Positions 1 to 64,000 of a stretch of DNA of 64,000 bases are shown here, in pieces. Position numbers and translations under genes: made by a program. Source of the DNA: Sacculina carcini (taxonomy: Eukaryota > Arthropoda > Thecostraca > Sacculinidae). The stretch lies in the NCBI GenBank assembly GCA_916048095.2, contig OU696583.1, forward strand, positions 4,948,750-5,012,749. The letters run 5' to 3'. Below the pieces are notes generated by a model. That model was not told the DNA's origin, ran no database searches, and was given only the letters and a program-made list of their open reading frames with translations. Position 1 is the first letter of the stretch. Each line of letters starts with the position of its first letter.

Positions 1-890
1 TGTGGACGTATTGTGTAGTGCGGAATAGTGATTGATGTGTGCAGGTGTTGTTGCGTCTCACTATGTTCTTCAGTGTTAATTCAAGACTCAGATCAATGTA
101 TGATTTGGTTTTGGTTCAATGTATTGATTTTGGGCTTCTCAGGATGGGTACAGTCTAGGATGAATAAGTTACATTTGCAACAAAAGGTCACTCTACTAAT
201 CATTTAACCATACATAGTGAGCATATTGTTTATGTAATCATTAAACCATACATAGTGAGCATATTGTTTATGGCGAGTTTAGTATTGGTACATTATCATG
301 AGATTGACGTATTTATCGTGGTCTTATTGTGTTTATGTGTTAGATTATGTGTGTGTGCGTCTCTCTCTCTCTGTGTGTGTGTGTGTGTCAGTAGGTGTGG
401 ACTTGCGGATTGAACGATTGCTACCAGTTGTGCCAGGGTGTGAGTGCAAGTGGTACTACTATACCGGTTCGTTTACTCGCCGCCAGATCTGTTGACTGGA
501 GCCGACACCGGCCTGATAGAATCACCGGTGTGGCAGCTGCCAGGTGAGTTATTTTAGTGATTATTAATGGTCCAATAATTAATAATCCATTATTTATCAT
601 TCATGAGCTGGTTGTAGTTTTTCGCCGTTTATTCATGGTCTATGCTCATTTTCCTATTTGTTTTCCGGTAAGTTTTTTACTGTAACCTTTTTTCTGTACT
701 CTTGGCTGCGTCAAGTGATTGAGATTGGTTCGTGTCAATGCATATTGTCTGGTTTTCACTGATTACATAAAAAATAATTAAGGCAGTTTTGTCGTGGCAA
801 CAATTGCATTAATATCAGCAGCCAACAACAAACGGTGGTCTTAATTGTGATCCGCAAGCTTATTAAATGTGAGTTCGTAATATATATATA
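1..890. other. No gene recognised; flank of first Helitron
   Basis: No supported coding region. The stretch is TG-rich on the plus strand, has a short CT/TG microsatellite near 360-388 and a repeated phrase (ACCATACATAGTGAGCATAT) at about 208 and 246. A 65-residue open frame at 298-495 has low-complexity Cys/Val/Ser composition and no recognisable domain, so it is left out. The last ten bases are a TA run that forms the target of the adjoining Helitron. Confidence 0.6.
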
Positions 891-911
891 TCTATATATA
901 TAAAAGAGATC

Positions 912-998
<87 letters not shown>

Positions 999-3900
999 TG
1001 TGTGTCTGTCCAACCCTCCTTGGTCCATTTTCTATCAGCTATTATTTGGCCACCACTTGGCCTACCCGCTAACAATTTATACCATCACGTTGGAAATTTT
1101 CTTGTCTACACTTTAGATTGAATTTTAAATTTCAAAAATGAAATCAAAAAAAGTTATAGCGGTGGAAAGACAAAGTGAACCCTGAAAAATGCGAAGATGT
1201 TGGTCAATTTTCTGAAGACTACTCCTCCTAAACCAGCAATGGTACAACTATACAAATTATACCACTGTGTAGAAAATTTTCTGTTCTACTCAACGAATTA
1301 TAATTTATACCCAAAAATTAAATATGAAACATGTAAAATGGAAAAAAAATCAATCTACATTCAAAATTTTATTTAAACTCCACGCGTCCGATTTTCTATA
1401 CTTTTTTCTCTATTTCTCAAAAACTAATTATCACACATCTAAATAAATAATACCACCATGCTGGGAATTTTGTTTGCTACAACACGGTATAATTTTTAAT
1501 TTTCCAAAGTGTATTAAAAAAAAGTTACGGCGGTGTGAAGTGTAAATGACAAAGTCAAAAAGGCAAAATTAGCACACTAAAACGTGAATATTTTGGTCAA
1601 TATTCAACTATCCATTCCTCATACACCAGCAATAGTACAGCTATAAAATTATACTATTGTGTAGATAATTTTGTGTTCTACAAGAAAAGGTATAATTTAT
1701 ACCCACAAATGATACAAAAAATGTGTAAAATTGGCAAAATTCTTAAATACATCCATTATTCATTTTTCTACTATTTCTCAATAACTATTTGTTACACATA
1801 TAAATAAATTATACTATTGTGCTGGAAATCTTGTTGTCTACAATACGGTATAATTTTTTATTTTCCAAAGTATATCTGAAGGAAGTTACGGCTGTGTAAA
1901 GTCAAAAGGACATATTGCGAATTTGACAGCTATTATGCGCACTTGCGATTACACAGGAATATACTACTGTGTAGAAAATTTTGTGTTCTACAAGATAAGC
2001 TATAATTTATACCCACAAATGATACAAAAAACGTGTAAAATTGGCTAAATTCTCAAATACATCCAAAATTACGCTTGAACACCGGGCGACTAAAATTAAT
2101 TCATTTTTCTACTATTTCTCAGTAACTATTTGTTACACATAAAAATAAATTATACCATCGTGCTAGAAATCTTGTTTTCTACAATACGGTATAATTTTTA
2201 ATTTTCCAAAGTGTATCTGAAGGAAGTTACGGCGGTGTAAATTCAAAAGGACATATTGCCAATTTGACAGCTATTATGCGCACTTGCGATTACACAGGAA
2301 TATACACCGATTAAATTTCAATTACACAAAAATCACAATTAAGAATGCATCATATTAGCTCCTGTTTTAGCGGAAGCAGTAATCCGGAATTTTAGAGATG
2401 ACAGAAAGTTTCATTGTTTTGATAGTGTTACACTTCTAAATTACTACACACGAAGGACGGGTGTGAATTTCAGCAGTGTTGAGGGAAAAAACATCGTCAA
2501 TAATTAAAACAATAATTTACAAATTTGACTTTTTCTATTGGTCGTTTTTCATCAATTTTCTTTGTATTTGTTTCGTGTTTGAGTTCTGAATTATTCCGCA
2601 CGACGGGCAGCTTTAAATATGAGGCGGGTTGTGGAAAAACATGTTTTCTAAATTGAAACATAAATTTCACACTTAGACTTTTATATTGGCTAAATCTTTT
2701 CTATGGGTTTGTTTTTCTTTTTCAATTTGCACTAATTTTTATGAATTGAATATTAATTATATTTTATGAACTGTTCCGCACGACGGGCGGGCTTAAATTT
2801 ATCTATAAAGAGTGGGTTTAAATGATAGAGAGGTATATGATATTTTGCTAGCAGTAAATATTCTAGCGATAAATGTAGAATAGCTCTTGAGCAAATGATG
2901 GTGGAGAATGATGTGAACCTTCAAATATATTTTGCGATATGATGATATATGTATTAGGAATAATACGTGGCAGAATATAGATTGCATAATATAATATCGG
3001 CTGTAATATCAAGGGCTGTAATATCGGTGTAATCCAAAAAATAACAACTGTATGAATATGATGCATTAGTGGAAGCATTAACCGGGAATTATGAGATAAT
3101 ATTATGGAAAAAAGTTCATACATATACTAAAAAATTGTATTGTTATTTTGTGTTTACATTTCGAAATTATCCCTGACGACAGGCGGGCTTAAGTATGAGG
3201 CGGGTTGACTGAATAATATGCCGTCAATTATTAGAATAAGAATATGCAAATTCAGAACAGGAATTTCCTATTGGTATAGATTTTACAATTTAGAGTTTTC
3301 TATTAGACTGGCTGTTTGCATTTAAATATGTATTACTTTTGTTTTATTAATTGTTCCGCACGACGGGTGTGTGCAAACATTCAATTTTACCATGTGGAAT
3401 GAATCCATATACAAAACTCAAAAAGTGTGCCTTAAATGGTGTATAAATATATCGCATTATGCGACAAATGTGAGTTTAGCTGCCTTACAGTTTGGTTCCG
3501 ATATTATATTGGCGGGTTGAGAGAAAAGTATTGGTGGACCGCGTGTTTGAAATCCCTGGGTTAGATAATCTCAGTCTTCTGATTACAAATTATGATCGAA
3601 TCAGTCTATTTTGTGATCACAAACTAATGAGTTGAATCACCTCAGACTAGGCTGAGTGCGGTCAAGATTGAATGGTTGGGTTGGGTTGGGTAGGTTTGAC
3701 TCAGGTTATATTGGGTTTTAATGATAGCGGAAAATATATAAATTTTAGCAATAAATATTAGAGCGGTAAAAGTAAGATAGTGCTTGAGCAAATAATGTTG
3801 GGGAATCATGTTAAGTAATAAATATAGTTTGGAAACATTCTGAAGAAAAGATTTCATCATCTTTCATTGTTTGTTTCGTGTTTGTGTTCTGAATTATACC

Positions 3901-4510
3901 AAACGACGGGCAGATTTATATATAAAGCGGGTTGAGGGATAATATTTGTCATAATAAACAAAACTATTCACATTTAGACTTTTCTATTGGTTAAGATATT
4001 TATAGGTTTCATTTCTTGCTTTTCAATTTGCATTCATTATATTTTATGCATTTATTATGAATTTCATTGTATGAATTGTTCCGCACGACGGGCGGGTTTA
4101 AAAAAAGTGTTTCCATTTTTTAGTTCATTTTTCAAATGGTTCATTTAAAAAAAGGTAATTTCTTTCTAAATATAAATGCTCCGCGGGCAGCAGCTATAGA
4201 CAATAGAACGTTCAATTTCCCCTGTAGAATTAATCCATGTACAAAACCAATGGATTTGGCTTCAAGATCCAGAACGGATCGTGTTCGAGTTCTGAATTAT
4301 TCAGCACGACGGGCGGGTGTAAAAATGACCAAGGCGGACTGAGGGGAAATATTTTGTCGAAATAAAAATAATTAAACTTAGAATTTTTAATTGATTAATA
4401 TTTTTATGAGAGTACCCTATTTCATTTTTAATTTTCCATATTTTTTATGAATTGAATATTTTATTTCATGTTATGAATTGCTCCGCACAACGGGCGGGTT
4501 TTAATGCTAG
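891..4510 (+). mobile_element. Non-autonomous Helitron, complete copy
   Basis: The 5' end is TCTATATATATAAAAGAG and the 3' end is a GC-rich motif (CCGCACAACGGGCGG) followed by a short T/A stretch and GCTAG. The base before TC is A and the base after CTAG is T, the target signature of Helitrons, which transpose by a rolling-circle mechanism without target duplication. No Rep/helicase frame is present, so it would depend on an enzyme encoded elsewhere. Internal order is a TG microsatellite, a conserved leader of about 300 bp, roughly 310-bp repeats built around 'GTTACGGCGGTG', then roughly 180-200-bp repeats each containing a copy of the terminal motif. The same termini recur at 12363-16202, 22896, 38290-50422 and 50423-53975. 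Termini and flanks are seen directly; the class assignment is inferred from them. Confidence 0.85.
915..997. repeat. (TG)n microsatellite inside Helitron 5' end
   Basis: About 40 TG units lie directly after the terminal AGAGATCCTC. Other copies of the Helitron have shorter TG/CTG tracts at the same place (for example 22840-22875 and 53935-53950), so this is a family feature that expands and contracts. The apparent Cys-Val and Thr-His reading frames here are translations of the repeat. Confidence 0.9.
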
Positions 4511-4529
4511 TATATATATATATTGATTA

Positions 4530-5394
4530 CCGTACCACATGACGCCTGACACCCGTTGCAATACACACCACTCTTTACACCGCTCGCCCTGCTATCATAT
4601 GCGCCCGGCTCAAGGACGAACGCACGCGCATAAACACCAACGCTGCTTCGCGACCACTATCACTCATTTACCACACCCACCCTGATTCGCAAGAATCACC
4701 AGTCGCACATGTTCTAGGCGCATCCGTCGTTTGTTCCTCAAAGTCTGTTCCTGTCCACCAGCCTCCGCTTCAGAATGGCGAGCTGACATCGACTCAGGTG
4801 ATGATTCAACAGCTCCCCGGGATCACCTTGAGACGCCCGGCCTTCCTGGTCCACGGATGTTCCTCCGCCACGCGGCCTGATGTCTCACATGGATCGGAAT
4901 GCCGTCAACTTCCACAGGCAGATCTGACACTTGCGAAGTGACCACACCGTGCGAAGAACGAGAATCACATCTTGCTCCGGCTCGTCTGACCCAGACCCTG
5001 TTTCCGAAGTCGTACCCGCTTCCACGTTTGCGTGATCCTCCGTTCAGTTGTTTGCTGCCCGTTGCGTAATCGACGTGTTTCACCTTCACGTTGTAGCGAT
5101 AGACTGGACTAGCCGGTGTCGAAGCTTCGTTGACGTCATCCTGCGGTGATACCTTGTATAGATACAACGCCTCCTGGATCGAACACCGCTTCCTTGCCGC
5201 TATCACTTTCACGTTTCTATGGCTCCTCTCGACAATGCCATTTCCTTATGGTCTATATGCGCACCGGAACCACACGGACACGCTCCACTCGTGCAGCAAT
5301 CACCTGAACTCACAACTGCGAAATTGAGTGCCATTGTCCACAAGACATTCTGACGGAGCGCCACGTTCAACAAGAGAATATAAGAATTCACCAA
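4530..5394 (-). pseudogene. LTR-retrotransposon integrase C-terminal fragment
   Basis: Read on the minus strand across broken frames, the stretch shows an NGTQF-like integrase core motif, then GNGIVERSH (the region of the catalytic glutamate), then a C-terminal portion with QEALYLYKVSP, a VYRYNVKVKHVD strand, a NRVWVRRAGARCDSR segment and a VEVDGIPIHVR end. This order matches the integrase core plus C-terminal domain of an LTR-retrotransposon polyprotein. The longest surviving frame is 129 residues (4823-5212) and lacks protease, RT and RNase H. The rest is frameshifted. It is more GC-rich than its AT-rich Helitron neighbours, abuts a Helitron 3' end on the left and Helitron internal sequence on the right. 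Family (Ty3 or BEL) is not resolved. Confidence 0.6.
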
Positions 5395-5844
5395 TTTATA
5401 TTTTTATTGGTTAAGCTTTTTGTTTTTTATTCATTTGATTTTATTAATCGTTCCGCACTACGGGCGGGTTTAAGTATGAGGCTGTTCGAGTGAAATTTTT
5501 TTTGCCACATCTAAAATAAAACATTCATATATAGACTTTTCTATTGGTTAATACTTTTTATGAGTTTACTTTTTTCTTCTTAAAATTGTATTCGTTTTCT
5601 TTTATTATTTCAATGTGTATTTTAATTTATTTATTGTTCCGCACGACGGGCGGGTTTGAATATGAGGCAGGCTGAGGGAAAATAAATTCTGAAAATTAAA
5701 ATATAATTAATTAAATGTACTTTTCAATTGAATAACAAAATTAGAAGTGTACCCCTTTTGTTTTTTAATTTGTAATTTTTTATATATTAAATATGAATTT
5801 CATTTAAATAATTGTTCCGCACAACCGTCGGGTATAAATGCTAG
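5391..5844 (+). mobile_element. Helitron 3' fragment ending in CTAG
   Basis: Two to three internal repeat units containing GTTCCGCAC-ACGGGCGGG motifs lead into a second Helitron-like terminus (ATAAATGCTAG) followed by T. The 5' part is missing; sequence upstream is the integrase relic. Either this is a 5'-truncated separate copy, or the copy ending at 4510 once read through to this second end and carried the integrase fragment. Confidence 0.6.
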
Positions 5845-6200
5845 TAATGTTTATTGAATCATATGTATATAAATGCTATAATGTTTATTGAATCATATGT
5901 TTATAAATGCTATAATGTTTATTGAATCATATGTTTATAAATGCTATAATGTTTATTGAATCATATTTATTGTTGTTGTTGTTTATTGAATCATATTTAT
6001 TGTTGTTGCTGTTTATTGAATCATATTTATTGTTGTTGTTGTTTATTGAATCATATTTATTGTTGTTGCTGTTTATTGAATCATATTCATTGTTGTTGTT
6101 GTTTATTGAATCATATTTATTGGTGTTGTTGTTTATTGAATCATATTTATTTGTGTTGTTGTTACTTATTGAATCATATTTATATTTATTGTTGGATGTT
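5845..6200 (+). repeat. Minisatellite, 34-bp then 30-bp units
   Basis: Three to four units of about 34 bp (TTTATTGAATCATATGTTTA plus ATGCTATAATG) pass into about eight units of 30 bp (TTTATTGAATCATA followed by TTTATTGTTGTTG). The 30-bp unit is also present at 62100-62280, showing that it belongs to the retrotransposon 3' UTR. Confidence 0.85.
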
Positions 6201-6562
6201 TCTTATTGAATCATATTTATTGTTCTTGATTGTTATTTATTACTTATTTATTAATATTTATTCTTATTTATTGATGGCTGTTATTTACATAATCACATAT
6301 TTATTGATGATTGTTATTATTTATTGAGGAACGTGGGCGGAGTGACATTATGGATTGTTATCGGATGATGGTTTATTATTTATTGTTATTTATTTATTAT
6401 TTTCTTTCCAACTCTATTTCTAGACTTTTTTCTTTTCGAACTCTCTTTCTCTCTGAATCTTTTGGGCGCTTCCGGTACATAGGGCCACCTTAGGGTGGTA
6501 ATAGTGCTTGCACTCTTCTCATGCTACTGGATTTGCCTGTAATTAATAATAATAATAATAAA
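5845..6562 (+). mobile_element. 3' UTR-only copy of a non-LTR retrotransposon
   Basis: A 5'-truncated insertion corresponding to the 3' end of the element at 61006-62612. Both share the TTTATTGAATCATA minisatellite, then AGGAACGTGGGCGGAGTGAC, a pyrimidine-rich block, CTTCCGGTACAT, and the end GATTTGCCTGTA followed by AAT repeats. The simple-repeat tail and variable 5' truncation are typical of target-primed reverse transcription. No coding sequence remains; the Ile/Leu-rich and Cys-rich open frames here are translations of the minisatellite. Confidence 0.75.
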
Positions 6563-8150
6563 AATAGTATATATACCGTAAATGATCTTTTTATCCGGCA
6601 TGTCGGATTATTTTTCGACCCCCTGCGTATGGATGATTATAAGAGCCTGCCGGATTATTAGTAGAGATACGACCTAAAAAAACCGACGGTTTGATAAAAT
6701 AAACCGTTTTTTGCCAAAAAAAACATCGACCAAAAAACACTTTGTTTTTTTTGAAGAGTCGTGCAAATAATTCAAATTATGGAAATGATATATTTGGGAT
6801 GTTATATAAATTATTTTTTATCAACACATGAGTTATTTATGCTATTAGTGACCCTATCCAATTGAATTATCATTAAATATGCACAATATATTGGTTATAA
6901 TGTGTCTGAAAGCCCTAATATCATTGTTTGCACGGTACTGTGCGGCACTTCTATGTACAGTACAGTTTTACATTCAATTATTGAGTTAATCATTGTGTAA
7001 GAAAGCAGGGTTTGAGAATCGTTTTTTATGATAAAATCTGAAACTGTATAAAAAATACAACATGTTGCTTACTTTTTTATTTTTCTTACATATGACCTTT
7101 TTCCTACCAGAAATGAACTACGTTGATTATAATAAGTTTCATCATTTCATTCAGCAGATCAATTATTTGCATATATAAAAGTACAAACACTGCAGATATT
7201 TACACAAAGACTGCAAATATGCACACAAACTTAGTGTCCCTAATGAGACTTCGAATAAATGGGGGTCACATTAATCAGAGTGGCAATCCTGACCAGAAAA
7301 ATAGGCAATATTTTCGTGTAGGAAAAAAAACACTGAGGAAATATATTTACTGTACAAAAAGATATCTGAACACAAATAACTACATCAAAGAAACCATCAT
7401 CCATAAAACCAGTTCTAAAAACAGGTTACTAATGAAAAACCAAATAATTTGGCTTAACTTTCCTCGATCTGCCGCCATTTTTTCTAAATCTCTACATCTA
7501 CGAAAACCATTTTTAAAACAATATAATTTTGAAAAAACCATGGCTTAAAATAACAGTTTTAATCAAGTGGTTTAACCAGCCGCTTATACGTACCAGCAGG
7601 CTACTTGCTATACAAAAGGTATTTGAACGTACATCAATTAAATCAATCTTACATAGATACTGTTTTAGAAAACAATGTTTCATTAAATAAGCGTTAGTTT
7701 AAATAAACGTTTGTCAAAAAAACACTTGACCAACCAATTAACTTGCCTTGTTCTGCTGTCAACATTTTCTGAATATGTACATTAATAAAACGAATTTAAA
7801 ACCAATTTGAAAAACATCATTGCCTTTTTTTTAATAAAAACATGGTTTCTTTTAAAAACAACACATGATTACTCAATAAATTTGTTTTGTTCTGCTGACA
7901 AATTATTTCAAATATCCACAACATTAAAACCATCTTTAAAAACATGGGTTTTCTCAATGAAAAAACCTAAACCACCGGACCCGGATGCACTTGCAAACAG
8001 TCTGCTGAGGTATTTATTGATAAATATTTTTGTTTTTCATACTATTATCAAATTATCTTTGAAATAAGACACGTAAAGATGTAAAAAACATCAATTAAAC
8101 TCGTTTCTATGTACTAATTTTAAAAAACCCTACAAAAACATGTAAACATA
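6563..8150. other. AT-rich stretch, no gene recognised
   Basis: The plus strand becomes A-rich, with many AAAAACAT-like runs between about 7300 and 8150. Between 6580 and 6670 there is a fragment with TATCCGGCATGTCGGATTAT and a related CCGGATTATTAG copy that could be a transposon edge. Open frames of 141 residues (7123-7548) and 86 residues (7807-8067) have biased Lys/Asn/Ile composition and no recognisable motif, so they are not called as genes. Confidence 0.5.
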
Positions 8151-10805
8151 AAATGGAAAAAAATTAAATCTACATTCAAAATTTTATTTAAACTCCACGC
8201 GTCCGATTTTCTATATTTTTTTATCTATTTCTCAAAAACTAATTATCACACATCTAAATAAATAATACCATCATGCTGGGAATTTTGTTATCTACAACAC
8301 GGTATAATTTTTAATTTTACTGTGTATTAAAAAAAGTTACGGCGGTGTGAAGTGTAAATGACAAAGTCAAAAAGGCAAAATTAGCACAAAAAAACGTGAA
8401 TATTTTGCTCAATATTCCGCTATCTATATCTCATAAACCAGCAATGGTACAGCTATAAAAATTATTTCTATTGTGTAGATTATTTTGTGATCTACAAGAA
8501 ACGTTATAATTTATACCCACAAATGATAGAAAAACGTGTAAAATTGGCAAAATTCTTAAATACATCCAAAATAACACTTGAACACCGGGAGACTAAAATT
8601 AATTCATTTTTCTACTATTTCTCAGTAAATATTTGTTATACATAGAAATAAATTATACCATCGTGCTAGAAATCTTGTTTTCTACAATACGGTATAATTT
8701 GTAATTTTCCAAAGTATATCTGAAGGAAGTTACGGCGGTGTACAGTCAAAAATACATATTGCCAATTTGACAGCTATTATGCGCACTTGCGATTACACAG
8801 GAATATACTACTGTGTAGATGATTTTGTGTTCTACAAGATAAGTTATAATATATACCCACAAATGATACAAAAAACGTGTAAAATTGGCAAAATTCTCAA
8901 ATACATCCAAAAATACACTTGAACACCGGGCGACTAAAATTAATTCATTTTTCTACTATTTCTCAGTAAGTATTTGTTACACATAAAAATAAATTATACC
9001 ATCGTGCTAGAAATCTTGTTTTCTACAATACGGTATAATTTGTAATTCTCCAAAGTGTATCTCAAGGAAGTTACGTCGGTGTAAATTCAAAAGGACATAT
9101 TGCCAATTTGACAGCTATCATGCGCACTTGCGATTACACAGGAATATACTACTGTGTAGATAATTTTGTGTTCTACAAGATAAGTTATAATTTATACCCA
9201 AAAATGATACAAAAAACGTGTAAAATTGGCAAAATTCTCAAATACATAAAAAATCTCACTTGAACACCGGGCGACTAAAATTAATTCATTTTTCTACTAT
9301 TTCTCAGTAACTATTTGTTATACATAAAAATAAATTATACCATCGTGCTAGAAATCTTGTTTTCTACAATACGGTATAATTTGTTATTTTCCAAAGTGTA
9401 TCTGAAGAACGTTACGGCGGTGTAAAGTCAAAAGGACATATTACCAATTTGACAGCTATTATGCGCACTTGCGATTACACAGGAATATAAACCGATTAAA
9501 TTTCACTGAAGCCCAATCACAATTAAGAATGCATCATATTAGTTCCATATTCCTCCAGCTTCTGCACAAAGGGCGGGCTTTAATGCTAGATGGTGATGTT
9601 GACTTTTAAATATATTTTGAAAACATCATGATAAAAAAATTAGTCATTTTTCATTGTTTTGTGTCAGAGTTCTGAATTATTCAGCACGACGGGCAGGTTT
9701 AAATAGGATTTTGTTTTGGGTTTACTCTTTTCTTTATTAATTCATATTTATTTTCTCTTATGAATTGAATACAAATTTTATAGTATGAACTGTTTCGCAC
9801 GACGGGCGGTTTTACATGCTAGAATTTTCATTGTTTTGTACGTGTTAGTGTACTGAATTATTCTGCACGACGGGTAGGTTTAAATATGAGGTGGATTAAG
9901 GGAAAATATTTTGTCAAATTTATAATTAAAATATTCACATTTAGAGATTTTATTGGTGAACGTATTCACGGGTTCAATTTTTTGCTTTTTAATTCTTATA
10001 CAGTTTTTTCTATGGATTGAATATGCATTTTATTTTATGAATTGTTGAGCACGACGGGCGGGTTTCAATATGAGGCGGGTTAAAGGAAAATATGTTGTCA
10101 AAATAAAAATAAAATTAATTAAATTTAGACTTTTCAATTGAGTAAGATTTTAATGCGTATATCTGTTTTCTTTTTTAATTTGCAATATGTTTATGAATTA
10201 AATATGAATTTCATTTTATGAATTGCTCCGCACAACTGGCGGGTTTCAATGCTAGACGGTGATGTTAAGTTATAAATATATTTTGGAAACATTATGATGA
10301 AAAGGTGTAGTCATTTTTCATTGTTTCGTGTCTGAGTTCTGAATTATTCAGCACGACGGGCATGTATAAATATGAGGCGGTTTAGGCAAACTATTTTGTG
10401 AAAATAAATACGAAAATATAGAAATTTAGACTTTTTCATGGGTTTACTCCACTCTTTTTTAATTCATATTCCTTTTCTCTTATGAATTGAATACAAAATT
10501 AATAGTATTAATTGTTTCATACGACGGGCGGGTTTACATTCTAGAATTTTGATTATTTGTTACTGGTTTGTGTTCTGAATTATTCCGTACAATGGGTGGG
10601 TTTATATATGAGGCGGGTTGAGGGAAAATATTTTTGTCAAAATAAAAATAAAAATATTCACACTTGGACTTTTCTATTGAGTAAGACACATATGAGTTTT
10701 CATTTTTCTTTTTTAATTTGGAATATTTTTGTGAATATCAATTTTTAATAAATATTAATTTCATTTTATGAATTCCTCCGCACAACGGGCGGGTTTTAAT
10801 GCTAA
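8151..10805 (+). mobile_element. Helitron, 5'-truncated copy (left arm of inverted pair)
   Basis: It joins the family internally (AAAATGGAAAAAAATT onward), lacking the TC end and TG tract. It carries about four of the roughly 310-bp GTTACGGCGGTG units and about six CCGCACGACGGGCGG-type units, and ends in TTTTAATGCTAA before T, a CTRR-compatible variant of CTAG. The last unit has the unusual form AATTCCTCCGCAC, shared in reverse complement by the copy starting at 12363. Confidence 0.75.
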
Positions 10806-11353
10806 TATATATATCTATATATCGTACATCGCTTCTTTTTATGTATGTTGTTTCGATGTATGTGAGGTTAGGTATCACACAGTGTTGTGGAACGCGGAGT
10901 CATTGTACTGCGCTGGTCTGAATGCAGGACAAATGGGTCATCACAAGGACGAGACCAAGGACAAGCGCTTCCTGACTCCCAGGAAGGTCAGAAATATACC
11001 TAGTCTCTTGGTGTTAACTCATGCATTTACTAAACGGCGCATTATATTTATCTTACCGGTTTGTTAAATCCTGCTATATCATTGTCCCGCCAATTAGTAT
11101 TTCCAAAATCGTTATTTCACGTAATCCAACGTAAATGTGTACACACTGTTCGTAACGACTTGATCCTCGAATTTTATCTATACCGTGTTTATTCGCGTAA
11201 TAGTGTGGCTTTTATTGTTTTGGCTGTCAAAAGTTAATTTAGTTACTTTTTCACATAAAGGTCACTTTTTCATAAGCTACCTAACACTGCATGAACAACT
11301 TATGTACGATAATTAAACAAGTGAATTGGTTACCAAAAGCAAGTTTTTCATCC

Positions 11354-12290
11354 TTAACTCTTTCCCGACAATTGGGTGGCTAACCACCCATAGGACTTTG
11401 TGCAGCTTTTGTCAACTACACAGCGACAACTACAGAGCGATTGTGACAGAATATCTCGATTAAGTTTTTTCCATTACTAGGGATCTATATGTTGGGTTAG
11501 TGGTGTTTTTTGGTAATTCTGATAAAAACATGGGGTAAAAGTTCTATTAAATTCGTCGACTACTGATATTTTAATTTACTAATATTTGAGTAAGCATAAG
11601 TTCTATCTTTTTAGAAGGATGCCATTGAGGGTTGATTTTCATTGAAGATACTGTTCCTAAGAATGCATGCAGAAAAAATCAAAACTGCTATTTCCTAAGG
11701 AACCACAAAATTTACATTTAAAAATTGGGTGTTCAGCCACCCAAATGTCGGCAAGTGCTACGTAATGTCCCCGAAGATAGTTTGTTTCGTGTACAACTGA
11801 GGGATGCCTAATACAGTATGCACGAGATTATCCTACGGCAAATTTCATTGCATGTGGGTAGACGCTCATGTAATGTCTCATTGTGTTCCTTTTTGCATTC
11901 TGGTGAGTTTCTGTATATGGTTTTGCAAATGCCTAATCTTCGCCAGATATTTTTTTTGGTGAGCTATGACGAGTCAATTCAATTACTGGATGCTGATTTG
12001 AGTGATGAAGACGAGTTGGTTCGGCTTGATGATGAGGATGTCGGATTTCTGAGCATCGACCCTGGCCCTGGTGGAGCCCAAGCCCAATTGTTGGCTTAGA
12101 CAACGATTGGCTTGGCCAACTGTTGGCTTGGTCGATTGGTCAGACGAAGCCAATTGTTGTCTAAGCCAACAGTTGGCCAAGCCAATCGTTGGCTTGGCCA
12201 ACAATTGTCCCGAAAACCGAGGTTGAAAATGTTAGATTTTTCAAGACAATTGGCGGAGAGAGGACGATCCGCCAAGCGATGCGATTAGGT
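11354..12290 (+). pseudogene. piggyBac-like transposon 5' portion
   Basis: A TTAA (11354-11357) is followed by CTCTTTCCCGACAATT, resembling the end of piggyBac-type elements, which target TTAA. It is followed by a GGGTGG-CTAA-CCACCC hairpin, and a related inverted motif (GGGTGTTCAGCCACCC) sits near 11725. Downstream, around 11970-12100, an open frame encodes an acidic segment (DLSDEDELVRLDDEDVG) of the sort found at the N-terminus of piggyBac transposases; it ends at TAG after 93 residues. No DDE catalytic region and no matching right end is visible, so it is a broken remnant. Identification rests on the end sequence and acidic stretch and is tentative. Confidence 0.4.
12080..12210. repeat. 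Palindromic minisatellite (TTGGCTTGGCCAA)
   Basis: Repeated blocks of CAATTGTTGGCTT, CGATTGGCTTGGCCAAC and their reverse complements alternate. The first half is close to the reverse complement of the second, so the region could fold into a long hairpin. It lies directly after the acidic piggyBac-like frame and may have expanded within it. Confidence 0.75.
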
Positions 12291-12362
12291 ACCTGTGCTA
12301 CCTGGTTGTTAGTGTATATGTGCCTTTTTAACGGGACTATGTATTTGTATTTGATTTTATTA

Positions 12363-15300
12363 CTAGCATTAAAACCCGCCCGTTGTGCGGAGGAATTCAT
12401 AAAATGAAATTAATATTTATAAAAATTGATATTCACAAAAATATTCCAAATTAAAAAAGAAAAATGAAAACTCATAAGTGCCTTACTCAATAGAAAAGTC
12501 CAAGTGTGAATATTTTTTTTTTTGACATAATATTTTCCCTCAACCCGCCTCATATATAAACCCACCCATTGTACGGAATAATTCAGAACACAAACCAGTA
12601 ACAAACAATGAAAATTCTAGAATGTAAACCCGCCCGTCGTGTGAAACAATTTATACTATTAATTTTGTATTCAATTCATAAGAGAAAAGGAATTTGAATT
12701 AAAAAAGAGTTTAGTAAACCCATAAAAAAGTCTAAATTTCTATATTTTCATATTTATTTTCACAAAATAGTTTGCCTAAACCGCCTCATATTTATACATG
12801 CCCGTCGTGCTGAATAATTCAGAACTCAGACACGAAACAATGAAAAATGACTACACCTTTTCATCATAATGTTTCCAAAATATATTTATAACTTAACATC
12901 ACCGTCTAGCATTGAAACCCGCCAGTTGTGCGGAGCAATTCATAAAATGAAATTCATATTTAATTCATAAACATATTGCAAATTAAAAATGAAAACAGAT
13001 ATACTCATTAAAATCTTACTCAATTGAAAAGTCTAAATTTAATTATTATTTTTTATATTTTGACAACATATTTTCCTTTAACCCGCCTCATATTGAAACC
13101 CGCCCGTCGTGCTCAACAATTCATAAAATAAAATGCATATTCAATCCATAGAATAAACTGTATAAGAATTAAAAAGCAAAAAATTTAACCTGTAAATACG
13201 TTCACCAATAAAATCTCTAAATGTTAATATTTTAATTATAAATTTGACAAAATATTATCCCTTAATCCACCTCATATTTAAACCTACCCGTCGTGCGGAA
13301 TAATTCAGTACACTAACACGTACAAAACAATGAAAATTCTAGCATGTAAAACCGCCCGTCGTGCGAAACAGTTCATACTATTAAATTTGTATTCAATTCA
13401 TAAGAGAAAATAAATATTAATTAATAAAGAAAAGAGTAAACCCAAAATAAAATCCTATTTAAACCTGCCCGTCGTCCTGAATAATTCAGAACTCTGACAC
13501 AAAACAATGAAAAATGACTTAAAATTTTATCATAATGTTAATTTTTAATTTAATTTTTATTATTATTAATTATTTTATTTATTATTATTATTATTAATTA
13601 TATATTATTATATTATTAATTATTATTTTTTTGTTATTAATTTTTTATCAAAATATCAACAGTCAACATCACCATCTAGCATTAAAGCCCGCCCTTTGTG
13701 CAGAACAATAAATAAAGTAAAATGAATATTGAATTAATAAAAAATGATTAGAAATTAAAAAAGAAAAAGTAAACCCATAAAAAGTCTTAACCAATAAAAA
13801 AGTCTAAATGTGAATGTATTTATTTTAGATGTGACAAAATATTTTCCCTCGAACTGTCTCGTATTAAACCCGCCCGTCGTGCGGAACTATAAATAAAATA
13901 TAATGAATCAAAAAGCAAAAAGCTTATCCAATAGAAAAATACAAATTTGTAAATTCTTGTTTTAATTATTGACGAAGTTTTTTTCCTAAACACTGCTCAA
14001 GTTCACACCCATCCTTCGTGTGTAGTAATTTAGAAGTGTAACACTATCAAAACAATGGGACCTTCTGTCATCTCTATAATTCCAGATTTATGCGTCCGCT
14101 AAAACAGCATATTCATATAGTTGGCATTGCATGATATTACAACCCATATCCTTATGCAACTTGAACGTATGCAGCTTGAAATAAAACCAATTAAATTACA
14201 CAGTAAAATTCAGTAGTTAACTTTGTTCCCAGTAGTATTTTACCCGCCCGTCGGGCGGAACAATTCATGTGTAAATATTGAGGATAATAAAGCCTTTCTA
14301 TTCAGTATAGTGCAGCATTAATTAAACTGTACCCAATAAAACCACACCATCCATGCTTGGAGCTAATATGATGCATTCTTAATTGTGATTGGGCTTCAGT
14401 GAAATTTAATCGGTTTATATTCCTCTGTAATCGCATGTGCGCATAATAGCTGTCAAATTAGTAATATGTCCTTTTGACTTTACACCGCCGTAACGCTCTT
14501 CAGATACACTTTGGAAAATAACAAATTATACCGTATTGTAGAAAACAAGATTTCTAGCACGATGGCATAATTTATTTTTATGTGTAACAAATAGTTACTG
14601 AGAAATAGTAGAAAAATGAATTAATTTTAGTCGCCCGGTGTTCAAGTGAAATTTTGGATGTATTTGAGAATTTTGGCAATTTTACACGTTTTTTTGTATC
14701 ATTTATGGGTATAAATTATAACTTATCTTGTAGAACACAAAATTATCTACACAGTAGTATATTCCTGTGTAATCGCAAGTGCGCATAATAGCTGTCAAAT
14801 TGGCAATAGGTCCTTTTGAATTTACACCGCCGTAACTTCCTTGAGATACACTTTGGAGAATTACAAATTATATTATATGAAATTCATATTTAATTCATAA
14901 ACATATTGCAAATTATAAAAGAAAACAGATATACTCATTAAAATCTTACTCAATTGAAAAGTCTAAATTTACTTTATTATATTTTTATTTTGACAACATA
15001 TTTTCCTTTAACCCGCCTCATATTGAAACCCGCCCGTCGTGCTCAACAATTCATAAAATAAAATGCATATTCAATCCATAGAATAAACTGTATAAGAATT
15101 AAAAAGCAAAAAATTTAACCTGTAAATACGTTCACCAATAAAATCTCTAAATGTGAATATTTTAATTATAAATTTGACAAAATATTATCCCTTAATCCAC
15201 CTCATATTTAAACCTACCCGTCGTGCGGAATAATTCAGTACACTAACACGTACAAAACAATGAAAATTTTAGCATGTAAAACCGCCCGTCGTGCGAAACA

Positions 15301-16202
15301 GTTCATACTATTAAATTCGTATTCAATTCATAAGACAAAAGGAATATGAATTAAAAAAATGAATTAATTTTAGTCTCCCGGTGTTCAAGTGTTATTTTGG
15401 ATGTATTTAAGAATTTTGCCAATTTTACACGTTTTTTGTATCATTTGTGGGTATAAATTATAACGTTTCTTGTAGATCACAAAATTTTATACACAATAGT
15501 ATAATTTTTATAGCTGTACCATTGCTGGTTTATGAGAAATAGATAGCGGAATATTGACCAAAATATTCACGTTTTTTTGTGCTAATTTAGCCTTTTTGAC
15601 TTTGTCATTTACACTTCACACCGCCGTAACTTTTTTTAATACACTTTGGAAAATTAAAAATTATACCGTGTTGTAGATAATATAATTCCCAGCGTGATGG
15701 TATTATTTATTTAGATGTGTGATAATTAGTTTTTGAGACATAGATAAAAAAATATAGAAAATCGGACGCGTGGAGTTTAAATAAAATTTAGAATGTAGAT
15801 TGAATTTTTTTCCATTTTACATGTTTTTTATTTAATTTTTGGGTATAAATTATAGTTCGTTGAGTAGAACAAAAAAATTTCTACACAGTGGTATAATTTG
15901 TATAGTTGTACCATTGCTGGTTTAGGAGGAGTAGTCTTTAGAAAATTGACCAAAATTTTCGCATTTTTCAGGGTTCATTTAGTCTTTTCACCGCTATAAC
16001 TTTTTTTGGTTTCATTTTTAAAATTAAAAATTTAGTGTTAAGTGTAGACAAGAAAATTTCCAACGTGATGGTACAAATGTTTAGCCGGTACGCCAAGTGA
16101 TGGCCGACTGGCAGCTGATAGAAAATGGACCAAGAAGGGTGGGACAGACAAACAGACACACACACAGACACACACACAGAGGATCTCTTTTATATATATA
16201 GA
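12363..16202 (-). mobile_element. Non-autonomous Helitron, complete copy (right arm)
   Basis: On the minus strand it runs from TC (16202-16201) to CTAG (12366-12363), preceded by A and followed by T, as expected. The order of parts matches the copy at 891-4510: TG tract, leader, 310-bp units, then units with the CCGCACGACGGGCGG motif. It is rearranged inside: a block near 14876-15355 repeats 12945-13430 in the same orientation. A (TTA)n-rich patch lies at 13545-13640. The non-LTR element beginning at about 16207 abuts its 5' end almost exactly. No helicase or Rep coding is present. Confidence 0.85.
14876..15355 (-). repeat. Internal ~480-bp duplication in Helitron
   Basis: The block starting TATGAAATTCATATTTAATT and running through two GC-rich motif units is a near-identical direct copy of 12945-13430. 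It replaces part of the 5'-half repeat region and joins back to it at GAATTAATTTTAGTC. This looks like a template switch or unequal exchange between repeat units. Confidence 0.7.
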
Positions 16203-16213
16203 TATTTATTTTT

Positions 16214-17113
16214 ATGTCCATTCTACAATGGAATATTAGAGGTATTAGACCGAATTTTAATGATTTACTGCATATTCTACACTCCCGACAACCATCGATT
16301 TTAGCAATACAGGAGACTAAGCTTTTAACTTCTTCGTATTTAAGTATTCAGGATTTTAATGTTTTTAGATATGATAATCCCCTGCTCGACTATAGCCCAT
16401 GGCGGGGTTATGCTGGCTGTTCGCACCAGTGTACCCTGTCGCCGCCTGCATATTCAGTCAGATTTGCAGGTGGTTGCGGTTCGGTGCTGGCTGGGTGGTA
16501 GGGAGGTGAGTGTGTGCTCATTGTACCTGCCGCCTGGTCTCCCGTTCCAAGGGCTGACGTCGAGTTTTTAATCAATTCACTTTCACCCCCTTTTTATGGT
16601 CTGGGCGATTTTAATGCTCACAGTCCTTTTTGGGGTTTTGATGCATATTGTAGCCGTGGTTTTATTATGGAGGATATTTTAACTGTATTAGACATAGGTA
16701 TTTTAAACACAGGCACATATGCGCATTGTACCATGCCATCGGGAAGCATATCCACTCTGGACCTCAGTCTGTGCAGTCCCAGTCTGCAGGCATCCACGAG
16801 CGGGACCGTTGAGAACAGTCTGTATGGGAGTGACCACTTCCCTATATGGATCTGTCTCAATGAGGTACCTAGGTTGACAACACGACCACCGAGATGGAAT
16901 TTCAAACGAGCTGATTGGGTCCGCTATGATTGCTTGACACTGGGAGCCATGGGCAACCCCACACTTCGACCCATCGTCGAAGGTTTTACTGAGGCCATTG
17001 TCACCTGTGCCAAACGGAGCATTTCGCGTACGGCATCGCGTCCCCGGCGGCGTCCTGTTCCTTGGTGGACAGACGCGTGTTCTACGGCGTTGCGAGAGCG
17101 ACGTCGTTGCTAG
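16214..17113 (+). pseudogene. Non-LTR ORF2 endonuclease region (EEP family)
   Basis: The apurinic-type endonuclease that nicks target DNA to prime reverse transcription. Visible motifs in order: LQWNIRGIRPN at the start, AIQETKL (catalytic glutamate), then after a frameshift GGVMLAVRTSVPC and VSVCSLYLPPG, then GDFNAHSPFWG and, near the end, YGSDHFPIWI (catalytic histidine). Three frames are needed to read it, with shifts near 16400 and 16510, so it cannot make a working protein. The start is the first codon after the Helitron junction and corresponds to the domain's own beginning, so no more than a few residues are missing. Confidence 0.75.
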
Positions 17114-18662
17114 GGTCGCTTCCGGAGCAACAGCACGGTGGCAAACATGCTTTGCTTCCGCCACGCTCGCGCAAAAAGCTCGATGGACCTTTCGCGAGAC
17201 GAAGCGGGCCTCGCGGGTGTCCTATGTGTCCAGCATTAATCGGCATTGTCCTATATCCACCATATGGGACCGTGTAAAACGCATCTCTGGTAAGTACCGT
17301 CCCAATCCACTGCCTTCTCTGAAGATCAGTGGCGTTGACGTGATTAATCCGGAGCATGTTGCTGACGAAATTGGCCGATATTTAGCGGAGCTCTGTCGTG
17401 CAAACGTAGACGACCCTGATTTTGCAGCGATCAAACAGCAGTGCGAGAGATCACCAGTTGATTTCTCCACCAACTGTCAGCGGCCCATCAACAGCGATTT
17501 TTCTCTAGCTGAGCTGAGAACAGCCTTGCGATCGCTTCGCGATGCGGCTGAAGGCCCTGATGAGGTTCACAACCTCATGCTGAAGCGCCTGTCGCCGGCT
17601 GTGCTGTCTACCCTGCTGCAGGTCTTCAATGATCTGTGGAGTGGTGGGCAGTTTCCAGTCTCCTGGCGACGGGCCATCGTGATACCTATCACGAAACAGG
17701 GCAAATCGGGCGATCACCCGTCTGACTATCGCCCGATATCGCTGACCTCCAGTTTCTACAAGCTGTTTGAGAAAATGGTTTACAGACGGCTGGTATGGTT
17801 TCTGGAACGCGGTCGGCTGTTCAATGATGCTCAGTGCGGATTTCGCCAGGGTCGCTCAGCGTTAGACCACTTGGTGACCATCGACTCTCGCATACGTGAA
17901 AGTTTCACGCGAGGTCACCACGTCGGGGCGATATTCTTTGACATCGAAAAGGCATATGACACCACATGGTGACATCGAATTCTTCGCAAACTGCATCGAT
18001 GTGGTGTCAGAGGCAACATGGGGAGGTTCTTACACAGTTTCCTTTTGCACCGCACATTCTGTGTGCGTGTGGGGAACTCCCTGTCTCGTCCGTTCGATCA
18101 GGCAGAAGGCGTTAAACAGGGTAGTGTGCTCAGCGTGGCCCTTTTTGCCATAATGATCAACGACATTGACAATCATTTGCTTCCCTCGATTGGACGGTCT
18201 CTATTTGTGGACGACTTCGCCGTATGGTGTTCTTCCCGCAGCACTGTTGCTGTCCAGCGTCAACTGCAGCTGGCGGTGAATAAAATAGAGACTTGGGGAA
18301 CGCGTAACGGCTTCCGCTTCTCGACGTCCAAAACGGTCGGTGTACACATCTGCCGCCGTCGAGGTGCCTGCCCTGACATGGAAGTGGAATTGTACGGCAG
18401 TGCTGTTTCATTCCAACGCACGGTTCGGTTTTTAGGGGTCACGTTGGACTCGCGCTTGACCTACACCGACCATATTTCACAGCTGAGAACCACATGTCTA
18501 AAGGCACTGAATGTGCTGAAGACTGTTTCCCGCATGCGGTATGGAGCAGATCGACAGTCCCTTCTCCTGTACCGCTCGTTAGTAAGGTCGCGTCTCGATT
18601 ACGCAAGCATCGTATATGATCTGGCTTCGGAGTCGGCAAAAAGCCGGTTGAATGACGTACAC
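17107..18662 (+). pseudogene. Non-LTR ORF2 reverse transcriptase region
   Basis: The linker and RT domain of the same element. It is open from about 17107 to 17972 with DYRPISLTSSFYKLFEKM, QCGFRQGRSALDHL and FFDIEKAYDTTW. A stop and frameshift at the end of that last motif interrupt it, and it resumes in another frame (18018 onward) with EGVKQGSVLSVALF and FVDDFAVW, the catalytic box, here VDD rather than the usual ADD. The thumb region follows (VRFLGVTLDSRLTYTDHI). The frame is cut at NDVHH by the LTR insertion and continues at 19374 with AGIRIATGAFRTSP. Confidence 0.75.
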
Positions 18663-18665
18663 CAC

Positions 18666-19368
18666 TGTAACGATAGTGATAATAATATGTTGTTATGTTG
18701 ATCTTCGTTCGGCTGATCGTGATGTCTTGATAGTTCCTCTTGGTGTTGTGTTCCGCGATAACAAGTAATAGTCACCCAGTCGAGGTTGAATTGTGTATTC
18801 AGGGCAACCAGTCAAATCTACTCTTAACACTAAATAAAGTCCTGGACCTAATGCTCTAATGACGACTTAATAATGGTGAGTCCTACATCGCAAGTCGCTA
18901 GTCCAAGCCAAACTAAACCAACTCCCACCAACAAGCACAGCACAAGCACCGCCCATGCCAAGCTTCCAAGCCCCCTATTCTTAGTAAACCCCGGTTTATA
19001 TACCTACGAACACACGTCATTGGCACCATATTTCGCAAGCAATTGCCAACTGGCCAAACCGCTCGAACTACACAACCGGGATACAAGCTATTTCTAAACG
19101 CGATCTGACAGTACACAGGCGTGTTGCCTCGAGATGATCAGCCAAGTCAGACGTACAAAAAAGGGTCATAAATTACTGTCACCCATATCCACACGTTGCC
19201 AAACATATCAGGCGCCGTGTAATACTGGCGTCGCTCTAACACATAAATTAGCCTAACGACAGCTGCACAAGCAAGCCGCGAAAGAACGCGAAAGTAAACT
19301 GAGAGAAAGAGAGCGAAAACCGAGTAAACTGATAAATAGAAAACTGGTCTGATTATAACTTTGTTATA
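18666..19368. mobile_element. Probable solo LTR inserted in RT gene
   Basis: The insert begins TGTAACGATAG and ends TTTGTTATA, flanked on both sides by ACCAC. The host reading on either side would be continuous across a single ACCAC (…DVHH then AGIRIATG…), so the boundaries are firm to within a base. The ends form an imperfect inverted repeat (about 14 of 18 positions). AATAAA occurs at about 18833 and a TATATAAA-like box on the other strand near 18995. Length, TG start and a 4-5-bp duplication fit a solo LTR; the 3' end is not the usual CA. No coding content is recognised. Confidence 0.6.
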
Positions 19369-19373
19369 ACCAC

Positions 19374-20433
19374 GCAGGGATACGCATTGCCACCGGTGCG
19401 TTTCGCACGTCGCCAATCGTCAGCCTCCTTGTTGAGGCTGATGAGGCTCCGCTGGCGCTCCGTCGTCAAGAGCTGGGCATGCGTTATTCTTGCAAGCTGG
19501 CAAGCACCCATGAAAACCCCGTGTATGACGTGGTATTTTCCCAGCATGTGCCTGAGCAGCACTTTCCAGCATTTTCCAGGTGTTCTGTGCTGTTTTGCAG
19601 CAAAATGATGGCACTGCTGGAGTCATGCGGGATGGGTGCTAACGACGTCCTCAGACAAGAATACACGGCGGAGTCACCCTGGGAATTGGTCACACCCGAG
19701 GTTGACGTCTCGCTAGCAGCTCTGCCGAAACACCGTACAGTGCCCAGTGTTCTTCGCTCAAACACACTGGAGCGAATTCATTGTTACGGACGGTATACTG
19801 CCGTGTACACTGATGGATCCAAGTCGGCCAGTGGTGTGGGTTGTGCGTTTGTAAGTGGAGGTACGTGCCGCTCGAGCACGCTGCCACCGAGCGCCTCCAT
19901 TTACACGGCTGAACTTCACGCTACCCTGCTGGCCCTGGTTTTTATTCGCTCATCTTCTTTTTCATTGTTTTTAGTTTTATCAGACTCTCTTAGTGCTTTA
20001 ACTTCATTATCGTCTTTCTCGTTACATCCTCTTATACAGAGGATTTTTATCTCTCTTGACATCATCCATCACCAGGGCAAGCGTGTAAAGTTCTGCTGGA
20101 TTCCGGCCCATATTGGTATTTTGGGCAACGAGCGAGCTGACAAAAAGAGCTGCTGAACGAGACTTTTATTCATTTTATTCTAACTTTCCCATTCCGTATT
20201 CGGACGTTTATTCTATTATACATCGTTTTATCCGTTCTCGCTGGCAGCTCTCCTGGGACGAATGTGGTACTAACAAACTAAAAGCAGTGAAGCCCGAAAT
20301 CGGACATTGGATGTGCTCTTATCGCCGGAAGAGGTCCGAGGAGGTGGTGCTCTCGTCTGCGTGTGGGTCAAACGTACGACACGCATCGCCATCTTCTACT
20401 TTGACAACCTTAACCCACGTGCAGCGCATGTAA
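19374..20433 (+). pseudogene. Non-LTR ORF2 C-terminus with RNase H domain
   Basis: Continuation after the LTR. A conserved post-RT segment (VSLLVEADEAPLALRRQELG) leads to an RNase H domain with YTDGSKSASGVG (first aspartate), ELHATLLAL (glutamate), LVLSDSLSALTS (aspartate) and WIPAHIGILGNERAD (last aspartate). RNase H removes the RNA strand of the hybrid during integration. A frameshift after ADKKS separates it from the tail frame (20113-20433), which has the IGHWMCSYRRKRSEE-type end of I-group proteins. Catalytic residues are all present, but frames are broken. A 3' UTR of about 330 bases follows. Confidence 0.75.
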
Positions 20434-20785
20434 TGCATGTCTCTCCGTGCAACACATCCTGGTGGGATGTCCATCATTCTCAGAGGCGCGTCAACGTTGT
20501 CTTGGATCCGTTCGGACTATTGACGAGGTTCTCGGACAGGAGCAATCGGCGGTCATTTAGGGCCGCATTTTTGAATTTTTACGGGTTTTGCCTTTTAGAA
20601 CTATTTATTGAATTTTATGTACTGACATTCACATACATTTCTTTCACCATCACCCTTATTTATTTCATTGTTCCATTCTTCATATTCATTGATTAATGTA
20701 CTTTAACTTTCAATAGACTGGGGGTGTCGTATGGTCCTAGAGGCCGGTGCACCCCAAAACACAAATCAACAACAACAACAACAAG

Positions 20786-21029
20786 ACAATTGGCCTGCAT
20801 TTCAGCCGCTTGCCTCAGGAGGGCGCTACGTTGCCGTGCAATGAACGCGCTTTGTCACACTGAAAATGATCGAATTCTCGCGCAAGGCAAATATTAGATC
20901 CGTTTGTTCATCTCATGGCGCTGAAGCAACGCGTACAGTGAATTAGTATTATTATTATTATTATTTTTTTTTTTGAAGCGTCTAGAGCTCATCTTCCCCC
21001 GTCTTTTAATTTATTCCATGCCTGTCGAT
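20786..21029. other. Intergenic, (ATT)n tract, no gene
   Basis: Non-coding sequence with an ATT microsatellite at 20947-20966 running into a poly-T stretch. It could be the reverse tail of another retro-insertion, but no body is recognised. Confidence 0.5.
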
Positions 21030-22380
21030 CTCTTTCTTCATCATTGAAACCTTCGGGCGGTGGAGTTGGCGTGATTTTCAATGCCTCGTTTCCCCTCTCG
21101 ACCCTCACATAATTCAATTTTACATCTCCTGCTTTCGAATTTTTAGTACTTTGTCTCTACCAGCACTCCCCACCCTGGGTATTATAGTGGTATAACGTCA
21201 TAATAATTCTGGTACCGCCTCACTCTTCCTGTCTGACTTTGACGAATTCATCTCACTACTTTCCCAACATTTCTGATAACTATATTCTGCTAGGCGACTT
21301 CAACATCTGGGTTGATCGCCCTTCGTCTCAAACTCTCATACGTGATTTTTTTCTCTGCTCGACTCTTGGGATCTTCTCGTCTTAAACTCAGGTGCTACCC
21401 ATACTTCTGGTCACACGCTGGATCTCATTATTTCCACTCCGACTTTTTCGAAACTCATTTTCCAAGACATACTCACCCACCCCCCAGATCCTCTCTTTTC
21501 TGACCATAGACTTATCACATTCCAACTTTCTTCCCCTCGTTCTCCCAAATCTTCCTCTAGGGTTATTCTTTCACGCAAATACAAGAATTTCAATTCTTCT
21601 CACTTCTCCTCTCTTGTCGAACGCTCCCTATTTCGCTTCCTATTCCTATATCCTCTTAGTTATGTTTTCCTCAGTCCTCTATCACTCCAAAACTTCATCT
21701 CAGATTGCCTCTCAAATATAAATGATTTTATCTTTCCACTCCGTGAAATAAAAGTTATCTGCGAATCTCCACCCCCTCCTTGGTGGTCCTCAGATCTGCG
21801 CCTCCTGCGCTCCAAATGCCGTCGTACGGAGCGTCTCTGGAGGCGCTTTCGCTCTCCTTCGCCCTGGTCAACCTTTTGCTCGGCTCGAAATTCCTTCCTC
21901 ACCTCTCTTGCTTCCGCCAAATCCATATATTTCACCTCTCACCTATCCTCACTGGGAAAGGGTTCGCACTCTCGGTGGTCCACTCTGAAATCAATAACTG
22001 GTAGTGCCTCCCGGAGTCCAATTATGATTTCAGCTGATCAATTCTCCTCTTTTTTTCACTAAAAAAATTGATACAATACTCTCAAATATTCCAAAAAGCC
22101 ATTTTCCTCTATCATTTCCTACCTCCTCAAATTCAATTTCGGCCTTCATACCAATTTCTCCCTATAAAACATCTCGTTTTCTCATCAAACTCCGCAACAA
22201 AAGAAGCCCCTCGGATCCTATTAATTTTTGCGCTCTCTCTGATTCGATCCTCCTTGCTCCTATTGTCACCCATATGATTAATTCCTCCTTTCTTCATGGT
22301 CAATTTTTAGCTTCTAAGCATGCTATAATCACACCCATCCTGAAGAAGCCTAATGTTGATCCTGCCATCCCCTTCAACTA
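21030..22380 (+). pseudogene. CR1/L2-like non-LTR fragment, heavily decayed
   Basis: A plus-strand relative of the minus-strand element at 25563-30285. Across several frames one can read GGGVGVIFN, LLGDFNIWVD (endonuclease aspartate/asparagine), HTSGHTLDLIIS, DHRLITFQL, then the arginine-rich linker (PPPWWSSDLRLLRSKCR) and the first RT motif (INSSFLHGQFLASKHA then ITPILKK). It stops before the catalytic RT box, at a short tandem repeat. Many stops and frameshifts show age greater than the 25.5-30 kb copy. Confidence 0.65.
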
Positions 22381-22440
22381 TCTATATCTATGCTTACGCT
22401 ATATCTATGCTTACGGTATATCTATGCTTACGCTTAGATT
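22381..22440. repeat. 18-bp tandem repeat (TATATCTATGCTTACGCT)
   Basis: Three to four units lie exactly at the join between the decayed non-LTR fragment and the Helitron fragment. Confidence 0.8.
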
Positions 22441-22449
22441 AAAAAGTAA

Positions 22450-22896
22450 ATAAAATCGGTCGCCCTAAGTTAAAATGAAATTATGAATGTAGATTGAAGT
22501 TTTATAATTTTTAAATATTTTATAATTAATTTTTGGATATAAAATATAACCTATCTTGTAGAATAGAAAATTCTCTACACAGTGGTATATTCTGTATAGC
22601 TGTACCATTGCTGGTTTATGAGGAGTAGATGGCGGAATATTGACCAAAATTTTCTCATTTTTCAGGGTTCATTTTGTCTTTTCACCGCTATAACTTTCTT
22701 TGGTTTTATTTAAAGAAAAATAAATTTAGTCTATCGTGTAGACGAGAAATTTTCCAACGTAATGGTATAAATTGTTAGCGGGTACACCAAGTGGTTACCG
22801 AGTAGCAGCTTGCAGAAAATGGACCAAGGAGGGTGGAACAGACAAACACACAGACAAACAGACAGACAGACAGAGGATCTCTTTTATATATATAGA
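22450..22896 (-). mobile_element. Helitron 5' fragment
   Basis: On the minus strand it starts TCTATATATATAAAAGAG at 22896 (host A before it), with a CTGT/TG tract and the conserved leader (CCTTGGTCCATTTTC). It ends after about 450 bp inside the leader, so the 3' half is missing. Confidence 0.75.
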
Positions 22897-23527
22897 TGTA
22901 TATATGTATGTATATGTGCGTGTGTGTATGTGTGGCAGGTGACAATGATTGAGCGTGGTGGATGTGACGCCGTCAAATTGACCCACGTGGTGTGCTGTGA
23001 TGCAGCCACAGTGGCGGCCACTGCTTCTGGATCCATTTTTCTGCTGTCCGAGTACCGCTGCCGCAAAATCACATCACGGTCTCACAATCACTTTCTCACA
23101 ATCACTTTCTCACTGTATGCTTAGGCTTTGTTTGACTTTTGAAGTTTCTTATATGTGCTCTGTATGTCATATCCACTGCATCATTTGTTTCAGCTTAACC
23201 CATTAACGCCGAGTGGCAAAAAACACCCAATTCATATTTCAATTATTCAATTCAATCATTCAATTCATATTCAATTATTATTTTACTGATAGTTTTGTAT
23301 ATGATGTTATAGAAGAAGGACATGACATTCTGAAAATATAATCATTTAAATTGTATCGCTCTTCTGTTGAAAATTATTCAAGTGGAAAGTCAAGTGGCAA
23401 CAAATGTTGCCATTCAGCGCTGGCATGTACAAAATTTGCTGTGATCCGCTTTTTCTTCATATTAGCTGGTGATATTCGAATATATACAATTCATTGAGTA
23501 TTGAGTCTTTGTCAAATTAATTGTAGA
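22897..23527. other. No gene recognised; possible piggyBac-like end
   Basis: A TG/TA tract is followed by unassigned sequence. At 23195 TTAA is followed by CCCATTAACGCCGAGTGGC, and a complementary-looking motif (AAGTGGCAACAAATG) lies near 23400; these resemble piggyBac-type ends but no transposase is present. Apparent frames of 104 and 69 residues at 22810-23206 have no recognisable domain. Confidence 0.35.
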
Positions 23528-24990
23528 ACCCCCTGCGTTAGGGGGATTAGAATTCTGCCGCTGTAGCTGCCGCCTGTCGTAAAAGGCGACTAAAGGCAGA
23601 CATGTCTGGTCAGGTCTCGGCCTGCTATTGGTAACACGTAACCCGGTAAAACCAGACGCATGATCGTAATGTCGGCGACGAATCCGTCTCCCCTACTGGC
23701 CTATGCCTGTGAGGAGGGTGGCCAGACACCCAGCAGGAAGAAAAACAGGACCGGCCAAAGGGCGGAGGAGCTGCTAGCAGCCACCGACCATCTGGAAACC
23801 CTTCCTCGTCGGATCGGCACACAGGATCCTGACCGTTGAGTGTCACGTCACCCGGGGTGTAGTGGTGGCATGACGCAACTCGTCTTTGACCTGCACGTCA
23901 AACCCCGACGGGGCCGCTGTTTGTCTCCTCGGCAGTGGATAGACATGTCCGACGCCGGCACGGGTGGCCAGATAGGGCTTGAGAGGGTCAAGGGTGTGGT
24001 TGCCTGGTGTTCGAGGGAGGCTCGCCTCGGTATAGTGACTGCCGTTCTGCAATGGGGTGCGGTTGCCGGGTCCATATGGATCTGTGGGGGTCACTGGTCC
24101 GGGTTTGACGCTGCATCTCCTGCGGTCTCGTGCCGGGCTGAGCTCGCAGCGAGCTCAGGGGTATTATGTGCCCGTACAGTGGACACGGTCACTGGCGTGG
24201 CATGACATGTTGGATCTACCCGTGCCCCAGTAGGGTCCCGTGCAGAGGTGGGTGACCGTGTACCCGGAGACCAATTGATCATTCATGGATACGAAAACAA
24301 AAATAACCCTGCTGGTCGTCCTTCGGGCGATCGGTCACGGCCGTCGAAATATGAAATACGTACGAATGCGTTCGTACGTTGAGTGTCGATGCGGGCAGCA
24401 CTCGTGTTGCATCCGCCCCACGGACATTTTGGTGCTGGTTTTTGCTAGCACCGACGAAAATGTCATTCAGACGTCTGGGCGAATCCATTCAGACGTCTGG
24501 GCGGGTTCAGAAACATTGGTGACATGCCTGTCGAAGCTATCCGGCAGAGAGATGGTTTTTGCTGGTGAAATACGGCAATGAATCGGCAGCCACCCGCGCG
24601 ATGAAAGTTAGGAACTTCCGGTATCGCGTGGGCTCAGGTGAGAAGAGGCGCTGGGTGAACACCCCTTTTCGGTGGCAGCACAAATCAAAAATTGAATCCC
24701 GCGAGAGGCGTCATTTTCTGTCGCGTCCTTGAGGGCATTGACAATGACGAAGTGTGTGACGGCTTGGCATCCCAGGGTATCATCCGTGTGGAGCGCATTG
24801 TTCGCCGGCGTCAGGGTAGCGAGTTGCCTACGCACTCCTTCCTGACGTTCCACAGTGCTACTGTACCGGACTACATAAAGGTTGGTGACATCCGTCAGTG
24901 CATCAGAGTCAGCCCCTATGTTTCCATCCCGATGAGGTGATTCAGGTGCCAACGGTTCGGACACACGAGCAGCCTCTGCAATCGATTCAT
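23525..24990 (+). pseudogene. Non-LTR 5' UTR and ORF1 (gag-like) fragment
   Basis: The left edge holds a perfect hairpin (CCCCCT-GCGTT-AGGGGG, 23529-23545) and a GC-rich leader with CCTGTCGTAAAAGGCGACTA, of the type seen at 5' ends of non-LTR elements. Further on, an ORF1-like nucleic-acid-binding protein is readable: ARGVIFCRVLEGIDNDEVCD, LASQGIIRVERIVRRRQG, VSPYVSIPMR, then a stop where the first residue of a zinc knuckle would be, followed by RCQRFGHTSSLCN. The fold is that of retroposon Gag-like proteins preceding a CCHC knuckle. No ORF2 follows, so the copy is cut after the knuckle. It could be the missing ORF1 type for an I-group element like that at 16.2 kb, but this is inference. Confidence 0.6.
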
Positions 24991-25005
24991 ATTATTTGAT
25001 TAATA

Positions 25006-25341
25006 TTACCGACGTGTGGTCTGACGTTTTTCAGAGTTATTAGCTCTCCGTCGAGCCAATTGTTGTATTGTGTTCACACACACATTGACTTGAAATTCCT
25101 CAGTCATGTGCTGTTTTAGCTCTCTCAGCGTGATGGAAGGATTTTTTTTCGTAAGAAGAAATTCTACTATCTCAGTATTTTTGCGAGATGTTGAACCTCC
25201 TTTTGGCTTCTGCTCAATCTGGTCATTTTGTAGCCATTTGTATGCCGTAGTCAACTTGATTCCTAAAGAGAGAGCTACATCTCGCCAATTTCTCCCATCT
25301 CTGTGCGCATTAACGACGCGAGCTCTGTCAGCTGCACTCAC
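25006..25341 (-). pseudogene. IS630/Tc1-like transposase N-terminal fragment
   Basis: An open frame of 111 residues whose first ~100 residues read as two helix-turn-helix segments: ADRARVVNAHRDG then WRDVALSLGIKLTTAYKWL, and later SITLRELKQHMTEEF then VCVNTIQQLARR. This is the DNA-binding half of a Tc1/mariner-IS630 superfamily transposase, which would bind the transposon ends. The DDE/DDD catalytic domain is absent and no terminal inverted repeats are seen, so it is a truncated piece. A host-domesticated DNA-binding protein is possible but nothing supports it. Confidence 0.55.
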
Positions 25342-25582
25342 TTTGTTGTAAGTAATTTTGCTAGTAATTCAAATATGAACACGATTTTATAACAACGATC
25401 AATTAATAATACTGATTGGTACTGTTCAATAAGACTGCCAACGATCACCAGAATTACAATGAGCTTTAAATTCAACGTGAAGCAGAAATTCCTAGGATAT
25501 TGAATAATGTATGAACAATTCAATCGAATACATATTAAAAATAAAAATGTAAATTATATTTTAACAACAACAACAACAACAC

Positions 25583-25745
25583 ATAGTGCTCTAATTATCA
25601 TAGGTATAGAAATTATCTGGTATAGTGCTCTAATTATCATAGGCGCGAGGAACGTCTATTTAATAAATGTACACAATGTGGAATTAACAACAAACAAAAC
25701 AAACAAACCATGTATTTGGTATAGCGCACTAATTTGCAAAGGCGC
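25583..25745. repeat. Short repeats ATAGTGCTCTAATTATCATA in 3' UTR
   Basis: Two exact copies (about 25585 and 25621) and a third diverged copy near 25717 (ATAGCGCACTAATTTGCAAA) lie at the 3' end of the element, next to the (AAC)n tract. Confidence 0.7.
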
Positions 25746-25998
25746 GAAAACGTACAAAATAGAGCAAAATAAGGTATAAACAGTGATAGGGGCTCAAAAA
25801 GAACAAAATTATATGAGCTGAAGTGACAAGGCACAAAAATACCAAGAGCAGTAAATATATACAACAATCAAGAAAATCAAGAAAATATACACAGTGCATG
25901 ATCAGAGGAGATAGATAATAAAAGAATGGGATCAGAGAAATGTAGCTGACAGAGAAAATATTTAATTTTGGGGTTGAGAGATAAGCCAAAAAAGAGTA

Positions 25999-28835
25999 TC
26001 AGCAATTTCTATAGGGGTAAGTGGGCGGCGACGGAAGAGATAGTAAGTATAAATTAAGGGAAGTTGAAAAGGAAGAGTAGGATTTTTTCTGTAGAATGTG
26101 ATGAGGAAGATAGTTATAAAGTCGTGGAGCGGAAAAGTAGAAGGATTTAGCTGACCAGTTAGACTCGTGGTCAGCAGGAGGACATACGAGGGGCACAGGA
26201 CGGCGAACTAAAGGACGATCAGAGGGAGTTAGAAGCGAATACAGGTAAGAAGGTGGAGAAGGAGTATGGAGAAGTTTATAGACAATGCAGCACAGCTTAT
26301 GTAGGATTCTGGGCAGAGCAGGCAACAAGCCAAGTTTACGAATATGGGCGGATGTGGGTGACTTGGGGGGAAGACGAAGGACAAAGCGGCAAGAAAGATT
26401 TATAATTGTTTGGAGAGAGCGGATGGATTTTAGAGGAAGGTGAAAAAATAAAGAATTGCAGTAATCGATATGCGAAAAAATATATGAATTAACTAGAAGT
26501 AGAGCGGATGCCTCATCAAGATGAGAGCGGATCGGGTACAATTGACGTAAAACAAAACGACAGGAACGTGAAATTTTGAAAATGTGTTGAGCGAATGACA
26601 GTGTGGGGTCAAATTGGACTCCTAGATTACGAATTTGTGAGGAAAGAGGTAGATCTATTGAACAAGGAGTAATTTTGGGAGGATGGAAAAGAAGATAAAC
26701 AGTTTTCTCAGGGTTCAGTAGGAGATTTCGAGAGGATGCCCACTCAGCTATGTGGGAGAGAAGTTTAGGAATTAGGTTAGTATTGGCCAAAGAAAAAAGA
26801 AAATAGATTTGTATGTCATCCGCATATATGTGAAAGGAGATGGGATAGCTGCGGAGAAGAGGACAGAGGGAGGAAACGTACAGATTAAAAAGGAGAGGAC
26901 CGAGAAGGGAGCCCTGTGGGACTCCGGATTCAAGTGGTCGAGGTGAGGAAAGTTCAGAATTACAGCGCACAGAATAGGAGGGATCATTGAGATAGGAGGA
27001 CATGAGAGATAGCGCCGAGGAGGAGACACCAATATGGCATAGGTCATCACAAAGAATTGAGTGGTTGACGAGGTCGAATGCTGAGGAAAAGTCAAGAGAG
27101 ATGAAGAGAACAGATTGACCTGAAGAGAAAGAAGCGAAAATGTCATTCAGTAGAGACAGAAGGAGGGTTTCAGTTGAATGATTAGAGACAAAGCCAGACT
27201 GGCAGGGATCGAGAGCAGAGTATATACAAGGGCGAAGTTGAGAAAGGATAGCAGCTTCCAAAAGTTTAGAAGGCAGAGGGAGCAAGGAGATGGGTCTGTA
27301 ACTGCTCGGAGTGTTGGCATCAAGGGAAGGTTTCTTAAGGATGGGAGAAACAATGGCATGCTTGGAGGCCAGAAAAGTCCCGTGGAGAAAAGAGGAGTTT
27401 ACCAAATGTGTAAGAAAAGGGGCAAGGAGTAGAATAGAGTCAAAAAGTGCACGAAAATTTATTGCATCTGAAAGACATCTGGACTTTTGCAATTTTTTCA
27501 GATATTTGGCAGTGGCGGCTGGGGAGATGGTGGAAAAAGATGACAAAGAGCAGTCAGAGGAAGGGAAAGAGAGAGGTAAAGAGGAGGATGGTAATTTAGC
27601 CTTGGCTTTGGCAATTTTCTCTGAAAAAAATATAGATAAAGTCGAAGCTTGAATGGAGCAGGTCTCAGATTTGGAGAAGCCAGTGATAGATTTTAGGGAA
27701 GACCATCTAGAGCGGGAAGAACTTGAACCAGAAGAGAGCTTGGATTGATAATAAGAGGATTTAGCGGCATCAAGGGCAGAAATGAAGGACTTGCGAGTCT
27801 GACAAAATGAAGACCAATTATAGTCGGACCGAAGCCGGCGCCAGCAGCGTTCACGGGCTCTCGACTTAGCACGAAGGCGGCGTAATTCGGGGTTCCACCA
27901 GGGCTGAGGAGAAACACTAGATTTGACAGTGTAACGACGCATTGGGAATACTATATCATTAATTTTAGATAAGGAGTCGTCCAAGAAGGGCAGAAGAGCT
28001 GAGGGAAGGAGGAAATAGTAAAGGTTAGGGTCAAAAGAGGCAGAGGCGAGATTGTTGAAAAGTGAGGCATCAAAATGTGTGTAGTCTCGTGCAAAAAAAA
28101 ATTTATGCGGAGGATTGGTGTTACTGGTTTGATGTCTTAGTTTAAAAGAAATTAGGGAGTGATCTGATATGGCAATATCAGGAGGATATGTGATGATGTC
28201 TGGAGGAATGAGCTTAGCAGATGTTTCGGTACAAATGAGGAGGTCAAGGGTATGACCTGATATATGAGAACAGCCAGAGTTCATTATGGTGAGGTCCCAG
28301 GAATTTAGAAGGGAAAGGAAATCAGTTGAGTGTGGGTGATGGGAAGGCTGATCAATCCAAAAATTAAAATCTCCAAGTAATATGAAGTTGTCGGAAAAAC
28401 GCTGAAATAGGATGGCAATAATACTGTCGAAATCAGAATTGAATTGAGCCGATGAGCCAGGGTTATTATGGCGATAAACAAGTAAAATTCCAAGAGGACG
28501 CGCAGCAGGCAAAGACAGAGAGAGTGCAATGTACTCAAAAGAAGAGGAGGTAAATGAGAGATCATTGAGTAAATTAAGGGCAAAAGAAGAGCGGAAAATG
28601 ACACCCACACCACCACCTTTATACTTAGTAGAGGAAGAAGAAGATCGACAAATATGAAAGAACTTGAAAGAATGAGGCAGTTGGGCAGAAAAAACTGAAA
28701 CATCAGACTCAAGCAGCCATGTCTCAGTAAGCATAAGGAGAGAAAGATTAAGGTGAGAAATAATATCACAAATATAAGACGTCTTATTACGGGCAGAGCG
28801 GATATTGAGTAGGCCAACAGTGAAAAATTTAGGAT
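25999..28835 (-). CDS. Non-LTR retrotransposon ORF2: endonuclease and RT
   Basis: An intact frame of about 945 codons. The first ATG at 28734 gives 911 residues, but the endonuclease fold clearly begins earlier in the same frame with FFTVGLLNIRSARNK, so I extend to about 28835; the true start may be upstream. Endonuclease motifs: LMLTETWL (glutamate), GGGVGVIFRSS, ILLVYRHNNPG, LLGDFNFWID, ISDHSLISF. RT motifs: SSYRPISLLPLPSKLLE, QSGFVSNHSTETLLL, ISLDFSSAFDLVNH, LESGVPQGSLLGPLLFN, HIYADDIQIYF (catalytic YADD), LNPEKTVYLLF, LGVQFDPTLSF. The C-terminal part has CRFVLRLPPKSPTSAHI and LYNYLPHHILQ, typical of CR1/L2-group proteins. All catalytic residues are visible, so the protein could be functional. 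It would act in cis on its own RNA. Confidence 0.85.
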
Positions 28836-28912
28836 CATCCTGAGTGCCAGACAGGTGAGGGGGAACAGGGAGGGTGAGAGCCGGTGCAGGGGCAGTGGTA
28901 GAGCGCGGGAGT

Positions 28913-30105
28913 AGTCATTGGTCACCAGGGTTAGTAGGGGATGGCGGAGAAGAGACAGCAGTAGTAGTGGGAGGGAGGGAAGTGGTACGGGGAGCAGAGA
29001 GAGGGGTGGCGGAGGGTGATGGAAGAGGAGCCACAATGGTGCGTTCACGGAGGGACTCACGAACTGCGATGAAAGAGGGGCATTTGGGCGAAAAAGAGGA
29101 GTGGTTGAAGGGCGATTGCGACGGGCACAATTGATGCACTGTGCACTGGAGCGATTGTGACAGGCGGCGGACACGTGTGATCCCGCACAGTGCCCACATG
29201 CCACATTGTTGTTGTCGGCACAGCGCTCAGTTCGATGGCCGAGACCCGCGCAGCGACCGCAGTGTACCACCCAAAAGCGTTCATACACCACACAGCAGCG
29301 GAGGCCGATAAAGAGTCGATCTCCGACCGTCTTGATGCCGCGTCGGACTTCCGGCGAAACAGCCAGAACAGCATTCGTTTGTCCAGACTTGGACCGATAG
29401 ATGAACAGTAGCTTTAGTTGAGAGGCAGGAGCAGATGACACGATGGGGTTCTTCAGTCGCAGGGTAGACATGAGCCTTTCGGGGGTCAGAGGAGCTGGAA
29501 CGTTGGTGAGGGTAATTTTAGGCATGATGGAAGGTTGACGCTTGTGCACCGTCAGATCAATATTTTCAATTTGGCTACCAAGTTTTTTGGCAGCATCCTG
29601 GGCAGCCTTTTCGGAGCAGCACTTTAGTACGACTCCCCCCTCCGACGTCTGACGTACCTGCGCCACTGGCACCGTGTCCAGCACCTTTTCGATGATATCC
29701 GTCTTGATAGGAGCCGCCGTCTTGTTATTTAGAACAACTGCGAACGAGTGGTTCGCAGCTCCCTTGACAGTCGGACGGGTGGAAGTGGCGGACTCAGATT
29801 GCGAAGACCTGATCTCCTCTACAAGCTCCCTCTTCAGCTGGGCAAGCTGAGTCTGCAGTTTGCTGCAGAGCTCAGATAGAGTGTTCTGGCTGGAGTCACG
29901 TTTAGTAGATGAAAAATCGGAGACGCAATCGGGACACACCCAGAAAAGTTTATGTTTTTTTCAGCGCTGTGTGCGCCGCTGAAGACAGGGCGGCACAGGA
30001 GGGGTGGAATGTGCGATCACACCCCGGACAGAGTATGCGGGCGCCCGTTGTCACGCTCTCACCGCAAGTGCACGAACGCACCTTATCAGTTGATCTTGCT
30101 GGCAT
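28913..30105 (-). pseudogene. Non-LTR ORF1 with PHD-like finger and CCHC knuckles
   Basis: The likely start is ATG at 30105 (MPARSTDKVRSC). The first 60 residues contain CTCG, LCPGCDRTFHPSC and, after a frameshift at an A-run near 29950, WVCPDC: the spacing of a PHD/RING-type zinc finger. Then a predicted coiled coil (ELCSKLQTQLAQLKREL), an RNA-binding-like middle (NVPAPLTPERLMSTLRLKN) and zinc knuckles HCGRCAGLGHRTERC, ACGHCAGSHVSAAC and CINCARR. A second shift near 29115 leads to KCPSFIAVRESLRERT and a Ser/Pro-rich tail ending at about 28913. The protein would bind element RNA. ORF1 proteins with PHD fingers are known in CR1-group elements. The uninterrupted frame running down to 28305 after the knuckles overlaps ORF2 and is not thought to be translated. 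Confidence 0.7.
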
Positions 30106-30285
30106 AATGACCAGTCACAAAGTCACACTAAACAGGCAGGAGGAGCACAAAAACACGACCACACGGGACGAGCACTCGGACAAGACTAACAAAACAGTAT
30201 CGCATAAATATAGATATAAGCAGCGATATACTATGAAAGAACAACTGAAAATAACTACGGATCAATAAATCAAACAGTTATCCAC

Positions 30286-32281
30286 ACAATATAATTATTC
30301 AACAGAAGAGACACCGAGAAGATATATACAAAGGGAAGTGGAAAAGACCTGTAAGAGAGAGAATATCGAATTTTAAGAGGAAGTTCATCAAACAAACGAG
30401 GTCCACAGAAAAAAGAGATTTCGAAGACCAGGTGGAATCGCTGAGAGCACGGGTACAGTAGAGACTACGTGATAGTGAGCGGCCCGGACGATCAGAAACA
30501 GTAAGAAGATAACGGAGATACGGAGGAGCAGAGTAGGAGTGGATGATGCAGAAGATGATGCAGCAAACCTTGTGATGGATTCGCTGCCGTTCAGGAAGCC
30601 ATCCAAGTTGGCGGATGAATTTCTAGTTGGGAGTTCTCGGTGGAAGAATAAAAACAAAACGGCAAGATTGGTTTATAATTTTCTGAAGCGAGCGTATATT
30701 TTTACAAGAAACATGGATATAAAGAGAGTTACAATAGTCTAACCTGGAGAAAATTAAGGACTGTACAAGTGTCATTGCTGTAGCATTATCAAGGAATCGA
30801 GGGATAGGATAAAGTTGGCTGAGAATAAAACGACAGGAGCGAGTCACACGCGAGACGTTAATTGAGAAAGAGAGACTGTGATCAAAATGTACACCAAGAT
30901 CACGAACACACTGAGATAGGGGTAATGAAATGATTGGAGGAGATAATTTGGGTGGATGAAACGCAATATATTCTGACTTGGAATGGTTCAAAAGTAGGTG
31001 GCGTGATGAAGCCCAGGATGTAATATTATTCAAAACAGCAGAAATGCGTTTTTCATAATGATCATCCGCATAAATGTGGTAAGAAATGAGAAAACGATGA
31101 ATAATTGGACAGAGAGAAGACATGCAAATTGAACAATATCGGACCCAATAATGATCCCTGGAAAGTTTTACATAACTCGAAAAATTGGTATTAGAGCGAA
31201 CAGAATAAGAACGATTTGAAAAGTATGACTTCATCAATGATAGTGCCGTAAAAGAAAGTCCAAAAGCAGCAGAGTCATCACACGAAATTGCATGATCGAC
31301 GAGGTCAAATGCCGATGAGAGATCCAGCAGAACAAGCAGAACAGAGTCACCAGAGACAATATGATTGAAGAGATCGTTCAATAGGTGCAAAAGGAGAGAT
31401 TCAGTGGAACGATTAGATACAAAGCCAGATAGAAAAGGATCGAGAACGGTGTTTACCAAAGGTGGTAATTGCTCGTGTATGGCCGACTCCAGCAGCTTGT
31501 CAGTGTAGCTCAGAACGGAAACAGGGCGGTAATTACCAGGACAAGAGGTCAATAGGGTCAAGAGTGGGTTTTCAGTATTGGTGTGACAATAGTAGATTTA
31601 TCAGCGAAAAATAAACCATGTAGAAGAGAAGAATTGATGAGATGGGAAAAAATGGGGGAAAGGAGGTGAATAGAGTCAGACAAAGCAGAAAAGTTAATCG
31701 GGTCGAGAGGACAACCAGAAATTTTAAGTTTTTTGATAAGGCGAGAAGTATGAGCTACCGAGATATGGGAGAAACTAGACAGAGTGGAGGATGAAGTAGT
31801 ATGAGTGAGAACTGTAGTGGTTGTAGGAAGTAGGACACGAACCGAATTTAGTTTTTGAGGGAAGAATTGAGCAAAAGTAGAAGCAGAAATAGGATTGGGA
31901 GAGGAGCTGCCAACTGTCAACTGTTTTAGAGTGGACCACTGACGCGAAGGAGAACGAGCTCAGTCTGCAAGGCGTGGTTGATAAAAATCAGCTTTGGCCG
32001 TGGTCAGTGCAGAATGGAACGAATGTCGAGCAGAGCAAATAGTCCCAGTCACCAGGCAACCGAGAGTGACGCCACCTACGCTCAAGACTGCGGGACGAAG
32101 TTCGCATCTGAACTATGTCCGATGAAAGCCACGGAGGGGGACGGGTCTGTGAGCGAACACGATGAGGGATCAGTGGAAATAATTGTTCATTGATTTCACT
32201 GAGAGTAGATGAAACATAATCAAACACAAATTTGGGATGAATGTCGTGGTAGGTAATGGGAGGCAAAAGAGAGGAGATCAA
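30286..32281 (-). pseudogene. CR1/L2-like element: linker and RT, frameshifted
   Basis: A second minus-strand element of the same lineage, directly upstream of the 25.5-30 kb copy. The linker frame (31988-32281) has PPPWLSSDIVQMRTSSRSLE. After a shift, 31558-31920 has LIKKLKISGCPLDPINFSA and INSSLLHGLFFADKSTIVTP. The RT frame (30623-31561) has GNYRPVSVLSYTDKLLE, LSGFVSNRSTESLL, LDLSSAFDLVDH and YHIYADDHYEK, where a deletion follows the catalytic box. The C-terminus (to 30388) is in yet another frame. The fold is recognisable but the gene is dead. Its endonuclease is part of the chimeric frame upstream. Confidence 0.7.
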
Positions 32282-32315
32282 ACATTGAAAAATGATAGGA
32301 CAGAACGACCTGTAA

Positions 32316-34019
32316 TCACGTGCGGATAAGATGTAGAGGCCCCTGTATGGTGCGGGAGGAGAATAGTATATAGCAAGAAAGGAGAGAATGATCGGAAAAA
32401 GTATTGTCGGGAGGAAATGTGAGTGTATAATAGAGATGGAACTTGCTCAAAGTCGAAGGGTAAATGATAATGTCGAGAACATGGCCAGCTGTGTGAGTAG
32501 GAGTGGAATTTGATATCACCAAGTTATGAGAATTAAGAATTGAAAGAAAATCGGACGCAAAAGGATTAGCCAGAGGATTGTCGAGCCAGAAATTGAAGTC
32601 CCCGACAATCATGAAGTTATCCAAAAAGAGTTGAGAGAATTTAAATATAAGAGAATCAAACTCTTTTTCCCAATTGTAGATCATTCCCAATTTAAATATA
32701 AGAGAATCAAACTCTTCAAGAAACATGGGTCTACCATGTTTACCAGGGTGATTTGGGCGATATACAATTAACATTCCCAATTTTGGCATGTAGGGTAGAG
32801 ATAAAGATAGCGGCAAGAATTCAAAAGCGTGTGAAGTAAATTGAGCGACAGCAGGTATATAAAATGAAAGAGTTGACTTATATACAATACTTAAACCGCC
32901 ACCGTAGGATTTCACTGACCCGGAAGAAGAGCGAGGAGCATGCAGTACGCTGTAAGTAGCAGGGAGATTAGCTGAGCGTAGTGTTGGGGAGAGCTTATTG
33001 TAAATACGGGGTCCTAAGATAGAGAAACAACTATTATAGTGAGTATGTCTAGAAGGAAAAGCAGGTTCCAGTAAGAGACGAGAATCATCAGTTGACCTAA
33101 TTGTACGAGTAGATTTCTTGAAGGATAGAAGTTCAAATAAGTACGAGGGCTTACGGAGAATAAGAGTGGAATGTATGATCAAACAGATGCGGTAGTCAAT
33201 AAGCGCCTCAATAGGAAGAAGTCCCAATTTTTGTAGATAGGGAGAGATATGAGAGCCAGCAGGGAGATTGTAGATTAGACGACAAGCTTTACTAATAACA
33301 GATTGAAGTTTGCGAAGCTGGCGGTGGTTCAGAGAAAGAAAGAGCGAGCAACAGTATTGCACCCTACTGAGAATGAAAGAATTAGCTAGTTTGAAAGCTG
33401 CAGAGAAAGTTAAATATCTACGGATAGAATAGATTCGCCTAATGTGAAAGTTACGTACCATAATGATATCAGAGATGTTTGGTTCAAAAGAAAGAGAATT
33501 ATCTAGCAAGACACCTAAGCTACGAACAGATTTAGAGAGAGGAACAGATAGACAAGTTAAACTTCTAGAAGATTCAAAAAGGATAAATTTGGTCTTCTCC
33601 GGATTGAGCTTGAGATGGTGGGACAAAGACCAGGTTTCAATGTCATCCAAGAGAGAAGAAACAGAAGATTGGGAAATAGTATCAGACGAGAGAATAATTT
33701 GGATGTCATCCGCAAAGATTTGGAAAGTGACATCATGACGATGAAGGATTTCACCTATGGAGGTTAAGTAAATATTAAAAAGGAGAGGGCCTAAGACGGA
33801 CCCCTGTGGGACACCGTATGAGAGTGGGAAAGACTCACTACAAGAATCACTGGTACAAACAAGCTGAGATCGTGAAAGAAGATAAGAGCGGAAGAATGAT
33901 AGTGCAGCGCCACAAATACCTAGGTTGGATAGAGTATTGAGTAGAATTAGATGATCAACAGTGTCAAAATCCAACACACACACACACACACACACACATA
34001 CACACACACACACACACAC
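32316..34019 (-). pseudogene. Chimeric frame: RT of one element fused to endonuclease of next
   Basis: A single uninterrupted frame of 567 codons. Residues 1-17 translate the (CA)n tract. Residues about 18-355 are the C-terminal RT half of a CR1/L2-like element: VDHLILLNTLSNLG, YGVPQGSVLGPLLFNIY, FQIFADDIQII (catalytic box), LNPEKTKFILF and YNKLSPTLRSANLPA. At about 32950 it passes in frame into an endonuclease domain belonging to the element downstream: SYGGGLSIVYKSTLSF, LIVYRPNHPGKHG, MIVGDFNFWLDNP, FSDHSLLSCY. The order RT then endonuclease is the reverse of a normal ORF2, showing that two truncated copies are joined. A 51-bp in-frame repeat duplicates EFDSLIFK within the endonuclease. Whether the joined frame is expressed is unknown. 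Confidence 0.7.
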
Positions 34020-34021
34020 AC
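33974..34021. repeat. (CA)n microsatellite
   Basis: About 22 CA units with one TA interruption. It marks the abrupt edge between the truncated RT on the minus strand and the nuclease-like fragment on the plus strand. Confidence 0.9.
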
Positions 34022-34478
34022 AGTAGTTTGTCTAGTTCATCGTAGTTTGGCGTCGGCAGGAGTCGCGGCAGTGCTGGAACCTCGTGGTCTGAACAGAGGC
34101 GACGGCCGCCGCCCGGACGGGATCACCATATTTCCCTTCCGGCGCGGCAAATCGTTCGTCTGGGACGTGACGTGCACCAACACCTTCAGCAGTGCACACC
34201 TGTTGGAGGGTGCAGTCGCTCCCGGGGCAGCGGCTCGGGCGGCCGAGGAGACGAAGAAACGACGCTACTCGGACTTGAGCCAGCGGTATGACTTCGCACC
34301 GCTGGCCATCGAAACTACCGGCGTGCTGGGGTCCACATTTGACGACCTAATCAAGATCATCGGTCGTCGAATCACAGAGCGTTCGGGAGAGCCACGCGAG
34401 ACGGCCTGGCTCAGAGAGCGGGTCAGCCTGGCGGTCGTGCGCGGCAACGCGGCAACCATCACCGGGTCGCCGAACTGA
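34022..34478 (+). CDS. PD-(D/E)XK-like domain fragment, probably retroelement-derived
   Basis: An open frame with about 150 non-repeat residues ending at TGA (SPN end). Conserved-looking blocks are RRPDGITIFPFRRGKS, VWDVTCTNTFSSAHL, GAAARAAEETKKRRY, YDFAPLAIETTGVLG and LRERVSLAVVRGNAATI. An RPDG segment followed by a strand and WDVT resembles the D…(D/E)XK layout of restriction-like nucleases; similar C-terminal domains follow RT in some invertebrate retroelement proteins, as I recall the family, but this is not checked. It is GC-rich (unlike its neighbours) and lies between CA repeats at 33974-34021 and 34588-34601, with no start codon after the repeat, so the N-terminal part is missing. It is not part of the minus-strand elements on either side. 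Confidence 0.5.
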
Positions 34479-34647
34479 CTCGCATATACAACGCGCGCAT
34501 GTGTGCGTGCTTAATTTTACATTATTATACAATGAATACGTGATTGTAAATACATGTATGTACAGGCAACAAAACAAAAAAACACACACACACACACACC
34601 TGTAGTTCCTGTAGTGTGCAGTTTCAGACGACACTGGTCGTCCGTGG

Positions 34648-36857
34648 TCACGCTGATGCGCCACCACTAACTTTGTCGGCCCGTTGCACCAATAGCTGGT
34701 CGACGATGGAGTTGGACACTGCCCGGCTGTAGTAATGAGGTAGATTAGGCTGGTCTGGTATTGTTCTCAAAAATGCGTCGAGCTGTTTCTTGAATGATTC
34801 GACACTGGAATCCTTCACATTCCTCAATTGTATCGGCAGGACATTATACAGTTTTGCAGCTCGCGAAGAAAATGTGTTAAGCACCAAGTTCTTCATTCTT
34901 GTTGTCGCTCGTGCGTTGACTCGTCTCGATGTGCAAAGTCGACCAAGACGGCGATGAATATAGAATTCAATTTCAGTGCTATTGACAGTTTTTTCTGATA
35001 GAATTTCGTAAGCATATAGTATAAAGTATCTCTCACGACGCCTCTCTAGCGAATACAGTTTGAGAGTTTGAAGCCGCTCCCAATAGTCTAGATGTTTCAC
35101 TGAGCATATTTTGGCGGTGAACGATCTCTGCACACCTAGTAGTTGTTTCAGGGTGACTGACGATGGACTCCACAGAATGCAGCAATATTCTAGCAGCGGT
35201 AGAACTAGGGATTTGAACAAGGTCATCATTGGTCCCGACTCTCGAGTATGGAATGTGCGAAGAATCCAAGCCATTTGAGACCGCGGTTTTTTAGCCACGC
35301 TATGAATATGGGTTGTGAATTGACAGTCCTTACTCAGGGTAATACCCAGATCTTTCACATAGGACTTAACGGTGATATCGGAACCGTCGTGGACCGCGTA
35401 CATAGAGACACCGTCGCTATCACCTTTCACAGTGTAGTTCATATGCTCGAATTTACAGCTATTGAACAGCATGTTATTTTCTTTTGCCCAATTGTAAAGC
35501 ACTTGAAGGTCCTCTTGGAGCAGCTCTCTGTCGGCGTTGGAAAATATTCCCCTTGAAATTCGGGTGTCGTCCGCAAAGGAAGCAACGCGAGAGTGACGGA
35601 CATTTGTGTCGATGTCGGCATTGTACAAAATGAACATGAGGGGTCCGAGCACCGTGCCCTGGGGAACACCGCTGGTTACTGGTGTTGAAATCGACTCGGC
35701 GCCGTCGGCAGCTACAATTTGAGACCTGCCTGTTAAAAAACTATGCAGCCATACACCTAGTTTACCAGTGATGCCACTGTCCAGTAATTTATGGAAAAGT
35801 ATACCGTGGTCCACTTTGTCGAAAGCTTTGGAGAAGTCTAGGTAGATTACGTCCATGTCAATGTTGTTTTCGAGTGAGCTCAACACTTGCTCGTGGTGTG
35901 CCAGTAGTTGTGACAGGCAATACCGACCAGCTCTAAATCCATATTGATTAGTGTTGAAGATGTGCATTTCCTCGAGATATGATGTTATGTGTCCCACCAG
36001 TATTTTTTAAAAAATTTTGATTATGTGTGATGTCAGTGCTACTGGTCTGTAGTTCTTAGCAGCACTTTTCAAACCGCCTTTGAATATTGGCGTAATCCTA
36101 GCATTCTTCAAGCACTGAGGGATCTTTCCTGTTTTAAGTGATGTCTCGTAGAAAACTTGAAGAGCGGTACTCAGCTCCACGGCACATTTTTTCATGAGAA
36201 CTGCTGGAAATTGGTCTGGACCCGCAGCTGCATTAATCCTCAGCTGTTTGATTGCCAGGATTATTTCTCCAGCAGTTATATCGATGTTAGCCAGACATGG
36301 AGTTCCCTCATTTGTTTCCACGAAAAATTCTTCAGGCTTGAGAACAGCTTTTTCCGAGAGAGTCTCGCTAAATGTTTCCTTGTACTGTCTACATAGAACA
36401 TCCACTATCTCCTCAGGCTCGTCTGCAATTTCACCTTCAAGATTAACTAAGGGTCCAATGCCATTTCTGGCTTTCAGCTTATTGGCTGCATATTTGTAAA
36501 AATACTTAGTATTACTTTTTATACGAGATATAGCCTTTTGCTCATTGCGATTGTGTTCATTTTCCACTGAGTTTTTCAATTCAATGTTGATCAGAAATAT
36601 CGACTGCTCCAGTTTTTTCTTGTCTGATCATCAGATTGAGCACATAGTTTTCTTCTCAACTTTCCACGCCTCCTCATCAATAATTTGCGATCGTGCGGTA
36701 TCTGATTTTTCTTAGCAGGTCGTCTCAACGGTATGTATTTCTCACATATTTCTAGGCATTGTGTAATCAAGTAGTTGTACTGTTGATTAGGCTCTAAATT
36801 CTTCATTTCTTCCACCCAATTGAATGTATTAAGACATGATTTCACATCTGTCCACAT
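34648..36857 (-). pseudogene. Non-LTR ORF2 linker and reverse transcriptase
   Basis: Three frames in succession. The linker (36591-36857) has KYIPLRRPAKKNQIPHDRK. The RT N-terminal part (36007-36579) has AAAGPDQFPAVLMKKCA, CLKNARITPIFKGG and NYRPVALTSHIIKIF; a T-rich run at 36003-36010 (TTTTTTAAAAAATTTT) causes the next break. The RT core and C-terminus (34648-35997) are open for 449 residues: NQYGFRAGRYCLSQLLAH, YLDFSKAFDKVDHGILFHK, TSGVPQGTVLGPLMFILY, SFADDTRISRG (catalytic FADD), KDLGITLSKDCQFTTHI, LEYCCILWSP. The catalytic residues are intact. Breaks appear to be single-base, so decay is recent to moderate. Confidence 0.75.
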
Positions 36858-36860
36858 CTG

Positions 36861-37697
36861 TCATCTTTTCGAAAGAAAGTTCATACTACTGAAGGCTTTA
36901 TCTCGGTCTTTCCTTTCTACAATATTCCTCTGATTCATCCAGTCAATTTTAGTGGTCAAGATGATAATGTTGTGGTCCGAGAGATTGGTCTTGTCGATAC
37001 GGTACTCATGTATGATATTGTCGTTATTAACCATGATAAGATCTAAAATATTCACATCTCTAGTAGGTAACCGGATAATTTGCTCCAGACAAAAGTCATT
37101 AGAAAATAGAAGTAAGTTTTCTGCTTGAGATCTCATTTCCAACGTTCCTCCATAGACACTCTGTGAATCCCAGTTGATTCTAGGAAAATTGAGATCTCCA
37201 AGAATTAGAATATTAGGTGTAGGGGATGACAATTCTTCCAGAATTCTTCGCAATTCGGCCAGTTGATCGGTAAATTTATTTGTTGGGCATGCAGGTGGTC
37301 TATAAATATTAATAAAAATAGTGTTAATGGGACGTACAAACAATATATGTTGTTCTGTGTAGGAATTTGACCGGGACAAAAGAACTGTAGTTTTCCTCGC
37401 CAAATTTTCATTGAGATATGTTATAATACCACCTTTCTTTCGATTGCATGTTCTATCGGTCCTAAAAGCAGTGAAATTTGGTATTTGGATTTCAGCGTCC
37501 CTGACGTCTTCGTTAAGGTGTTTTTCTGACAATAATAATGCGAAGGAATTTTCTTGCTTCACAAACTCTTCAATAAGTTTTATTTTGCCCCTACATTTGT
37601 ACGGTAATAGGCCGGCTACATTGAAAGTTACTATCTTGTGTAACTTGCTGGCCGGAGCGGCGGGAAGCACACCTGTGTCTGCAGAGCTGTATTGCAC
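36861..37697 (-). pseudogene. Non-LTR ORF2 endonuclease domain
   Basis: An open frame of 278 residues whose domain begins at HKIVTFNVAGLLPYK. Motifs: FALLLSEKHLN, where the family normally has a catalytic glutamate in an E-T/K context (here SEKHL); GGIITYLNEN; IFINIYRPP; LILGDLNFPRINWDS; and NLSDHNIIIL (catalytic histidine). The N-terminal 20 residues (MQYSSADTGVLPAAPASK) overlap ORF1. It ends prematurely at a stop just before the linker frame, which is out of register. Confidence 0.7.
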
Positions 37698-38005
37698 TGT
37701 GGGCTCGTTCTCTGCAACATCTGCAAGATCTGCGCTTGTGTTGCATGTAGCTGCCGCACCTGCTCTACTAAAAAAGTCAACACCGTATCATGTTGTGGCT
37801 GTGCAGCTGAAGTGTTCACCGGTACTTGGCCAATATTCACTGTCTGTGAATTATCCGAACGATTTGTATTGTGCATAGTGCGTCTTATGTTGGATGCAAC
37901 CACGGTCGAATATGATGGACGGTTTCGGTAATGTTTCCATGGCTGAGTTCTCATTTTTTGCGTGTCAATATTGCACTGTGATGAGCTCATACAATGACCC
38001 TGCAT
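37631..38005 (-). pseudogene. ORF1 remnant of the same non-LTR element
   Basis: From ATG at 38005, 124 residues with no firm domain: Ser/Asn/Gln-rich, a basic patch (YRNRPSYSTVVASNIRR) and a short amphipathic helix (FLVEQVRQLHATQAQILQML) that could be a coiled coil. Its position just ahead of and overlapping the endonuclease frame suggests an ORF1 C-terminus. The frame is open further upstream only because it reads through the (TA)n tract. Confidence 0.45.
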
Positions 38006-38009
38006 TGCC

Positions 38010-38011
<2 letters not shown>

Positions 38012-38053
<42 letters not shown>
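38012..38053. repeat. (TA)n microsatellite
   Basis: About 20 TA units between the non-LTR ORF1 remnant and a Penelope-type end fragment. Confidence 0.9.
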
Positions 38054-38058
<5 letters not shown>

Positions 38059-38101
38059 AGTTGAAGTTGAACTTCTTCAGACACAAGTATGTATTTTTTA
38101 C

Positions 38102-38132
38102 CACAACGTTTCGCCTTACGGCTTTATCAAGC
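38102..38132 (-). ncRNA. Hammerhead-like motif of a Penelope-type end
   Basis: On the minus strand: TTGATAAAGCC, a short loop, GGCGAAACGTTGT. The paired GCC/GGC arms followed by GAAAC match stem II and the GAAA box of hammerhead ribozymes, which occur in the terminal repeats of Penelope-like elements. The first core box is TTGATAA where the consensus is CTGATGA, so activity is doubtful. The same variant box occurs at 57240-57270 after a Penelope ORF. About 70 bases of related sequence and (TA)n lie on either side; no Penelope coding is nearby. Confidence 0.45.
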
Positions 38133-38223
38133 AGTGATAACACATCGTCAACCATTGTAAGAAACCAAATTCACAAAAATATGTTAAAACACGTGATCAT
38201 ACATTAATTGGATATCTGACATA

Positions 38224-38226
<3 letters not shown>

Positions 38227-38289
<63 letters not shown>
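38227..38289. repeat. (TA)n microsatellite at Helitron target
   Basis: About 31 TA units end with the A that immediately precedes CTAG of the Helitron on the right. Confidence 0.9.
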
Positions 38290-38290
<1 letters not shown>

Positions 38291-40730
38291 TAGCATTAAA
38301 ACCCGCCCGTTGTGCGGAGCAATTCATAAAAATATTGCAAATTAAAAATATATAAGGCAAACTCATAAAAACCTTAATCAATTAAAAAGTCTAAATTTCA
38401 TTATTTTTAATTTTATTTTGACAAAATATTTTCACTCAGCCCGCCTCATATTTAAACCCGGCCGACGTGCGGAATAATTCAGAACTCGAACACCATCCGT
38501 TCTGGTTCTTGAAGTCAAATCCATTAGTTTTGTATATGAATTCATTCTACACGGTGAAATTGAACGTTTTATTGCTGCCCGCGGGACATTTTTATTTCAT
38601 AAAAATGAGCCATCGCTTCGTTTGCGTTTGAAGCCCCTGATCATTGAACCAGCGGACCATGAACCAGCGCAATTATGTCACCTCATATTCAAGCATACAT
38701 ACACAGACAGACAGATAATTTCTTCTTTATGTATATATATAGCATTATAACCCGCCCGTTGTGCGGAGCAATTCATAACATGAAATTCATATTCAATTCA
38801 TAAAAAATATGGAAAAATAAAAATGAAATAGGGTACACTCATAAAAATATTAATCTATTGAAAATTATAAGTTTAATTATTTTTATTTCGACAAAATATT
38901 TCCCCTCAGTCCGCCTGAGTCATTTTTAAACCCGCCCGTGGTGCTGAATAATTCAGAACTCGAACACGATCCGTTCTGCATCTTGAAGTCAAATCCATTG
39001 GTATTGTGTATGGATTAATTATACAGGGTAAATTGAACGTTCTATTGTCTATAGTTGCTGCCCACGGAGCATTTTTATTAAAAAAATACCTTTTTTCAAA
39101 TGAACCATTTGAAAAAATGAACTAAAAAATGAAACACTTTTTAAACCCGCCCCTCGTGCGGAACAATTCATACAATAAAATTCATATTTGAAGTCAAATC
39201 CATTGGTTTTGTGTATGGATTAATTATACAGGGGAAATTGAACGTTCTATTGTCTATAGTTGCTGACCGCGGAGCATTTTTATTAAAAAAAAAATTACCT
39301 TTTTTTAAATGAACCATTTGAAAAAATGAACTAAAACACACTTTTTTTAAACCCGCCCGTTGTGCGGAACAATTCATACAATAGAATTCATATCAAATCC
39401 ATAAATCAAATCTGCCCGTCTTGTGGTATAATTCAGAACACAAACATGAAACAAACAATGAAAGATGATGAAATCTTTTCATCAGAATGTTTCCAAACTA
39501 TATTTATTACTTAACATCATTCCCCAATATCATTTGCTTAAGTACTATTTTACTTTTACCGCTATAATATTTATTGCTAAAATTTATATATTTTCCGCTA
39601 TCATTAAAACCCAATATAACCTGAGTCAAACCTACCCAACCCAACCCAACCATCCAATCTTGACCGCACTCAGCCTAGTCTGAGGTGATTTAACTTATTA
39701 GTTTGTGATCACAAAATATACTGATGCGATCATAATTTGTAATCAGAAGACTGAGATTATCTACCCCAGGGGTCCCAAACACGCGGCCCACAAATACTTA
39801 TCTCTCAACCCGCCAATATATTATCGGAACCAAACTGTAAGGCAGCTAAATTCACATTTGTTGCATAATGCGATATAATTATGCACCATTATCATATTAT
39901 CTCATAATTCCCGGCTAATGCTTCCACTAATGCATCATATTCATACAGTTGTTAGTTTTTGGATTACACCGATATTAAAGCCCTTGATATTACAGCCGAT
40001 ATTATATTATGCAATCTATATTCTGCTACGTATTATTCCTAATACATATATCATCAGATCGCAAAATATATTTAAAGGTTCACATCATTCTCCAAAATCA
40101 TTTGCTTAAGAGCTATTCTACTTTTATCGCTAGAATATTTACTGCTAGCAAAATATCATATACCTCGCTATCATTTAAACCCACTCTTTATAGATACATT
40201 TAAGCCCGCCCGTCGTGCGGAACAGTTCATTAAATATAATTAATATTCAATTCATAAAAAATGACAAAACACAATTATCATATTATCTCATAATTGCCGG
40301 TTAATGCTTCCACTAATGCATCATATTCATACACTTGTTATTTTTTGGATTATGTAGTCTTGATTTCTTCTGATAGCACCCGTTTGTGGTCACGGTGGTG
40401 CTTCTTCTCGCGATTCTTGTGATAGTCTAGATTTGTTTTTCCAATAGCTCGTGTTAATAACTCTCCCCCACGGAGGTCTGCCGGTCCAGCTTGTTGAACA
40501 AATGTAAACACTGTATTTGTCAACAGCAGCAGCGTAGCGATGCGATATCCAACAACACACGGACGATAGTGGTCAAACAGCCCAAACACAAAGCACGATC
40601 GACCAAGCCACAAGGCTCAACACGAGTAAACGAATAGACAATAGACCAGACCAAAAACTCTCGAGGACCAAGGTCCAAAAGAACTCCGTAAGACCTAACC
40701 CCGAAAGACCTAGAGAATCGCCTACCTGTC

Positions 40731-40740
40731 TCTTTTATGC
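40731..40740 (-). promoter_or_regulatory. Possible TATA box of candidate LTR
   Basis: GCATAAAAGA read on the minus strand, in a GC-richer context (GCGCGTCGCA before it). It is the only good TATA-like site in the terminal region in the orientation of gag-pol-env. Tentative. Confidence 0.3.
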
Positions 40741-41234
40741 GACGCGCGACGGTCAACTGAGGCAGAGCTGGTGCAAGCGCGTACCTATGCTCCTCACCGG
40801 CTGGTTGGTGTTAGTTTCCTCGTAAATCTCTGACTAATCTTCCCCGGGTGGACAAATTTGGATTCCCTGCTATTGTTTTTGTCGGTTAACCTACTCATCG
40901 AGCGGGTAATAAAATTCTCATAAAGTGGTGTGATTTCTCTGGACGCTCTGGTCAACACGTGTTAAGCGGGAGACAAGTCTGGGGTTGACACATTTATGTG
41001 AGATGAATTTATGGCCCCTGCATTCCTTCACGCGCGCTAGCTGCTTGCAGTAGCTCGTCGCTGTCCGCCACGCGCTCATATTACATGCTGACTAAGCATA
41101 GGCGTGCCACGCTTGTTGGGATACACACAGATACGCTTAACAGGCAATTATATAATTAGCTTTTACACACAGAAATAAAGCAGAATAAATGAAGCGAGAA
41201 ACATCTCTGCTACAAGCACAGCGCAAGGTCTACA

Positions 41235-41264
41235 TCAAATTATGTGGATTTCCACATAATTTGA
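41235..41264. promoter_or_regulatory. Perfect 14-bp inverted repeat
   Basis: TCAAATTATGTGGA, a TT spacer, then its exact reverse complement. It lies about 80 bases beyond the stop of the last chromodomain-like frame, in the 3' non-coding region. As RNA it would form a strong hairpin; as DNA it could be a binding site for a dimeric protein. Function unknown. Confidence 0.5.
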
Positions 41265-41344
41265 CCACTAGATGGTCACGGCCATAGAACGAATTATCAA
41301 AGCAAGCTTATACACGGCGAGCTGAATACATGACGAAATACAAT

Positions 41345-41713
41345 TTATAAATTAATAAGATTGTCGTTTGGCACTAACGAATTTGTTTGAGTTCTGTCCA
41401 CCGCCGACTGTTCTCTCGACTGATCCATAGATCGATTGTGAAGAAACGTCACCTGGTCGTTGTTGAGCGCCAGCAGGTCCCAGTGGTAGGCTGTTGTTCT
41501 CTGTTGTAGATGCCCGGGCGCCTCTTGTACGTGTCCGTGTAGAAGCAGTACGCCGATTGGCAATTCACACAGGGTTTCCCATGATGGAGTGATTGGGGTC
41601 TTCCACTTGACAAGTACCTCGGCCACTCCATGCCGGAGGCGATAGCCTTCAATGCTCTCCACTCCCCAGTTGTGATGTGGTACCGAAGTGATGATCACGC
41701 TCGGTATGACCAT
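41345..41713 (-). CDS. Chromodomain-like protein 2, downstream of env
   Basis: ATG to TAA, 122 residues. Residues about 15-52 read as a chromodomain: WGVESIEGYRLRHG, then VAEVLVKWKTP, then SWETLCELPIG. The VEVIxxxR…G…LVKWK…WE pattern matches chromodomains that read methylated histone tails. W16 and W37 correspond to two of the three aromatic cage positions; the third is proline here, so methyl-lysine binding is uncertain. The rest has no known domain. The segment after the domain (ELPIGVLLLHG) resembles that in the neighbouring frame (NLQIGVLIQYE), suggesting the two arose by duplication. It is separated from that frame by 468 non-coding bases. In Ty3/gypsy chromoviruses the domain is fused to integrase; here it is free-standing. 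Splicing to another exon is possible. Confidence 0.6.
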   Translation of the reverse strand: MVIPSVIITSVPHHNWGVESIEGYRLRHGVAEVLVKWKTPITPSWETLCELPIGVLLLHGHVQEAPGHLQQRTTAYHWDLLALNNDQVTFLHNRSMDQSREQSAVDRTQTNSLVPNDNLINL

Positions 41714-42181
41714 TCTTCACTATGCCGTCGAACTCGGTGCGGCGCGAGGGTTCAGTGGAAAACTCGAATTGAATACTTAAAGCTTTGATACACTCGCTTA
41801 TAAAGTTGGCGAAAAAACAATAGCTATTGTTAAATGATACAGCTCATGGTGTCTGTATGCAATCTGACATACAGCTATATCTAAACATTAGCGGAAGCAT
41901 GCGATAAGCTGTCGTCCAAGCGCAAGCGGAAGCTACACAATAAGATATCGGCTTGCAAACCGACGATTCTTCGTACATCTGATAGGACTCAGATAGCGAC
42001 AGCACACTTGGCAGATGCAATTAACACGAATCAACCAAGCAAGCGGGGTTATATATAGCGAAATAAAAGTACAACACGTAATAGCTTGACACAAAATATA
42101 AAACACGCGTGTGGATAATGAATGCGAACGTTCGGACTGAATCACACATGCACGCCCACGGTGGAGATATCTAGTTCAAGT

Positions 42182-42712
42182 TTACACGTCGGGTTCATTG
42201 TTGATGGCGAGGTCGCTGTTCGAGACCAGAGGCGGTACTGGTGGTAGCGCTTCTCGTAGCACGGCGAGTCTTGCAGTTCCAGTGTCGGTGGCAGGTGTGA
42301 AAGGGCGATGTACAGGTGAGATGGCAGTGTACAGTTCCATCCGACCGTCATTGAGCAACACCCTCCCCCAGCTAAAGTTTACATACCCAGGGTCCCTATG
42401 GTGATTACCTTCTTGCCGTTCGTGCCGATAGCTGGAAGGTTTTATTTCCCTTGGCCCCGGCTCTCCTTGGGCTCCCCAGATTCTCTTTATCGGATGCCCC
42501 TGTTCCCAAAAATTTACATCTAGTTCGTATTGAATTAATACCCCAATTTGCAGATTATACAATGGTTCCCACGTTGCCATATCTTGGTTCTCTCCTCTCC
42601 ATTCGACTAATACCTCAAAAATCCCCCCGTTGTTCCTAGAGCTCATTATTCTTTTGATATTGAAAGGGTGTTGGGGAACTTTTGTGCGGAGAGGTGATGG
42701 TATGAATGGCAT
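42182..42712 (-). CDS. Chromodomain-like protein 1, directly after env
   Basis: ATG to TGA-type stop, 176 residues. Residues about 16-65 fit the chromodomain pattern well: PFNIKRIMSSRNNGG, FEVLVEWRGENQ, MATWEPLYNLQIG, VLIQYELD. F17 and W38 correspond to aromatic cage positions; the third cage position is not aromatic. The remaining 110 residues are rich in Pro, Arg and His in the middle (EGNHHRDPGYVNFSWGR) with no known domain. The start codon lies two bases after the env stop (TAAGAATG), an arrangement that would allow termination-reinitiation from an env mRNA. The frame is uninterrupted although integrase and gag are broken. The role might be chromatin targeting of the element or interaction with host heterochromatin; both are inference. 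A host chromodomain gene captured by the element is the main alternative. Confidence 0.7.
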   Translation of the reverse strand: MPFIPSPLRTKVPQHPFNIKRIMSSRNNGGIFEVLVEWRGENQDMATWEPLYNLQIGVLIQYELDVNFWEQGHPIKRIWGAQGEPGPREIKPSSYRHERQEGNHHRDPGYVNFSWGRVLLNDGRMELYTAISPVHRPFTPATDTGTARLAVLREALPPVPPLVSNSDLAINNEPDV

Positions 42713-42714
42713 TC

Positions 42715-44559
42715 TTAAAGTCTCGGTGTACGGCGCGAGTGTAGATGTGGCTGTGTGGTTGCAACCGCGGTGGCAGCTGTCTCAGTCTGGAGGTTGGATA
42801 TCTTGGAAGCGTTGTCTCTCGGTGACGATTTCCGCTTCCTGTAGTAGTATAGAAGCAAGATCGCGACGAGTAAAGTGATGGCACTGACGGATGTGAAAGA
42901 GGAAACATGGAACATGGTTCGCATTGATTGGCGGGATGAAATTTCGTGTATCTGATGAGCTATATTTTTGATTTCGGTACCTTCATCCGGAATCGGTGGC
43001 AGCTGTTCTAATTTTGGGATGAGTTCTTCGTGGCTCATTTGAAAAAGATCTGATAATGAAGGCTGAATTTCGTTCAAGAATTTATTGATGTGGTTTATGA
43101 CTTTCTCGGTAGATGTTTTGCTCACTCGTCGGAAGTATTTGGGAATTTGAACATCAACCGTTGAGGCCGAACATCCCAACTGCAAATGTATGTGTGTTTT
43201 TCGCTGTCCACTTAATGACCGGTGAATTTCGTTATCGGGGCAAGATATCTTCAAGCTAACATTGGGTTGGTGTAAGAGTATCCAGTTTCCTTTCGATATA
43301 TGATATGCGCTACTACTATGTTCTGTGTGGTTGGAAATTTTCTTCGTGCAAGTCGCTGCAATCTTGGCGGGGTTTCCCAGAAAAAGTGCTAACTGGCAGT
43401 CCTTGCTAGTAGCCGTATTATAGAATGCTTGTGAAAATGGGTAAAACAAGTGATTGTTGGCAATTAGTGAGACCAGCGAAAAATCATCCGAAAGTGTGTA
43501 CGTATTCAGATCTGGAGTGATGAGCATCAGTGATCTTTGGACGATGTTGTATCGGACCGTGAAAAGTTGATCACCCACCAAGGCAGGGTTAGGAACGTCA
43601 ATCAATTCGTATACGTTAAACATATTGGTGATATCCAATAGAGGAATGTTGATATGCAGGACGAATCCCATTGAGGTGAATGTTAGTTTCGGGTGTACCA
43701 TTGAATACATTGCGGCGACATTCGATAGTTCAAACGGCAATTTAATTCCGTCCGGCAGATTTTGCTTGATGGAAGTCAATGCTTTTCTGTAAGTTTGTAA
43801 GGGAAGAAGTGATCGCGTAAGTATTCCTGAGTGTATCAAACTAACGTGAAGCTGTGTCTTAGTAATTTGATTTTGAAGTTGTCCGTGTGCGACTGCTATA
43901 TGGTCATACCATCTAGCAATTTGGTTTCTTAGATGACTTAGTCCTAAAGCGAGACTCATGTTGCTTTTCATGCTGGATAGTTCCTCTTCTATCCTGTTCA
44001 TAGCGATAACGACGTTGTTTATATATTTACTATTTTTGGTTAGGGCTATTGCGGTATGGTTGATGATAGTGACAGACTCGTCTGATACATGCAATATTTG
44101 GGACTGGGTGTCTTCCAACATAGCGATTCGCTTAGCTAAATCACTCACTTCTTCATCTGAGGCGGTACCAAACAAAGTGGACATTATATTGCCGACAAAC
44201 GGAAGGACCGAGCGCCGTACACGGTTGGTTTTCTTGATGAGTTTATCATATGCTTGCTTCGTAATTCCTTGTTCCCGCTTAGAAACGTTAAACGCTTCCG
44301 CTAACAGGCTCAGAGTGTGCTCCATATATGGGTTTTCCTCTCCGTATTTGTGTATACAATACCGAAATTGGTCATGTTGTGTCTGGGCCTGGTCCCCTAG
44401 GTAATCTATACTTTTTCCCAACTCGGTGAGGTCGAATGGAACGTGCAGAGTCCAATATGAAAATGATGAGTATACGTGACCGTGGTAAATGGAAATGGGT
44501 GAAGAATCAGACGGGATTACTGAAGAGATGAGTAGGAACAGAAGCAGAGCCATTTGCAT
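42715..44559 (-). CDS. env: Retroviral envelope glycoprotein, baculovirus F type
   Basis: An uninterrupted 614-residue frame from ATG at 44559. Residues 1-19 form a hydrophobic signal peptide. RVRR at 113-116 is a furin-type cleavage site, followed at once by a hydrophobic, glycine-containing segment (about 117-131) typical of the fusion peptide of F-type proteins. Heptad-like helices follow (about 135-215), with several N-glycosylation sites. A single membrane anchor is near 555-573, followed by a basic cytoplasmic tail of about 41 residues. This layout matches the class I fusion proteins of baculoviruses and errantivirus-like elements, which mediate membrane fusion at the cell surface or endosome. 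It sits about 190 bases after integrase, where a spliced mRNA is usual for such elements. It is older or younger than gag-pol only by inference: env has no break whereas integrase has three stops. Confidence 0.8.
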   Translation of the reverse strand: MQMALLLFLLISSVIPSDSSPISIYHGHVYSSFSYWTLHVPFDLTELGKSIDYLGDQAQTQHDQFRYCIHKYGEENPYMEHTLSLLAEAFNVSKREQGITKQAYDKLIKKTNRVRRSVLPFVGNIMSTLFGTASDEEVSDLAKRIAMLEDTQSQILHVSDESVTIINHTAIALTKNSKYINNVVIAMNRIEEELSSMKSNMSLALGLSHLRNQIARWYDHIAVAHGQLQNQITKTQLHVSLIHSGILTRSLLPLQTYRKALTSIKQNLPDGIKLPFELSNVAAMYSMVHPKLTFTSMGFVLHINIPLLDITNMFNVYELIDVPNPALVGDQLFTVRYNIVQRSLMLITPDLNTYTLSDDFSLVSLIANNHLFYPFSQAFYNTATSKDCQLALFLGNPAKIAATCTKKISNHTEHSSSAYHISKGNWILLHQPNVSLKISCPDNEIHRSLSGQRKTHIHLQLGCSASTVDVQIPKYFRRVSKTSTEKVINHINKFLNEIQPSLSDLFQMSHEELIPKLEQLPPIPDEGTEIKNIAHQIHEISSRQSMRTMFHVSSFTSVSAITLLVAILLLYYYRKRKSSPRDNASKISNLQTETAATAVATTQPHLHSRRTPRL

Positions 44560-44745
44560 AACCTACGCATAACAAATAATGGGTTTACCCATATGGACAA
44601 AACCAACATGGAAGCCATATATCCGGAACATGCGTTAATACGAGCGAAAAACACTGCAAGGGACACTCTAGCACCTTGCAGCAAGCAATTAGACTGTTCA
44701 TCGTACACAAATGAGCTCAATGTAATTCGTGGGTCATATAATCTT

Positions 44746-46368
44746 TTACATGCTCATTAACGATTGCCAAATTTCCGCATGCTTCTCTAGGAACATCTTT
44801 GCGATTTCAACTTTTCCTCCTCCCATGGAGATGCTCACATTTTCACTGTGTACACTCTGCTTTGGGCTATACATGCACTTTGGCTCGCTCGTCTTCGTGT
44901 CAACCTGCAAACTCATCTTTGCTCGAGCCTCACTAAGCTCATCTTTGCTCACGAAGTTAGCCTCGTATCGCCCACGTTTATTTTCTACTTGTTCCTCGAT
45001 GTCCTCACTTCTCAGACGCTTGGGTTCTGTCCTTGACACCTTGACACCCGTTTCCTCGTCCTCAATCTTTCTTTTATGTGGCTTTATCTGGGCCTCATCG
45101 GTTTGTGCTAACACTTTTCTCTCTGCGAGGGGCATCTCATCAAAGGTTCTTCGCATCTGGAGCCTTGAGGCGAGAGGGACATCGTCTATGTCATCCTCAT
45201 CACTCGCGTCATCTGATGTTGCATCTAGTTGCTCTGGCGTATCTCTTTGTTCTCGGGTTTCCAGTTGCACTCGACCGGGCCTGACCGGATGTTTCTTCTG
45301 GTAGTACTTGTGATGAATATGCTGCTTGTCTTCTCGAGTGGGCTGCCACACTTCATCTGTGTTTCTCAACCTGAGGTTTTCCACATGCACCGTGTGTGTC
45401 GCACCATTTATTTGATTTCTTATCATGCATGTAACCGGACTCAGGAATGATACTACACGGAAGTTGGGATCCCAAGGTGACGACAGTTTTTCTCTATGTC
45501 CAGCTGGATTACTGTAGTACACGGGATCTCCTGCTTTGAGTACGACTGGTGTCGTTTTCTTGTCATATAGCTCCCGATTCTTTTCGTGCGAGAGAGCCAA
45601 ATGATGTCGCACGTGGTGAAAAGTATGTTGTACATTCTCCATCATCGTTGTAACATAGTCATCTCCGTAGTATTTTTGTGTCGGATTTAATATTGTCTCC
45701 ATCGGTAATATCGGTTCTCGGCCGTAAAGTATGAAGAACGGTGACAGCTGGGTTGTTCCACTCTCGGCTGTCCTGTATGCGGCTAATAACGACGGAATTT
45801 TTGTGTCCCAATTCAAATGTAGTGCACCGGTTGTTTTTGCCAAAAAGTCGTTTTGCACCCTATGGAAGCGTTCTACTTTTGCGTTTTATTGCGGGTGATA
45901 GGTCGACGTCTTTATATGTTTGATATTCCAAAATGTTTCGACTTTCTCTACAATTTCGTTGCAAAATTACAACCCGTTATCGGAAACAATTACTCGCGGA
46001 CAACTGTGCCTTGGCAAAATGTGTCCCATTAACACTTTTGCGACACTTTCAGCCGATTTGTTCGGCACTGGGAAGGATTCGGGATATCCAGAGAAATGGT
46101 CGACGATGTTTATGATAAATCGATTGCCTGAATATGAAACAGGAAAAGGACCGCTGGTGTCTATGGAGATGATTTCGAAAGGATGTTGCGGAATTTGCAT
46201 ATCATGCAATGGTGGCTTCTGCTTTCTCAGCTCTCTCATGTTGCATGGTGTACACGTTTTACAATAATCGATCACATCTCGGTACAAGCCTGGCCAGTAG
46301 AACCTCGTCCGTATTTTTGCGTAGGTTTTATCGATTCCGAAATGTCCCCCGAAAAATCCATTGTGAAA
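44746..46368 (-). pseudogene. pol: Integrase with three in-frame TAA codons and long charged tail
   Basis: Same frame as the RT region, interrupted by TAA at 46371-46369, 45969-45967 and about 45892. There are no frameshifts. Features in order: an H-H-C-C zinc finger ending DYCKTCTPC, first catalytic aspartate in ISIDTSGPFP, second in VIVSDNG, and the catalytic glutamate in NAKVERFHR. The C-terminal domain includes VYYSNPAGHREKLSSPW. The second stop is at the glutamine position of the DNGxQF motif. After about residue 190 of the last frame comes a highly charged tail (DATSDDASDEDDIDDVPLAS, then HKRKIEDEE and EPKRLRSED), which could hold nuclear localisation signals. No chromodomain is fused to it. 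Confidence 0.75.
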
Positions 46369-48929
46369 TTATTCTATTATCGATGGTCTCAGTGTTTTCG
46401 GGACGCACACTTGCAGTCCTGGGAAACGGTTGCAGTGATCTGGGTTTGAAACATGGAAAAGCGTATTATCAATCATAGTATAGTGCCTACCGACATCTGG
46501 CTTGTCATCTTCGGTTTCGAGTGCGGATATTATGCTCGCCAACGAATCATCTTCTTTGTGTAAAGTACAAAGGTTCTTGTTTCTCGACAGGAAGTCACCA
46601 AACTTGTGATGAAAATCGGTGTCATTCTCGGCATCAGGGCAGGGATCGATCTCATATCGCAGCTTAGCTCCTGGTCGTCTATCTGAGTTGATGACATCAA
46701 CGTCACATTCCTGCTCGGATTTGAGTCGCGATAGAGCGTCGGCTACGACGTTCTTAGCACCTGAGATATACTCAACATCACATCCATATTCATCTAACAA
46801 TATCGCCCATCTCTGTACTCGCGGGTTTTTCATTTCAGATGCAAACAGGTACCTTAACGGCTTATGATCGCAGTACACAGTGAACTTCGATCCATACAGG
46901 TAATGTCTGAACTTTTGGCAGGCGAAAACGATAGCAAAACCTTCGCGCTCAATTGTTGGCCATCGTTTCTGCGTCTCGCTCAACTGGTGAGAGAGGAATT
47001 GTATGACACGTTCGCCATCGTCGTGAACCTGTGTCAGCGTTGCTCCGATAGAGTCTTGGCTTGCATCTGTGTATATCTTGTACGGCTTGCTCGTGTCTGG
47101 ATAGGCTAGTATTGGAACTTGCGTTAAGCACTTTCGCAGCTCGTCAAATGCTTCTTGACACTCTTGAGTCCAATGAAATTTCGCGTGTTTTCTGGTCAGT
47201 GCGATCATGGGTTTGGCAATTTTCGCATAGTTGTCAACGAAACGACGGTAATATCCTGTGAGTCCGATGAAAGATCTTATTTCGCGTACGTTCGTTGGAG
47301 GAACCAATTTTTGTATTGCTGAAATTTTCCTTGGGTCTGGCTTTATTCCCTTGGGAGATACGAGATGACCTAAATAATTTATTTCCGGTTTGAGAAATTC
47401 GCATTTGGACATTTTTAGTTTGAGATTGGCTTCGCGTAAACGGTCAAAAACGATGGAAATGTGCCGAATGTGTTCTTCGAAGGTTGGCGAGTATACAATG
47501 AGATCGTCCATGTAAGTAGTACAAAACTTGAACTGAATTCCTTGCAGCACAGTATTCATTAGCTCCGAAAATATAGCAGGTGCACATGCTAATCCAAACG
47601 GCATGTACAGAAAATCGAAACTACCCAAATAACATGTAAACGTCGTTTTTTCTACTGAATCTGGATGCATTGGAATCTGCCAAAAGCCTGATTTTAGGTC
47701 TAGTGATGAAAAATATTGGGCATTCCCAAGTGAACTCAATACGTCGTCAATTCGAGTGATCGGATATGCGTTCTTCCTCGTGTTTTTGTTGAGCTTTCGA
47801 TAATCGACGCACAATCGCTTATTCCCATCCTTTTTGTCTACTATGACTATGGGTGACGCCCACGGTGATCTTGATGTTCTTATTAGTTTGGCGTCGAGCA
47901 AGTCATTAACTTCTTTTTCCACAAAATCTCTCTGACTATATGGCAGCCGATATGGTTGTGATTTGATCGGTGCGTGTTCTCCAGTGTCTATTTTCATCTC
48001 CACAATGTCTGTTTTTCCCAAATCTTTATTCGAGCGAGCAAACAGATCTCTGTTGTGTTCTATAAGCGCTGTTATCTCGTGTCGTTCAGTGCGTTTTAGA
48101 TGTGACATATCTGGCAACTCCCAGGCTTCTTCTTTATTTCGCTGATCTTCGACTGATGCTACGGTGTAGTTTGCCAATGGTTCGGCGTAGCCGATAACAA
48201 GGTTGGCTGGAAGAGTCTGAGATCGGGATGAGTTGTTGGCTAGATACATGCTCAACATTTTTCGCTGATCTGCTCTCGTTATCACTGACATTACCGACAA
48301 GTTTGGTTCGTTCTTGAATATTGGCAAATTGCTGTCAAATCGTACAACGATGTCAGTTTCAATCATGTTCTTTGATGTGACATACGACATGCAGCCTTCT
48401 ACTGATGAACGAGGAGGGATAGTTACTTTATCGATCAGTCGCACCAGTGATCCTGCGCACGTTTTTGTTCGTGATTTTGGTTTCAATGATATTACGTTGT
48501 CGCCGATACACAGAGTTTTGTTACCGAAGTTCAGCGTCACACCATACGCTGAAAAGAAATCTACTCCCAATATGCAATCATATTTCAAACCGACCACGAC
48601 TCTGAATCTATAATTGTCCGAGAATTTCGCCAATCTTATGCATACTTCTGCACTTCCCACATTGTCTAGGGCTTTTCCAGAAGCCCCAATCAGTTTTACA
48701 TCCGGAATATTACAAAACTTGTATTCATCTTTGTCAAGCTTATCGAGAAAAGCTTTTGATATCAGAGACACATCGCATCCTGAATCTATCAAAACGTCGG
48801 CCCTGTGGCGGCCAAAAAAACAGAAACATGTTGGGGTATCGTTACGAACATTTACTGACGCTACTTTCAATGGACCATTATACTGCTCTTTCGCCACACC
48901 CAGGCTGGTCCTACCGGTGGGCGGCGCTA
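46369..48929 (-). CDS. pol: Pol: protease, reverse transcriptase, RNase H
   Basis: An open frame of about 850 codons with no ATG near its start; it is entered by -1 frameshifting from gag at 48930-48936. Counting from GTG at 48897: protease DSG at 38-40 (VLIDSGCDVSLIS), with GVDFFSAYGV later; RT from about 280 with SPWASPIVIVDKKDG, SSLDLKSGFWQIPM, YMPFGLACAPAIF, catalytic YMDD at 462-465 and FIGLTGYYRRFV; RNase H with YTDASQDSIGATL (610-613), EREGFAIVFA (651) and VADALSRLK (aspartate 720). All catalytic residues are present. The order and wording are typical of Ty3/gypsy. The frame ends at a premature TAA before the integrase zinc finger. The product would copy element RNA inside capsids. Confidence 0.85.
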
Positions 48930-49998
48930 GTTTCCCGTCTGACTCGGCTCATTCACTTGTGATTGTGTTCTGCATTGTCTCCCGATATGCCCTATTTTTC
49001 CACATAGATAACATATGGGCTGGCCTTGATCTGTCCACCTGTATCGAAATTTACCCACTGGCTGCCGTTGCAGCTGATTTGAGTCGTACCTCGATTCGTG
49101 CGCAATCCTGTTGATATTTCTACTTTCTGCTGGTGTGTTTGGTCTCAAATCCGGAAATTGTTGCTGTCTCTGTTCGCGCCTATCTCTGCGTGGAAATGCA
49201 TTAGAATGCGTGCGCGGAGGGTATGCTGTTCGTTGGTGGAAACGAGGGAGTATAGCTGGAGTGTTCGCTGATGAATTCGCAATAGTTTGACAAAGTTTCG
49301 AAATGCTTTCTGTCAACGAGCATATATTTTTCTCGATTGCATCTAGCTTGGCTTCCTGGATTATATCTACATCCATCGGTTCTGGCTCGTTTTGACCTCT
49401 GAACAGTGTGTATGTTCTCTCTGTTTTTTTAGCTTCTACAGCATGATCTATTGCCTCCTGCAGTGTTGTTATTTTACGCTTGATCAGCGAGCGTGCGATG
49501 CTGTCAATTGCTATTCCTTTGAGAAATATCTCCACAAGTGCTAACTGTGCGTCTGGAGCGTCAGGGTTCTCGAATGCATCTAGCGAAAGTTACAGTATTC
49601 TTTCTGCAAAGTTTTGTAGGGGTTCACTTTTGTGCTGCTTGAGATACCTGAGCTTTTCGCGTGCCCCCTGTGAGCTACATACTTCACTGTATCTGTTTTT
49701 TGAGGAGCTGCCTCAATCTTGACCATGTCATGCTGTGAGTATTTGTCATTTTCCGGTGGGCAAATTTAACCGCTGGTCCCCCTAGAGTCCTTAGTGCTAC
49801 ATTCAACAGTTGAGCATCATTCAATTGTAGCGAAAGATTGTTGATATCTGAAACCCAGTTCTGAAATTTCACCGGACTTTCCCCTGAAAATGATCGGACG
49901 TGGCTTGCAAAACTGTTTACTTTGAGCTCATTTACTATGTCAGTTAGCGCTTGTGCCATCATAACTGGTTCACTTGATTCGATCATGCTCTCAATCAA
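48927..49998 (-). pseudogene. gag: gag, with one frameshift and one stop
   Basis: Likely start ATG at 49998. The first part (49684-49998) encodes a capsid-like helical segment: VRSFSGESPVKFQNWVSDIN and LRTLGGPAVKFAHRK. It breaks at a run of six A near 49690 and continues in another frame with SEPLQNFAERIL, a TAA, then LDAFENPDAPDAQLALVEIF. The last part (48927-49535) is open: KGIAIDSIARSLIKRKITTL, EPMDVDIIQEAKLDAIEKN, an Arg/Gln/Asn-rich region, a single zinc knuckle CYLCGKIGHIGRQC, and the C-terminus overlapping the slippery site. The fold order is that of Ty3/gypsy Gag, which forms the capsid and binds RNA. The upstream leader to 50190 is non-coding. Confidence 0.75.
48930..48936 (-). promoter_or_regulatory. 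-1 ribosomal frameshift site GGGAAAC
   Basis: On the minus strand the gag frame reads ACG-GGA-AAC-TAG, so the heptamer G-GGA-AAC fits the X-XXY-YYZ rule and is followed directly by the gag stop. Slipping back one base puts the ribosome in the pol frame, which is open into protease without interruption. A GC-rich segment downstream (GCGCCGCCCACC … GGGTGTGGCG) could form the stimulatory hairpin. The same heptamer is used at gag-pro in some mammalian retroviruses. Confidence 0.75.
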
Positions 49999-50190
49999 CT
50001 ATTTGTAACACTTAAAGCGTCAATTACAATACGTATAAATGGCTCTGATAAGGAGAAAAGAATTGTCACATACCCTCGATGCAGAAAGCTTGTGCGCACT
50101 TGTATGGTCCCCGAGTTGGTCGTTCCGGACTGGTTCTTCTGTTCTCCTGTTGTTGTTGGTCTTCTTTGTTCCTTGCTCTTGTTGGCGATG

Positions 50191-50422
50191 ATGTTCGCAT
50201 TTTTCAGGGTTCATTTTGACTTTTCACCGCTATAACTTTTTTTGGTTTAATTTTTAAAATTAAAAATTTAGCCTACATTGTAGACAAGAAAATGTCCAAC
50301 ATGATGGTATAAATTGTTAGCAGGTACGCCAAGTGATGGCCGAGTAGCAGCTGATAGAATATGGACCAAGGAGGGTGGGACACACAGACACACAGACAGA
50401 GGATCTCTTTTATATATATAGA
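50191..50422 (-). mobile_element. Helitron 5' end (outer part of composite)
   Basis: TCTATATATATAAAAGAG at 50422, then a CTG/TG tract, CCTTGGTCCATATTC and the leader ending CCCTGAAAAATGCGAA, after which sequence switches to the retroviral leader. The 5' TC directly follows CTAG of the next Helitron with no base between. Confidence 0.8.
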
Positions 50423-53400
50423 CTAGCATTAAAACCCGCCCGTTGTGCGGAGTAATTCATAACATGAAATTCATATTCAATTCATAAAAAATATGGAAAA
50501 TTAAAAATGAAATAGGGGACACTCATAAAAATATTAATCAATTGAAAATTATAAGTTTAATTATTTTTATTTCGACAAAATATTTCCCCTCAGTCCGCCT
50601 TAGTCATTTTCACACCCGCCCGTCGTGCTGAATAATTCAGAACTCGAACACGATTCGTTCTGGATCTTGAAATCAAATCCATTGGTCTTGTGTATGGATT
50701 AATTCTACAGGGGAAATCGAACGTTCTATTGTCTATAGTTGCTGCCCGCGGAGCATTTATATTTGTTAAAAAAATTACCTTCTTTTAAATGAACCATTTG
50801 AAAATATTAACTAAAAAATGTAAACACTTTTTTTTAAGCCCGCCCGTCGTGCGGAACAATTCATACAACAAAATTCATATTAAATCCATAAAATATAATG
50901 AATACAAATTGAAAAGCAAAAAATGTAACCTATAAATATCTTAACCAATAGAAAAGTCTAAATGTGAATATTTTCGTTAATATTTTGACAAATATTATCC
51001 CTCAACCCGCCTGATATATAAATCTGCCCGTCGTGTGGTATAATTCAGAACACAAACACGAAAAAAACAATGAAAGATGATGACTATATTTATTACTTAA
51101 CATCATTCCCCAACATCATTTGCTTAAGTACTATTTTACTTTTACCGCTATAATATTTATTGCTAAAATTCATATATTTCCCGCTATCATTAAAACCCAA
51201 TATAACCTGAGTCAAACCTACCCAACCCAACCCAACCCAACCATCCAATCTTGACCGCACTCAGCCTAGTCTGAGGTGATTGAACTTATTAGTTTGTGAT
51301 CACAAAATATACTGATGCGAGCATAATTTGTAATCAGAAGACTGAGATTATCTACCCCAGGGGTCCCAAACACGCGTCCCACCAATACTTTTCTCTCAAC
51401 CCGCCAATATAGTATCGGGACCAAACTGTAAGGCAGCTAAATTCACATTTGTTGCATAATGCGATATAATTATACACCATTATCATATTATCTCATAATT
51501 CCCGGTTAATGCTTCCACTAATGCATCATATTCATACAGTTGTTATTTTTTGGATTACACCGATATTACAGCCCTTGATATTACAGCCGATATTATATTA
51601 TGCAATCTATACTCTACTACGTATTGTTCCTAATACATATATCATCAAATCGCAAAAGATATTTAAATGTTCACATCATTCTCCAACATCATTTGCTTAA
51701 GAGCCATTCTACTTTTATCGCTAGAATATTTACTGCTAGCAAAATATCATATACCTCGCTATCATTTAAACCCACTCTTTATATATACATTTAAGCCCGC
51801 CCGTCGTGCGGAACAGTTCATAGAATATAGTGAATATTCAATTCATAAACAATTAGTGCAAATTGAAAAAAACCCATATAAACGTTTTAGCCAATATAAA
51901 AGTCTCAATGTGAAATTTATGTTTCAATTTAGAAAACATGTTTTTCCACAACCTGCCTCATATTTAAAGCTGCCCGTCGTGCGGAATGATTCAGAACTCA
52001 AACACGAAACAAACACAAAGAAAATTGATGAAGAACGACCAATAGAAAAAGTCAAATTTGTAAATTCTTGTTTTAATTATTGTCGAAGTTTTTTCCCTCA
52101 ACACTGCTCAAATTCTCACCCGTCCTTCGTGTGTAGTAATTCAGAAGTGTAACACTATCAAAACAATGAAACTTTCTCTCATCTCTATAATTCCAGATTT
52201 ATGCTTCCGCTAAAACAGCATATGCATATAGTTGGCATTGCATGATATTACAACCCATATCCTTATGCAACTTAAGCGTATGCTACTTGAAATTAAACCA
52301 ATTAAATTACACAGTAAAATTCAGTAGTTTACTTTGTTCCCAGTAGCATTTTACCCGCTCGTCGTGCGGAACAATTCATGTGTAAATATTGAGGACAATA
52401 ATGACTTTCTATTCAGTATAGTGTAGCATTAATTAAACTGTACCCAATAAAACCACACCATCCATGCTTGGAGCTAATATGATGCATTCTTAATTGTGAT
52501 TGGGCTTCAGTGAAATTTAATCGGTGTATATTCCTGTGTAATCGCAAGTGCGCATAATAGCTGTCAAATTGACAATATGTCTTTTTGAATTTACACTGCC
52601 GTAACTTCCTTCAGATACACTTTGGAAAATTACAAATTATACCGTATTGTAGAAAACAAGATTTCTAGCACGATGGTATAATTTATTTTTATGTATAACA
52701 AATAGTTACTGAGAAATAGTAGAAAAATGAATTAATTTTAGACGCCCGTTGTTCAAGTGTAATTTTGGATGTATTTGAGAATTTTGCCAATTTTACACGT
52801 TTTTTGTATCATTTATGGGTATAAATTATAGCTTATCTTGTAGAACACAAAATTCTCTACACAGTAGTATATTCCTGTGTAATCGAAAGTGCGTCAATTG
52901 TGATTGGACTTCAGTGAAATTAAATCAGTGTATATTCATGTGTAATCGCAAGTGCGCATAAGAGCTGTCAAATTGGCAACATGACATTTTGACTTTACAC
53001 CGCCGTAACTTCCTTTAGATACACTTTGGAAAATTAAAAATTGTACCGTATTGTAGAAAACAAAATTTCTAGCACGATGGTATAATTTATTGTAATGTGT
53101 GACAAATATTTCTTGAGAAATAGGTAGAAAAATTAATTAATTTTAATCACCCGGTGTTCAAGTGTAATTTTGGATGTATTTGAGAATTTTGCCAATTTTA
53201 CACGTTTTTTGTATCATTTGTGGGTACAAATTATAAATGTTCTTATAGAACACAAAATTATCTACATAGTAGTATAATTTTTATAGCTGTACCATTGCTG
53301 GTTTATGAGGAATAGATAGCGAAATATTGACCAAAATATTCACGTTATTTTTGCTATTTTTGCCTTTTTGCCTTTTTGTCATTTACACTTCACACCGCCG

Positions 53401-53975
53401 TAACTTTTGTTTAATACACTTTGGAAAATTAAAAATTATACCGTGTTGTAGATAACGAAATTCCCAGCATGATGGTACTATTTATTTAGATATGTGATTA
53501 TTAGTTTTTGAGAAATAGAGAAAAAAGTATAGAAAATCGGACGCGTGGAGTTTAAATATAATTTTGAATGTATATTGAATTTTTTTCCATTTTACATGTT
53601 TTATATTCAATTTCTGGGTATAAATTATAATTCGTTGAGTAGAAAAAAAAATTTCTACACAGTGGTATAATTTGTATAGTTGTACCATTGCTGGTTTAGG
53701 AGGAGTAGTCTTCAGAAAATTGACCAAAATTTTCGCATTTTTCAGGGTTCATTTTGTCTTTTTACCGTTATAACGTTTTTTTGTTTCATTTTTGAAATTT
53801 AATTTAATTATTTAAATTTAATCTAAAGTGTAGACAAGAAAATTTCCAACGTGATGGTATATATTGTTAGCGGGTACGCCAAGTGGTGGCCGAGTATTAG
53901 CTGATAGAAAATGTACCAAGGATGGTGAACACACAGACACACACACACACAGAGGATCTCTTTTATATATATAGA
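50423..53975 (-). mobile_element. Non-autonomous Helitron, complete copy, tandem with next
   Basis: Minus strand from TC (53975-53974, host A before) to CTAG (50426-50423). Internal order is as in the 891-4510 copy, including the ATTATCTCATAATTCCCGG block, GTTACGGCGGTG units and repeated GC-rich motifs. At its 3' end the next base is the T of the downstream Helitron's TC, so the two are head to tail without spacer. No coding sequence is present. Confidence 0.85.
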
Positions 53976-54039
53976 TATAGATGTACACACATATACACAC
54001 AAACATATACATACATACACACACACATATATATATATA

Positions 54040-54092
<53 letters not shown>

Positions 54093-54189
54093 TACTACAT
54101 ATACTATATACTATATATATATATATACTACATATATATATAGTCAATGTATATATATATATGTGTGTGTATATATATATGTATATATA
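53976..54189. repeat. TA/CA microsatellite cluster
   Basis: CA tracts, then (TA)n at about 54026-54085, with shorter TA runs up to 54189. The open frames rich in Tyr/Ile here translate the repeat. Confidence 0.9.
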
Positions 54190-54812
54190 TAAGTTCACAC
54201 CCATCCTTCGTGTGTAGTAATTCAGAAGTGTAACACTATCAAAACAATGAAACCTGTCATCTCTATAATTCCAGATTTATGCGTCCGCTAAAACAGCATA
54301 TTCATATAGTGGCATTGCATGATATTACAACCCATATCCTTATGCAGCTTAAGCTTATGCAACTTGAAATTAAACCAATTAAATTATACAGTAAAATTCA
54401 GTAGTTAACTTTGTTCCCAGTAGTATTTTACCCGACCATCGGGCGGAACAATTCATGTGTAAATATTGAGGACAATGAAGACTTTCTATTCAGTATAGTG
54501 TAGCATTAATTAAACTGTACGCAATAAAACCACACCATCCATGCTTGGAGCTAATATAATGCATTCTTAACCCTGCGTTGCCCCATCATTCAAAATAGAA
54601 AAAGAAAATACTGTTCACTAAGATTCACCACCAATGTCTGCTGTTCACTTAGATTCACTACCATTGTCTGCATTCTCGCACTCGGTGCAGGTCACACGCA
54701 TCTTGCGGTGATCACTGCTTCATTTTTCTTGCAGGTGCTAGAAAACATTTTTTCCACAACCCGCCTCATATTTAAAGCTACTCATCGTGCGGAATAATTC
54801 AGAACTCAAGGC
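54190..54812 (-). mobile_element. Helitron internal fragments
   Basis: 54190-54575 matches the internal region containing CCATCCTTCGTGTGTAGTAA and CCATCCATGCTTGGAGCTAA. After about 160 bases of other sequence (containing the repeated phrase GTTCACTTAGATTCAC-like at 54620-54665), a short piece at 54735-54812 with ACCCGCCTCATATTTAAAGC returns to the family. Neither terminus is present. Confidence 0.65.
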
Positions 54813-55924
54813 GTGCGTGGGGCAGTGATGCCCACACGCGTCTGTCTGTTATATAATTTAGTCTTTTTAGTTTTGCTACAAGCTATTTCGGCTCTTTTTG
54901 TTTGGAAGTGGTTTTTGTCTACGTCTCTTCTTTTTTTACCCGGCTTCAGCAGCGGAGACAGTTCCCTCCAGTTTTAGCAGTGGCCTGGAAGATTTGGTGG
55001 GGTACACGGCGGCGTGTCAGGTTGGTGTGCAGGGGGACGGCAGGAGAGTATGGTACCGGCAGGAGGCAGCGGGGGAGCTGCGACCGAGGTTTGCTCGTCT
55101 TCCCGCCTGCACTGGTGTTAGACTCGTCGCCGGGCAGATAGAAGATCGCTGGTGGAGGCTGCTGGTGCTGGAGGGCATGTGAGAGTAGGGAGTTGCTGAA
55201 GCCGGAGGAGAAATGACGATCGACGATGACGGTGCGGCTCGCGTGTGCGGCTTAGTCACAACTTTCTGCGGCAGGGTGCTGAAGAGCACCGGTGTCGGCG
55301 GGAGCATAGTGGGTGCTGGGGTCGATATGTTGTGCCCTGTCGCGGCAGCCGGTGATGAAGAAGACGACAGGCTGCGGCAGAGCACTGAAGAGCACAGGTG
55401 TAGGCGGGAGCGTGGTGGACGCTGGGGCCTACCGTGTTGTGCCTCGCCGCAGCCACGGTGTTTGCGTCTGGTGGAGGCCATCGTCGGGGTTGGTTGTTTT
55501 TGTTTGTTTGTTATGCGTTTTTTATTGTATGTTCTTTAGTTAATGTGTCTTTATAAACAGGTGGAGGTGTGGTGTGATCGTGTGCAGTGATAGAGAGAGT
55601 ATGTATGAGAGATTGTGTCTGAGTGCGTGAACGTATTACTGTGTCTGTGTGATCGTGTATAGCTGAATTGTGTATCGCGTGCGAGATTGTGTGAGTGATT
55701 GTACATAGTTGTGTCGGTGTATGTGTGTGCTTGTTTTGTGTTTATGCCCCGCGGCGGCGAGCGACTGACCGGCTCCCGCTGATTGGTTGTTTCAGTGGAT
55801 GTAAGGCCTGTGCCTGTGGGTGTGTGTGTGTGCTCCCGTATGTCACGGTGTGAGCGAGAGTCGTGTTCGTGGTGCGGTTGTGGCGTGACGTCTTGTAGGA
55901 GCGCGTGGGGCAGTGATTTGCAGC
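54813..55924. other. GC- and GT-rich stretch, no gene recognised
   Basis: Composition differs from the AT-rich surroundings. Several overlapping open frames of 66-154 residues exist on both strands, a sign of high GC rather than coding; none has a recognisable domain. Imperfect internal repeats occur (CTGAAGAGCAC near 55282 and 55386). A GTGCGTGGGGCAGTGAT phrase at 54818 recurs at 55905. It may be non-coding sequence linked to the Penelope element. Confidence 0.45.
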
Positions 55925-57071
55925 GGTTGAGGATATTGTTGATTTGGTCAATATGGCCATATCAAATGATGTCGTCATTCAGGGAGCTAAACTCTATAAA
56001 CAGATCGAAGGATTATCAATGGGAAATCCACTGGCTCCTCAACTGGCCATCATATTCGCCGACTATTTGGACCAGCAATTTCAAACGGCATTTCATCGGC
56101 CACTCAAATACAAGAGATACATCGATGATATATTTGTAGCTTGGTATGACGACATTGACACCGCAGTGTTGCTAGCTACCGCCAATTCCATCTCAAATTG
56201 TATTGAGTTTACTATTGAGCTGCCGAAGAATGGCAGACTGGCTTTTTTGGACTGCAACATCAGCTACAACGGTGAACAATTTGTATCTGAGGTATACATG
56301 AAGCCTCACCACAGCGGCTCAATCACATCTTGGATGTCTAATGGTCCAAAAAGTGCTAAGTGTGCAATAGCATATGGGGAATTTGTGAGGGCTTCGAGAA
56401 GAGCCACTACACCGGCGACACTTCAGACTTCCATTAAGACCATTGAGAACCGATTTAGACAAAATGGCTACCCCGACTATGTGATCAAAAGGAGCAAGAA
56501 CAAGGCAATTAGAGATATCAGAGTAGACAAGCAAGCTGAAAGCAAGGAAGACAAATATTTTATCAAACTACCGTATCTGGGTGAGAGCAGTCGCCCACAA
56601 TGTTATTCCCTCATCAAGAGAACAGGTCTCCAGGGGAAAATACGGGTGTGGTTCGACCCGGGTCGACCGCTGGAGCGGATTTTCGCTCCACCCAGAGAGC
56701 GTTTCAGGTGCGCACCACAATGTGATACCTGTGCCACATCCATGAGTCCCGACAGAAAACTATGTTGGAGGAAAAATGTCATATATAAGATAGTGTGCAC
56801 GGTATGTGGAAAAATCTACATTGGTGAGACCTCGCGACCAGTACGTGTAAGGATCCTGGAACACTCCAACTATAAGCTGGGAGGTCCAATTATAAAGCAT
56901 TTTATGGAAGAGCATAACCAAATGGAAGTATCGATAAAGTGGACAGTTATACACAGCGGAATATTAGACGATGCTACTAGAAGATATGCAGAGGCAGCAT
57001 ACATTCAAGAAAATGAATCTAGCTGCATCATGAACGGCTGCAAAGGAATTGAACTTAATTGCAAATTCTGA
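55925..57071 (+). CDS. Penelope-like element: RT C-terminal half and GIY-YIG endonuclease
   Basis: Open for at least 375 codons; no proper start, because the element is 5'-truncated within RT. Readable from AISNDVVIQGAKLYKQ; RT motifs LSMGNPLAPQLAIIFAD and the catalytic YIDD (KRYIDDIFVAW); then GRLAFLDCNISYNG and VYMKPHHSGSI. A Cys-rich linker (CAPQCDTCATS … KLCWRK) precedes the GIY-YIG domain beginning VIYKIVCTVCGKIYIGETSR, with arginine (RVRILEH) and a glutamate near the end (YAEAAYIQENES). Penelope-like RTs are relatives of telomerase RT, and the GIY-YIG nuclease cuts target DNA. The frame runs to a natural stop with no break, so this is a recent but truncated copy. A hammerhead-like motif and (TA)n lie downstream. 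Confidence 0.85.
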
Positions 57072-57239
57072 TTTAATGGTAATATTTATTGCATGTAATT
57101 GTCGATTGTTAGTTATATATTATTTACTTAAAAGTGTGTCAAAATCATATACGCGTGTCTTAATGTTTATATTCATTTATATCTACTAAATATGTTGTGT
57201 TCTTGGCTCGTCTTTTTGATGTATTTTATAAAACAGTAC

Positions 57240-57270
57240 TTGATAAAGCCTTGTTGAGGCGAAACGTCGT
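57240..57270 (+). ncRNA. Hammerhead-like motif after Penelope ORF
   Basis: TTGATAAAGCCTTGTTGAGG then CGAAACGTCGT: a GCCT/AGGC stem followed by the GAAA box. The first box differs from CTGATGA at two positions, as in the copy at 38102-38132. It lies about 170 bases beyond the ORF stop, where terminal repeats with hammerheads are found in Penelope-like elements. Confidence 0.5.
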
Positions 57271-57357
57271 ACTAATACAGAAATAATTGTGCCCGATGAA
57301 GTATACTTTTTTCATCATATAACATTACCGGGTGCGTGAGTGCAACTTCTTTATGCG

Positions 57358-57358
<1 letters not shown>

Positions 57359-57431
<73 letters not shown>
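57359..57431. repeat. (TA)n microsatellite
   Basis: About 36 TA units at the right edge of the Penelope-type terminal sequence, like the one beside the motif at 38102. Confidence 0.9.
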
Positions 57432-57434
<3 letters not shown>

Positions 57435-57700
57435 TGTATGAATGTGTATCAATTTATGTATTATTATACAAGGATTCACGCCATGATAAGCGAAGCTTTT
57501 GTGTGGATGAATACACTTGATTGATTGGTTGGCATGTCTTCTGAACGAATTATTGATTCAATGTAAGTTGTTTTTATTATGTACTTTTGCTTTTGCACAC
57601 GGTATTCACTCGCTTTTGTGCATGGGTAATTGTTTTATGTTGTTCCCTGGATGAAGCTATATGCTTGAGCATGTGCATGGATTTAGCCAAAAGTTGACGA
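57432..57700. other. Non-coding between Penelope end and next element
   Basis: Contains CTTGATTGATTGGTTGGC near 57517, resembling the GATT-rich tail of the element that ends at about 60570, so it may be a tail of another truncated copy. No gene seen. Confidence 0.45.
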
Positions 57701-57707
57701 AATCAAC

Positions 57708-58799
57708 ATGCTGCTGAGTAGGAGTAGCATTGATATATTGTGTATCTCGGAGACATGGTTTACATCAGCTATCCTCACGGTATACATCGTAGTGCCAGGG
57801 TATTATGTGTGGCGCTTTGATAGACAGAAAGGTAGAGGAGGTGGAGTGGCCATACTGTGTAGAAACACTCTGTCTGTAACTAAACTGGACATTATGAGCG
57901 ACTGCAGCACAATAAAAGCTCTATTTTTGTCCTTGAAAAAAGCCCACTGCAGCCCGGCTATAATTGGCGTCGTGTATAGGTCACCGACCTCGCCTGTTAC
58001 AGCTAGTGTACAATGCATTGACAACATGCTTCACTCTTGTCTCGCTCTTCCTCAACCATTGATTTTAACCAGTGACTTTAATTTTAATCTGATGGACAAA
58101 ATGTCATCTTCACGTTTTATAGATTTACTAAAAGACTATGACTTGCGCCAAATAATCGAAAAACCCATGCATTTGCTTCCGACTCCAACGCTTCTCGATG
58201 TGATAGTGACAAACGTGCCCAGTGATGATGTTCGAGAGATAACTGTCAGTGACACTCCTATTGCCGATCATCTCACAGTTTCATCAGTTTTTAGTGAAAA
58301 ATCGAGTCGCGACAAACTGTCGCCCAAACATGTGACATACAGACCCTGGAGAAAAATGAATTGGGATCTGTTCCGGCTGACGCTGTTCTCGTCGGGCTGG
58401 TCAAGGTTCGTGACAATGTCGAAAGTGAACGAAATGCTGACTGAATTTATGCGAATATGGAATGGTTGTTTGAACAATATTTGCCCTAAAGTGACATTGA
58501 GACCCAGAAAACATAAACTGCCTTGGGTCAAGGGCAACGAACACCTAAGCAACATTATCAATGAGAAAAATGAAATGTTTCGGCGCTGGAGGCGCACGCG
58601 AGACCCTGACATTCTGACAGAGTACCGCAGGCGGAGAAATGCATTGAAGAGGGAAACTGAAGTCGAGCGTAGACGATATCTGACCGAACAGATGAAAGTG
58701 GGCTACAGCGAATTCTGGGCGGGACTGAGACATGTTGTGAAAAGTGACAAAAAAGACACAACTAATTTAAATTGTTCAGTCAAAAGAAGATGCAGATAG
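57708..58799 (+). pseudogene. Non-LTR ORF2 endonuclease and linker
   Basis: 363 open codons: IDILCISETWFTSA (catalytic glutamate), WRFDRQKGRGGGVAILCR, IIGVVYRSPTSPV, LILTSDFNFNLMDK where the usual GDFN has become SDFN, and TPIADHLTVSSVF (catalytic histidine context). The linker holds WRRTRDPDILTEYRRRRN. The frame is lost at VKRRCR, where the next base register (FNSYYSGIADKIAEEL) continues the protein. Confidence 0.7.
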
Positions 58800-60212
58800 A
58801 TTCAATTCGTACTACTCGGGTATTGCTGACAAAATTGCAGAAGAATTGATGGTTCCGAAGAAAGTGCAAAACAGGCCGCCAACAGTGGTATCAGATGTTA
58901 TGAAGCTGCATCCAATCACCCTTCCAGAGCTAGCGAAGGCGATGCGGTCAATCAAAGGCAGATCATCGGTGGTAAGTGACGATGATCCGCTCTTTGCAGT
59001 GAAAAACACCATGGAGGTGATTGGCTCAAAGTTGCTACAACTCATCAACTCCTCGATAAAGACAGGTGAATTCCCTGACGAGTGGAAAACAGCCATCTTG
59101 ATACCAGTGCCAAAATCGGGCGACTTATCAAAACCCGAGAACACAAGACCGATTTCAATCTTGAGTAGTATGAGCAAGATCCTTGAAAAAGTAGTGAGCA
59201 ATCTGTTGGGCGAATATCTGGATCGATGTTCAATCCTCTTTCAACACCAGTATGCATACCGTCGACGGCGCTCCACTGAAGACCTCCTGCTAGTCATGAC
59301 TGATTATATGGCTCAAGCTATGGACAGCAATCAACTCGCGGCAGTTATCTCTGTCGATACTAGCAAGGCATTCGACTGTGTCAGAAGACCGGAGCTGTGT
59401 TGCAGGCTGGAGTGGTATGGTATCGAGTCTCGCTGGTTTGAAAACTACCTGAGTGGGAGACGGCAAGTTGTACGCCATTCTTCACGCGAACTACCAACAA
59501 AACATGGAGTCCCTCAAGGATCGGTGCTCGGCCCGTTACTCTATCTCTTAGCTGGGAATGATCTGCCATGCCATGTTACAGATGGAAGAGTCTTCACATA
59601 CGCCGATGATCTCCAGCTTGTACCCACAGCTCCATGTGATATGGCCTCACTGAATCTTCTTAATCACCGCCTCTGTGAAACGCGGAAATCCGTCGAAACC
59701 TGGTACGCGGCAAATGGGTTTAAGATCAATGAAAAATGACCCAATTGCTGCTTTGTTTCACTGAAGGGATGCTCATCAAGGCGAAGTCAGTAACAGTAAA
59801 GCAAAATGACAACACGGTGGTCCCCCAGACTAAATTAAAAGTACTAGGAGTGATGATAGACAATCGCTTGAAGCGGTGCTATCAAGTTGCACAAGTCACA
59901 CGGCGGTGTAATGCAGTTCTGATCTCGATCGGCAGAATAAGACGAATGCTGACTGTGGACGCCATTAAAGCCTTGATAGCGGCACATGTCTTGCCGCTCC
60001 TGCAGTACTGTCTGCCAGTCTGGGGTGGCATATCAGTGGCGGATGAAGTAAGGATATATCGCGTCATAAGATTTGCAGCTCGACTGATCGCCGGCATTGG
60101 TAAATATGACCACGTGACGCCAGCGCTGCGGGAGCTGAATTGGCCGTCTTTTCAACAAATGGTCGCCAAAAGAGACGTCAAGGCTGTTCTCAGATTCTCA
60201 GATGAAGAATAG
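58780..60212 (+). pseudogene. Non-LTR ORF2 reverse transcriptase and C-terminus
   Basis: 58846-59739 reads DDDPLFAVKNTMEVIGSKLL, EWKTAILIPVPKSGD, NTRPISILSSMSKILEK, YAYRRRRSTEDLLLVMTD, VISVDTSKAFDCVRRPEL, KHGVPQGSVLGPLLYLLAGN and FTYADDLQLV (catalytic YADD). A shift at FKINEK moves to 59736-60212 with LKVLGVMIDNRLKRCYQVAQ, LLQYCLPVWGG and YDHVTPALRELNW. Catalytic residues are intact; two single-base shifts disable it. Confidence 0.75.
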
Positions 60213-60570
60213 CAGCAGAAACATGTTTTAGCTCCGCAGCGCAGTTTCATCTAAATCACCAAGAGCGACTGGCGATGGCCAGCTGCAAATACCAAAAACT
60301 CGTCTATCGTTGACAAAAAAGCAATTCAAGAGCTGAGCTGTCAAAAATTACAACAAATATCTGAGCAACTTTTAACTTTTAATCTTAATTTCTACTTTTT
60401 ATGTTTTATTTTTAACTTTAACTAGACATAGACTTTATATTTTCATGAATCGTATGTGTTTATGTGTAATCACTTTGAGTTGATTAGTGTTTTATGTGAA
60501 TTGCTTGGAAATTTGTTGATAAAAACCATGAGTGGACAACAAATAAACATTGATTGATTGGATTGAATTT

Positions 60571-60936
60571 AAATTAGTTCCCATATTTTAATGATGTTGA
60601 CCATCACTAGGTGCCCGTGAAATAATGGAATTACAAGCATTTTTTCTATAGTTCAATCGATACATTCTCTCTGTCATATTACAATGCTATTAATAATATC
60701 AACTGGTTTTCTTCTATCAATCTTTGCTAATGTTTTGGTGCATATAATGTACTAAGTGTTATCTATCTTTATACGCACCAATATTTGCTCTCTTTCACTT
60801 GCGCTACTCAAGAATTGGTCAATAAATCGCATGTGCTCCCATACCTTACATATATGACTGACTTTCAGTTTTTTCCTCTTCACGTACATATTGATATACA
60901 TGTGTGTATGCATATATATGTGTATGTACATATATT

Positions 60937-60999
<63 letters not shown>

Positions 61000-61005
61000 C
61001 ATAGT
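60571..61005. other. Non-coding with (TA)n at 60940-60998
   Basis: AT-rich sequence without recognisable genes, ending in about 29 TA units directly before the next RT fragment. Confidence 0.6.
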
Positions 61006-61875
61006 ATATATGGAGCATACAGTCGCTGGCAGAGCATTGTCTCCGGTGTCCCGCAGGGAAGTGTGTTGGCTCCTATTTTATTCAACATTTACACCGCTGA
61101 CCTGTACACACCCACACGCAACCCTATATATGGATATGCTGATGATATCACCTTGATGGCTGTAATTTCATCTCCTTCGGACAGACCACAGGTGCGTCAA
61201 ACGGTCAGCGACGATCTCAGCAGCGTCCTTAAGTGGTGTGAGAGGTGGAATATGATGCTGAACACTTCGAAATCTAAATGCTTGTTGAATTCTAGGTCAC
61301 GTACCGTTCAACCTTCACATGGAGCTATCCTCATAAATGACGCCCAACTCAGCGTGTGTGATGGGCTCAAAATATTGGGAGTACATGTAGACTCAAAACT
61401 GACATTTGAGAGTCACATTCGGAAGCTAGTTTGTTCGGCATCGCGGAAACTGGGAATTATAAGAAAGGCATATCGGATGTTCGGTAGCAGCACAATCTCA
61501 AAAAGTTGTTTTCGCTGTTTAATTTTGCCAATTCTGGAGTACTGCGCCCCCGTGTGGTCTTCTGCTGCGGATTGTCACTTCAATCTCATCAACAGAGTTG
61601 TTAGAACTTGCAAGTTCCTCTGTGGTGACTTGGTTCTTGGTGATCTTTGCCATCGTCGAAAGGTCAGCAGCGTGTACATGCTTTACAAGATCAAGCACAA
61701 CGACCATCATTCGATGAGCAAGTCAATTCCTGATGATTTCGTGGCAGCAAGAAGCACACAGTTTACATCCAAACAGCATTCCCAGTGCATGGCTCCAATT
61801 CGTTGTCGTACAAAGCAATTCCAACGTTGCTTTCTTCCGGCCACTGTGGCTACTTGTAACACGTTGAAGGAGTAG
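61006..61875 (+). pseudogene. Non-LTR reverse transcriptase, C-terminal half
   Basis: Starts within the motif SGVPQGSVLAPILFNIY (same frame from about 61030), then IYGYADDITLMAV (catalytic YADD), WCERWNMMLNTSKSKCLL, LKILGVHVDSKLTFESHI, LPILEYCAPVWSSAADCHF and the C-terminal FQRCFLPATVATCNTL. A stop at LKE* lies where related proteins continue; AFSQNNLKKFKAKVNEML is readable just beyond, so this is a nonsense change near the end. No endonuclease or RT palm start is present. Confidence 0.75.
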
Positions 61876-62092
61876 GCTTTCTCGCAGAACAATTTGAAGA
61901 AATTCAAGGCCAAAGTAAATGAAATGCTACTGAAAGAGCGGAATTGACTGTTGAGTCTTATTAATTGTTTATTTATTCATATTTATTCATGTTTATTGTT
62001 ATTTATTTCTATGTATTTATATGTATTCTTATTTTACTCTCTATTTATTACTATTTATTATTGGTTGTTGTTACTTATTAAATTATGCTTTT

Positions 62093-62330
62093 ACTCAGTG
62101 TTGGCTGTTGTTTATTGAATCATATTTATTGTTGTTGCTGTTTATTGAATCATATTTATTGTTATTGCTGTTTATTGAATAATATTTATTGGTGTTGTTG
62201 TTTATTGAATCATATTTATTTGTGTTGTTACTTATTGAATCATATTTTTATTTATTGTTGGATGTTTCATATTGAATCATATTTATTGTTCTTGATTGTT
62301 ATTTATTACTTATTTATTAATATTTATTCT
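62093..62330 (+). repeat. 30-bp minisatellite in 3' UTR
   Basis: About six units of TTTATTGAATCATA plus TTTATTGTTGTTGCTG variants, then ATTTATT-rich sequence. Fewer units than the copy at 5845-6200. Confidence 0.85.
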
Positions 62331-62609
62331 TATTTATTGATGGTTGTTATTTACTGAATCACATATCTATTGTTGATTGTTATTATTTATTGAGGAACGT
62401 GGGCGGAGTGACATTATGGAGTTCTATCGGATGATGGTTTATTATTTATTGTTATTCATATATTATTTTATTTCCAACTCTCTAGACTTTTTTCTTTTCG
62501 AACTCTCTCTCTGAATCTTTTGGGCGCTTCCGGTACATGGGGCCACATTAGGGTGGTAATAGTGCTTGCACTCTTCCCATGCTACTGGATTTGCCTGTAT
62601 TTAATAATA

Positions 62610-62612
<3 letters not shown>

Positions 62613-62640
<28 letters not shown>

Positions 62641-62902
62641 AATGTGTGTGTGTACATACATATATGTGTGTGATGCAGTATGTTGAATTTACGCACAGTC
62701 AGTGTGATTGGAGGGCTAGTGGACACTGGTGTACTGAACGGTTTGTCCATTTCGTCCAATGCTGGTGGCAGTGGTGGCGGTGGCGAAGTGTGTGTGGCGG
62801 TGTTATCGGCCGTGGGCGCTCTTCTTATCTGGCGACAGTCACACCCTACGCTCACAAGGTACACCCATGCATACACGCACACACACACACACAAATATAT
62901 AA
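62613..62902. other. TA/TG/CA-repeat-rich spacer
   Basis: TA run at about 62617-62640, TG runs, and (CA)n at about 62878-62893 frame an unassigned segment. Some wording (GGTGGCAGTGGTGGCGGTGG) is simple sequence. No gene seen. Confidence 0.5.
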
Positions 62903-64000
62903 AAGTGGCACGAGAAATGGCCCTGGAAATTATAGACCTGTGTCGTTGACTTGTGTACTGTGTAAACTCTGTGAACGAATTATCAGCAAAAGATGAGTCG
63001 AGTATTTAGAGCGACATAATATCCTGGCAGAGAGACAATACGGATTTAGACTGAAAATGTCGTGTCAAACAAACTTGTGGAACTACTATTCAAAAGTAAT
63101 TGATATAATACAGGAACGAGAAGGATGGGTGGACTGTGTCTACCTGGATATGAAAAAGGCTTTTGACAAGGTGCCGTTGCAGAGGCTACTATGAAAGCTA
63201 AAATTTGTGGGCGTCATATAAAGAGAAGTTCATGCGTGTATGAGCGATTACTTAACGGATCGAAAAATGTCGACTTGTGTCAGAATAACTCAATCAAGTT
63301 GGAGGAATGTGACCTGCGGATTGCCTCAGTACTTGGTCCTACAATGTTCTTAGTATTCGTCAGCGACCTTTTTGAGGGAGTCGAGTCATACATATGTTTA
63401 TTTGTGGTTAATGATAAACCCTTGAGACCGGTAAGAACAATTGATGACTGCAGAAATCTGCAGCAAGCCCTGGAAAAGATTCACATATGGGCAAACAAAT
63501 GAAACATGGAGTTTAACAAAACAAAGTGGCATGTGATGAAAATAGGAAAAAGCACGTATATGCTCGATTTTCAATATTAGATAGGTAACGATTCAATATA
63601 GGAAGTTGAGAATGATCTAGGTGTAGTGGTGCAAAATACATTGTCGGTGGAAACGCACATAAGAAAACTTGTGAGTGCGCCATATAGGACCATATCGCAG
63701 ATAAGACCCGTTTTTAACTATTTGGATATAGAAGCCCTCAGAAAAATAATAGTGTCAATAATAAGATCCAACTTGGAATACGCTGAAATTGTTTGGTCAC
63801 CACATATGAAAAAAGAAGTTGAAAAATTGGAGAGGGTACAGAGGTTTGCAACCAAGTTAATACCAGAATTAAGAAGTTGTTATATGGAGAAAGATTTGAA
63901 AATTGGGGCTGGTTACAATGGAAAAAAGACGAGAACGAGGGGATCTGATAGCAGTTTTCAAATATATGTCTTAAATGGATGAAACGGAACAGTCTTTCTC
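62903..64000 (+). pseudogene. Non-LTR reverse transcriptase, frameshifted, runs off window
   Basis: Begins abruptly after the CA tract with GPGNYRPVSLTCVLCKLCER. Then, across several frames, QYGFRLKMSCQTNLW, VYLDMKKAFDKVPLQRLL, LGPTMFLVFVSDLFEGVES, SYICLFVVND where the catalytic ADD would be (here VND), NDLGVVVQNTLSVETHI, NLEYAEIVWSPHMKKEVEKL and RVQRFATKLIPELR. The loss of the catalytic aspartate pair and many stops mark it as dead. It resembles a lineage common in arthropods, as I recall it, but clade is not assigned. The 3' end lies beyond the window. Confidence 0.65.

Follow-up and report, generated by a model that had tools for sequence, protein, structure and literature searches.

Known retroelement chromodomains are part of the integrase, and in chromoviruses they are fused to its C-terminus. 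The window, by which we mean the whole stretch of 64,000 nucleotides analysed here, raises the question of what a retroelement might do with a chromodomain that is detached from the integrase. A preliminary description reported two frames of 176 and 122 residues behind a retroviral env, carrying the motifs VLVEWRG…TWEP and VLVKWK…SWET, and read them as duplicated, separate chromodomain genes of an env-bearing retroelement whose integrase ends in a charged tail. The lengths and motifs of both frames, here called ORF A and ORF B, agree with that account. We give a probability of roughly 0.5 to the reading that they belong to an env-bearing Ty3/gypsy-type lineage with a free-standing chromodomain accessory gene (ORF A) and a paralogue of it (ORF B), acting in trans as a chromatin adapter.

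Anatomy of the element and its copies

The two frames lie in a retroelement copy with all its parts on the minus strand; the window itself is part of contig C18 of the host assembly (264 Mb in 43 contigs). The features are as follows.

50196..40353, minus strand: env-bearing Ty3/gypsy-type LTR retroelement copy, 9.8 kb, with sharp ends common to other copies
49684..49998, minus strand: N-terminal gag piece, frame interrupted, no Pfam match, called gag from the 357-aa frame of the C23 copy at this place
48927..49589, minus strand: C-terminal gag piece with a CCHC zinc knuckle (Pfam)
46369..48948, minus strand: pol piece with reverse transcriptase and RNase H; protease match below its cut-off
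45967..46368, minus strand: N-terminal integrase piece (Integrase_H2C2, rve)
44746..45885, minus strand: C-terminal pol piece, integrase end and charged tail; Integrase_p58_C only, weak (E = 0.035)
42715..44559, minus strand: env, open frame of 615 aa, fusion glycoprotein of Baculo_F type (Baculo_F E = 3.4e-16)
42182..42712, minus strand: ORF A, chromodomain and second conserved block, 176 aa, ATG two bases after the env stop
42548..42661, minus strand: chromodomain in ORF A (residues 18–55), from Pfam Chromo (E = 1.6e-5) and the family profile
41717..42181, minus strand: stretch between ORF A and ORF B, 465 bp; longest listed minus-strand frame 80 aa, stop to stop
41345..41713, minus strand: ORF B, short chromodomain-like protein, 122 aa from the ATG at 41713 (123-aa frame 41716..41345)
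41600..41665, minus strand: weak Chromo match in ORF B (profile positions 2–24), E = 0.069, 13.5 bits, below the Pfam cut-off
40353..41214, minus strand: 3′ LTR, 862 bp, TGTAGCAG...GACTACA; same LTR in other copies

We placed the ends of the element where other copies cease to match or run on into leader or LTR. By this measure the window copy is 5′-truncated: the 5′ LTR and primer binding site are absent, and the 3′ LTR is present, 130 bp from the end of ORF B. In the copies on C9, C22, C23 and C4, the LTR is followed by a 60-nt leader and then by the point matching window position 50196; the leader contains TGGTGCCGTGACCC, which resembles a tRNA primer site and which we take to be that for tRNA-His. 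A first reading of the window copy as an element without LTRs was discarded on these grounds. The LTRs of the family have the termini TGT...ACA, and the two copies checked for target repeats have 5-bp ones (AACAG on C4, GTGTT on C22). LTR pairs are 100% identical in the C4 copy and 99.4% in the C22 copy, so the family has been active recently; two LTRs of tandem C9 copies are 99.8% identical. For the C7 and C11 copies, looking at the positions guessed from length did not locate the 5′ ends.

Both gag and pol are broken in the window copy. Both frames are open in the C23 copy, at 357 aa for gag and 1400 aa for pol; the C35 copy has pol as one frame of 1400 aa, and in both copies the pol frame stops ahead of env. 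The 379-aa C-terminal pol piece of the window gave no Chromo match at E ≤ 10, a search in which HMMER filters drop most matches above about 0.1. The integrase tail has no recognised chromodomain and the two frames are genes of their own, as first described, and the fusion to the integrase C-terminus that defines chromoviruses was not found. The Baculo_F match bears out the identification of env. The family as a whole has LTRs, a CCHC-bearing gag, a pol with reverse transcriptase, RNase H and integrase, and env; the designation as an env-bearing retroelement holds for env, pol and LTR, with the qualification that the copy in hand is truncated at its 5′ end and disrupted in gag and pol. We regard the anatomy of the element and its chromodomain genes as firm, with very little room for doubt.

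Three copies have joints across env, from 44434 to 42131 in two of them and from 44451 to 42339 in the third. These were considered as spliced retrocopies and rejected, since the joints have short shared words and no GT-AG and look like deletions. Two deletion copies of the window's family (L020 and L021, contig C9) stand in tandem with one LTR in common. On C23 (L022/L045), the end of another ORF B lies upstream of the 5′ LTR of the copy, and a 103-bp host stretch is repeated on both sides of it, which points to insertion with a shared LTR or to a rearrangement.

Chromodomain homology of ORF A and ORF B

The stop-to-stop frame of ORF A is 199 aa long (42781..42182), and its first ATG, at 42712, gives the 176-aa protein. 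Against a Pfam Chromo cut-off of 25.1 bits it scores 25.2 bits from the ATG and 24.9 bits (E = 1.9e-5) on the longer frame, and its relatives score up to 33.5 bits. We aligned ten ORF A and ORF B sequences (both from the window, one near-identical copy of ORF A, and others). Nine of the ten match Chromo singly at E ≤ 0.1, and no other Pfam family was found in them at this threshold, leaving unmatched a second conserved block that follows the chromodomain of ORF A and contains WGxQGPPGPR and YRWGRxPLxDGRM. A profile of the alignment, run against 177,635 distinct PDB sequences, returned 64 matches at E ≤ 1, with CBX4 the best (4.8e-7), and also found the solved chromodomains of CBX8, CBX2, HP1, LHP1, Polycomb and Rhino. 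The best 60 of the 64 are CBX, HP1, Polycomb, LHP1, Rhino, CDY-like, MPP8, SUV39H1, SRP43 and other chromodomain proteins, except for a few with uninformative names (one an 'uncharacterized protein'). Profile searches, which the preliminary description had proposed as a check, thus uphold ORF A, which singly just reaches the Pfam cut-off and belongs to a family with stronger matches; ORF B, at 13.5 bits, stays below the cut-off and is recognised as putatively chromodomain-like through homology only.

When the family is aligned to CBX4 and HP1, with the roles of the cage residues taken from PMC3350952, the aromatic cage has F or W at position 1 and W at position 2 in all ten sequences, and the W of TWEP is also kept in all ten. 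Position 3 is aromatic in L028 alone. Methyl-lysine binding is doubtful for most members because this third aromatic is missing in nine of ten. An AlphaFold model of ORF A, made from two sequences, has a mean pLDDT of 37 (block means of 55–66 over residues 21–50); at this low confidence it has strands at residues 19–28, 31–38 and 45–50 and no helix of four or more residues. Foldseek with the same low-confidence model gave 285 matches at E ≤ 10, the best at 0.11 and none at or below 0.001, and the best 50 of these are all chromo or chromoshadow domains.

ORF B is 35% identical to ORF A, and 37% over the first part; the IGVL block is present in both, and traces of the first part of the second conserved block persist in ORF B. 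The sequences suggest that the two are likely direct duplicates, as proposed earlier on the strength of that block, with the reservation that the tree of A and B sequences gives their sister grouping a support of only 0.57. ORF B was found only in the window's family, in 11 copies at 98–100% identity (the window included, one truncated), and the ten other copies make up nine loci, two C9 copies being in tandem. The genome search with ORF B also returned a decayed relative on C10, at 55% identity, and on C23 a fragment of the ORF B end (98.9% over 92 bases); its other matches fall on the chromodomain portion of ORF A relatives. ORF B is kept in copies that have lost most or all of env, namely the two on C9, those on C23, C35 and C3, and one on C22 in which it is truncated; its position beside the LTR may spare it from deletion.

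Linkage to env and selection

A whole-genome search with ORF A gave at least 150 matches, scored from 227 candidates. The linkage test used 60 of 150 matches; the 90 left out are those on C35 plus two on C23 and C3, and leaving them out can only lower the linkage count. The corresponding search with env gave 56 matches, of which 26 fell short of env residue 585 and were set aside. In all 30 that reached this residue or beyond, an ORF A relative lies at most 400 bp downstream on the same strand. Four of these env genes are in the window's family (96–100% identity) and 26 are only 23–34% identical to the window env; some of the 30 look like duplicates (for example two on C1, four on C6) and so are not independent. 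All 23 Baculo_F places in the genome overlap the env match set by coordinates, including two on C6 that are truncated, were set aside and have no listed ORF A neighbour.

The same order recurs in the two other families that were read. In the family of L028 and L030, an env of 650 aa is followed by an ORF A of 192 aa (the env frame of L036 is shorter, at 506 aa), and env again precedes ORF A in the second type (L031, L032, L042). Counted from frame coordinates, the ATG of ORF A stands about 48 bp behind the env stop in L028 and about 61 bp behind it in L042, where the env frame is broken further upstream. The unit common to the lineages is env plus one chromo gene; among the env-bearing families read, env-chromo-chromo occurs only in that of the window. 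The search for relatives with gag-pol-env-chromo-chromo recovered the integrase-env-chromo part of that order elsewhere, and the second chromo gene only at home. ORF A is an element gene, and its linkage to env across lineages (30 of 30) rules it out as a host exon.

Between lineages, ORF A changes at about as slow a pace as env: dN between the window and L028 is 0.64 for ORF A and 0.72 for env, and dN/dS between L028 and L030 is 0.17 and 0.19, respectively. Synonymous sites of ORF A are saturated between the most distant lineages; the L028–L027 pair has a dN/dS of about 0.07, with saturated dS. The L044–L035 pair gives 0.25, and there are higher values of 0.31 (L030–L036), 0.63 (L027–L041) and 0.72 (L035–L029). 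Low ratios in several comparisons, together with the env linkage, support the view that the frames are conserved and are not unrelated host exons. In a set of four young ORF A copies there are 12 variants, 10 of them non-synonymous, as neutrality predicts (p = 1.0), and no constraint is visible. Of the 21 variants among ten full-length copies of ORF B, 11 are synonymous where about 4.9 would be expected (one-sided p = 0.0037), which at the level of sequence shows purifying selection on ORF B. For both sets the majority codon decided how a variant was classed, and relatedness among copies does not enter the test.

Half of the ORF A places examined (30 of 60) are not beside such an env end. An env-less repeat family carrying ORF A (L027, L041, L046, L047 and L048) has dN/dS values of 0.15–0.63 over ten pairs, and selection in this family is unexplained by a simple element-gene picture. 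Its repeat unit occurs in several copies, measures about 3 kb at most and carries ORF A relatives (for example at L027:4725-5306 and L041:1491-2096); the retrieved stretches contain no env or pol of the same kind. Direct repeats of 212 bp flank ORF A in L027, where a 418-aa frame without a Pfam match follows downstream, and L046 contains a pair of ORF A-like stretches that point the same way. At L043:1826-3190, a 455-aa frame starts like ORF A and continues into unrelated sequence with no Pfam match at E ≤ 0.1, possibly another capture. On C35 (about 3.35–4.03 Mb; L033:311-1716, L035:1264-5690), tandem units of about 1.7 kb have an ORF A fragment fused in frame to a piece of orthomyxovirus PB1-like polymerase. 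Two L033 frames match Flu_PB1 (2e-13 and 2.9e-10), L035 was read by eye, and at least about 40 of the ORF A matches listed are such fusions. These units are an endogenous viral element joined to a retroelement gene and amplified.

Possible roles and known relatives

With homology, gene order, conservation, selection and separation from the integrase demonstrated, the role of ORF A can be framed. We propose that its protein would be a trans-acting chromatin adapter that serves to target integration or to counter silencing. The chromodomain would dock on modified histone tails or on a chromatin protein, the second conserved block would bind a protein of the element, and docking and binding together could hold the pre-integration complex or the provirus in TE-rich heterochromatin. 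ORF A would then perform in trans the task that the fused chromodomain performs in cis in chromoviruses. Judged from sequence, we rate this trans-acting mechanism, with its holding in heterochromatin, as plausible at a little under even odds. A site beside env is odd for an integration factor, which would need packaging.

By analogy with complex retroviruses, whose accessory genes act against host restriction, the free chromodomain protein might compete with host readers of HP1, Polycomb or Rhino type on the chromatin of the element, weakening silencing by heterochromatin or piRNA clusters. We consider this quite possible, at odds well short of even. The gene adjoins env as retroviral accessory genes do, its chromodomain comes without integrase and without any other recognised Pfam domain, and HP1 and Rhino are among the profile matches. 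The incomplete cage in nine of ten sequences weakens the case for direct methyl-lysine competition, and the non-synonymous excess in recent ORF A copies, which could be the mark of an arms race, amounts to 12 variants only and is no different from neutral.

It is unlikely that the fold has been reused without a chromatin role, for example to bind RNA, Gag or the Env tail in assembly. Such reuse would fit the loss of the third cage residue in most members, and the short distance from the env stop to the ORF A start (2 bp in the window, about 48 and 61 bp in L028 and L042) would suit co-expression with Env; against it, the aromatics at cage positions 1 and 2 and the W of TWEP are kept in every sequence. 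Chance frames or captured host exons hitchhiking in the element are very improbable, given the env linkage across lineages and the low dN/dS between several of them, even with no constraint on ORF A in the four youngest copies and no relatives found at the cut-offs used when a large protein collection was searched with ORF A, the family alignment and env, a silence that says little because the same search, which for env scored only the 8000 candidates sharing most words, missed env too.

Returning to the adapter, we think it possible, though tentatively, that the element represents an undescribed class of retroviral accessory gene, in which a free chromodomain protein of the element's own (joined in one family by a shorter second protein) would steer integration or disarm heterochromatin or piRNA silencing in trans. 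Among the papers listed by searches of an open-access library, none concerned a separate chromodomain gene behind env, an absence that carries little weight because subscription journals and Repbase lie outside that scope. With a separate, conserved chromodomain gene in an env-bearing lineage, targeting or silencing evasion could be examined independently of the catalytic activity of integrase, and the accessory genes known from invertebrate retroviruses would gain a chromatin module.

The window element resembles errantiviruses and other insect endogenous retroviruses in its gag-pol-env order and Baculo_F env and differs from them in the extra chromodomain gene or genes behind env. The genus Errantivirus proper makes 4-bp target repeats, whereas the window's family has TGT...ACA LTRs and 5-bp repeats at the two copies. 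Gamma- and epsilonretroviruses bear env. According to one review, PMC5408687, they share with the window element a chromodomain-like module in an LTR element, placed inside the integrase both in these retroviruses and in Drosophila elements of 412/blastopia type, and not in a gene of its own; for this reason the combination of chromodomain and env is not in itself new. With chromoviruses the window element shares a chromodomain in an LTR retroelement and, with the chromodomains of plant group II, partly lost cage aromatics; it differs in encoding the domain by a gene of its own after env, with none recognised at the pol end. Chromodomains of plant group II lack the first and usually the third cage residue, according to PMC3350952, whereas the ten sequences aligned here keep the first and, apart from L028, lose the third. 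The host proteins HP1, Polycomb, CBX and Rhino are the closest solved structures by profile and are products of host genes.

Small accessory genes are also found in other gypsy-type elements. PMC11952523 describes sORF1 of the Drosophila MDG1 group, which lies in a subnuclear compartment and has a potential helix-turn-helix, in elements without Env; it places sORF2 upstream of gag, except in some Lepidoptera elements, where it follows pol, and the word chromodomain is absent from that paper. LTR elements of bdelloid rotifers have likewise captured accessory ORFs behind pol, of other types: their added ORF3 encodes an esterase, an exonuclease or a fusion protein (PMC5408684).

The surroundings of the copies bear on targeting. 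Pfam transposon- or virus-like matches lie near five of the nine other ORF B loci (C4, C9, C23 and two on C22), a count without a genomic null in which the matches at C9 (3 kb away) and at one C22 locus are below the Pfam cut-off. The flank frames at C7, C11 and C3 gave no Pfam transposon or virus match, and those at C35 were left out of this search. Around the window copy, related AT-rich repeats form an array (38280-40352 and 50197-52030) with the shared word CCCGCCCGTTGTGCGGAACAATTCATA. This TE-rich setting is only compatible with targeting.

Elsewhere in the window, 32316-37787 on the minus strand holds the remains of a non-LTR retrotransposon, with reverse transcriptases at 32319-34031 and 34651-36006 and an endonuclease at 36864-37787. 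Genome-wide, the telomere-type pattern of TTAGG has 20,354 matches against 0 for TTAGGG, which makes an arthropod host probable and points to a telomere of arthropod type.
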